Source of the DNA: Lachnospiraceae bacterium
Lineage (GTDB): Bacteria; Bacillota; Clostridia; Lachnospirales; Lachnospiraceae
NCBI GenBank assembly: GCA_017446045.1
Contig: JAFSRP010000013.1
Location: forward strand, 1-37,267
Reading direction: 5' to 3'
DNA length: 37,267 nt
Position numbers and translations under genes: made by a program. Each line of letters starts with the position of its first letter. Positions within the stretch are counted from its first letter, which is position 1. Under the pieces are notes generated by a model, which was not told the DNA's origin, did no database searches, and saw only the letters and a list, made by a program, of their open reading frames with translations. Of the stretch, positions 1 to 37,267 are shown in pieces.

Positions 1-1805
1 ATCTCACCAGCGTGACGATACCGGAGGGCGTAGAGAATATCGGATCTCAAGCATTTTATGGTTGCAGGGGGCTCACCAGCGTGACGATACCGGAGGGCGT
101 AGAGAATATCGGATCTCAAGCATTTTATGGTTGCAGGGGGCTCACCAGCGTGACGATACCGGAGGGTGTCACATCCATAAGTGAAAATATGTTTTTCTTG
201 TGCATTGCCCTCAAAAACGTAACGATACCGGAGAGTGTAACGAGTATTGGAAGCGGCGCATTCGGTAAGTGCACGTCCTTGGGAAGCGTGATAATACCTG
301 AAAGCGTGGAGAACATCGGGAAGGATGCTTTTAAGAGCTGCAGTAGCCTCACGAAAGTAACGATCCTATCAGGGTCGACCAAGATTGACGATACTGCGTT
401 TGCTGGTGATGACAACTTGAAGGACGTATACTTTGCCGGCACAGAAGACCAGTGGGATTCTGTCAAGGGGGCTTTCCCTGATATCACCTCGGTACATTAC
501 ATCGAAAAAGAACTGACCATCACAGTCCTCGATCAGACCTACCCATATGACGGTTATCCACATGGTGAGGCTGAACCTGTTTATGATAAACCTGAGGATA
601 TTGCCGGTAAGGTCACTGTCGAAGGACTGGAAAAAGGTGACTCTTTGACGATGATCGTACTTTTCGGACAGGCGACGAATGTCGGAGTATACAAGATAGA
701 GATAACTGGCTTTAATACTCTCAAAGGAAAAGATATTTACATCCCCAAGCTCAATCCGGGCACGCTTACGATCGGTTACGAAGTTGTTGCCATGCCGGGC
801 GCGAACATGACGCATGTGAAGGGTTCCGGAAATATTGAACAGATCGCGGCAAAAGACATCAAACCGGTGGTCTTTACTGCCGACGACGGATATTATTTCC
901 CGGAAGACTATAAAGTGGATGCGGTCAACGGCATAAGCGTGACGCGGAACAGTGAGACACAGATCACGGTGGCAGGCACACCGACAGGTAAAGCGATGAT
1001 CGAACTTCCCGCTGCCAGCAAAAAGGACCAGCCGGCGCACGTCCACGACCTGAGCGCTGTGGATGCAAAAGAAGCCACCTGCGAGGAAGCGGGCAACAAG
1101 ACCTATTATACCTGCAGCACCTGCGGCAAGTGGTTCGAAGACAAGACCGCGCTGGTGGAGATCACGGACAAGGCCTCCGTGACCATCAAAGCCCTGGGCC
1201 ACAAGTGGGATGCCGGCAAGATCACGGTCCGCCCGACCTATGCCAGTGAGGGCGAGCGCACCTATACCTGCGAGCGTGACAGCAGCCATACAAAGATCGA
1301 GAAGATCCCGAAAAAGACAAAAAGCTCCTCCGATAAAGACGAAACCACCGGAACCAGGCAGCCTCCGAGATTCGAGAGCCTTATCGATGAGTATGGCGGT
1401 GAATACTGGATATGCTATGATGGTGATAAGCTCGTGAAAGACAACTGGTGCTACGTTTTCTTCAACGGCATAAGTTACTGGTATCATTTCGGTGCGGACG
1501 GCAAGATGCAGACCGGCTGGGTGCAGACCAATGAGGGCACCTACTATCTCTGGCCGATATCGGACGGCTGGAAGGGAAGGATGGTGACCGGCTGCCTGAA
1601 GATCGGCGAACATTCGTACTACTTTGAACCGGAAGCAGGCAAAAACCAGGGCCGTATGTACCGCAACGAGCAGACGCCTTATGGCTGGGCAGACGAAAAC
1701 GGAATCATCCTGGAAAAGGAAGAAGAAAAGAAAGAAGGAACAGGGGGGGATTCCCCGGGAAATGACGAGACAGATGTCGTGATCAGGGGCGGCACATCGA
1801 ACTGA
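1..1805 (+). CDS. BspA-like leucine-rich-repeat surface protein with cell-wall-binding repeats (5'-truncated by the window edge)
   Basis: Partial gene: the frame is open to base 3 and the first codons are already LRR sequence, so the true start and any signal peptide lie to the left. The visible 601 codons begin with 23-residue repeats of the BspA/LRR_5 type (each with a VTIPEGV core and an AF..C segment). A beta-rich region follows, then a Cys-containing segment (CSTCGKWF, later YTCERDSSH) of a kind common in clostridial surface proteins. The C-terminal part is rich in aromatic residues and Gly (GWVQTNEGTYYLW, SYYFEPEAGKNQGRMY), resembling cell-wall/choline-binding repeats. Likely role: surface-anchored adhesion or matrix protein. 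The next gene starts 23 bp downstream with its own GGAGG site, so the two are probably co-transcribed. Family assignment is firm; the ligand is unknown. Confidence 0.85.
   Translation, partial: LTSVTIPEGVENIGSQAFYGCRGLTSVTIPEGVENIGSQAFYGCRGLTSVTIPEGVTSISENMFFLCIALKNVTIPESVTSIGSGAFGKCTSLGSVIIPESVENIGKDAFKSCSSLTKVTILSGSTKIDDTAFAGDDNLKDVYFAGTEDQWDSVKGAFPDITSVHYIEKELTITVLDQTYPYDGYPHGEAEPVYDKPEDIAGKVTVEGLEKGDSLTMIVLFGQATNVGVYKIEITGFNTLKGKDIYIPKLNPGTLTIGYEVVAMPGANMTHVKGSGNIEQIAAKDIKPVVFTADDGYYFPEDYKVDAVNGISVTRNSETQITVAGTPTGKAMIELPAASKKDQPAHVHDLSAVDAKEATCEEAGNKTYYTCSTCGKWFEDKTALVEITDKASVTIKALGHKWDAGKITVRPTYASEGERTYTCERDSSHTKIEKIPKKTKSSSDKDETTGTRQPPRFESLIDEYGGEYWICYDGDKLVKDNWCYVFFNGISYWYHFGADGKMQTGWVQTNEGTYYLWPISDGWKGRMVTGCLKIGEHSYYFEPEAGKNQGRMYRNEQTPYGWADENGIILEKEEEKKEGTGGDSPGNDETDVVIRGGTSN
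3..140 (+). repeat. Two identical 69-bp tandem repeats inside the LRR gene
   Basis: Bases 3-71 and 72-140 are identical; a third, diverging copy starts at 141. Each unit encodes exactly one 23-residue LRR, so expansion or contraction keeps the frame. More copies may lie left of the window. Confidence 0.95.
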
Positions 1806-1828
1806 TAAAAGGCAGGAGGTAAGGCGAA

Positions 1829-2515
1829 ATGAAGAAGCATTTGTTTAAAAGAATAAGCATCATCCTGACAGCATTACTCCTGCTGTTCGCATTGTCCGTA
1901 CCGGCAATGGCGGCAAAGGGGACAGGCAGGAAGGTCGCGACCCCGTCCAATATGGAAGATGATTTTGACGATGAAGACGAGGATCTGGAAGATGGGGATG
2001 ACCTGGATGGCGAAGGCCTCGATGATGAAGGCCTCGATGACGGGACCGGTCTCTCTGATTCCGAAGAAGAGGAAGATGACCTCGTTGTGAGTGAAGGCGG
2101 GGAAATAGAAGATGAACTTTCTGATGCGGAAGATGGACTCACAGTGGAAGAAGAGCTTGAGCCCGAGGCGGATGCGGCAGCATTGACAGAAACAGAAACT
2201 GCCGCGGCTGCAGCCCAAGCCGCGCTCCCGAAGACCGGCGCTGCCCTCATGGCGGAGGACCTCGCGGGGACCTGGACCATCGACGGCATTACCAGCTATC
2301 GTTTTAAGGCGGACGGTACCGGCGCGCTGCTCCTTCCCGAGCACAAGTACCCCTTCAGCTTCACCATTGAGGAAGACGAGCTGACGCTGGAGTTCAACGC
2401 CGCGAAGATCGGCAAGGCGGTCTTCACCGCCGCAGTGGACGGTGACAGGCTGACGCTGACCAGGGAAGAGGAAGCCGGAACAGCGGAGTTCGTTCTGGAG
2501 AGGACCGAGGACTGA
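1829..2515 (+). CDS. Secreted acidic protein with C-terminal DUF5640/lipocalin-like domain
   Basis: 228 residues. The N-terminus is a clear signal peptide (KKHLFKR, a hydrophobic stretch, then AMA-A). It is followed by an extremely acidic, low-complexity Asp/Glu linker (about residues 40-115), an Ala-rich stretch, and from about residue 145 a small beta-domain (GTWTIDGITSYRFKADGTG..., LTLEFNA, DRLTLTREE) that resembles DUF5640 in clostridial secreted proteins. The start is supported by GGAGG 10 bp upstream. An LPKTG string at residues 133-137 is internal and has no following membrane anchor, so it is not a sortase signal. The gene follows the LRR surface gene by 23 bp and ends before a strong terminator, so the pair probably forms one transcript. 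The biochemical function is unknown; the linker could bind cations or act as a spacer. Confidence 0.75.
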   Translation: MKKHLFKRISIILTALLLLFALSVPAMAAKGTGRKVATPSNMEDDFDDEDEDLEDGDDLDGEGLDDEGLDDGTGLSDSEEEEDDLVVSEGGEIEDELSDAEDGLTVEEELEPEADAAALTETETAAAAAQAALPKTGAALMAEDLAGTWTIDGITSYRFKADGTGALLLPEHKYPFSFTIEEDELTLEFNAAKIGKAVFTAAVDGDRLTLTREEEAGTAEFVLERTED

Positions 2516-2583
2516 ACGCCTGAAACCAAATATGCTGAATCCAACGCGCTAAGACAAACATTCTGATTTGTACCCATAGACAA

Positions 2584-2614
2584 GCCCCCGTCCATGAACT
2601 GGCGGGGGCATTTT
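2584..2614 (+). terminator. Rho-independent terminator
   Basis: GCCCCCG (2584-2590) pairs with CGGGGGC (2603-2609). An inner CCA/TGG extends the stem after one bulged T, and a short T-run (2611-2614) follows. It closes the surface-protein transcript. Confidence 0.85.
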
Positions 2615-2618
2615 CTAT

Positions 2619-3005
2619 GATCCTCTATATGCAAAAACCTGCGATGCAAAAATCTACGAGCAAAATCTACATTTCTGAAAGTCCAAAGGGGATGAAATCT
2701 TCAAGTATGAAAAAAACATCCTACATGTTAAAAGACAAAAGGAGATGAAATCCCCGTTTTTGATAAGATTCATCCTACAGTCAGCCTGTATTACTGAAGG
2801 ACAAGATGGGATGAAACCTTCGTTTCAATGGATTTCATCCTACAATGCTAAAAGACTGGGGGGGATGAAACTCTCATTTTGATCAGGTTCATCCTATATG
2901 CTAAAAGGCTGGAGGGGATGAGATTCTTATTTTGACCAGAATCATCCTAAAAGCTAAAGAACAGGATAGGAAGAAACTTTTGTTTATGATAAGTTTCATC
3001 CTACA
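2619..3005. repeat. Tandem array of about 53-bp palindromic units
   Basis: At least six units, each an imperfect palindrome with a GGATGAAA-like left arm and a TTTCATCC-like right arm, separated by a conserved linker resembling TACATGCTAAAAGACTGGG. Left-arm ATGAAA-equivalents start near 2692, 2745, 2811, 2865, 2918 and 2971, so spacings are 53, 66, 54, 53 and 53 bp. A more degenerate extra unit may begin near 2619. Inner stem bases differ between units but still pair: TC/GA in unit 2, CC/GG in unit 3, TTCT/AGAA in unit 5, ACTT/AAGT in unit 6. The array fills the space between convergent genes. No T-run follows the stems, so they are not ordinary terminators. Function unknown. Confidence 0.85.
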
Positions 3006-3061
3006 CTTCGGGCGCGCCGCCATTGTCCTGTACCTCATCGGCGGCATTGTCCGGCGCTTCA

Positions 3062-3640
3062 CTATCGGCGGAGACTATCCTGTGGCTCTTCATCGGCAGC
3101 GGCATTGTCCGGCGCCTCATGAGCCTTTGCGGCATTTTCCCGGCTCTCCTGGATCAGCGAGAGGGTGGTCGTCACGGCAGCGACGGAGTTGGAGATCACA
3201 CCGACGTAGTTCATGATCGCGATGCTGAAAAAGATGAACATCGTCGAGGCAACGATGAACGACATCCGAAGCTTGCGCTCACTGTCCTTAAAGCGGAAGA
3301 TCGACACCGAATACTGAAAATTTGCCACGATGGGCAGCCAGCCGATCAGGCCGCGGTTGTTGAACGCGATGCCCAGGATCACGCCGAGCCAGATCAGGGT
3401 CCATTCGACGAGCTTGCTGGAGACCTCCTTCATTGCCGCGATGTTGCGGAGAATGGCGACGACGTTCTGCGCGGTACCGCTGTATCCCCTGAGGATCGCG
3501 GAGCCGAAGCCGTAGAAGAGCTGGCTCAGGATCTGGAATCCGAGGATCTCGCTGTTTTTCCTGCGGGTACCGCTGACAGAATCCGTGATCATTGCACAGA
3601 AGCTGCATATATTGCCGATAATGATATCGCTTACGCCCAT
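3062..3640 (-). CDS. YgjV-family inner membrane protein
   Basis: 192 residues from ATG at 3640 (GGCATGGGC, with AGGA about 10 bases upstream). Several hydrophobic segments are visible (near residues 1-16, 75-95, 98-115, 125-150). The core SQLFYGFGSAILRGYSG, the conserved NVVAILRN and IGWLPIVANFQYS recall clostridial YgjV proteins (Imp-YgjV family), whose function is unknown. The C-terminal tail is hydrophilic (APDNAAADEE) and ends at TAG 3064-3062. Sequence just beyond the stop still reads as tail-like protein in the +1 frame, suggesting a frameshift that shortened the tail. The gene is divergent from the AlkD-like gene and convergent with the DUF5640 gene. The opposite strand is also open (3023-3775), but its translation has no family features. 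Confidence 0.8.
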   Translation of the reverse strand: MGVSDIIIGNICSFCAMITDSVSGTRRKNSEILGFQILSQLFYGFGSAILRGYSGTAQNVVAILRNIAAMKEVSSKLVEWTLIWLGVILGIAFNNRGLIGWLPIVANFQYSVSIFRFKDSERKLRMSFIVASTMFIFFSIAIMNYVGVISNSVAAVTTTLSLIQESRENAAKAHEAPDNAAADEEPQDSLRR

Positions 3641-3680
3641 GCCGAGTACATCCTGTATATAAAAGAAAAACCACAGGCCT

Positions 3681-3708
3681 ATAATAGCATCAAAACAGGG
3701 AAAGTGAA
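3681..3708 (-). promoter_or_regulatory. Putative promoter of the YgjV-family gene
   Basis: On the minus strand, TTCACT (3708-3703), a 16-base spacer and TATTAT (3686-3681), about 40 bases upstream of the start codon. It is back to back with the promoter of the divergent AlkD-like gene. Confidence 0.55.
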
Positions 3709-3719
3709 GCGGAACCCGT

Positions 3720-3747
3720 TTGTGATGGGCGAAGGGCATGGTATAAT
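3720..3747 (+). promoter_or_regulatory. Putative promoter of the AlkD-like gene
   Basis: TTGTGA (3720-3725), 16-base spacer, TATAAT (3742-3747). The predicted transcript would start near 3754 and carry two potential ribosome binding sites: AGGAGG at 3763 and GAGGAG at 3803. Confidence 0.65.
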
Positions 3748-3816
3748 GATTTATGCAGAATCAGGAGGACCTTGATTATTGTTTTTCGAAAACATCGATC
3801 CAGAGGAGACATTGAT

Positions 3817-4530
3817 ATGAGCAAAGCCGGATCAGCCCCCATTCTTGACGAGATCCGCGAGCGGCTGTTCGCGGAGCAGGATATCCCGTACCGCGAGTTT
3901 CAGGCCAAACTGATTCCCGGGATCGACCCGGAGAGCATGATCGGTGTGCGGACTCCTGCGCTCCGCAGGCTAGCGAAAGAATTCGTGAAGCGCGAAGATA
4001 TCGGCACATTCCTCGAAATGCTCCCGCACCGGTATTTTGATGAAAACCAGCTGCACGCTTTCATCATTTCCGAGATGAAAGACTATGAGCGCTGCATTGC
4101 ACTGACGGAGGCATTCCTTCCCTATATCGACAACTGGGCGACCAGCGACCAGCTCTCACCTAAGATTTTCAAAAAACATCGCCCGGAACTGCTTGCCCGC
4201 ATCCGCGCGTGGCTGCGATCTGAGGAGACCTATGTACTGCGCTTTGCCATCGGCATGCTGATGCAGCATTTTCTGGATGAAGACTTCGACCCGGCGTACC
4301 CGGAACTCGTGGCCGGCATCCGCTCGGATGAATACTATGTAAATATGATGATCGCCTGGTATTTCGCGACCGCTCTCGCAAAGCAGTACGACGCCGCGCT
4401 GCCATACATCGCGGAGCACCGGCTTGCGCCCCGGACCCACAATAAGGCGATCCAAAAGGCCATCGAGAGTTACCGGATCACGCCCGGACAGAAGGACGTC
4501 CTGCGCGCGATGAAGATCATGGGAAAATGA
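3817..4530 (+). CDS. DNA alkylation repair protein, AlkD-like HEAT-repeat glycosylase family
   Basis: 237 residues from ATG 3817, chosen because GAGGAG lies 8 bases upstream. An in-frame TTG at 3772 with AGGAGG only 3 bases away would add 15 residues. The sequence matches the AlkD/AlkC superfamily (PF08713): early IGVRTPALRRLAKE, then PHRYFDENQLHAFII, a central DNWATSDQLSPKIF and LRFAIGMLMQHFLDEDF, and a late YYVNMMIAWYFATALAKQY. Characterised members remove N3- or N7-alkylated bases from DNA through tandem HEAT-like helices, and the length is typical. It has its own promoter and a strong terminator, so it is probably monocistronic. Family confident; the exact lesion is not readable from sequence. 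Confidence 0.85.
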   Translation: MSKAGSAPILDEIRERLFAEQDIPYREFQAKLIPGIDPESMIGVRTPALRRLAKEFVKREDIGTFLEMLPHRYFDENQLHAFIISEMKDYERCIALTEAFLPYIDNWATSDQLSPKIFKKHRPELLARIRAWLRSEETYVLRFAIGMLMQHFLDEDFDPAYPELVAGIRSDEYYVNMMIAWYFATALAKQYDAALPYIAEHRLAPRTHNKAIQKAIESYRITPGQKDVLRAMKIMGK

Positions 4531-4577
4531 TCAGAACGCTTTCAGATACTTCAGGAATCAAACAACTCTCCGAAAGC

Positions 4578-4616
4578 CGGACCACGGCGATCATGACGCC
4601 GGTCCGAATTCTTTTT
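4578..4616 (+). terminator. Rho-independent terminator after the AlkD-like gene
   Basis: CGGACC (4578-4583) plus GGCG (4586-4589) pair with CGCC (4597-4600) plus GGTCCG (4601-4606), with a two-base bulge. A T-rich tract ending in CTTTTT (4611-4616) follows. Confidence 0.9.
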
Positions 4617-4624
4617 GATATGAT
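4616..4624 (+). promoter_or_regulatory. Possible extended -10 promoter of the thioredoxin lipoprotein gene
   Basis: TGA followed by TATGAT (4619-4624) resembles an extended -10 element, directly after the preceding terminator. No good -35 is visible. The leader before AGGAGG (about 4634) would be very short. Confidence 0.35.
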
Positions 4625-4649
4625 ATGCCCGACAGGAGGAACAGGTTTT

Positions 4650-6269
4650 ATGAACAAGAGACGGATATTCAAAATGACAACGCTCATCATGGCTGCAGCA
4701 CTGCTGCTGGGCGCCTGCGCGGGAAGCCGGGACAGCCGGAACGACAGTGCGGGCGGAAAGACAGAGGAGGCTGCTGCGGAGACTACGATCGCAGCACAGA
4801 ATGCATCCGGCGGGGAAGAAGTCTCAGAGACCGCGGATGCCGCGATGCCCGATGCTGCCGATGCCGCCACGGAAGCCGCGGCTGCTTATGAAGAGGCGGC
4901 AGCCGAATCGGAAAGCGATGCTCCTCCGGTCTGGGAGATCAGTCCCGCAGGCCTGGACATTCCCCTTCCGGCAAGCTGGATCGAAGCGGAGTACCCTATT
5001 TCCTGCGATTATTATGAAATGACCGACGGCATGATCATGACCTACGCGGTACTCTATGACTGCCCGAAGACGGAGTTCGAGGCGGCTGCGGAACAATACG
5101 GGAACAGCCCGGAGCTGGCGCAGTATGTCGGAGAGCGGGTCAACGACCTTTTCCTGATCATGAGTGTGGAGGGCAGCCCGACCGCGGATCAGATAAAGGA
5201 ACTTCTTGCGAAAAATTCGGAAGAGTCTGTACGCGCCACGCTCGGTGTTGAGGAGATCGGGCAGGCAGACGGCTGGACGTTTTTCAGTATTACCGGCGAT
5301 AAGGTGCTGCGCAGGCCGCCGTACCAGCCGGGCACGGAAGAGACCATGGAACGGATCCTCGGGGAGCTCCCCGGGGTGTTTACAACGATCCGTTTCTATA
5401 AACCCGCCGGGGAACCGAAGATCGAGCCGGGAACGAAGATCTCCTTCGAGACGACCGACTTTGAAGGAAATCCGGTCAGCAGTGAGGAGCTGTTTGCCGC
5501 CAATAAATATACGATGGTCAACATCTGGATGAGCTGGTGTACGTACTGCATCCAGGAAATGCCGGACCTCGAGAAACTGAGCAAAAAGTTCGCGGAGGAC
5601 GGATGCGGGGTGATCGGTGTTATGCTGGACGGCGATCAGGAAGAGGAACTGGAGACCGGCCGTAAAATGCTGGCAGGATCCGGCGCGACTTATGTCAACC
5701 TGATCCCGACAGATGAAATGAAGGCACAGCTCGTGACAAATGCCTATCCGACCACGATCTTCGTGGATTCGGAGGGCTATGTTGCATGTGATCCCATCGT
5801 CGGCATGGATCCCGGGGGATATGAGAAGCAGATGGAGCAGCTTCTCGAGGCATACGGGAAAGCGGAGAAGGCTGCAAAGGCAAAGGACGGCAGCAGCAAT
5901 GTCCCGCAGGATCAGATCCCGGAGAACAGTGAGGTGCAGGACCGGATCCCCGAGAGCACCGCGGCAGGGGACAGTGCCGTTTCAAGTGTTTACAAATACA
6001 GCGAAAGCGAAGACGGCCGCTACCATGTCAGGGTCATCAACAAGGCGGGCGAACCGGTTTCCGGGGCAATGATCCAGTTCTGCAGCGATACATTCTGCAT
6101 GATGGGAAAAACGAAAGCGGACGGTATTGCCAGCTGGGATGCAGAGGCCGGCAGATATGAGATTCATGTCAACAGGGTACCGCAGGGGTATGCGGACATA
6201 GAGGAAGTGATCCCTGCGCCGGAAGAACCCGGTACCGTGACCATCACGCTGTCGAAAGAGAAGCAGTAA
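4650..6269 (+). CDS. TlpA/ResA-like thioredoxin-fold lipoprotein
   Basis: 539 residues from ATG 4650, preceded by AGGAGG; the frame is open back to 4527 but that segment lacks signal features. A lipoprotein signal peptide with lipobox LGAC puts the lipidated Cys at residue 23. A low-complexity Ala/Glu linker follows, then an unrecognised domain (about residues 95-255) and a TlpA/AhpC-TSA-type thioredoxin domain (about 260-400) with active-site WCTYC (Cys297, Cys300) and the cis-Pro segment AYPTTIFVDSEG. After another linker the C-terminal 80 residues look like a carboxypeptidase-regulatory or Cna-B-like beta-sandwich (VINKAGEPVSGAMIQF, KTKADGIASWDAEAG) with two further Cys. Likely an extracytoplasmic thiol-disulfide oxidoreductase tethered to the membrane; the partner is unknown. 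Confidence 0.82.
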   Translation: MNKRRIFKMTTLIMAAALLLGACAGSRDSRNDSAGGKTEEAAAETTIAAQNASGGEEVSETADAAMPDAADAATEAAAAYEEAAAESESDAPPVWEISPAGLDIPLPASWIEAEYPISCDYYEMTDGMIMTYAVLYDCPKTEFEAAAEQYGNSPELAQYVGERVNDLFLIMSVEGSPTADQIKELLAKNSEESVRATLGVEEIGQADGWTFFSITGDKVLRRPPYQPGTEETMERILGELPGVFTTIRFYKPAGEPKIEPGTKISFETTDFEGNPVSSEELFAANKYTMVNIWMSWCTYCIQEMPDLEKLSKKFAEDGCGVIGVMLDGDQEEELETGRKMLAGSGATYVNLIPTDEMKAQLVTNAYPTTIFVDSEGYVACDPIVGMDPGGYEKQMEQLLEAYGKAEKAAKAKDGSSNVPQDQIPENSEVQDRIPESTAAGDSAVSSVYKYSESEDGRYHVRVINKAGEPVSGAMIQFCSDTFCMMGKTKADGIASWDAEAGRYEIHVNRVPQGYADIEEVIPAPEEPGTVTITLSKEKQ

Positions 6270-6286
6270 AGAACATATGTTTTTTA

Positions 6287-6315
6287 TTCAGATACAATTT
6301 ATTATATGTTATAAT
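6287..6315 (+). promoter_or_regulatory. Putative promoter of the three-unit esterase gene
   Basis: TTCAGA (6287-6292), 17-base spacer, TATAAT (6310-6315). The leader that follows contains a small perfect stem-loop, CCTGCC-GCAAA-GGCAGG (6332-6348), about 45 bases before the start codon. Confidence 0.65.
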
Positions 6316-6393
6316 AACCATATATGATCATCCTGCCGCAAAGGCAGGTCCATGCGGCTGTAACTGGAGTCTATGTGTCTATCGGAGGTTAGT

Positions 6394-9300
6394 ATGAAGG
6401 AAAAGAATGGCAAACTGTTTGCTGCCATTCTGGCTGCCGTGATGTCGCTGATACTGGCATTCAGCGCATTTGCGGCCACCGGATCGGCGGCGGTCAAAGA
6501 AGACTCCGGAGAGGAGTCTCCCTGGGCGCTTTACCTTGTAAAGGATGAGGTGCCTGAAAATGAAGTCAAACTCACCGGTCTGAAGATCGATGATATTTCC
6601 ATGAGACCCATCTTCAGCGGTTTCAGCCCGGATACGGCGGAGTATGACGTCAATGTCCAGGATGATATTTACGGAGTCAGGATCACGCCGAAGGCAGCGG
6701 AGGGCGTGAAGATCACCGTCAACGACGAAGAGCTCACGGACGGAAGTTATCTGCTGCAGCTGCCGCAGGGCATTGATGATTACTTCGAAGACCAGACGGC
6801 GGCGGCGGTCATTAAACTCGAGGAAGAAGACAGAATCGGTACTTATACAGTCAATGTCGTAAGGAAAAAGGCGACCGATGTCTATGATCTCTTCGAAGAG
6901 AAATGCTATGAGGATGAGGAGACCGGTCTGACGCTTCCATATGAGCTCTATGTTCCGGGCGACTATGACGCAACCAGGAAATATCCGGTAGTCCTGGTGC
7001 TGCACGGCGCGGGCCAGAGACTGCAGCCCCTGTACATGCTGCTGGCACGCTACCAGGAAGCGACGGCATGGGCGGTCGACTCCGAGGCAGGCCACAACCA
7101 GTGTATCGTCGTCAGCCCGCAGGTGACTGCGGCAGAGGGCAATGGGTGGACCGAGTTCATGAAGCCGTATGATAAGAGCCTCAGGACCGCGGAAGACATC
7201 AAGGCGGAAGTGGATCCCTACGAGCTCCAGGACTGGGGCATTGCTGCCCATAACCTGCTCAAGGTGATCGAGGATGAATACAGCGTCGATACCGACAGGG
7301 TCTACGCGACCGGACTTTCCATGGGCGGCTTCGGCTCCTACGCGCTGGCAGTGGCTTATCCGGAAGACTTCGCCGCGATCTCACCGGTCTGCGGCGGTCT
7401 TGATCCCGAGCAGGCGGCAGTGCTTGCCGAAAATAAGATCGCGGTATGGCACACTCATTCCAAGGACGATGACCAGGTCCTCTTCGATGACTTCGGCCAG
7501 ACCTCCATCGACGCGATGGCAGCGGCAGGCGTGGAGTATCGGACCCAGCTTTACGAACCGGGTGAAGTATTCTATCCCGGTCCGCATTTCAGCTGGACAG
7601 CAGCCTACGCGAACCGGGAGATGAGAGACTGGATCTTCGCACACAGCAAGGCGGAGAATGCGGACCTCCTCAGCGGGCTTAAGATCGACGACATTTCCAT
7701 GAAGCCCATCTTCAGCGGCTTCGATCCGGCAGCCCATACCTATACCGTCAGTGTCCAGGAAGATATCTACGGTGTGCGGATCACCCCGAAGGCAGCAAAA
7801 GGCGCGAAGATCACCATAAACGGCGAAAAGGTCAAAGCGGGCGGAAGCTATCTGCTCCAGCTGCCGCAGGGCCTGGATGACTATTTTAAGGATCAGGAGC
7901 GGAATGCCATCATAAAGGTATCCGAAGGTAAGAAGAGCGCGACCTACATCGTCAGTGTCGAGAGGAAAAAGGCGACCGGGGTCTACGATCTCTTCGAGGA
8001 AAAATATTTTGAGGACGAAGAGACCGGCCTGACCCTTCCCTACGAGATCTATGTGCCGAGCGACTATGACGAGACCAAAAAATATCCCGTAATGCTGGTA
8101 CTGCACGGCGCCGGTCAGCGACTGCAGCCGCCGTACATGCTGCTGGCGCGCTACCAGGAAGCGACTGCCTGGGCAGTGGATTCCGAGAAGGGACACAACC
8201 AGTGCATCGTGATCAGCCCGCAGGTCACCAAGGCGGACGGCAACGGCTGGACCGACTTCCTGATCCCGTATGACAAGGGGCTCAGGACTGCGGAAGACAT
8301 GCTCGCGGAAGCGGATCCGTACAAACTCCAGGACTGGAGTATCGCAGCTTATAACCTTCTCCATGCGGTCGAGGACGAATACAGCGTCGACACCGACAGA
8401 GTTTATGCTACCGGCCTTTCGATGGGCGGCTTCGGCTCCTACGCGATGGCAGCAGCCTATCCGGAAGAGTTCGCGGCGATCGCGCCGATCTGCGGCGGCC
8501 TTGATCCCGAGAAGGCAGAGGTGCTTGCCGAGAACAGGATCGCGGTATGGCACGCGCACTCCAAGGATGACGACCAGGTACTGTTCGACGATTTCGGACA
8601 GCCTACCATCGACGCGATGGAAGCGGCAGGCGTGGAGTATCAGACCCAGCTCTTTGAGCCGGGCGAAGTCTTCTACCCCGGCCCGCATTTCAGCTGGACA
8701 CCTGCGTATGCGAACCAGGAGATGAGAGACTGGATCTTCGCCCACAGTAAGGCGGAGAATGCGGATCTCCTCAGCGGTCTCAAGGTCGAAGACATTTCCA
8801 TGAAGCCGATCTTCGAAGATTTCGATCCGGCGACCCATACCTATACCGTCAATGTCCAGGATGACATTTACGGCGTAAAGATCACCCCGGAGGCAGGTGA
8901 GGGCGCTGCGGTCACGGTGAATGGCGAGGAACTCACCGACGGCAGTTACCTGCTGCTCCTGCCGCAGGGTCTGGACGATTACTTCAGGGATCAGAAGAAG
9001 AATGCCATCATCAAGGTTGAAGACGGCGACAAGACCGGCACGTATATCGTCAGTGTTGTGAGGAAGAAAGCGACCGAGGTCTACGATCTCTTCAAGGAGA
9101 AATACTATGAGGACGAAGAGACAGGGCTGACCCTTCCATATGAACTGTATATCCCGAGCGATTATGACTCTTCGAAGAAGTATCCCCTGATGCTTGTACT
9201 GCACGGCGCCGGTCAGAGACTGCAGCCGCCGTACATGCTGCTGGCTCGCTACCAGGAAGCGACTGCGTGGGCAGTGGACTCCGAGGCGGGACACAACCAG

Positions 9301-9855
9301 TGCATCGTGCTGAGTCCGCAGGTCACCGAGGCGGACGGCAACGGATGGACCGACTTCCTGATCCCCTATGACAAGGGACTCAGGACTGCGGAAGACATGC
9401 TCGCGGAAGCGGATCCGTATAAGCTCCAGGACTGGAGCATCGCAGCCTACAACCTGATGCATGAGATCGAGAAGGAATACAGTGTAGATACCGACAGGGT
9501 CTACGCGACCGGCCTTTCGATGGGCGGCTTCGGTTCCTACGCGATGGCAGCAGCCTATCCGGAAGAGTTCGCGGCGATCGCGCCGGTCTGCGGCGGCCTC
9601 GATCCCGAGAAGGCAGAGGTGCTTGCAGAGAACAAGATCGCGGTATGGCACGCGCACTCCAAGGATGACGATCAGGTCCTCTTTGACGATTTCGGACAGC
9701 CTACCATCGACGCGATGGAGGCAGCAGGTGTGGAGTACAGGACCCAGCTCTTCGAGCCGGGCGAAGTCTTCTATCCCGGCCCCCATTTCAGCTGGGTACC
9801 CGCCTATGCCAACCAGGAGATGAGAGACTGGATCTTTGAACACAGCAAGAAGTAA
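6394..9855 (+). CDS. Exported protein with three tandem cadherin-like + alpha/beta-hydrolase esterase units
   Basis: 1153 residues from ATG 6394 (GGAGG five bases upstream; an ATG at 6373 lacks a site). A signal peptide ends near AFAA (about residue 28). The rest is three near-copies of a roughly 366-residue unit starting at residues 60, 426 and 793. Each unit has a Cadherin-like beta-sandwich (PF12733 type: LxGLKxxDISM.PIF..F.P....Y.V.V) followed by an alpha/beta-hydrolase of the PHB-depolymerase/CE1/prolyl-oligopeptidase kind. Each keeps an oxyanion-type VLHGAGQRLQ, nucleophile GLSMGGFG (Ser309, Ser676, Ser1042), an Asp cluster KDDDQVLFDDFG and PGPHFSW (His398, His765, His1131), so all three should be active. 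No anchor motif is visible, so release is likely. The substrate is not readable; acetyl or feruloyl esters of plant polysaccharide are possible. A single-unit paralogue follows. Confidence 0.85.
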   Translation: MKEKNGKLFAAILAAVMSLILAFSAFAATGSAAVKEDSGEESPWALYLVKDEVPENEVKLTGLKIDDISMRPIFSGFSPDTAEYDVNVQDDIYGVRITPKAAEGVKITVNDEELTDGSYLLQLPQGIDDYFEDQTAAAVIKLEEEDRIGTYTVNVVRKKATDVYDLFEEKCYEDEETGLTLPYELYVPGDYDATRKYPVVLVLHGAGQRLQPLYMLLARYQEATAWAVDSEAGHNQCIVVSPQVTAAEGNGWTEFMKPYDKSLRTAEDIKAEVDPYELQDWGIAAHNLLKVIEDEYSVDTDRVYATGLSMGGFGSYALAVAYPEDFAAISPVCGGLDPEQAAVLAENKIAVWHTHSKDDDQVLFDDFGQTSIDAMAAAGVEYRTQLYEPGEVFYPGPHFSWTAAYANREMRDWIFAHSKAENADLLSGLKIDDISMKPIFSGFDPAAHTYTVSVQEDIYGVRITPKAAKGAKITINGEKVKAGGSYLLQLPQGLDDYFKDQERNAIIKVSEGKKSATYIVSVERKKATGVYDLFEEKYFEDEETGLTLPYEIYVPSDYDETKKYPVMLVLHGAGQRLQPPYMLLARYQEATAWAVDSEKGHNQCIVISPQVTKADGNGWTDFLIPYDKGLRTAEDMLAEADPYKLQDWSIAAYNLLHAVEDEYSVDTDRVYATGLSMGGFGSYAMAAAYPEEFAAIAPICGGLDPEKAEVLAENRIAVWHAHSKDDDQVLFDDFGQPTIDAMEAAGVEYQTQLFEPGEVFYPGPHFSWTPAYANQEMRDWIFAHSKAENADLLSGLKVEDISMKPIFEDFDPATHTYTVNVQDDIYGVKITPEAGEGAAVTVNGEELTDGSYLLLLPQGLDDYFRDQKKNAIIKVEDGDKTGTYIVSVVRKKATEVYDLFKEKYYEDEETGLTLPYELYIPSDYDSSKKYPLMLVLHGAGQRLQPPYMLLARYQEATAWAVDSEAGHNQCIVLSPQVTEADGNGWTDFLIPYDKGLRTAEDMLAEADPYKLQDWSIAAYNLMHEIEKEYSVDTDRVYATGLSMGGFGSYAMAAAYPEEFAAIAPVCGGLDPEKAEVLAENKIAVWHAHSKDDDQVLFDDFGQPTIDAMEAAGVEYRTQLFEPGEVFYPGPHFSWVPAYANQEMRDWIFEHSKK
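6571..9855 (+). repeat. Three direct repeats of about 1.1 kb within the esterase gene
   Basis: Units begin at 6571, 7669 and 8770 (spacings 1098 and 1101 bp), with high similarity at both protein and nucleotide level. Long stretches of units 2 and 3 are nearly identical, for example around GGACTGGATCTTCGC and the GGCGGC nucleophile region. This implies recent duplication or ongoing gene conversion. Confidence 0.92.
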
Positions 9856-9868
9856 TCAAGTTAACGAG

Positions 9869-9916
9869 CGCGCAGTTTCGGCGACAAGAAAAGAGCCCGG
9901 AGCTGCGCGTTATTAT
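9869..9916 (+). terminator. Probable terminator, large loop
   Basis: CGCGCAG (9869-9875) pairs with CTGCGCG (9903-9909) across a 27-base loop, followed by TTATTATTTAT. It lies just after the three-unit esterase gene. Confidence 0.55.
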
Positions 9917-9994
9917 TTATGTTTACATAACATTTTGCTTCCTACTTTCAAAAAACTTACGAAAACGGAAATGCATAATTATTCACTCTGTTGA

Positions 9995-10024
9995 TTGACA
10001 CGCTGTTTATGCTGTTGCTATGAT
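9995..10024 (+). promoter_or_regulatory. Promoter of the single-unit esterase gene
   Basis: TTGACA (9995-10000), 18-base spacer, TATGAT (10019-10024), about 80 bases upstream of the start codon. This is the strongest consensus match seen in the window. Confidence 0.8.
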
Positions 10025-10110
10025 GTCATTAGAACAAGTTTGGTTGCGGTTTTTTTAGTGTAACAGGTTCGTTGTTTTATTGTTATCGACAGCAGATTGG
10101 AGGAATTCAG

Positions 10111-11502
10111 ATGAAGAAGTTAAATCTGTCGAAACAGCTCTGCGGATTTGTTTCCGTACTTCTGGCAGGCGTGCTGATCTTTTCGCTTGCGGCATTCGCG
10201 GCGGGAACTGCAGCCGAGACCCCGGCGGAGGCTCCGGAAGAGATCGAAGCGGAGGCGGAAGCCGAAGCTCCGGCAGAGCTCGCAGAACTGGAGGATCTCG
10301 AGATCATCAATGTAGCCCAGACGATCACGCCCAGAGATTTCAAATTCGTTCCCGGCAAAAAGACCTATAACGTCACCGTAGTGGAGGATGACTACGCCGT
10401 ACTCTTTACCCCGACCTTCGAGGAGGGTGAGATCATCGTCACTTCCGAAGGACTTGACGGCTTCCTCTGCACCACGGGCACCGATCTCGGCAATCCGCAG
10501 GCGAGCGGCAAGGGTGAAATGGCTACGGAGCTGACGATACAGCCTGGCGACACCTTCTTCCTTACCCTTACACAGAAGCGTATGGCGGCATACTGCGCGG
10601 ACGACGTGGCAGCCGGCAAATTCGCATGGGGCATGGAAATGGATCAGGACTATACCGTCACTATCCAGACGGCTAAGGGCGATTATACCATCAATATCCA
10701 CAGGCCGAATTCACTCCAGTGGGCATCAAAATTCAAGAGATACCAGACCGACCTCGGTGAGATCGATAAGGAATGTGAAGGCCTGCTCCAGGATTACTGG
10801 CTCTATGTGCCCGAGGACTACGACGAGGAGAAAGAATATCCGCTCGTTCTCATCCTTCATGGCGGCGGCCAGAGACTGAATGACGCTGCGGATATCCTCC
10901 TGCGCTATACACAGACCACGGTCTTCCCGAAATACGGCAAAGAGGTCATTGTCCTTGCACCGCAGGCACAGACGACTACGCATGACTATACCGATGCCAA
11001 TGGCTGGGGCAATGTCTCCGAGCTTACCATTTTCGGTAAGGGCGCGATGTGGGCACTGAAGGACACCATCGATAAATACAGTGTAGACACCAAAAAGCTC
11101 TATGTAGGCGGCTGCTCCATGGGCGGTATGGGAACGATGGCATTCCTGACGAACTATCCGGACGTTTTTGCAGGCGCTATCATCAACTGCGGCGGTGCCT
11201 CCGTTCCGGAAGGCATGGAGCCAGAGGAAGGCGCGGCTCTCTTTGCGGAGAAGATGAAGGACTCGGAGACCGAGCTCCTGATCGTCCATGCGGTGAAGGA
11301 TCCCACTGTTCTTTACGAGCGCGGCGAACAGCTTATGGATGCCCTCGATGAAGCCGGGAAAAAATACGAGAAGATCATCTATGATGAGGATACCTTCCTG
11401 TATCCATCCGGCCACTTCAGCTGGACACCCGCATTCAACAGTAAGGAGACCATCGAATGGCTCCTTGCTCAGGAGAGAAAGACCGAAGCCTCCGGCTTCT
11501 GA
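10111..11502 (+). CDS. Exported single-unit esterase (alpha/beta-hydrolase), paralogue of the preceding gene
   Basis: 463 residues from ATG 10111 (GGAGGA 7 bases upstream). The signal peptide ends near AFAAG (about residue 31), then comes an Ala/Glu/Pro linker, then a beta-domain (about 65-205) related to but longer than the cadherin-like part of the upstream protein, then the esterase domain (about 215-455). Hydrolase elements are LILHGGGQRL, nucleophile GCSMGGMG (Ser336), AVKDPTVLYERG (acid region) and SGHFSWTPAF (His435). It probably acts outside the cell on an ester substrate of the same class as the three-unit enzyme. It has its own promoter and a terminator, so it can be expressed separately. 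Family confident; substrate unknown. Confidence 0.85.
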   Translation: MKKLNLSKQLCGFVSVLLAGVLIFSLAAFAAGTAAETPAEAPEEIEAEAEAEAPAELAELEDLEIINVAQTITPRDFKFVPGKKTYNVTVVEDDYAVLFTPTFEEGEIIVTSEGLDGFLCTTGTDLGNPQASGKGEMATELTIQPGDTFFLTLTQKRMAAYCADDVAAGKFAWGMEMDQDYTVTIQTAKGDYTINIHRPNSLQWASKFKRYQTDLGEIDKECEGLLQDYWLYVPEDYDEEKEYPLVLILHGGGQRLNDAADILLRYTQTTVFPKYGKEVIVLAPQAQTTTHDYTDANGWGNVSELTIFGKGAMWALKDTIDKYSVDTKKLYVGGCSMGGMGTMAFLTNYPDVFAGAIINCGGASVPEGMEPEEGAALFAEKMKDSETELLIVHAVKDPTVLYERGEQLMDALDEAGKKYEKIIYDEDTFLYPSGHFSWTPAFNSKETIEWLLAQERKTEASGF

Positions 11503-11541
11503 TCATGAAGAGACAGTTCAATACAGATCCTGTCACAAAGA

Positions 11542-11564
11542 GGGGCCGCGGCAGCGGCCCCTTT
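11542..11564 (+). terminator. Rho-independent terminator
   Basis: Perfect stem GGGGCCGC (11542-11549) / GCGGCCCC (11554-11561), 4-base loop GGCA, followed by TTT. It closes the single-unit esterase gene. Confidence 0.88.
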
Positions 11565-11927
11565 CATAATCGGCATATCCAGAAATTTAATGAAATGCCG
11601 GGAAGATAACTGCCGGATCCGCTCAGCCCACCTTCCGGCGGGCATGCCGCCTTCATACCGGAGATCCGGCATGACAAATACCGTATGCACGGCTACATTA
11701 AATGACAGGTATATTTTCAAGGCGGGAAGCCTGGCGAAGATCAAGGGTACGGCCGGCAGGATCGCCAATAAAAACCATCGGATGCGTTCTGGCAGAAATG
11801 GGCCTTCCTTTGGAAATGATCTGAAAATACACACAATGGTAGCGGAGTTTGCGGTAAAGCTGTATAATACAAGCAGCAACAAGTGATCAAGTACTGTTTT
11901 TGCTTTTATACAGAAAGGGAGTTTTTT
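11565..11927. other. Non-coding interval with nested inverted repeats
   Basis: No gene was recognised here. TGCCGGATC (11611-11619) and GATCCGGCA (11663-11671) form a perfect 9-base inverted repeat that encloses a smaller stem, GGCGG-GCATG-CCGCC (11637-11651). A weak open frame (11590-11886) has no ribosome binding site and no family features. A TATAAT (11863-11868) near the right end probably serves the next gene. Confidence 0.5.
11840..11868 (+). promoter_or_regulatory. Possible promoter of the 3-hydroxyacyl-CoA dehydrogenase gene
   Basis: A consensus TATAAT (11863-11868) sits 60 bases before the start codon. The -35 at 17 bases' spacing (TAGCGG, 11840-11845) is poor. Confidence 0.4.
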
Positions 11928-12893
11928 ATGAACCTTCAGAAAGTAGTTGTAGCGGGCGGCGGCGTGCTGGGCACGCAGATCGGCCTGATGTGCGCGTATA
12001 CGGGGAAAGACGTGACCTTCTGGCTGCGTTCCGAGTCTTCGATCAGCCGGACCCAGCCCAAGATCGAGCGTTATTCCGGTCTCATGATGCAGGATTTGCT
12101 GGCGGCCAAGGCGCTGATCGGCAACCCGATGGGTAAGCTTCTTTATCCGAGGGGCCTTATCCGCAGCTGGGACGGGATCACGGCAGAACAGATCGACGCG
12201 CTCGCCGAGCAGTGGAAAAAGCGCCTGGCGGAAAATGTCCACATCGAGCTGGATCTCGCCAAGGCGCTGGCCGGTGCTGACGTTGTGATCGAATCCATGT
12301 CCGAGGATCCCCAGGCCAAGATCGGGGTCTATACCGCGATGAAGGATCTTCTGGACGAAAAGACGATCCTGCTGACCAACTCCTCTACGATGCTGCCGAG
12401 CACCTTCGCGGAGTATACCGGCCGGCCTGGGAAGTACCTGGCACTGCATTTTGCCAATACCATCTGGAAGAACAACACCGCCGAGGTCATGGGCCATCCC
12501 GGCACAGACCCCGAGATCTACAAGGAAACGGTGAAGTTTGCGGATGAGATCAACATGATCCCGCTGCAGCTTCACAAGGAGCAGCCGGGCTATATCCTGA
12601 ACTCCATGCTCGTTCCGTTCCTGACGGCGGCACAGTCACTGCTGGCGACGGGCGTTTCGGACTACGAGACCATTGACAGGACCTGGAAGCTTGCTACAGG
12701 CGCCCCATACGGCCCGTTCCAGATCCTCGATGTAGTCGGCCTCGAAACGGCGTACAACATCAACCAGATGAAGCCGGAGGCAGCAGTCGAAGGTTCGGTC
12801 AGCAACCTGATCGGAAAGCTTCTCAAGGAGAAGATCGACAGGGGCGAGACCGGTGTCAATGCCGGCAGGGGCTTCTACGACTATACGAAATAA
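11928..12893 (+). CDS. 3-hydroxyacyl-CoA dehydrogenase family protein
   Basis: 321 residues from ATG 11928 (AAAGGGAG upstream). The N-terminal Rossmann domain carries VVVAGGGVLGTQIG (Gly10, Gly12, Gly15) for NAD(P) and VVIESMSEDPQAK as the family's VxExxxE segment. It continues with SSTMLPSTFAEYTGRPGKYL, LHFANTIWKNNTAEVM (catalytic-type His and Glu) and GYILNSMLVPFL (Asn). The C-terminal domain has GAPYGPFQILDVVGLETAY and ends GVNAGRGFYDYTK, the usual end of this family. The length fits the stand-alone short-chain enzymes that interconvert 3-hydroxyacyl-CoA and 3-oxoacyl-CoA, for example in butyrate formation. No thiolase, crotonase or acyl-CoA dehydrogenase gene is nearby, so the acyl chain length and pathway cannot be set. 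It is followed by a strong terminator and is probably monocistronic. Confidence 0.87.
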   Translation: MNLQKVVVAGGGVLGTQIGLMCAYTGKDVTFWLRSESSISRTQPKIERYSGLMMQDLLAAKALIGNPMGKLLYPRGLIRSWDGITAEQIDALAEQWKKRLAENVHIELDLAKALAGADVVIESMSEDPQAKIGVYTAMKDLLDEKTILLTNSSTMLPSTFAEYTGRPGKYLALHFANTIWKNNTAEVMGHPGTDPEIYKETVKFADEINMIPLQLHKEQPGYILNSMLVPFLTAAQSLLATGVSDYETIDRTWKLATGAPYGPFQILDVVGLETAYNINQMKPEAAVEGSVSNLIGKLLKEKIDRGETGVNAGRGFYDYTK

Positions 12894-12930
12894 GCGCTTG
12901 CTGAGGCCGGACGGCCACAGGTTCCTTCAG

Positions 12931-12972
12931 ATCAGACTAAATCCTGATTCCCGGGATTTAGTCTGATTTTTT
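12931..12972 (+). terminator. Strong rho-independent terminator
   Basis: A perfect 14-base stem, ATCAGACTAAATCC (12931-12944) with GGATTTAGTCTGAT (12954-12967), followed by TTTTT. Confidence 0.95.
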
Positions 12973-13169
12973 GTCTTATTTTACGGTCCCCGATGCAGGA
13001 GAGAACAGTGTGGGATGGTGTTGCTGTCGCTTTTTTGGGACGCTGTCTGTGATACATATATCATGGGAGGCGAGGGTCTTATGATCTTGCAGTGAGTTTT
13101 TTGATCAATAAAACCCATAAGCGGATGTTGTAAGAAGCATCACCAGGGAAACAACGGAGGTCCGGAATT

Positions 13170-15353
13170 ATGGAACAAAAAAACAAACAGCCGACATATG
13201 AGTCGAGCGCAGGAGGGTTAAACTCCGCACAGCTCGAGGCAGTCACCGCTACTGAAGGATATGTCCGCGTTATCGCAGGCGCCGGGAGCGGCAAGACGAG
13301 GGCGCTGACACATCGTTTCGCCTTTTTGGTAAACGAGATGGGAATCCTTCCGGAGCACATATTGTGTGTGACCTTTACCAATAAGGCAGCCAACGAGATG
13401 CGCCAGCGCATCCACAACCTGATCGGCGACCAGGATACCGGCTATATCAACACTTTTCACGGTTTCTGTGTATCCGTCCTGCAGGAAGACAGCCATGCGG
13501 TCCGGTACCCAAAGAGTTTTCTGGTCCTTGACAACAGCGATATCGACGCTATGCTTGCGATCATTTATGAGGAGCGCGGCCTGACGATGCGGGACAGGAC
13601 CTTCGCAGACGCCCGGGACATGATCGAGATCCAGAAGCTTTTTAAGAAACCTGATTATTACATGGATATGATCGACATGTCCCTCGATGCGCTGCACGAT
13701 AAATACCTGACCGCCACAGTGACGGACGAGATCATTTTTTATGGATATCTTTATCAGGAGAAGAAATGTTTCGGTCTCGATTATAATGATCTGATCAAAT
13801 TCACGCTTTATATTTTCAGTGAGAATGCCGATATCCGGCAAAAGTGGCAGGAGCGGCTGGAGTACATCATGATCGATGAGTTCCAGGATATCGACAGCCT
13901 GCAGTATGAGCTGATGGAGGTGCTGTGTGCCTACCACCAGAATCTGTTTATCGTGGGTGATCCGGACCAGACCATCTATACATGGCGCGGAGCCAACGTG
14001 CGCTTCCTTCTGGATTTTGACAGGCAGTTTCCGGGGACAAGGACCATCATGATGATGGAGAATTACCGTTCCACACCGCAGATCCTGGCAGCCGCCAACT
14101 CACTGATCAGCCGCAACCGTACCCGCATTCCCAAGGATCTCATTCCCGTACTGGATGATGGCGCGCCGGTCATATACAATTCCGCGGATGATACTGACGC
14201 TGAGGCGGCATGGATCGTATCCGGGATCCGGCGTCTTCATGAAGCAGGCACGGCTTATCGTGACATAACGGTGATGTATCGGGCGCATTATGTGACGCGG
14301 CCGGTCGAGGAGGCGCTTCTGCAGGCAAAACTGCCGTACCGGATCTACAGCGGTGTCCCGTTTTTCGGAAGAGCGGAGATAAAGGATGCCCTGAGCTATC
14401 TGCGCATGATCTGGATGCAGGATGACCTGTCGTTCCGCAGAGTAGCCAACCAGCCTAAGCGAAACCTAGGCAGGCGTCGGATGGAATACCTCGAGAGCTA
14501 TGCCGCGGAGCACAGCTGCAGCCTTTACACCGCGCTCCGGCAGAACCTGGAGCATGAGATCATGAAGGGTACGAAGGCTGGCCGTTTCGTACAGCTGATC
14601 GACCGGTTTTCTGTGAACTATGAGGATCGGCCGGTGTCAGAGGTGCTTTCGGCGATCCTGCATGAAAGCGGATATGAGGAAATGCTGCGCACAGAGGGAA
14701 GCCAGGAGCGTCTCGATAACCTGGCTGAGCTCAAGCAGTCGATCTATGAATATGAGACAGCATGCGGTGAGGAGCACACGCTCGAGCATTATCTGCGTCA
14801 TGTTGCTTTGTTTACAAACAGCGATACCGACGACGCATCCGACCGTGTAAAGCTTATGACAGTCCATGCGGCGAAAGGTCTGGAGTTCCCGTATGTATTC
14901 CTGTGCGGGATGAACGAAGGCGTCTTTCCCTCCCGCAGGACCAGGGACCTCCCAGGGATGGAAGAGGAACGCAGGCTCGCATTTGTCGCCATGACCCGTG
15001 CTGAAAAGCAGCTTTTTCTCTCTTCCGCGGATGGGCGTAATTTTGACGGGACACCCAGATATCCGTCGAGGTTTGTGCTGGATATCGACCCCGGATTGCT
15101 TGTGTATGTCCGTCCTATGACGGACCAGCTGATCCATGACACGCGTGACTATATCACCAGGCTGAGCCGGTTCCTGCCCGAATATATGGAGATGGATATC
15201 CTGTCTGCAGGTACGCGTATCCGCCATGGATATCTCGGTGAGGGTACGGTCCTGGATGCCGATCCCGGCCGCCGCACCTACCTGATCCGGTTTGACACCC
15301 TGCCGACGCCGCGTATGATCTCATTCAAAGTGAGTCTTGAAGTTATTGGCTGA
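13170..15353 (+). CDS. UvrD/PcrA/Rep-like superfamily 1A ATP-dependent DNA helicase
   Basis: 727 residues from ATG 13170 (CGGAGG nine bases upstream). SF1A motifs appear in order: Q-motif LNSAQLEAV, Walker A GAGSGKT (37-43), Ia FTNKAANEM, TFHGFC, Walker B DEFQD (236-240), III GDPDQTIYTWRGAN, IV ENYRST, V VHAAKGLEFP and VI EERRLAFVAMTRAEK. The C-terminus (GTRIRHGYLGEGTVLDADPG) resembles the small Tudor-like end of PcrA. Expected activity is 3'-5' ATP-driven unwinding in repair or replication restart. It is slightly short for UvrD/PcrA because the 2B region is compact, and genomes of this group often carry several such helicases, so it may be an accessory paralogue rather than pcrA itself. It stands alone between two terminators. 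Confidence 0.9.
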   Translation: MEQKNKQPTYESSAGGLNSAQLEAVTATEGYVRVIAGAGSGKTRALTHRFAFLVNEMGILPEHILCVTFTNKAANEMRQRIHNLIGDQDTGYINTFHGFCVSVLQEDSHAVRYPKSFLVLDNSDIDAMLAIIYEERGLTMRDRTFADARDMIEIQKLFKKPDYYMDMIDMSLDALHDKYLTATVTDEIIFYGYLYQEKKCFGLDYNDLIKFTLYIFSENADIRQKWQERLEYIMIDEFQDIDSLQYELMEVLCAYHQNLFIVGDPDQTIYTWRGANVRFLLDFDRQFPGTRTIMMMENYRSTPQILAAANSLISRNRTRIPKDLIPVLDDGAPVIYNSADDTDAEAAWIVSGIRRLHEAGTAYRDITVMYRAHYVTRPVEEALLQAKLPYRIYSGVPFFGRAEIKDALSYLRMIWMQDDLSFRRVANQPKRNLGRRRMEYLESYAAEHSCSLYTALRQNLEHEIMKGTKAGRFVQLIDRFSVNYEDRPVSEVLSAILHESGYEEMLRTEGSQERLDNLAELKQSIYEYETACGEEHTLEHYLRHVALFTNSDTDDASDRVKLMTVHAAKGLEFPYVFLCGMNEGVFPSRRTRDLPGMEEERRLAFVAMTRAEKQLFLSSADGRNFDGTPRYPSRFVLDIDPGLLVYVRPMTDQLIHDTRDYITRLSRFLPEYMEMDILSAGTRIRHGYLGEGTVLDADPGRRTYLIRFDTLPTPRMISFKVSLEVIG

Positions 15354-15437
15354 TCTTCTATGCATCCGGCTGCTTCTTAAGGTAATGTACACAGGACAGT
15401 CTGGCAGGGCAGCCACGGGCTATGATCACACAGGAAA

Positions 15438-15477
15438 GGGCAGGATAAAATGTATCCTGCCCCTGCCCGGTCTTTTT
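15438..15477 (+). terminator. Probable terminator after the helicase gene
   Basis: A perfect 10-base stem, GGGCAGGATA (15438-15447) with TATCCTGCCC (15453-15462); a T-run (TCTTTTT) follows 8 bases later at 15471-15477. Confidence 0.65.
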
Positions 15478-15498
15478 ATAATAGATTTGAAGGTGGTG

Positions 15499-15532
15499 TT
15501 GACTGTAGTATAATTTGTCTATAATATTATAG
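15499..15532 (+). promoter_or_regulatory. LysR-gene promoter overlapped by a perfect palindrome (candidate operator)
   Basis: TTGACT (15499-15504), 15-base spacer, TATAAT (15520-15525). The -10 lies inside CTATAATATTATAG (15519-15532), a perfect 14-base palindrome. LysR-type regulators commonly bind AT-rich dyads near their own promoter, so autoregulation is plausible but not shown. Confidence 0.5.
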
Positions 15533-15579
15533 TAAAGCTAAAATTAATATCAGTATGTTTAAATCTTTGTATAAGATTG

Positions 15580-15628
15580 CAAATGCCGGACATGAGCCGG
15601 ACCGGGGTATCGCAAACAGGGGCATTTG
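15580..15628 (+). promoter_or_regulatory. Leader stem-loop ending at the LysR start codon
   Basis: CAAATGCC (15580-15587) pairs perfectly with GGCATTTG (15621-15628). The second arm occupies the eight bases before ATG 15629 and overlaps the AGGGG ribosome binding site, so folding could hide the start. An alternative small CCGG/CCGG stem (15586-15600) would compete with it. Confidence 0.4.
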
Positions 15629-16501
15629 ATGGATACGAAAAAGTATGAAGCATTTCTTTGTGCGGTCGAGACCGGCAGCTTTACAGCGGCTGCCGAGAAG
15701 CTGCACTTCACTCCGGCGGGGATCAGCCACATGGTGGATGCCCTGGAGCAGAGTCTGGGACTTGTCCTGCTGAACAGGGGCAAGCACGGGGTGACCCTTA
15801 CCAACAGCGGAGAGATGTGTATAGAGCAGATACGGAGTATCGTACGGGCGGAAACACTGCTGCAGGAGCATACAGCAGAGATCCTCGGATTATTGAAAGG
15901 AACCGTGACCGTCGGAGCTTACTACAGCGTTTCTTCGCATTTGCTGCCGCGCGTGTTCAGGAGATTCCTGGAGGACTATCCCGATGTACATATAGAGCTT
16001 CGGGAAGGCGGGCACAATGTACTGGACCGGTGGATGAGTGAATCCGAGCTGGATTTCTGCATCTATTCTTTCGACAGTGATCTCGGTTATGAGTGGTACC
16101 CCCTGTGCAGGGATGAGATGGTCATTGCCGTACCGGAAGACCATCCCTTTGCCGGTCTGCAGGGAATCTCTCTTGAACAATGCAGAAATGAAAAATGGAT
16201 CATCCCTGCCATGGGCAATGACTATGACCTGGTCAGGGTCTTCGGCAGCAGGCTGTCTGAATTGAAGGTCCGTTTTACAACTGTCGAAAATTATTCCACG
16301 ATCGCCATGGTCGAGCAGGGCCTGGGGATCAGCCTCATGAACCGCCTGATCACGCGGGGCCTTGACTTCCGTGTCCGTTATATCCCGCTTGACCCTGCGG
16401 AATATATCACCTTCGGCATCGCGGTGCCTTCTCTCAAGAACGCTTCACCGGCTGCCCGAATGATGATCCGGTATATTCGGGAAATGCTTTCGGAATCATA
16501 A
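15629..16501 (+). CDS. LysR-family transcriptional regulator
   Basis: 290 residues from ATG 15629 (a TTG codon just before is an unlikely start). The N-terminal winged helix-turn-helix is typical: YEAFLCAVETGSFTAAAEKL, HFTPAGISHMVDALEQSLG and LLNRGKHGVTLTNSGE. The linker helix follows, then an LTTR substrate-binding domain from about residue 90 (LKGTVTVGAYYSVSSHLLPRV, VHIELREGG, FCIYSFDSDLGYEWYPLCRDEMVIAVPEDHPF, GLGISLMNRLI). It likely binds a small effector, which is not predictable here. It is followed by the hybrid histidine kinase after 31 bp with no terminator, so the two are probably co-transcribed. No divergent target gene is adjacent, so the target may be the operon itself or lie elsewhere. 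Confidence 0.9.
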   Translation: MDTKKYEAFLCAVETGSFTAAAEKLHFTPAGISHMVDALEQSLGLVLLNRGKHGVTLTNSGEMCIEQIRSIVRAETLLQEHTAEILGLLKGTVTVGAYYSVSSHLLPRVFRRFLEDYPDVHIELREGGHNVLDRWMSESELDFCIYSFDSDLGYEWYPLCRDEMVIAVPEDHPFAGLQGISLEQCRNEKWIIPAMGNDYDLVRVFGSRLSELKVRFTTVENYSTIAMVEQGLGISLMNRLITRGLDFRVRYIPLDPAEYITFGIAVPSLKNASPAARMMIRYIREMLSES

Positions 16502-16532
16502 CATCCGCAGTATCCGACTGCAGGCAGGAGAT

Positions 16533-19484
16533 ATGGATTTGAAACAGATCATTATAAAACAGCAGACAATATCCTTACAGCGGATCCTTTCCTTTTTGTG
16601 CGCAGTGCTGATCATCTCGGCTGCGTTCCCTGTTGCCGCGCATGCCGATACGGAAGCAAAGACAGTCCGTGTAGGATATTATGAAAATGAAGTGTTCCAG
16701 GAAGGTGCCCAGGAGGGAGCAGTCAAGACAGGCTACGCTTATGAGTACTACCGCAAACTCTCGGAGTATACGGGTTGGAAGTACGAGTATGTCTATGGAA
16801 GTTTCGGTGAGCTTTACCAGATGCTTCTGGACAGGGAGATCGATCTGCTGGCCGGTCTGGCCTGGAGGGAAGAGCGCGCCTCGCTGATGGGCTATCCGAA
16901 GGCAATCATGGGCAATGAGTCTTATTATCTGATCAAGCATGACACAGATACCGGTATTACGGCAGATCCCGAGACGATGAACGGATGCAGGATCGGCGTG
17001 TTGGACAGTGCCATGGTCGGCGTGTTGGACCAGTATCTGGATGAACATGATGTGACCGCCGAAGTTATCACATTTCCTGATCACACGGATCTGGTCGATG
17101 CGTTTGACTCCCATGAAGTGGATATCCTTGCAGCGGAAAGCGACGGTGCGCACGGGAGAGGGCATGCCGAGGTGCTGACAGTTTTCGGCGCATCGGATTA
17201 CTACCTGTGTGTAAACATTGACCGGCCTGACCTTTTGGAGGAACTGAACACAGCGCAGACTCTGCTGGCGGCGGAAGAGCCGAATTATCTCAATTCCCTG
17301 AGTGCCCGGTATTATTCGGTCAGTGTGACAGCCCGGGCGTTTTCTAAGGCGGAGCGGGAGTGGATGGATACGCATGACACACTCCATGTCGGCTTCCTGG
17401 ATCACTATCTGCCCTATTGCGATACGGATGAAGACGGGAATGTGACCGGTGTTCTCAAAGACATTATTCCTTCCATAATGGACGCCTTGGGTATGGCGGA
17501 TGTGACAGTTACATACACCGGGTTCAAAAGCTATGATGACATGATCATGGCGATCAGCACGGGCACGATCGATGTAGCGTTCCCGGTGGGCGGCGGCCTG
17601 TATTACTCCGAAGAAAACGGGATCTATCAGTCCAATGCCGTTTCATCAGCTCCCGCGGAGCTTGTCTATAAGGGAGAGTTCAGCGAAAAGACGACCCGGC
17701 ATTTTGCAGTGAATGAAAACAACCGGATGCAGTATTATTCCGTGAAGACCAATTATCCGGACGCGGAGATCACGTTCTATCCGTCTACGGAAGATTGTCT
17801 GGATGCTGTGCTGGCAGGAAAGGCGGGATGTGTCACGCTGAACGGTCTGCGCGCCAATGATATACTGCGGAACCGGGAGTATGAAGACCTTTCTCTCCGG
17901 CAGACGAGCTACAGCGAGACGCGTTGCTTTGGCGTAGAGATCGGTAACGAAGGTCTGCTGAAACTGCTGAATCGCGGAGTCAATATACTGGGCAGTGACT
18001 ATGCGCAGAACATCTCATACAGGTATGCCGATGGTCTTTATACCTATGGCTTTCTCGATGTACTGCATGACCACAGTCTGTTCTTCGGCTCTGCCGCAAT
18101 GATTATAGTGGCACTCATCGTGCTTTTCCTGTTCCGTGATATGCAGCGCTCCAGGAAAGAAATACGTGAAAAAGAAGAAGCCAGACAGGAACTTGAGGCG
18201 AAGAACAGGGCTCTGGAAGAGAGCGAGAAAGCTCTATCTGAGGCGCTGATCTCCGCAGAGAGTGCCAGCCGTGCTAAAACTGTTTTCCTCAACAACATGT
18301 CCCACGATATACGCACGCCCATCAATGCGATCGTAGGTTTTACGGCGCTGGCAGCCTCCCATATGGATGACAGGGCGCAGGTGGAGGACTATCTCGGAAA
18401 GATCTCTGTTTCCAGTCAGCATCTTCTGTCGCTCATCAACGATGTGCTTGATATGAGCCGCATTGAGAGCGGTAATCTTAGTATCGAGGAAACGGATGTG
18501 CATCTGCCGGATGTGATCCGTGATCTGCAGGCGATCGTGCAGCCCGATGTCGATGCTAAAGATCTGGAACTGAATGTCGATATAAAGGATGTGGTCCATG
18601 AGGATATCGTTACGGATAAGCTCCAGCTGAAGCGGGTACTGCTGAATATTCTGTCCAATGCTGTCAAATTCACGCCCGGCGGTGGAAAGATCAGCTTTAC
18701 GGTCAGCGAGATGGCAGCGGAAAGCGGAGCTGACGCCTCTGAAATGAAGGACGCCGATGAAGATCGTTCCGGTGGGATCAGCTGCTTTGAGTTCCGTATC
18801 CGGGACAACGGTATCGGCATGAGCGAAGAGTTTCAAAAGACGATATTTGAAGCTTTCACCCGTGAGAGGACCAGTACAGTCAGCGGCATCCGCGGCACAG
18901 GACTTGGTATGGCGATCACGAAGAACCTTGTCGATATGATGGGCGGTACGATCTCGGTCAGTTCCGCGGAAGGGAAGGGCAGTGAATTTGTGGTGCAGCT
19001 TCCGTGCAGGATCAGTAAAGCTTCCGGCACTAAGGCGCCGGCAGCTTCGCAGGATACAGCGGCAGATAGTGGGGCAGGGCAGGAAGAGGTGTCATGTTTT
19101 ACCGGCCGGCGGATCCTGTTGGCGGAAGATAATGAGATGAACCAGGAGATCGCGTCGGCGATCCTGGACGAGGCAGGATTTGCGGTCGAGATCGCCGGTG
19201 ACGGCATCGAGGCCTTGGAAAAGATGATCGCGGCACCCGCCGGGTATTATGACATAGTCCTGATGGATATACAGATGCCAAAAATGGACGGTTATGAGGC
19301 AGCAAAGCAGATCCGCGCGCTGGAGGACAGGAAGAAGGCTGGCATACCCATCGTCGCGGTTACGGCAAATGCTTTCGAGGAGGATCGTCAGATCGCGCTC
19401 GAGGCCGGTATGAACGCTTATCTTGCAAAACCGTATGACATACCGGCGATCATGAAGACACTGAAAATGCTGCTGAAAGCATAG
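16533..19484 (+). CDS. Hybrid sensor histidine kinase with two solute-binding-protein-like sensor domains (BvgS/EvgS-like layout)
   Basis: 983 residues from ATG 16533 (GGAG upstream). A signal/anchor hydrophobic stretch lies at about 17-36. Two SBP_bac_3-like domains follow (about 42-260, VRVGYYENEVFQE; about 275-500, LHVGFLDHYLPYCDTDEDGNVTG), then a transmembrane helix (about 513-534), a coiled-coil linker, HisKA with MSHDIRTP (phospho-acceptor His591), HATPase_c (LSNAVKFTPGGG, DNGIGM, GTGLGMAITK) and a receiver domain near residues 868-983 (LLAEDNEMN, phospho-acceptor Asp912 in VLMDIQMPKMDG, late KPYD). No HPt domain or separate response regulator is present, so the phosphate must pass to proteins encoded elsewhere. 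Sensing is presumably of an amino acid or other small solute, as in related tandem-SBP kinases; this is inference. Confidence 0.9.
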   Translation: MDLKQIIIKQQTISLQRILSFLCAVLIISAAFPVAAHADTEAKTVRVGYYENEVFQEGAQEGAVKTGYAYEYYRKLSEYTGWKYEYVYGSFGELYQMLLDREIDLLAGLAWREERASLMGYPKAIMGNESYYLIKHDTDTGITADPETMNGCRIGVLDSAMVGVLDQYLDEHDVTAEVITFPDHTDLVDAFDSHEVDILAAESDGAHGRGHAEVLTVFGASDYYLCVNIDRPDLLEELNTAQTLLAAEEPNYLNSLSARYYSVSVTARAFSKAEREWMDTHDTLHVGFLDHYLPYCDTDEDGNVTGVLKDIIPSIMDALGMADVTVTYTGFKSYDDMIMAISTGTIDVAFPVGGGLYYSEENGIYQSNAVSSAPAELVYKGEFSEKTTRHFAVNENNRMQYYSVKTNYPDAEITFYPSTEDCLDAVLAGKAGCVTLNGLRANDILRNREYEDLSLRQTSYSETRCFGVEIGNEGLLKLLNRGVNILGSDYAQNISYRYADGLYTYGFLDVLHDHSLFFGSAAMIIVALIVLFLFRDMQRSRKEIREKEEARQELEAKNRALEESEKALSEALISAESASRAKTVFLNNMSHDIRTPINAIVGFTALAASHMDDRAQVEDYLGKISVSSQHLLSLINDVLDMSRIESGNLSIEETDVHLPDVIRDLQAIVQPDVDAKDLELNVDIKDVVHEDIVTDKLQLKRVLLNILSNAVKFTPGGGKISFTVSEMAAESGADASEMKDADEDRSGGISCFEFRIRDNGIGMSEEFQKTIFEAFTRERTSTVSGIRGTGLGMAITKNLVDMMGGTISVSSAEGKGSEFVVQLPCRISKASGTKAPAASQDTAADSGAGQEEVSCFTGRRILLAEDNEMNQEIASAILDEAGFAVEIAGDGIEALEKMIAAPAGYYDIVLMDIQMPKMDGYEAAKQIRALEDRKKAGIPIVAVTANAFEEDRQIALEAGMNAYLAKPYDIPAIMKTLKMLLKA

Positions 19485-19614
19485 TTGTAAGAGGATGTGT
19501 CCATCTTGTAACAGCATGAGGATTCAGATAGACTTACTGTAATGCGGAATGGACAGGAAAAGCAGTGATGGGCGGTCGCGCAGACTGAAAACGCGGTTAT
19601 CAGGGAGGATGATT

Positions 19615-20238
19615 ATGAAGGTACTGGTACTGAACGGAAGTCCGAATGAGCATGGATGTACAGCAACGGCACTTGAGGAAGTGATCCGTACACTTCGGGA
19701 AGAAGGGATCGAAACGGAGCTGATCCAGGTTGGCGGAGAGGACATCATCGGGTGCAAGGCATGCGGGTATTGCGAGATCAATGAGGGCTGTGTCTACGAT
19801 GACCTGGTCAATGAGACCGCCGCGAAATTTAAGGAGGCTGACGGACTGATCATCGGAAGCCCGGTCTACTACGGCTCTCCCAATGGGACGATCCTGTCAT
19901 TCCTTGACCGCCTGTTTTACAGTACCGGTTTTTCCAAACAAATGAAGGTAGGCGCGGCTGTGGTATCCTGCCGCAGGGGAGGCAATACGGCTTCCTTTGA
20001 TGTACTGAACAAGTACTTTTCGATCAGCGGGATGCCGATCGCGACGAGCACATACTGGAATCAGGTGCATGGCTTTACATCGGAAGACGTGAAGAAGGAT
20101 CTCGAGGGTCTGCAGACCATGCGCAATCTGGGAAGGAACATGGCTTTCCTGATCAGGGCGATCGCGGAGGAAAAAGCGCGGACAGGTCTGCCGAACGTGG
20201 AGGAAGACGCATTTACCAGTTTTCCGGATGGCAAATAA
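19615..20238 (+). CDS. NADPH-dependent FMN reductase / iron-sulfur flavoprotein family
   Basis: 207 residues from ATG 19615 (GGGAGG seven bases upstream). The flavodoxin-like fold begins MKVLVLNGSPNEHGCTATAL (phosphate-binding loop). Cysteines 47, 50, 53 and 59 (CKACGYC.....C) match the compact cluster motif of iron-sulfur flavoproteins. Then come GLIIGSPVYYGSPNG (isoalloxazine-contacting segment) and FLDRLFY. Likely a cytoplasmic electron-transfer or quinone-type reductase using FMN and possibly a 4Fe-4S cluster; whether a cluster forms is not certain from sequence. It is transcribed alone and ends at a strong terminator. Physiological partner unknown. Confidence 0.85.
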   Translation: MKVLVLNGSPNEHGCTATALEEVIRTLREEGIETELIQVGGEDIIGCKACGYCEINEGCVYDDLVNETAAKFKEADGLIIGSPVYYGSPNGTILSFLDRLFYSTGFSKQMKVGAAVVSCRRGGNTASFDVLNKYFSISGMPIATSTYWNQVHGFTSEDVKKDLEGLQTMRNLGRNMAFLIRAIAEEKARTGLPNVEEDAFTSFPDGK

Positions 20239-20262
20239 GAATCATTACAGAAGAAATGTGAC

Positions 20263-20303
20263 AGCGGCCGGACAGCAGAGGATATCTGCCGTCCGGCCGC
20301 TTT
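20263..20303 (+). terminator. Rho-independent terminator
   Basis: AGCGGCCGGAC (20263-20273) pairs with GTCCGGCCGCT (20291-20301); an inner GCAGA/TCTGC extends the stem, and TTT follows. It closes the flavoprotein gene. Confidence 0.82.
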
Positions 20304-20477
20304 AAACAAAAGCCTTTGAAGGGACTTCTGCATTTTTAATGATCTCTTCCGGCCTGTCAGCCGCACCGGCTCTTATTCTGCGCTGTCCATGAGTTCCGGG
20401 ACAAGCGTTTCCCGATATGTTTCATCAGAGGACTCGCCCACGACCGGGTCCATATAGTATGCATCTTCGATGCATGA

Positions 20478-20506
20478 TTGCGCTGCGTGCGGGGATAGAT
20501 TATACT
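20478..20506 (+). promoter_or_regulatory. Putative promoter of the SRAP-macrodomain genes
   Basis: TTGCGC (20478-20483), 17-base spacer, TATACT (20501-20506), 38 bases before the start codon. AGGAGA is placed about 8 bases before ATG 20545. No LexA/DinR-like box was identified. Confidence 0.6.
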
Positions 20507-20544
20507 TTTGGATGTGGAGTATTAAGTGAGAGGAGAGTGGCTGC

Positions 20545-21150
20545 ATGTGCTGCCGTTATTGGGCTGACGCTTCCCCGGAGTTCCGGGAGATCGTTGAGGA
20601 AATGAACCGGTCATCCCTGGTGGACAAATGGAATAAGACGACCGGGATCACGACCTATGGAGAGATCTGTCCTTCGAATGTGGTTCCTGTGATCGCACCG
20701 GACCGTAATGGCAGGCGGGCTGTTTTTCCCATGAAATGGGGATATACGGGACGGTCGCTGCTGATGAATGCGCGTGTGGAAACCGCTGCGGTGAAGCCCA
20801 CCTTTCGGGAAGACTGGAAAAAACATCGCTGCGTCGTTCCGGCATCCTGGTATTTTGAGTGGGAACATTTAACGGGGAATGATGGATGCTCCCAGGCATC
20901 AAAACAAAAATACATGATCCAGCCGCGCGGCAGTTCCATGACCTGGCTTTGCGGCCTGTATCGGATCGAGGAAGGACTGCCGGTATTCGTGATCCTGACC
21001 AGGGAGCCCGGTGAGAGCATCCGTTTTATTCACGACCGTATGCCGCTGATCCTGCCGGAAAACTGCATCGGCGACTGGATCCGGCCGGATACGAGGCCCG
21101 AGGATCTGCTCGGAGATGCCTTGACAGATATGATCTTCGAGAAGGCATAA
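20545..21150 (+). CDS. SRAP-domain protein (HMCES/YedK family), abasic-site DNA-protein crosslinker
   Basis: 201 residues from ATG 20545. Once the initiator Met is removed, Cys2 becomes the N-terminal nucleophile that forms the thiazolidine crosslink to abasic sites in single-stranded DNA. The usual MCGRY start is MCCRY here. Other conserved elements are in place: PSNVVPVI, MKWGYTG (normally W-G-L/Y), NARVET (Asn75), WYFEW (Glu105), GLYRI, VILTREP and HDRMPLIL (His163). The family protects abasic sites in ssDNA during replication and is linked to the SOS response in many bacteria. The next gene, a macrodomain protein, starts 61 bp downstream with no terminator between them. Confidence 0.9.
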   Translation: MCCRYWADASPEFREIVEEMNRSSLVDKWNKTTGITTYGEICPSNVVPVIAPDRNGRRAVFPMKWGYTGRSLLMNARVETAAVKPTFREDWKKHRCVVPASWYFEWEHLTGNDGCSQASKQKYMIQPRGSSMTWLCGLYRIEEGLPVFVILTREPGESIRFIHDRMPLILPENCIGDWIRPDTRPEDLLGDALTDMIFEKA

Positions 21151-21211
21151 TAAGGCGCCGGGCAGGGATGGGATAGGAAGCAGAACGCAGAAACTCAGGA
21201 AAGGTAAAGTG

Positions 21212-22039
21212 ATGGATCAGAATGAGAGACTCGATTACCTGATCGAACAGTTTAAAAACGAATCACCAAAGTATCGGAGCCTGTATATCCCGGAAGACCG
21301 GGAGGGAAAGCAGCGGACTCTTCGCGCGCTCATGAATGTACGTATGCCGAAGATCCTGCCTGCATCTGCCCTTGCGGTTCAGGATGCTTATCTGCAGGAA
21401 CGCAGCCGTGAAAACGGAATCGTGAATGTGGCGGATATCCCTACGATTGCGGCGCTGGGCAGCAGGCACAGCTTTGGAGACCGCATATCCTTATGGCAGG
21501 GTGATATTACACGGCTGGCGGCAGATGCGATCGTCAATGCGGCCAATTCCGGGATGCTCGGCTGTTTCGTGCCCAACCACAAGTGTATCGACAATTGCAT
21601 CCATACCTTTGCGGGCATACAGCTCAGAGCGGAATGCAGCCGCCGGATGGAGCGGCTGCGGGAAGAGTTCGGACCGGATTATGAGCAGCCGACGGCCGTT
21701 CCGATGCTGACGGACGGATACAATCTTCCTGCACGGAAGGTGATCCATATCGTCGGGCCGATCGTAGAGGAACAGCTAACATCGGAGCATGAGGAACTGT
21801 TGGCGGAATGCTATCGGTCCTGTCTGGACCTTGCCGCTGAAAACGGTCTGAAGTCGGTCGCTTTCTGCGGTATTTCAACAGGTGTCTTTCATTTTCCGGC
21901 ACATCGGGCTGCAGCGATCGCTGTTCAGACTGTGACAGACTGGCTGGGGTCCCACCCCTCTGTGATCGACAGGGTCATTTTCAATGTCTTTGGAGATGAG
22001 GCGCGCAGGATCTATGAGCAGGAACTGTTGGGAAGCTGA
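21212..22039 (+). CDS. Zinc-type macrodomain protein-ADP-ribose hydrolase
   Basis: 275 residues from ATG 21212 (AGGAAAGG upstream; a GTG at 21209 is equally near). An N-terminal helical extension (about 1-85) precedes the macrodomain. ISLWQGDITRLAADAIVNAANSGMLGC is the ADP-ribose pocket, followed by PNHKCIDNCIHTFAGIQLR, whose Cys/His residues match the zinc-binding insertion of the SauMacro/SpyMacro class. Further on are PTAVPMLTDGYNLPARKVIHIVGPI and FCGISTGVFHFP. Characterised members remove mono-ADP-ribose from proteins, usually beside a sirtuin-type transferase (SirTM) and a GcvH-like carrier. Neither is in this window; the neighbour is the SRAP gene, hinting at a DNA-damage setting. That link is inference. 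Confidence 0.88.
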   Translation: MDQNERLDYLIEQFKNESPKYRSLYIPEDREGKQRTLRALMNVRMPKILPASALAVQDAYLQERSRENGIVNVADIPTIAALGSRHSFGDRISLWQGDITRLAADAIVNAANSGMLGCFVPNHKCIDNCIHTFAGIQLRAECSRRMERLREEFGPDYEQPTAVPMLTDGYNLPARKVIHIVGPIVEEQLTSEHEELLAECYRSCLDLAAENGLKSVAFCGISTGVFHFPAHRAAAIAVQTVTDWLGSHPSVIDRVIFNVFGDEARRIYEQELLGS

Positions 22040-22137
22040 CCTTCGCACACGACAGGAATGTGAAACACGTACTCTTCAGAGAGCATTTGCATTATTTCGG
22101 CTGGAAATGAATGGTTCCGCTGTATGGGTTCGTGTCG

Positions 22138-22143
22138 TATAAT
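22138..22143 (+). promoter_or_regulatory. Possible -10 element for the ExbB/ExbD-like operon
   Basis: Consensus TATAAT 85 bases before the first start codon. The -35 position at 17 bases' spacing (TTCCGC, 22115-22120) is poor. Confidence 0.4.
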
Positions 22144-22228
22144 AGATATAACAGCATGGATGGCGGGGGTATTCTGCCGGACGGGATAATGCAGCTGCCG
22201 TGTCAATATAGCCGGAGTGAGGCCGCGT

Positions 22229-22759
22229 ATGGATGTTTTATCAGTGTTAAAGATCATATGGACAGAAAAGACTGTATTGGACGGGTGCATTTTTCTCGTC
22301 GGCATTCTGAATCTGTATATTTATTTCCGCGCCAGGCGGGTGACAAAGCGCCTGCAGGATCACTTTTCTAAGATCGACCGGATGTCGGCCCTGCCCAGGG
22401 ATTCTGCGGAAAATATCCGTGCCGTCACGGGGGAGGCTTCGCTCATGGCACCGGAGACGCTGTTGGAATGCCGGGACAGGATGAATAAGTATTACTCGAT
22501 GTTCAGCATCATTACGACGATGTTCCCGCTGCTGGGACTGCTCGGCACGGTCGCATCGCTGATCCCCATGGTCAACAGTATCGGCGCCGAAGACGTTCAG
22601 CTTTTCTTTGGGGCATTGACCTCCACATTCTGGGGGATCGTGTGGGCGCTGATCTGTAAGTTTTTTGATATTTTTATCGGTTACAAAGTAGAAGATAACG
22701 AGAAACGCATTGAATTTCTACTGAACCCGAAAAGGACTGCGGATGAAAAGAGGGAATAA
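22229..22759 (+). CDS. MotA/TolQ/ExbB-like proton-channel subunit
   Basis: 176 residues from ATG 22229 (GGAG about 13 bases upstream; GTG 22217 is an alternative). Three membrane segments are visible: about 18-36, about 93-118 (YSMFSIITTMFPLLGLLGTVASLIPM) and about 132-152 (GALTSTFWGIVWALICKFF). PLLGLLGTV...L and the Thr/Ser-containing third helix are the signature of the TolQ/ExbB/MotA channel family (PF01618). In known systems five copies surround two ExbD/TolR/MotB-type subunits and turn proton flow into mechanical work. The last 17 bases overlap the next gene, an ExbD-like protein, which fits translational coupling of partners. The cytoplasmic loop is short. Family confident; the energised process is unknown. 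Confidence 0.85.
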   Translation: MDVLSVLKIIWTEKTVLDGCIFLVGILNLYIYFRARRVTKRLQDHFSKIDRMSALPRDSAENIRAVTGEASLMAPETLLECRDRMNKYYSMFSIITTMFPLLGLLGTVASLIPMVNSIGAEDVQLFFGALTSTFWGIVWALICKFFDIFIGYKVEDNEKRIEFLLNPKRTADEKRE

Positions 22760-23450
22760 TCTGGATTTCACGCCTCTGCTGGATGTGATCATGATCCTTC
22801 TTTTCGTGATCCTTGCCGGCATCGGGCGGCGTGCGGCGGTGACCAGGGCAGAGCTTACCGAGGCAGAGTTCCGGATCGCTGAGCTTGATGAGAGCAGGGA
22901 AGCGTTGGAGGAATCGGTAGGTCTTCTGGAGGAGTCAGTCACGCTTCTTGAGGAGCAAAACCGCGCAATGACGGAACAGCTTGATGAGATATCGCAGCAA
23001 TACGGCGATCTGCGCGCGATCACGGAGTATGACAGGGATCATCTTTATGCTTATCCGGCAGTCCTTCGGAGAGTGACCAAACTGACGCTGGTATGCATGC
23101 CGGAGGAAGACATCCACACCGGAGACTGGAGCGTGCATGTGGACCTCTATATGGATAATGATTACGATAACGATCTGGTCTATCTCGGCACACACACTCT
23201 GGTCCATGATTATGAGCTGACGCAGGAGCAGCGCCGTCTGCTGACTGCACGCCAGGAGCTCGAGACCACCGGATTTCTCAGCCAGTATCTGGAGCAGGAT
23301 GTCACGGAGTACTGCTATGTTACGATCCAGTACCCGGTGAACGACGCGCATTTTTCAAGTATTGATCTGGACATACTGGAAAAGTCGGTCAGCAACACAC
23401 AAAACCGCCTGGGGCTCAGGTGCTATATCGAGCGTGCCGGGATCTATTAG
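22743..23450 (+). CDS. ExbD/TolR-like membrane subunit with coiled coil
   Basis: 235 residues from ATG 22743, overlapping the channel gene by 17 bp. The N-terminal NLDFTPLLDVIMILLFVIL is the ExbD/TolR transmembrane helix with its proton-carrying Asp (Asp14). A Glu/Leu-rich coiled coil follows (about 37-82), then an unrecognised soluble domain (about 95-235: RVTKLTLVCMPEED, WSVHVDLYMDND, YCYVTIQYPVND). In ExbD, TolR and MotB this part lies outside the membrane and contacts the cell wall or a partner. It lacks an OmpA-type peptidoglycan-binding motif, so it is neither MotB nor ZorB. It is probably the non-rotating or pairing subunit of a proton-driven complex with the gene before it. Confidence 0.75.
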   Translation: MKRGNNLDFTPLLDVIMILLFVILAGIGRRAAVTRAELTEAEFRIAELDESREALEESVGLLEESVTLLEEQNRAMTEQLDEISQQYGDLRAITEYDRDHLYAYPAVLRRVTKLTLVCMPEEDIHTGDWSVHVDLYMDNDYDNDLVYLGTHTLVHDYELTQEQRRLLTARQELETTGFLSQYLEQDVTEYCYVTIQYPVNDAHFSSIDLDILEKSVSNTQNRLGLRCYIERAGIY

Positions 23451-23465
23451 TAAGCGGGGGTCAGT

Positions 23466-23957
23466 ATGGGAAAAAAGAAAAAGGCGGCATTTGCCGGCGG
23501 CGCAGTCGTACTTGCAGCAGCTTTGCTGTCGCGTCTGCCGCAGCTTCCGGGATTAGGCGGCGGGAACGGGTTCGGGATCTTTGGAGGGACCGGATCGGGT
23601 GTGCAGCAGGAAGCAGCTGCCGAGCAGACCGGAGCGATCGAGGAAACGGAAAGCGCAGCTGACATGATCGAAGAAACCGTCACCGATGAGAGAACGGAAT
23701 CAATGATCGACATGACGGAAGAAGAGGGTGCGGATGAGTCTGCTGAGGAGACCGAGGAGCCGGCGATCGAGTATGTGATCGAGATCAGGGATGACGAGTA
23801 CTTTCTTGAAGGGACAAAGGTCAGCGAAGAGAGGGTCGAAGCTTTCCTCCGGGAAGGCGGTGCGGTCTTCCGGATCGATAATAATTACGGATCCCGCAAG
23901 GCCGTCAGCAGACTCAAGGAACTGTTTCTCGAGTATGATGTCCCGTTCGTGGAGTAG
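23466..23957 (+). CDS. Membrane-anchored acidic protein with ExbD-like C-terminal end
   Basis: 163 residues from ATG 23466, 15 bp after the ExbD-like gene. Lys-rich N-terminus (GKKKK), one membrane helix (about 8-24), a Gly-rich stretch, an acidic linker (about 45-97), then a compact C-terminal domain of about 60 residues. There, IEYVIEIRDDEYFLEGTKVS, VFRIDNNYGS and LKELFLEYDVPFVE follow the beta-alpha-beta pattern of the ExbD/TolR extracytoplasmic domain (strand, residue-choosing loop, helix, 'D.....' turn, helix, last strand). No TPxxDV-type channel helix is present. It may be a third subunit or a TonB-like partner that reaches through the wall. The similarity is by pattern only; no family name is claimed. 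Confidence 0.6.
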   Translation: MGKKKKAAFAGGAVVLAAALLSRLPQLPGLGGGNGFGIFGGTGSGVQQEAAAEQTGAIEETESAADMIEETVTDERTESMIDMTEEEGADESAEETEEPAIEYVIEIRDDEYFLEGTKVSEERVEAFLREGGAVFRIDNNYGSRKAVSRLKELFLEYDVPFVE

Positions 23958-23999
23958 AGAAACGCCGGGGCGGGTCTGATCCCTGTCGGAGGGAAGAGT

Positions 24000-24248
24000 A
24001 TGAATGAACCGTATATAAGGATAGATCTGCACGGAATGACGCAGGAGCAGGCCATTAAAGTGATCGATAAGGCACTTGCCAATGCCGGACCTGCAACCTA
24101 TCAGCTGCAGCTTGTCCACGGGTATCACCGGGGAACAAATCTGCGTTCCATGATCCGGGACTGGTATCAGTATGATCCCAAGGTCAGACGCATCATGCCG
24201 GGGGACAATCCGGGGATCACCGTGCTTGTCCTGAAGGAACTGTATTAA
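24000..24248 (+). CDS. Smr-domain protein (small MutS-related)
   Basis: 82 residues from ATG 24000 (GGAGG about 8 bases upstream). Smr signature: IDLHGMTQEQAIKVIDKAL, then LVHGYHRGTNLRSMIRDW and PGDNPGITVLVLK. The canonical DLHG and HGxxxGxLR motifs are present with HGYHRGTNLR. Free-standing Smr domains act as nicking nucleases on branched DNA or on RNA; in bacteria some, such as SmrB, cut mRNA at collided ribosomes. This protein is the bare domain without a MutS part. It lies in the middle of the ExbB/ExbD-like operon with gaps of 42 and 23 bp, which is an unexpected setting for a nuclease. Confidence 0.85.
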   Translation: MNEPYIRIDLHGMTQEQAIKVIDKALANAGPATYQLQLVHGYHRGTNLRSMIRDWYQYDPKVRRIMPGDNPGITVLVLKELY

Positions 24249-24271
24249 GGTGTGACGAAAACGGAGCGGTC

Positions 24272-24442
24272 ATGGAACAGTGTGAGACCTGTGCGTATTA
24301 CGTATTTGATGAAGAGTATGACGAGTACGTCTGTGACGTGCAGATGGATGAAGATGATTATTACAGGCTGGCGGAAGGCCGACGCCGCAGCTGTCCGTAT
24401 TACCGAAGCGGGGACGAATATCTGATCGCCCGGAAGCAATGA
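24272..24442 (+). CDS. DUF6472-like 56-residue cysteine protein
   Basis: Small gene, ATG 24272 to TGA 24440-24442, with GGAG 6 bases upstream. Its product starts MEQCETCAYYVFDEEYDEYV, continues CDVQMDEDDYYRL and ends SCPYYRSGDEYLIARKQ. Four cysteines (CxxC, then single C and CPYY) suggest a small metal-binding knuckle. The pattern recalls DUF6472 proteins of Clostridia, whose function is unknown. It sits 23 bp after the Smr gene and 21 bp before the MFS gene, so it is part of the operon. Residue composition (acidic, Tyr-rich) and codon choice look genuine. Confidence 0.75.
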   Translation: MEQCETCAYYVFDEEYDEYVCDVQMDEDDYYRLAEGRRRSCPYYRSGDEYLIARKQ

Positions 24443-24463
24443 AGGCATAAGGAGATCAAAGTG

Positions 24464-25621
24464 ATGAGTTCCATGCTTATTGCGGTAATCTACCTGATCT
24501 TTATCAGCCTGGGACTGCCGGATTCGCTGCTTGGAGCGGGATGGCCGAAAATGCAGACGGCGTTCGGAGTGCCGTCTGCCTGGGCAGGATATGTGTCCAT
24601 GACGATCTCTTTTATGACGATCATTTCCGTCCTTTGCAGTCCTGAGCTGATCCGCAGATTCCAGACAAAGTGGATCGTGATCGTCTCTGTTTTTATGACG
24701 ATCCTTGGTCTGCTGGGTTTTTCATTTTCCGGAAGATTCTGGATGTTGTTTCTTTTCGCTGTGCCCTACGGACTCGGGGCCGGAGCGATCGACGCGTCGA
24801 TCAATCATTATGTGGCAAATCACTATCCGTCTTCCGTCATGAATTTCCTGCATTGCTTTTACGGTGTCGGTGCGGTGATCAGCCCTTTTATCATGTCATT
24901 TGCCATTAAGACGGCCCGTTGGAATGAAGGGTACCGTTGGACGGCATATCTTCAGACCTGTATCATGCTGGTATGCATTCTGTCGCTGCCGCTCTGGAAG
25001 CAGAACGAATCCCGGGAACAGGAAGATGATCATGACAGCGCCGGGGTATGGGAAATACTGAAAGTGCCGGGTGTACTTCTGACACTGATCGCGTTCTTCG
25101 CCTATTGCTCCGGTGAGGCGACCTGTTCCCTGTGGACACCCAGCTATTTCGCAGGTACAAGAACAGGTCTGGATGACGGGACCATTGCTTCTTTCGGTTC
25201 GCTCGTCTTCGGCGGCATGATGCTGGGCCGGTTTCTCTCCGGTCTCACTTCCGACAAGCTGGGTGACAGACGCCTTATCCGCATCGGCGTTGTTCTCGAG
25301 GTCTTTGGGATCCTGCTGGTCCTCATTCCCACAATGGGGTGGGCCCCGGCGGCTACCGGCTTTCTGATCATCGGGACCGGTATGGGGCCCGTTTTTCCCT
25401 CGATCCAGCACATGGCCCCGGTCAATTTCGGCAAACGCTTCAGTGCGGCTGTGATCAGCCTGCAAATGGCATCCGCCTATATTGGTATGACGTTTATGCC
25501 GATGGTTTTCGGGCATATCCAGCAGGCCGTGGGAATCGGCATCATGCCAGTGTATCTGCTTTCATTTGCGGTCCTGAATCTTACGATGCTGGAGATCGCT
25601 TATCGTCGTCTGAAAGCCTGA
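24464..25621 (+). CDS. MFS transporter
   Basis: 385 residues from ATG 24464 (AAGGAG upstream; GTG 24461 is equally well spaced). About 12 hydrophobic segments. The first loop has GLPDSLLGAGWPKMQTAFGVP, helices 4-5 have GLGAGAIDASINHYVANHYP followed by NFLHCFYGVGAVISP, and the second half has GRFLSGLTSDKLGDRR, the repeated MFS loop motif. GLPDSLLGAGWP and the NHYV/NFLH pair recall the FucP/YfkF-like sugar or unknown-substrate MFS group. It is the last gene of the ExbB/ExbD-like run; a 78-bp gap follows. The substrate is unknown, and its link to the proton-channel pair may only be co-transcription. Confidence 0.85.
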   Translation: MSSMLIAVIYLIFISLGLPDSLLGAGWPKMQTAFGVPSAWAGYVSMTISFMTIISVLCSPELIRRFQTKWIVIVSVFMTILGLLGFSFSGRFWMLFLFAVPYGLGAGAIDASINHYVANHYPSSVMNFLHCFYGVGAVISPFIMSFAIKTARWNEGYRWTAYLQTCIMLVCILSLPLWKQNESREQEDDHDSAGVWEILKVPGVLLTLIAFFAYCSGEATCSLWTPSYFAGTRTGLDDGTIASFGSLVFGGMMLGRFLSGLTSDKLGDRRLIRIGVVLEVFGILLVLIPTMGWAPAATGFLIIGTGMGPVFPSIQHMAPVNFGKRFSAAVISLQMASAYIGMTFMPMVFGHIQQAVGIGIMPVYLLSFAVLNLTMLEIAYRRLKA

Positions 25622-25699
25622 GCAGGAGCGAAGCACGTCAGCGCTGTTCGCATTTCCTTTCGATATGGATAAACTGTGACGAAACGATAATATGAATCA

Positions 25700-26149
25700 A
25701 TGAAAGATCAGAAGTTTTATGAACAATTGAAACAGCTGCGTGATTCCGAAGGGTTCGGATCCATGGTGGGACTGCGGCATACAAAGGTAGCGGAAGGAAC
25801 TGCGGAGGCAGAGATCCCGATCCGGCCGGAGTATATCAATCTTCAGGGCACAGTCCATGGCGGGGTATTGCTGACGCTGGCGGATGTCACGGGTGGTACG
25901 GCAGCCTGCTCTTACGGACATATCGTTGCGACAGTAGATAACAGTTATCATTTCCTGCGGGCCGGTAAAGATGTGACACTGCTGAAAGCAAAGGCAAATG
26001 TGATCAAGGCCGGCAGAAAGATCATGGTATTTGACGTTTCTGTATGCAATCAGGACGGAACACTGCTGGGAGAAGGACTGTTTTCTTATATGCCGCTGGA
26101 TATCGAGCCGGACTTTAGTAAGCTTCACAGTGAGCGGGACCCGGAGTGA
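25700..26149 (+). CDS. PaaI-like hotdog-fold thioesterase
   Basis: 149 residues from ATG 25700; the ribosome binding site is weak. Hotdog core: NLQGTVHGGVLLTLADVTGGTAA contains the catalytic-type HGG and the Asp on the long helix, then VATVDNSYHFLRAGKDVTLLKAKANVIKAGRKIMVFDVSV and LLGEGLFSYMPL. PaaI-like enzymes hydrolyse acyl- or aroyl-CoA esters, often to release trapped CoA. No phenylacetate genes are present, so a house-cleaning role is more likely. The next gene starts 32 bp downstream. Confidence 0.85.
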   Translation: MKDQKFYEQLKQLRDSEGFGSMVGLRHTKVAEGTAEAEIPIRPEYINLQGTVHGGVLLTLADVTGGTAACSYGHIVATVDNSYHFLRAGKDVTLLKAKANVIKAGRKIMVFDVSVCNQDGTLLGEGLFSYMPLDIEPDFSKLHSERDPE

Positions 26150-26181
26150 ACGCCCGGCCTTTTATGAACGGAAGAGAAACG

Positions 26182-26673
26182 ATGAGACTGTTTATTGCCA
26201 TTTTATTAACCGATGAAATGAGATCATCTCTGATCGGCACGATGCATGCGCTGAAGCAGGCCGGTATACGGGGCAGTTATGTCCCGGCACAGAACCTTCA
26301 TCTGACGCTGGCATTTATCGGCGAGACAGACGATGCGGGGGCTGTGAAGGATGCGATGCAGACCCTGAAGTTTAAGTCATTCCGGCTGTCGCTGTCCGGA
26401 CTGGGGACCTTCGGAGACCGGTTATGGGCGGGCCTCAGGGGTAATCAGGGGTTAAGCGCGGTGGCAAAAGACCTTCGTGAAGCGCTGGATGAAGCCGGGA
26501 TACCATACGACAAAAAGACGTTCACACCGCACATCACCCTCGTCCGCAGAATGAACGGGAACTGGAAGACGGTCCCTGCGCCGAAGGGGGAAATGATGGT
26601 CCGCAGGATCTCACTCATGCGCTCCGTACTGAAGGATGGGAAGCGGGTATATACAGAGATCTTTTCGGTGTGA
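26182..26673 (+). CDS. thpR: RNA 2',3'-cyclic phosphodiesterase (2H phosphoesterase, ThpR/LigT family)
   Basis: 163 residues from ATG 26182, chosen because the family starts MRLFIAI and GGAAGAG precedes it; an ATG at 26164 adds six residues. The two HxTx motifs of 2H phosphoesterases are present: HLTL (His40) and HITL (His117). LWAGLRGN and FTPHITLVRR are conserved contexts. The enzyme opens 2',3'-cyclic phosphates on RNA to 2'-phosphates and can join tRNA halves in reverse in vitro. The MFS gene downstream follows after 26 bp, so they are likely co-transcribed; no functional tie is evident. Confidence 0.87.
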   Translation: MRLFIAILLTDEMRSSLIGTMHALKQAGIRGSYVPAQNLHLTLAFIGETDDAGAVKDAMQTLKFKSFRLSLSGLGTFGDRLWAGLRGNQGLSAVAKDLREALDEAGIPYDKKTFTPHITLVRRMNGNWKTVPAPKGEMMVRRISLMRSVLKDGKRVYTEIFSV

Positions 26674-26699
26674 GCAGGAGAAGTGCAAACGGAGGCAAT

Positions 26700-27902
26700 A
26701 TGCTCGGAAAGCTAAAAAATGTATACAGGCAGGATTCCTGTTATCTGCTCCTTCTGGAATCGATCCTGGTGACCGGGCTCGGATACGGGATCTACAAAGG
26801 CGTGATCGACAATTACCTGGCGGAGATCGTCGTGATGGGCGAGCTGGACCGCGGTATCGCGGAGTTCTTCCGGGAGCTGCCGGGTCTGATGCTGATCTTT
26901 ATACTGGCAGCCTTGTATACGTTTTCCGCAGAAAAGATCTATAAACTCGGAGCAGTCATCATGACAGCCGGAATGGCGATGCTGGCAATGGTCCCGCCAG
27001 CCAGAGCCCTGGTCACGCTTGGGATCTGCGTACACTCCCTTGGCGAACATCTTCAGCTCGGAATGAAGAATACGCTCGGACTGCGTTATTCCAAAGAGGG
27101 GCAGGGCGGCACGGCACTCGGGTACCAGAACGCTATTTCCCACATCGGGACGCTGTTCGGGTATCTGCTGATCATTGTCGCGTTTTTCTTCCTGGCCGGG
27201 CGAAAACCGTACCGCGCCTTTTTCCTGCTTTCCGCCTTGCTGCTTGCGGCAGCAGCCCTGCTTACCTTCGGCATTACCGGCAACAGTGAGACAGACGGCA
27301 ACAAGCGGCGTTTCTATTTCCGGAAAAAATTCACCAAATACTATATGCTTGAGGTGTTCTACGGAGCGCGCAAACAGGTATTCTTTACCTTCGGACCGTA
27401 TGTGCTGATCCTGTTTTACGGAGCATCCGCTTCAGTCATCAGCCTGCTTTTTTCGATCTCTGCTGTTGCGTGCTTTTTTCTGGCCCCGACAGTCGGCTGG
27501 ATCATCGACAGAGTCGGTTATAAGATCGTCATGATCTCGGACACTCTGATCCTGGTGGTCGTGTGCTTCTTCTATGGCTTTGCCCATCACCTGTTCCCGA
27601 GAAACATAGCCTTTGTGGTCTGCTGCGTCAACTATATCCTGGATTCGGTGATCTCGCTTGCCTCCATGGCTTCCAATGTCTATGTACAGGACATTTCAAC
27701 AAGTCAGGAGGAGATGAAGGCAACGATCTCGACAGGCATTTCGGTCAACCATCTGATCACCGTACTGATCGCCCTCTTCGGCGGTTGGATCTGGCAGACG
27801 CTCGGTGTTGAGACCCTGTTCATCTTGTCGGCGATCCTCGGGCTGTGCAACAGCGCCTATGCGGCAACGATCCACCCGGCGCAGGATCGTCGAAGTCAGT
27901 AA
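26700..27902 (+). CDS. MFS-type membrane transporter
   Basis: 400 residues from ATG 26700 (CGGAGG eight bases upstream; a GTG at 26670 overlapping the previous stop is less likely). Around 11-12 hydrophobic segments, for example LPGLMLIFILAALYTFS, IGTLFGYLLIIVAFFFLAG, FFLLSALLLAAAALLTFGI and ISLLFSISAVACFFLAPTVGWIIDRVGYK, where the last resembles the MFS loop G...DR.G.+. The N-terminal half contains YKGVIDNYLAEIVVM and GEHLQLGMKNTLGLRYSKEG, which I do not recognise as a substrate signature. It is a different MFS branch from the transporter at 24464-25621. Substrate unknown. Confidence 0.75.
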   Translation: MLGKLKNVYRQDSCYLLLLESILVTGLGYGIYKGVIDNYLAEIVVMGELDRGIAEFFRELPGLMLIFILAALYTFSAEKIYKLGAVIMTAGMAMLAMVPPARALVTLGICVHSLGEHLQLGMKNTLGLRYSKEGQGGTALGYQNAISHIGTLFGYLLIIVAFFFLAGRKPYRAFFLLSALLLAAAALLTFGITGNSETDGNKRRFYFRKKFTKYYMLEVFYGARKQVFFTFGPYVLILFYGASASVISLLFSISAVACFFLAPTVGWIIDRVGYKIVMISDTLILVVVCFFYGFAHHLFPRNIAFVVCCVNYILDSVISLASMASNVYVQDISTSQEEMKATISTGISVNHLITVLIALFGGWIWQTLGVETLFILSAILGLCNSAYAATIHPAQDRRSQ

Positions 27903-27966
27903 CAGGGTCCGGATGCGGATATTTACGGAAGATCGGGCCGGAACAGACAGGAATTAGGCTGGTTTT

Positions 27967-28734
27967 ATGGAAGTCATCAACGGAGAATTTTTTATGAAGG
28001 GCTGCGGCAGGGAGGATCCCTGCTGTCTGCACTCGGCTGCGGAAGCGAAGGAACTGATCCTTGAAGCCGGTTTTCTTCCGCTGTTTGAAAATGGTGCTGC
28101 CGGGTTTTCGGTGGAAGAACGCGTGCCGGCTGCCAATTGGTGGACAGGTGATCACGAAGGGGATCCATGGGAGTGGAGGATGATCCTTGCCAGAGATCCG
28201 GAGATCGTGTATGGCAAGTTTTTCGATAAAAAGGCGGGCTTTATCAGCAGGGAGTGGTTTCCGGAGTTTGCGAACTACCGTCGTAACGGATATGATTTCG
28301 ACGCGCTTTGGGAAGATGAATTGGCGTCACGACGCATGAAACGGATCATGGATGTGTTCGGGACTGAGGAGTCTGTTTCCGAAGCTCATACCGGTCAGGC
28401 TTTTCTTTCTTTTGAGCTGAAAGAACTTGCCGGTTTTGGTAAAGGCGGAGAGAAAAACTTTGAAGGCGTCCTCACTGACCTGCAAATGCACACCTATCTG
28501 GTCATGTGTGATTTTCGGCAAAAAGTGAACCGCAAGGGACAGCCTTATGGCTGGCACATCGCGGCATTGGAGATGCCTGAGACAAAGTGGGGATATGCAC
28601 ATGTGACATCATGCTATCATAAGGATCCCGAAGAGTCCTTGGACGGGATCCGGGAACAGGCAGCACGGTTTTTTCCGGAAGCTGACAGGGAATATCTGCG
28701 GAAAGCGCTTGCTTTACGGAGATCCGGAAGATAA
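27967..28734 (+). CDS. AlkZ-related protein
   Basis: 255 residues from ATG 27967; ATG 27994 has a better GGAGA site 7 bases upstream and would give 246. Conserved strings FLPLFENGAAGFSVEERVPA, NWWTG, DPWEWRMILAR, VYGKFFDKKAGFISREWFPEF and FELKELAGFGKGGEKNFEG, plus TDLQMHTYLVMCDFRQ, match a clostridial family labelled AlkZ-related. AlkZ/YcaQ proteins are winged-helix DNA glycosylases that unhook interstrand crosslinks; this family is shorter and its activity is not established to my knowledge. It is 64 bp after an MFS gene. Confidence 0.65.
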   Translation: MEVINGEFFMKGCGREDPCCLHSAAEAKELILEAGFLPLFENGAAGFSVEERVPAANWWTGDHEGDPWEWRMILARDPEIVYGKFFDKKAGFISREWFPEFANYRRNGYDFDALWEDELASRRMKRIMDVFGTEESVSEAHTGQAFLSFELKELAGFGKGGEKNFEGVLTDLQMHTYLVMCDFRQKVNRKGQPYGWHIAALEMPETKWGYAHVTSCYHKDPEESLDGIREQAARFFPEADREYLRKALALRRSGR

Positions 28735-28821
28735 AAGTGAAGTAAAAAAAAGGGCCGGAAACGTCAAAAGGAAAAACACGGAACACAATATGATCATGCA
28801 GTATTAAAGGGAGTTTGCAAG

Positions 28822-29193
28822 ATGAGATTTCGTATGGTTCATGAAAATTATAATGTTGCGGATCTGGAAAAGTCGATGGAATTTTATGAGAAGGCGCTTG
28901 GGCTGAAGGAAGCCCGCCGTAAGACAGCGGCCGACGGCTCCTTCATCATTGTCTACCTGAGCAATGAAGAGAGTGATTTCGAACTGGAGCTTACCTGGCT
29001 GAAGGACCATCCGCAGAAATATGACATCGGCGAAGAGGAGTTCCATCTGGCTTTCAAGACCGATGATTTCGAGGCAGCTCATGCCCTGCACGAGGAGATG
29101 GGGTGCATCTGTTTTGAGAACCATTCCATGGGGATCTATTTCATCCAGGATCCTGACGGGTACTGGCTGGAAGTCATCCCGGCAAGTCACTGA
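28822..29193 (+). CDS. VOC-family protein, glyoxalase I (lactoylglutathione lyase)-like
   Basis: 123 residues from ATG 28822 (AAGGGAG nine bases upstream). Two beta-alpha-beta-beta-beta modules of the vicinal-oxygen-chelate fold. Candidate metal ligands sit where GloA has them: His7, Glu56 (FELELT), His75 (EFHLAF) and Glu117 (WLEVIP). FYEKALGLKEARRK and IYFIQDPDGYWLEVI are close to bacterial glyoxalase I. Clostridia usually lack glutathione, so the actual thiol co-substrate or reaction may differ. The gene is convergent with the minus-strand gene after it. Confidence 0.82.
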   Translation: MRFRMVHENYNVADLEKSMEFYEKALGLKEARRKTAADGSFIIVYLSNEESDFELELTWLKDHPQKYDIGEEEFHLAFKTDDFEAAHALHEEMGCICFENHSMGIYFIQDPDGYWLEVIPASH

Positions 29194-29240
29194 GATCAGC
29201 AAGGCGGTTTCTCTTCAGATCAGAAATAAAACAGCGTTGA

Positions 29241-29906
29241 TCAGCGGTGTGTGAGTCCTGCCTTGGCAGCTTTGTCCCTGCCGATCATACAGCCGGGATT
29301 TGTGAGAGGGCAGTCATGCATGCAGCCACCGCAGTGCGGTTCGTTATCCGTAGCTACGATACGGTCCAGATAGTCGATGCGGCAAAAACCGCCCCGTTTG
29401 ATGCGGAATCTCCGGTTCCGCAGTTCACGGACGAGCAGGTTGATCCGGCGCTCATCAGAGATCAGGATACAATTGACATGCTTTTGCAGTAATTCGTCAA
29501 TAAACTGCACTGCCATTTGGAGGCTCTGGCTGCGTGTCTCAGGCTGCCGGGGATCGCCGGCCAGCCACTGGAGCCGTGCCATGGTTTTCCATACACTTAA
29601 GGGCAGTTCCCGTTCCGTTTCTCTGAACGCCCTTATGGGGACTTCATCCAGAAAACGTGTAAAAAAGATCTGGTCAGATGCATGATGCCGGTCCGTACCG
29701 ATCCCGAAGAGTGCCTCCGCAGTCTGACGGTACCGTTCCTGCGTGCCGCAGTAAATGATCCTGCCGGACGTTTCGAAGATACGTCCTGTGTAGGGCAGGA
29801 TCCCGGAATGTTCATAAGCCGCTGCGGTCTCATTAAATGCAGCAGAGCTGCAGCGCAGCGGCGCATCATGATTTGGTCGTGCGGTTCTGATAAGTGTGAT
29901 CTTCAT
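29241..29906 (-). CDS. Histidine-phosphatase-like protein lacking both catalytic histidines, with C-terminal cysteine cluster
   Basis: 221 residues from ATG at 29906. The fold pattern is that of the phosphoglycerate-mutase/histidine-phosphatase superfamily: MKITLIR start, FNETAAAYEHSGIL, RYRQTAEALFG (normally R..RA.QTA), LDEVP, WKTMARLQWLAGD and a C-terminal NCILISDERRINLLVREL. The nucleophile motif RHG is RTA (Arg7-Thr8-Ala9) and the second His (usually S-H-G) is Ser150-Asp151-Glu152, so phosphatase chemistry should be lost. After residue 190 come four cysteines, Cys192, 195, 199 and 206 (C-x2-C-x3-C-x6-C, HCGGCMHDCPLTNPGC), suited to a zinc or iron-sulfur site. No ribosome binding site precedes the start; a promoter lies right at it. 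It may be a binding or sensor protein; function unknown. Confidence 0.65.
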   Translation of the reverse strand: MKITLIRTARPNHDAPLRCSSAAFNETAAAYEHSGILPYTGRIFETSGRIIYCGTQERYRQTAEALFGIGTDRHHASDQIFFTRFLDEVPIRAFRETERELPLSVWKTMARLQWLAGDPRQPETRSQSLQMAVQFIDELLQKHVNCILISDERRINLLVRELRNRRFRIKRGGFCRIDYLDRIVATDNEPHCGGCMHDCPLTNPGCMIGRDKAAKAGLTHR

Positions 29907-29913
29907 AACATTC

Positions 29914-29942
29914 AGTATAGCAGAGTGCAGGACATATTTGAA
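29914..29942 (-). promoter_or_regulatory. Promoter implying a leaderless transcript
   Basis: Minus strand: TTCAAA (29942-29937), 17-base spacer, TATACT (29919-29914), then seven bases to the ATG at 29906. Transcription would begin at or next to the start codon, fitting the missing ribosome binding site. Confidence 0.5.
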
Positions 29943-30043
29943 ACCGGTTTTCCGATGATTTCATGAACAGCGTCATTTTTCGCAGTACAGATTTTTCTCG
30001 GGTTTATGGAATGACCTGAACGACAATAAGAAGGAGCAGGGCA

Positions 30044-30574
30044 ATGATGTTTCGTAAAGCAGCAAAAGATGATTTCGGAGATGTCACAGCACTCTATGAG
30101 AAAGCACATGATGAGGAAGAAGCCGGTCTGATCCATACCGGCTGGCAGCGGGGCGTCTATCCGACAGCCGAGACTGTGCGGGCAGCGCTCGACAGGGACG
30201 ATCTGTTTGTGGCGGAACAGGATGGCAGGATCATAGGTGCGGCTGTTATCAACCAGATCCAGGTGGATGTATATGAAAGCGGAGCCTGGGAATATGCAGC
30301 GCCGGACGACAAAGTAATGGTGCTCCATACGCTGTTTATCGATCCGGCATTTCAGCACCGCGGGATCGGCCGTGCCTTCATTGATTTTTATGAAAAGTAT
30401 GCCGTATCATGTGGTTGTGCGGCGCTCCGAATGGACACCAACGAGATCAATCTCGGTGCGCGTGCGCTGTATGAAAAACTGGGTTATAAAGAGATCGGAA
30501 AAGTACCGACCGAGTTCAACGGCATCAGAGGTGTCATGCTGATCCTGCTGGAAAAGCCCTGCGGAGGGCAATAA
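30044..30574 (+). CDS. GNAT-family N-acetyltransferase
   Basis: 176 residues from ATG 30044 (AAGGAG 7-8 bases upstream; ATG 30047 also possible). GNAT landmarks: FRKAAKDDFGDVTALYEKA, FVAEQDGRIIGAAVINQ, VLHTLFIDPAFQHRGIGRAFIDFYE (acetyl-CoA loop QHRGIG) and LRMDTNEINLGARALYEKLGYKEIG. It transfers an acetyl group from acetyl-CoA to an unknown amine. It is followed after 41 bp by the MBL-fold gene with no terminator, so an operon through 31941 is likely. Confidence 0.88.
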   Translation: MMFRKAAKDDFGDVTALYEKAHDEEEAGLIHTGWQRGVYPTAETVRAALDRDDLFVAEQDGRIIGAAVINQIQVDVYESGAWEYAAPDDKVMVLHTLFIDPAFQHRGIGRAFIDFYEKYAVSCGCAALRMDTNEINLGARALYEKLGYKEIGKVPTEFNGIRGVMLILLEKPCGGQ

Positions 30575-30615
30575 GCGCAAGCCGGTATAAGTGAAAAACG
30601 GATCATGGAGATGGA

Positions 30616-31440
30616 ATGGATATGCGTATCAGTGTACTGACAGACAATATTGAGTATAAAGACTTTAAGGCGGAATGGGGACTTTCTGTCCTGATCGAAT
30701 ACGAAGGCAGGAAGATACTGCTTGATACAGGCGAGACAGGATTGTTTGCGGAGAATGCCGCGAAAATGGGATTGGATCTTAGTGAGGTCGACTGCAGCGT
30801 GCTGTCCCACGCCCATTCAGATCACGCGAACGGATTCGACGTGTTCTTCGGATTGAACCGGAAAGCTCCATTATATGTGCGGGCCTCGACCGCAGAAAAC
30901 TGTTACAAGCCCGCAGAAGAAAGCGGGGAAATGGAATATATCGGTATCCGGAAGGGGTATCTGGAAACATACCGGGACCGTATACATTTCACGGAAGGAG
31001 ACCTGGAGCTGATGCCCGGTGTCTGGCTTCTGCCGCACGATACTCCGGGACTGGAAAAGATGGGACGCCGTGCGGGGCTGTACATCCGGAAGGGTAATGC
31101 CTATGTGCCGGACAGCTTTCAGCACGAGCAGAGCCTGGTGTTTGATACGCCGAAGGGACTGGTGATCTTCAACAGCTGTTCTCATGCTGGAGCTGATAAT
31201 ATCGTCCGTGAAGTCAGCGGGCGGTTCCCGGGTCGTAAGCTGTATGCCATGATCGGAGGGTTCCATCTCTTTGTGCTTTCGGATGAAGAGGTACGGGAAT
31301 TTGCTCAGCGGCTCCGGGAGACCGGTGTCGGGCACGTGATCACCGGACACTGTACCGGAGATGAGGCTATACCGATTTTGAGGGAAGAGCTGGGAGAACG
31401 TCTGATGCAGATGCATTCCGGGATGGTGTGTGAACTGTAA
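30616..31440 (+). CDS. MBL-fold metallo-hydrolase, COG1237-like
   Basis: 274 residues from ATG 30616 (GGAG five bases upstream). The metallo-beta-lactamase metal motif HAHSDH is at 65-70, preceded by ILLDTGETG (strand and Asp). Further His ligands are likely in NSCSHAGADN and TGHCTGDE, and GGFHLF is typical of the group. The layout matches proteins annotated as methanopterin-type aminobenzene 5'-phosphate synthase-like (COG1237), a name transferred from archaea that probably does not describe the reaction in Clostridia. Cytoplasmic hydrolase; substrate unknown. It sits between a GNAT and a ProX gene in one direction. Confidence 0.85.
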   Translation: MDMRISVLTDNIEYKDFKAEWGLSVLIEYEGRKILLDTGETGLFAENAAKMGLDLSEVDCSVLSHAHSDHANGFDVFFGLNRKAPLYVRASTAENCYKPAEESGEMEYIGIRKGYLETYRDRIHFTEGDLELMPGVWLLPHDTPGLEKMGRRAGLYIRKGNAYVPDSFQHEQSLVFDTPKGLVIFNSCSHAGADNIVREVSGRFPGRKLYAMIGGFHLFVLSDEEVREFAQRLRETGVGHVITGHCTGDEAIPILREELGERLMQMHSGMVCEL

Positions 31441-31455
31441 CGGGAGAACATGTAT

Positions 31456-31941
31456 ATGAACAAGCAGGAAACGTATGATTTTCTGGACCGGAGCGGGATC
31501 GGGTATGAGATCACAGAGCATGCGGCTGTCTACAACATGGCAGAGCTGGCGGAGGTTCCGCTTCCTTACCCTGAGGCCGATGCCAAGAATCTTTTCGTTC
31601 GGGATGATAAGAAGCGCAATTACTACCTGATCACCGTGCAGGGTGATAAGCATGTTGACCTGAAGGCGTTCCGCCGTCAGCATGGACTGCGAAATCTGTC
31701 ATTTGCGTCTGCGGAGGACCTGATGGAGATCATGGGCCTGATCCCGGGAGCCGTGACTCCGCTGGGGATCCTCAATGATGAGGGGCGGCGGGTCGAGCTT
31801 TTTTTGGACGAGGCATTTGCGGGAGGCAGGGTCGGCGTTCATCCCAATGACAACACAGCGACGGTCTGGATGCGTACGGACGACCTTATCCGGCTCGTTG
31901 AAGAGCATGGGAATGCCGTACATGTGACCGCGATAGGGTAG
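31456..31941 (+). CDS. Prolyl-tRNA editing deacylase, ProX/YbaK family
   Basis: 161 residues from ATG 31456, chosen because GGGAG is 9 bases away; ATG 31450 is only three bases from it. Family strings: YEITEHAAVYNMAELAEV, KNLFVRDDKKRNYYLITVQGDKHVDLKAFRR (catalytic Lys in KNLF), LSFASAEDLMEIMGLIPGAVTPLGILND and GGRVGVHPNDNTATVWM. These free-standing enzymes hydrolyse Ala-tRNA(Pro) or Cys-tRNA(Pro) mistakes made by prolyl-tRNA synthetase. The gene starts 15 bp after the MBL-fold gene. Confidence 0.9.
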   Translation: MNKQETYDFLDRSGIGYEITEHAAVYNMAELAEVPLPYPEADAKNLFVRDDKKRNYYLITVQGDKHVDLKAFRRQHGLRNLSFASAEDLMEIMGLIPGAVTPLGILNDEGRRVELFLDEAFAGGRVGVHPNDNTATVWMRTDDLIRLVEEHGNAVHVTAIG

Positions 31942-32006
31942 AAGTCTGTTTGTGATTCGAATGCATTATTCCCGGATGGGACCAAATAAAAAACTGCGAA
32001 TAAAAA

Positions 32007-32053
32007 ACTGCCGGCTCTGAGTAGGGGGGGTATCTACCCGGAGTACCGGCAGT
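32007..32053 (-). terminator. Bidirectional terminator between the ProX and panB genes
   Basis: ACTGCCGG (32007-32014) pairs with CCGGCAGT (32046-32053), with an inner GTAG/CTAC. Read on the minus strand the stem is followed by TTTTTTATTC, an excellent signal for panB. On the plus strand CTTTCTATCTT follows, so it may also serve the ProX operon. Confidence 0.85.
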
Positions 32054-32107
32054 CTTTCTATCTTAGTTGTTCAAATGCGTGGATCATTCCTTGATCATCG
32101 GTACAGA

Positions 32108-32959
32108 TCATTCCTCGATCATCTTCTCGATCAGGGCAGCCTGTTCCGCATCGATCTTGTAGGTGTGCTTGTCATCCTCGGGGAATGCGCCGCTTCTGAC
32201 TTCCTCGACATAGGCGGTAAATGCACCCTGCAGGACCTTGCCGACCTCTGCATACTTCTTGACGAACTTCGGGCAGAAGTCATCATAGTAACCAACCATG
32301 TCAGCGTAGATGATCAGCTGGCCGTCGACCTGGGAACCTGCACCGATGCCGTAGATCGGGATGCTGCATGCTTTGCAGACTGCCTTGCCGACAACGGTCG
32401 GAACACCTTCGATCAGGGTGGACCATGCACCTGCTGCCTCAAGCTTCTTTGCCTGGTCGATCAGCTTCAGAGCTGCGTCCGCGGACTTGCCCTGTGCCTT
32501 GTAGCCGCCGATCTGTGCCATGAACTGCGGGGTAAGGCCGATATGGCCGATCGCTGCGATGCCTGCGCCGGTGATGGCCTTCATTCTCTGTACGATCAGG
32601 TCGGTGCCGCCTTCCAGCTTGACGCAGTCAGCGCCGCCTTCCTTGATGAGACGGCCGGCGTTGTGGATGGCTTCCTCATCGGACTCCTGATAGGACATGT
32701 AGGGCATGTCGCCAACGATGAAGGTGTTGGGAGCGCCGCGTCTGACAGACTGGCACGCACGGACCATGTCGTCCATCTCTACCGGGAAAGTGGTGTCATA
32801 GCCGAGCTGGACCATGCCGAGAGAGTCGCCTACAAGGATCATGTCCATGCCCGCGCGCTCAATGTACTTGGCAGTCAGGTAATCGTAACCGGTGATCCAG
32901 GTGACCTTCTCACCGTTAGCCTTCATGTTGATAAAATCCGGAATAGTCTTCTTTTTCAT
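32108..32959 (-). CDS. panB: 3-methyl-2-oxobutanoate hydroxymethyltransferase (ketopantoate hydroxymethyltransferase)
   Basis: 283 residues from ATG at 32959 (AGGAGG 9 bases upstream on the minus strand). PanB signatures: MILVGDSLGMVQLGYDTTFPVEMDDM (metal and substrate residues), FIVGDMPYMSYQ, GADCVKLEGG, IAAIGHIGLTPQ and a late IPIYGIGAGSQVDGQ. The enzyme uses 5,10-methylenetetrahydrofolate to convert 2-oxoisovalerate into ketopantoate, the first step of pantothenate and CoA synthesis. The N-terminal TGYDYLTA differs slightly from the common TAYD. No panC, panD or panE is adjacent, so the gene is isolated from the rest of the pathway here. Confidence 0.93.
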   Translation of the reverse strand: MKKKTIPDFINMKANGEKVTWITGYDYLTAKYIERAGMDMILVGDSLGMVQLGYDTTFPVEMDDMVRACQSVRRGAPNTFIVGDMPYMSYQESDEEAIHNAGRLIKEGGADCVKLEGGTDLIVQRMKAITGAGIAAIGHIGLTPQFMAQIGGYKAQGKSADAALKLIDQAKKLEAAGAWSTLIEGVPTVVGKAVCKACSIPIYGIGAGSQVDGQLIIYADMVGYYDDFCPKFVKKYAEVGKVLQGAFTAYVEEVRSGAFPEDDKHTYKIDAEQAALIEKMIEE

Positions 32960-33169
32960 GGCATTGTTCCTCCTTATGAACTGTCATGTACATATGAGCC
33001 GCATTGATGCCGGAGCTTTCAGAGCCGGGTACCAAAGCATACAGTTGTTTGAATCGACAGCTTTAGACTATCATACAAAAATCTAAATGTCAAGTATCTT
33101 GCGTACAAAATATTAAAATTTAAAATATGTTTTCGTTGCTTTCATATGTGAGCCGGGTCCTTGCCGGGG

Positions 33170-33199
33170 TTGAATGCGGCCGGCTGAACATGTTATGAT
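33170..33199 (+). promoter_or_regulatory. Putative promoter of the cell-wall-binding protein gene
   Basis: TTGAAT (33170-33175), 18-base spacer, TATGAT (33194-33199), 44 bases before the start codon. The AT-rich stretch just to the left (about 33065-33130) probably holds the divergent panB promoter, for which no clean -35/-10 pair is visible. Confidence 0.6.
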
Positions 33200-33243
33200 A
33201 TACATTAATCAATAATCGGATCCATTATTCAGGGAGATCAATT

Positions 33244-34158
33244 ATGAAAAAACGATTATCATTATGTATTGCAGTCCTGACGGCAATGATCCTGCTTTGC
33301 ATGACCTCTTTGGCAGCCGGATGGTTCCATGACGGGACAGGCTGGCGCTGGTATAACCAGGACGGAAGCGTGCTCACCTCCGGCTGGTACTGGCTTGACG
33401 GCAACGGGGACGGTATCGCCGAGTCATATTGCTTTAACGAAGCAGGATACATTTATCAGGGAACACTGACACCGGACCATTATACAGTCAATGCAGACGG
33501 TGCCTGGACTGTGAACGGCGTGGTCCAGACCCGGCGGATCTCGACGACTTCGACGATCGGACCGGGTGCTTCCTCGGCAGTGCAGCAGAGCGCGGAAGAA
33601 GCGGCCGCCTCCGCCGCTGCGGCAGGTATCACAGTGCAGGTGACGGAAACGCAGATCGCCGGCATTGCGAACTATATGGCGGACTGCCTCTATGTATTCG
33701 GGAAGAAGAACCGTCTCTTCGGCACAGAGACCGTACGCAGCGAACTCAGCTTCGACCAGATCTGCGAGTTGATGAAGTATTACGGACTGTATATCGCGGA
33801 CAGCCGGGTCAGCACCGGTTCAGGTCCCGTTTTCGTGACCAAATCAAATGCCGACGCCATCATGAAGGAAGCCTTCGGCAAGGCCGGAAGGCCTGCGATA
33901 GAGCGCCTTGAGCGGGATGCTATGGTGATCGGAGACCAGTTCGTTTTCAATTACGGCCGCCACGAAGCCGGCTTCACCGTCGTTCCCGGCACGCTGCAGT
34001 ACGCGATCGAGAGCAACATGCTGAAGATCACGGCGGGTATGGATCCGGCAAATGACAGCGAAGAGGACGGCTACATGGTCGCATGGTTCTCTCCGAGCGG
34101 TGCCGGCGCTCTGTACGGCCTCCGCTTTGAGCGGATCGACCTGAGAAAGTACAGATGA
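33244..34158 (+). CDS. Secreted protein with cell-wall-binding repeats and unrecognised C-terminal domain
   Basis: 304 residues from ATG 33244 (GGGAG seven bases upstream). Signal peptide KKRLSLCIAVLTAMILLCMTSLAAG, then two to three aromatic/Gly repeats (GWFHDGTGWRWYNQDGSV, GWYWLDGNGDG, YTVNADGAWTVNGVV) of the cell-wall-binding type, an Ala/Ser-rich linker (about 105-130) and a C-terminal domain (about 135-304). The latter contains FGKKNRLFGTETVRSELSFDQI and a final WFSPSGAGALYGLRFERIDLRKYR; I do not recognise it. Likely non-covalently attached to the wall through the repeats. A cupin gene follows at 17 bp, an odd partner. Confidence 0.75.
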   Translation: MKKRLSLCIAVLTAMILLCMTSLAAGWFHDGTGWRWYNQDGSVLTSGWYWLDGNGDGIAESYCFNEAGYIYQGTLTPDHYTVNADGAWTVNGVVQTRRISTTSTIGPGASSAVQQSAEEAAASAAAAGITVQVTETQIAGIANYMADCLYVFGKKNRLFGTETVRSELSFDQICELMKYYGLYIADSRVSTGSGPVFVTKSNADAIMKEAFGKAGRPAIERLERDAMVIGDQFVFNYGRHEAGFTVVPGTLQYAIESNMLKITAGMDPANDSEEDGYMVAWFSPSGAGALYGLRFERIDLRKYR

Positions 34159-34174
34159 AAGGAGTGATCCATCG

Positions 34175-34549
34175 ATGTTCAGTAAACTATTTCCTGCAGA
34201 GGAACAGCTGCAGAATATTCAGGATGAAAAAGGCTTCCGCAGCAGGATCCTGGCTTATACGCCGGAGATCCTGATGATGGAATGGCATTTTTTAAATGAA
34301 GGCTATGTGGTTCCGCTGCATGAGCATTATCATGTCCAGATCTCCTATATCGTCAAAGGTTCCGCGAAAGTGATCCTTCATGACGGATCGGAAAGGCTGT
34401 GCAATGCCGGTGATGCCGCAGCGTTTGCACCCAATGAAGCTCACAGCGTGATCACTGCCGAGCCGGATACCCTCATCATCGATGTATTTGATCCGGTGAG
34501 ACTGGACCATCTCGCAAATCACAGCGCGCCGGAAAAAAGGCTGAGATAA
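34175..34549 (+). CDS. Small cupin-domain protein
   Basis: 124 residues from ATG 34175 (AAAGGAG about 10 bases upstream). Single cupin_2 barrel: VPLHEHYHVQISYIVKGSAKVIL carries motif 1 (His-x-His....Gln/Glu....G) and GDAAAFAPNEAHSVITAEPD carries motif 2 with its His. The metal site appears intact (HEHYH plus late His). Small cupins of this type are sensors or enzymes of varied function and nothing narrows it here. The start lies 17 bp after the preceding wall-binding gene, suggesting one transcript. Confidence 0.82.
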   Translation: MFSKLFPAEEQLQNIQDEKGFRSRILAYTPEILMMEWHFLNEGYVVPLHEHYHVQISYIVKGSAKVILHDGSERLCNAGDAAAFAPNEAHSVITAEPDTLIIDVFDPVRLDHLANHSAPEKRLR

Positions 34550-34624
34550 GGATCAAAAGCTGAAGCGATCCGACGGTTTCCTGAAAATAACACAAAGCAG
34601 GAAAGAATGGAGGGAGAATAATTA

Positions 34625-34996
34625 ATGGGGAAGGCAAAAGACTGGTTCCTCGGAAAAATAAATGAGCTGATACTGTTTCTGGAGTATCCGGTAGACTATA
34701 TCGTGGAGTTCGGTGACGAGCTGAAAGAGCTTGATACCGGCGGCAAGATCATGAGGGTCGCAAAGAAAGCCTTTATCATGTATGTCTGTCTGATGATCAT
34801 ATATCTGTTGATCTTTTTCGTTCTGCTTTCTGCTTTTCTTGGCGGAGGCGGAGGAAACACGAGTCTGGCGGAAGGCATCTATCAGGATGCCATGAAAGCC
34901 CGCCATGATGAAGCAGTGAGAGACGCGGAGTCCGGACGCGGTTCCTGGGCAGATGTAGCAGACATTGAGCAGGATATGCGTAATCACGGAATGTAA
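34625..34996 (+). CDS. Small single-pass membrane protein, unrecognised
   Basis: 123 residues from ATG 34625 (GGAGGGAG 9 bases upstream). One strong membrane segment (about 51-76, MYVCLMIIYLLIFFVLLSAFLGG), a Gly-run after it, then a charged C-terminal tail (DAMKARHDEAVRDAESGRG). The N-terminal 45 residues are amphipathic (FLGKINELILFLEYPVDYIVEF). It could act as a membrane scaffold; I do not recognise a family. The next small membrane gene starts 15 bp downstream. Confidence 0.6.
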   Translation: MGKAKDWFLGKINELILFLEYPVDYIVEFGDELKELDTGGKIMRVAKKAFIMYVCLMIIYLLIFFVLLSAFLGGGGGNTSLAEGIYQDAMKARHDEAVRDAESGRGSWADVADIEQDMRNHGM

Positions 34997-35011
34997 GGAG
35001 GCAGATTGATC

Positions 35012-35266
35012 ATGATCGACAGAAATATCAGGAATACAAGATCGAAGGAAGAAACGAAAAAAGCACACAGGCAGGCTGTTCTGACTGTGATCGTCCTGTT
35101 TATCCTTTTCCAGGTGGTCACCAGGGTCCAGAATTTCATAGCGAAACCGTTTAATAATGCGGGTATTCCGATTCTCGGGTCTCTTCTTGCGATGGTCGTC
35201 GGGATAGCCATCGTGGGAGCAGCTGGCTATCTTGTCTACAAGTACGCAAAGAGCAGGGAGCAGTAA
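35012..35266 (+). CDS. Small two-pass membrane protein, unrecognised
   Basis: 84 residues from ATG 35012 (AAGGAGG about 9 bases upstream; TTG 35006 less likely). Basic N-terminus (NIRNTRSKEETKKAHRQ), two hydrophobic segments (about 23-38 and 52-76, the second ILGSLLAMVVGIAIVGAAGYLVY), and a short basic end. It pairs with the preceding small membrane gene; both may form a small membrane complex. Function unknown. Confidence 0.55.
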   Translation: MIDRNIRNTRSKEETKKAHRQAVLTVIVLFILFQVVTRVQNFIAKPFNNAGIPILGSLLAMVVGIAIVGAAGYLVYKYAKSREQ

Positions 35267-35385
35267 GCTCCGGAATCAGTACAGGAGTTCTTTAATGCCC
35301 GCGCTTTGAAAGAATCGAGCCGAGAAAGCGCAGATAAAGAATCCGGTCGCCTGCGGGAAACTTATATATAACGTAAAAAAAGATT

Positions 35386-35448
35386 AAAGTCCTGTTTATT
35401 GTATCGGGGGAGAGTCAATGCTATCCTTGAACAGAATACAGGACTTTT
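35386..35448 (+). terminator. Stem-loop with T-run in the leader of the M14 peptidase gene (terminator or attenuator)
   Basis: AAAGTCCTGT (35386-35395) pairs perfectly with ACAGGACTTT (35438-35447), with T-run TTTTT (35444-35448) and a 42-base loop. It ends 30 bases before the M14 start codon. It could terminate the upstream small membrane genes or act as a leader switch for the M14 gene; no known riboswitch was recognised in the loop. Confidence 0.5.
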
Positions 35449-35477
35449 TGAATAGTTCTTCATAGAAGAGAGTACAT

Positions 35478-37046
35478 ATGAACAGACGAATCAATAAAAA
35501 ATCCATCAGGACAACGGCTGCACTGCTTGCAGGCGCAGTTTTTGCCGGCAGTTTCGCTCCCGGGCAGATCGCGGCTTACGCAGATTATGCCGTGGTGGGT
35601 TCCGGCAGCATAGTTTCCGGTGGCACGCAGACAGACAACGCCGTGATCGGTGCCGCCCCGGGCAGCATCAGCACTGAGATCAGCAGCCCGGCAGGAAATA
35701 TCGCGATCAACAGCGCCACAGGAAATGGCGTAGTGATCAGCAGTTCTTCCGGCGGCAGTGGGGCGGTAAGCACCGGCAATACCGTTTCGGACAGAGCAGT
35801 GATCACCAGCGCAGGCGATAGCTCTGCCGGCTCAGGTACAGCGAGTACCGGCAGTTCCGGTTACGCTGTGGTCGGCGGCGGATCTGCAGGATATGCCGGC
35901 ATTTCCGGAGGAACCGGCGTCATCGGACCCGCGGCAACGATCGGGCCCGGCGGCAGCACAGCCAGCGGTATTGACACGACATCTCCCGACTGGTCGGATT
36001 ATAAGGAGACTGGCGGCACGGCGCAGGGCGCGTTGTCAATACGTACGACGATCCCTTCGGGATGCATTGATTCCTGTGCTCTGGAGGTCTCGAACCCCAT
36101 CGTGAAGAATGCTGACAAGTACAGCTATGACTACATGATGAATGATCTTGGCTTGCTTCAGCAGCGTTATGGCAAATATATGACCCATCACAGCCTTGGC
36201 ACATCGGTGGACGGGCGTAATATCGAAGAGGTCATTGTGGGCAGCCAGAGTGCCCCGACCCATATCCTGATCACCGGCGCTATCCATGGGCGGGAGTATA
36301 TTACTGCGAACCTGGTCATGAAACAGATCGAGTATATTGTGGCCTATGCGTCCAACGGCTGCTTCGACGGACAGCGCCTTGCCCTGTGGCTGGAAGATGT
36401 CTGCCTGCATTTTGTGCCGATGATCAATCCGGACGGTGTTGCCATCAGCCAGTATGGAACTGCCGGTTTGCGGAATCAATCCTTGGTCTCTGTGCTGGAG
36501 CAGGCATACGCCAATGACGTCGCATTGCAGCGCACTACCCTGGACTTCGCGTCCTATCTGGTCCGCTGGAAAGCCAATGCGCATGGCGTTAACCTGAACG
36601 ATAACTTCAACGCGCTGACAGGGGGCATTCAGTATCGTACGGACCAGCCGTCCGCTGACATTTATTACGGCCGGCCCGGTTCCGAACCTGAAACGAAAGC
36701 CATACAGCAGCTGATCGATGGGCGGCATTTCAAAGCGATCATCAACTACCATGCGACCGGCAGCGTGATCTACTGGGATTTCACGGAGAACCGGCTTCGT
36801 GAGCATGCACGTGACCTTGCCAATAATATCCGGACGATTTCCAGTTATACGATGCAGCTCACAGGGCAGGAAGGCGGCTCAGTCAAGGCATACGCCGGAA
36901 CCAGGGCCAATCCGTCCACCTGCATCACCGTGGAAGTCGGTATTTCCCAGTGCCCGGTCAATCCGGCGGAAATGGACGTCATCTGGGCGCAGAACAAGTT
37001 CGTCCCCTTCTATACGATGAAGTGGGCGAAGGAGAAGGGAAAGTAA
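35478..37046 (+). CDS. Exported M14-family zinc carboxypeptidase/endopeptidase
   Basis: 522 residues from ATG 35478 (a weak AGAG site). Signal peptide near AAYA (about 35), then a Ser/Gly/Thr-rich low-complexity region (about 40-170), then an M14 catalytic domain. Zinc ligands: HGRE (His270, Glu273) and NYHATG (His425). Catalytic Glu486 lies in TCITVEVG. NPDGV and the substrate-binding region RWKANAHGVNLNDNF are recognisable, but the usual LNRNF Arg is Asp375, which changes the carboxylate-binding pocket. Expected outside the cell, acting on peptides or on peptidoglycan stem peptides like the D-Glu-DAP peptidases of this family. It is followed by an IS end 88 bp downstream. Confidence 0.85.
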   Translation: MNRRINKKSIRTTAALLAGAVFAGSFAPGQIAAYADYAVVGSGSIVSGGTQTDNAVIGAAPGSISTEISSPAGNIAINSATGNGVVISSSSGGSGAVSTGNTVSDRAVITSAGDSSAGSGTASTGSSGYAVVGGGSAGYAGISGGTGVIGPAATIGPGGSTASGIDTTSPDWSDYKETGGTAQGALSIRTTIPSGCIDSCALEVSNPIVKNADKYSYDYMMNDLGLLQQRYGKYMTHHSLGTSVDGRNIEEVIVGSQSAPTHILITGAIHGREYITANLVMKQIEYIVAYASNGCFDGQRLALWLEDVCLHFVPMINPDGVAISQYGTAGLRNQSLVSVLEQAYANDVALQRTTLDFASYLVRWKANAHGVNLNDNFNALTGGIQYRTDQPSADIYYGRPGSEPETKAIQQLIDGRHFKAIINYHATGSVIYWDFTENRLREHARDLANNIRTISSYTMQLTGQEGGSVKAYAGTRANPSTCITVEVGISQCPVNPAEMDVIWAQNKFVPFYTMKWAKEKGK

Positions 37047-37134
37047 AATCGGTGTAGAGTGGCGAGAAATTGGCGAGACATTATGTAAACTTAATGGAAC
37101 CGTAATGATACTTAAGAGGCACGCACTTGTGATA

Positions 37135-37267
37135 TGTACCCAGTTTCCTGGACACATTGATTAATGACCGAGGTTCAACAAGTGGATGCCATTCTGTACT
37201 TTACAGGCGGCATCCACTTTGTTTTTGCCTGGATGCGCTCGTTGTTGTAGTAGTCAATGTAATCAGC
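37135..37267 (-). mobile_element. End of an IS3-family insertion sequence (continues beyond the window)
   Basis: The minus-strand coding end is that of an IS3-family transposase. The element boundary is proposed at 37135, where TGTACCCAGTTTCCTGGACA begins (5'-TG, as in IS3-family terminal inverted repeats). The other end and the target duplication are outside the window. Confidence 0.7.
37175..37267 (-). CDS. IS3-family transposase OrfB, C-terminal fragment (cut by the window edge)
   Basis: Thirty codons are visible: ADYIDYYNNERIQAKTKW followed by MPPVKYRMASTC and stop at 37175. DYIDYYNNERI and the M.P..YR ending are typical of the C-terminal end of the integrase-type (DDE) transposase of IS3/IS150-like elements. 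Start and catalytic residues are to the right of the window, so intactness cannot be judged. Confidence 0.85.
   Translation of the reverse strand, partial: ADYIDYYNNERIQAKTKWMPPVKYRMASTC

Follow-up and report, generated by a model that had tools for sequence, protein, structure and literature searches.

With flagella and phage defence set aside, the described uses of the motor family that includes MotAB, ExbBD and TolQR act at the outer membrane, as far as the available parts of the literature go. The AglRQS system of Myxococcus combines one TolQ/MotA-like protein with two TolR/MotB-type proteins, and the accessible text gives both of the latter, AglQ and AglS, as predicted to carry a membrane Asp (PMC9389320). 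A second source, again in the portion available (PMC12204202), reports uncharacterised 5:2-type TolQ-like motors with membrane-tethered vWA force transducers in diderms, paired tolR-like genes in the PVC group, and occasional Ton systems in monoderm Clostridia, which it calls likely non-functional. Here we describe a three-gene unit, B-D-T, from an apparently monoderm member of the Lachnospiraceae, found in a stretch of 37,267 nucleotides (hereafter the window). Our literature search, with supplements and most subscription papers outside its reach, returned no described system of this kind among the matches listed.

Results

Six open reading frames occupy positions 22229-25621 of the window, all on the forward (+) strand. 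The first three encode B, a MotA/TolQ/ExbB-type channel subunit of 176 aa with three predicted transmembrane (TM) helices (22229..22759), D, an ExbD/TolR-type axle subunit of 235 aa that overlaps B by 17 bases (22743..23450), and T, a third anchored subunit of 163 aa that begins 15 bases after D (23466..23957). Downstream lie three genes that we regard as neighbours only, namely a small Smr-domain protein of 82 aa (24000..24248; gap 42), a DUF6472 mini-protein of 56 aa (24272..24442; gap 23) and an MFS transporter of 385 aa (24464..25621; gap 21), all with matches above the Pfam cut-offs (Smr 7e-9, DUF6472 2.3e-24, MFS_1 3.8e-32). These coordinates agree with the six genes and the gaps of -17, 15, 42, 23 and 21 bp given in an earlier, sequence-only reading of the locus. 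A scan for consensus promoters gave 3 candidates, against 3.6 expected from shuffled sequence.

B matches the MotA_ExbB family of Pfam (PF01618; E 1.8e-10, 41.1 bits, cut-off 22.9) and carries FPLLGLLGTV at residues 99-108. A profile of its family matches MotA, PomA, TolQ and ExbB chains and is weakly similar to ZorA (E 0.043), and hhalign against E. coli ExbB gave E 3e-6. Thr107 and Thr133 of B align to Thr148 and Thr181 of ExbB, and both are invariant in 52/52 triads (defined below). In a phylogenetic tree the B family falls outside the ExbB/TolQ/MotA branch (support 84), and the 12 MotA rows, those that a length filter kept from 27 candidate MotA loci, form a clade of their own (99) without B. 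On the sequences in this tree, B is thus not nested within MotA or ExbB/TolQ. A flagellar stator (MotAB) was rejected as an identity for B-D, as MotA is a separate clade and Pfam gave no OmpA match in D or T of the window.

A TM helix is predicted at residues 9-27 of D and contains Asp14, which aligns to Asp25 of ExbD and is invariant in 52/52 triads; the D proteins of all these triads have a single predicted TM. The structural model of D shows a long predicted helix spanning residues 10-101, followed by an alpha/beta domain of low confidence; for this outer domain VIA-align found no clear structural match and Foldseek none at E<=0.001. Searched against Pfam, D of the window gave no ExbD (PF02472) match and only coiled-coil-type matches, all below cut-off. 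Within the D family, ExbD matches at E<=0.01 were obtained for 15/33 members, and two relatives (from loci L059 and L074) pass the ExbD cut-off of 25.4 with scores of 26.3 and 26.2, with most of the model covered.

T of the window has one predicted TM (residues 7-25), which contains no acidic residue, followed by an acidic linker (residues 45-98) with 21 D/E and 1 K/R. Its C-terminal domain (residues 100-163) was modelled confidently (pLDDT block means 94-97), and VIA-align places the predicted fold of these last 64 residues with the periplasmic domain of ExbD/TolR. Foldseek alone returned nothing at E<=0.001 for T, Pfam gave no match, and searching the PDB with a T profile listed no ExbD among the matches. 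Across the 52 triads, the best-scoring TM of T never has an acidic residue (D or E) in its core, two TMs are predicted in 25 of the T proteins, and a TM His is absent in 51. As it lacks a membrane acid, we do not take T for a second axle. The sequence-only reading had proposed a channel subunit with PLLGLLGTV, an ExbD-like partner with a key Asp14, and a third protein with an ExbD-like C-terminal domain on an acidic stalk; all three descriptions hold, and the fold prediction that it had called for on residues 100-163 of T yields an ExbD/TolR-type domain.

We collected 60 non-redundant loci in which the B and D genes are adjacent. T is the next gene in 52 of them and lies elsewhere in the cluster in 3; of the remaining 5, 2 end at a contig edge and 3, all gammaproteobacterial, are without T. 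Three further complete triads, in which the gene caller had missed B (L084, L095) or D (L037), stand outside these counts. Locus L050 is from Petrocella sp. FN5, a relative whose T falls past the end of the sequence analysed. B-D-T is a recurrent unit, and since dozens of other loci have the same three genes in this order, the triad is more than chance. In relatives, pN is lower than pS for B, D, T and an extra T-like gene, a sign of purifying selection there, the window itself being without a close relative for this test. B was matched at E<1e-9 in 29/397 sampled family-level genomes, that of the window included, and better than 1e-20 in 3/391 genomes at class level; weaker matches, mostly open frames of ~260-300 aa taken as flagellar MotA, were left uncounted. 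In some Lachnospiraceae the triad is extended by an AIM24 protein, by a second T and by a partner that looks exported.

The co-occurrence proposed earlier stood for T, which goes with B-D, and failed for the Smr and DUF6472 genes. A BLAST search at E<=1e-3 misses T of the window too, so that the fair test of these two genes is by family searches, and by such searches, across the 30 other triad genomes, Smr is never matched on the contig of the triad and DUF6472 never adjoins the triad. DUF6472 is present in 26 of these genomes; 25 have it on a contig other than that of the triad, and in the remaining one it is 85 kb from the triad. In genome G354, a small Smr gene and DUF6472 lie <1 kb apart on contig C5 and the triad is on C52, and because of this arrangement the two may go together as a pair without the motor. 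Neither BLAST nor phmmer matched the MFS transporter at E<=1e-3 in any other long locus. On gene context we therefore reject Smr and DUF6472 as machine parts (family searches, 30 other triad genomes), and the MFS transporter as well (BLAST and phmmer only). A macro-domain protein encoded directly upstream of B was also considered and set aside, its homologues being near the triad in too few loci (3/60: the window, L006 and L087).

In the genome of the window, which is ~79% complete, searches for Omp85, TonB_C and the TonB-dependent receptor barrel gave no match; the TonB_C and receptor searches were each positive in 3/14 control genomes. This supports the earlier description of a third anchored subunit accompanying an ExbB/ExbD-like pair in an apparently monoderm bacterium, and membership of a Ton system was rejected on the missing TonB_C and receptor matches. 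Several features are nevertheless shared with Ton: both comprise three membrane proteins, the pore threonines of B and the Asp of D correspond by alignment to those of ExbB and ExbD, and the T domain is predicted to adopt the periplasmic fold of ExbD. In contrast to Ton, the third protein here is an ExbD-type domain rather than TonB, and B falls outside the branch that contains ExbB and TolQ. The triad differs from TolQ-TolR(-TolA) and Tol-Pal in the lack of an Omp85 match, in the short, acidic linker of T and in the TM His, absent from nearly all T proteins. ZorAB (Zorya) and OmpA-type MotAB belong to the same motor superfamily, and B is weakly similar to ZorA, but PADLOC gave no match for B and none of Zor type for D, and OmpA was not matched in D or T of the window. 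A separate ZorAB-like pair is encoded elsewhere in this genome. With no relevant PADLOC match for B, D or T, a defence role was rejected; D does match LmuB and a type I specificity subunit weakly, but only through its coiled coil.

Discussion

The reading we favour, and hold to be rather probable, is that B, D and T form a self-contained ion-driven motor of the 5:2 type, which would transmit force to T within an envelope that has no outer membrane. The recurrent triad and the invariant Asp/Thr set support the ion-driven machine first suggested by the sequence-only reading, and in our best reading the triad belongs among the known 5:2 motors (MotAB, ExbBD, TolQR) as a variant form. B would form a pentameric ring with two D helices in its pore, and Asp14 of D would load and unload the ion against Thr107 and Thr133 of the ring. 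The long helical rod of D would carry the movement outward to T, a putative output partner that is separately anchored in the membrane and has an ExbD/TolR-type domain and no membrane acid. This domain may dock on the outer domain of D or on the cell wall and relay force within the envelope, with the cell wall as our first guess for the target. Going one step further, and tentatively, the triad may represent a distinct class of ion-driven 5:2 motor of bacteria that lack an outer membrane. Its ExbD/TolR-type outer domain would be present also on a separate anchored subunit, the acid-less T, which would be an obligate component and would deliver the output, probably to the cell wall; some Lachnospiraceae add the further proteins named above. 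An unusual partner is also found in the vWA-partnered TolQ-like motors, which the available part of PMC12204202 places in diderms, whereas the partner here is an ExbD-type domain in Clostridia.

The triad could instead be a gated ion channel or pressure valve, in which B-D would leak protons or Na+ as T senses the wall or envelope, with no rotation or force. In favour of a valve, no further gene holds a fixed place beside the triad across the window's own clade, and the modelled small domain of T on a flexible acidic linker would suit a sensor. However, the Asp/Thr set, which serves energy conversion in known members, is strictly conserved and D is modelled with a long helical rod, and we consider a valve unlikely.

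It is also conceivable, though quite improbable, that B-D is a leftover Ton-type ExbBD pair, derived from a diderm ancestor or by transfer and non-functional in a monoderm. The patchy spread of the triad at family and class level fits such an origin, as does the judgement on monoderm Clostridia Ton systems in the accessible part of PMC12204202. A remnant is hard to reconcile with motif residues that are invariant in 52/52 triads, with pN below pS in relatives, and with a T that is kept wherever this could be checked outside the gammaproteobacterial loci; the genome, moreover, gave no match to TonB or a receptor, and the family lies outside the ExbB/TolQ/MotA branch of the tree.

By analogy with AglRQS, the B pore might house a D-T heterodimer, giving a two-axle system. 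The composition of one TolQ-like and two TolR-type proteins is shared with AglRQS (PMC9389320, in the text available), and the paired tolR-like genes noted in the PVC group (PMC12204202, likewise in part) offer a further parallel. In AglRQS, however, the membrane Asp is predicted for both axle-type proteins, whereas the best TM of T is without an acid in 52/52 triads and nearly half of the T proteins have two predicted TMs, which leaves this arrangement very doubtful. A six-gene machine, in which Smr and the Cys mini-protein would tie the motor to translation stress or the handling of nucleic acids, has in its favour that the six genes share a strand and are separated by short gaps, but it is largely refuted by gene context (0/30 other triad genomes, and the separate contigs of G354), so that neither these components nor that link was borne out and the idea retains only the slimmest chance.

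The conserved and selected B-D-T triad in Clostridia that apparently have no outer membrane raises the question of what job the motor does there. As a system of three genes, it is a small test bed for how an ExbD-type domain takes up or passes on force when it is separate from the axle. The triad also argues against dismissing all ExbBD-like pairs of Clostridia as dead remnants.

Organization of the B-D-T genes

The six co-directional genes that the sequence-only reading had placed at 22229-25621 are present, with the gaps it gave (-17, 15, 42, 23 and 21 bp). The first, B (22229-22759, + strand), encodes a channel subunit of 176 aa that scores above the Pfam cut-off for MotA/TolQ/ExbB, and the second, D (22743-23450, +), an axle-type protein of 235 aa with an ExbD-like membrane helix carrying Asp14; FTPLLDVIMILLF lies within this helix near the start of D. 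The third, T (23466-23957, +), encodes an anchored protein of 163 aa, in which a membrane helix at the N terminus is followed by an acidic linker (positions 45-98 hold 21 acidic residues and 1 basic) and by a C-terminal domain predicted to be ExbD/TolR-like. Genes 4-6 of the run, downstream of T, encode a small Smr protein, a DUF6472 mini-protein and an MFS transporter by Pfam, and a macro-domain protein (21209-22039) is encoded immediately upstream of B.

Elsewhere in the window, inspection by eye suggested three apparently near-identical esterase-like repeats in tandem within a single 1160-aa protein (6373-9855), followed downstream by an apparent single-unit relative (10072-11502). A surface-type protein cut by the window start (3-1805) contains adjacent near-identical leucine-rich repeat units, by eye, which we take to be of the BspA-like type.

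T regularly accompanies B and D

Loci were located through B, so that T was not sought blindly, and T was identified by iterated profile. Among the long loci, B is matched at 76 places; D follows directly at 70 of these, and T comes after D at 61. Removal of near copies (B >90% identical) left 60 loci with B and D, in 52 of which T follows directly. T lies a few genes further on in L075 and immediately before B in L108 and L109, the contig edge is reached after B-D in L039 and L077, and the remaining three loci, all gammaproteobacterial (L078, L079, L081), contain no T. Three additional complete triads (L037, L084, L095) fall outside the 60-locus set. The triads of L108 and L109 are divergent, with B short as called (132 and 135 aa). 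After exclusion of the window, a profile rebuilt from the 99 other T-type proteins recovered the window T at 3.7e-11, a value that retains slight circularity because these proteins were originally collected with the window T among the rows; of the 39 window genes, T alone matched this profile at E<=10. By single-sequence phmmer, the window T matches L084 and L100 only.

A second T-like gene follows the triad in 24/60 loci, an exported-looking protein (cluster 2) is likewise present in 24/60, and AIM24 precedes B in 14/60 (on the opposite strand in L101), its identity in L005 being confirmed by Pfam. The L059 member of cluster 2 has a tRNA_anti-like match and the L005 member has none. An extended form, AIM24-B-D-T-second T-like-exported-looking protein, was observed in Lachnospiraceae (L005 6881-10452, L006 212-3819, L059 and others). 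Within the 13-row clade of the window, no further gene cluster occupies a fixed place beside the triad; other clusters recur only in L045/L054, or as broad superfamilies in varying positions. Macro-domain proteins occur near the triad in 3 of the 60 non-redundant loci (the window, L006 at 3822-4970, and L087), and in L006 and L087 the macro gene is followed by a protein of one shared cluster, vWA-like in L006 by a sub-cut-off Pfam match.

Conserved motifs, selection and descent

Across 52 aligned triads there is no variation at D Asp14 or at B Gly103, Gly106, Thr107 and Thr133. The simple pattern L[LI]D[VIL] occurs in 47/52 D proteins. Using hhalign, B was aligned with E. coli ExbB (E 3e-6) and D with ExbD (E 2.6e-4). 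Counted along these alignments, Thr107 corresponds to ExbB Thr148, Thr133 to Thr181, and Asp14 to ExbD Asp25; these three ExbB and ExbD residues are the ones named as essential in the review PMC12905483. Against the PDB, the B family profile matches MotA, PomA, TolQ and ExbB chains, and ZorA weakly, and the D family profile reaches TolR at 0.004. Pfam ExbD is matched at E<=0.01 by 15/33 D proteins, those of L074 and L059 exceeding the curated cut-off across most of the model; the window D alone gave no Pfam ExbD match. The earlier reading of the two as a channel subunit and an ExbD-like protein with Asp14 is supported. Hydropathy predicts three transmembrane segments in 41 of the 52 B proteins, one in all 52 D proteins, and one (27/52) or two (25/52) in T. 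The core of the best-scoring T membrane helix contains no acidic residue in 52/52, and a His lies within a predicted helix in just 1/52.

The pairs of relatives compared show a lower pN than pS in each of B, D, T and the second T; the window itself has no relative close enough for this comparison. For L059/L062, dN/dS is approximately 0.02 (B), 0.07 (D), 0.08 (T) and 0.20 (second T), and for L044/L047 approximately 0.02, 0.05 and 0.16 (B, D, T); in several pairs synonymous change was saturated and the ratio omitted, and the identical L083/L110 pair is uninformative. Pairwise distances correlate at 0.83 (B-D), 0.78 (B-T) and 0.79 (D-T), with 0/999 permutations equally high, as would be expected for co-inherited genes. 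A rapidly built 75-row tree, in which some branches are long and 32/72 inner forks weak, groups the 12 MotA proteins (99) and unites them with E. coli ExbB, TolQ and L078 (84). The triad B proteins lie outside this grouping, and the window B pairs with L085 (99) inside a 13-row group (95). A ZorA-like protein falls among the triad rows via a long branch flagged as doubtful by the tree program.

Smr and DUF6472 are common family genes

The earlier reading had included the Smr and DUF6472 proteins among the machine parts. BLAST (E<=1e-3) against the other long loci gave no homologue for Smr, DUF6472 or MFS, a test that decides little because the window T is also unmatched in it. The appropriate test is a search by Pfam family over 31 whole genomes, 30 with the triad (G004 without). 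Smr matches occur in 31/31, chiefly in open frames of ~500-850 aa and always on contigs other than that of the triad; DUF6472 occurs in 27/31 (26/30 triad carriers) and shares the triad contig in G065 only, 85 kb apart. In G354 (C5, 15957-17029) a small Smr and a DUF6472 gene lie <=1 kb apart on one strand of a contig without the triad, and their pairing in the window may be an association of its own, independent of the triad. G004 encodes an Smr 74% identical to that of the window, next to genes interpreted as coding for an acetyltransferase and a LysR regulator. This genome-wide placement argues against their inclusion in the machine and indicates that both are common family genes, downstream of the triad here by happenstance.

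Distribution and envelope context

In the genus sample, B was matched in 4/25 genomes, own genome counted. One of these, in G012, is a weak match within a frame of 595 aa and apparently of a different kind. G007 and G008, of the same genus, carry AIM24, B, D, T, a second T-like gene and then an exported-looking protein. The B profile matched 90/397 genomes of the family sample at E<=1e-3 and 29/397 at E<1e-9 (own genome counted); most of the weaker matches, in frames of ~260-300 aa, are taken for flagellar MotA. At class level 104/391 genomes match at E<=1e-3, only 3 of them, own included, better than 1e-20, and the fourth-best stands at 8.6e-11 in a 282 aa frame. Scanning named genome contigs gave 45 loci, chiefly from Lachnospiraceae, Oscillospiraceae and other Clostridia, with one from Erysipelotrichaceae and four outside Bacillota (L078-L081). 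The B matches across these samples indicate that the system is patchy, yet spread across several families.

In agreement with the earlier statement that no TonB accompanies B-D, the own genome gave no match to Omp85, TonB_C or TonB-dependent receptor barrels, which at ~79% completeness is not proof of their absence; as controls, these were detected in 7, 3 and 3 of 14 genomes, respectively. The same genome also encodes, on a 10-kb contig (C61, 4759-7104), a MotA-like protein of 454 aa and an OmpA-type MotB-like protein of 324 aa, which match the ZorA and ZorB profiles at 7e-21 and 9e-71.

A putative variant of the 5:2 motor

PMC12204202 describes Ton systems in some monoderm Clostridia as likely non-functional, and reports TolQ-like motors with vWA transducers next to them as well as TolR-like genes in pairs in the PVC group. 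PMC12505986 describes a non-flagellar clade that holds ExbBD and TolQR together with some functionally uncharacterized proteins. In the Ton system, according to PMC12905483, TonB is bound by the pair of ExbD domains; for ExbD a peptidoglycan-binding region is also described, whose role is open. Here a domain with a predicted ExbD-type fold resides on a separate anchored chain, T. The window D has a predicted rod extending ~70 residues past the membrane, which would be ~10 nm long, comparable to the 90 Å from membrane to wall given for Gram-negatives in the same review.

We saw no description of a B-D-T triad among the records listed by our literature searches, and we rate it as an apparently undescribed variant of the 5:2 motor kind, in which five channel subunits surround two axle subunits. 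The analysis establishes gene content, conservation, motifs and the predicted fold of T; the complex, its ion, the force path and the target are inferences. On the best reading, B and D would form an ion-driven B5:D2 motor with T as its partner, and T may pair with the outer domain of D or with the wall and carry the output of the motor.
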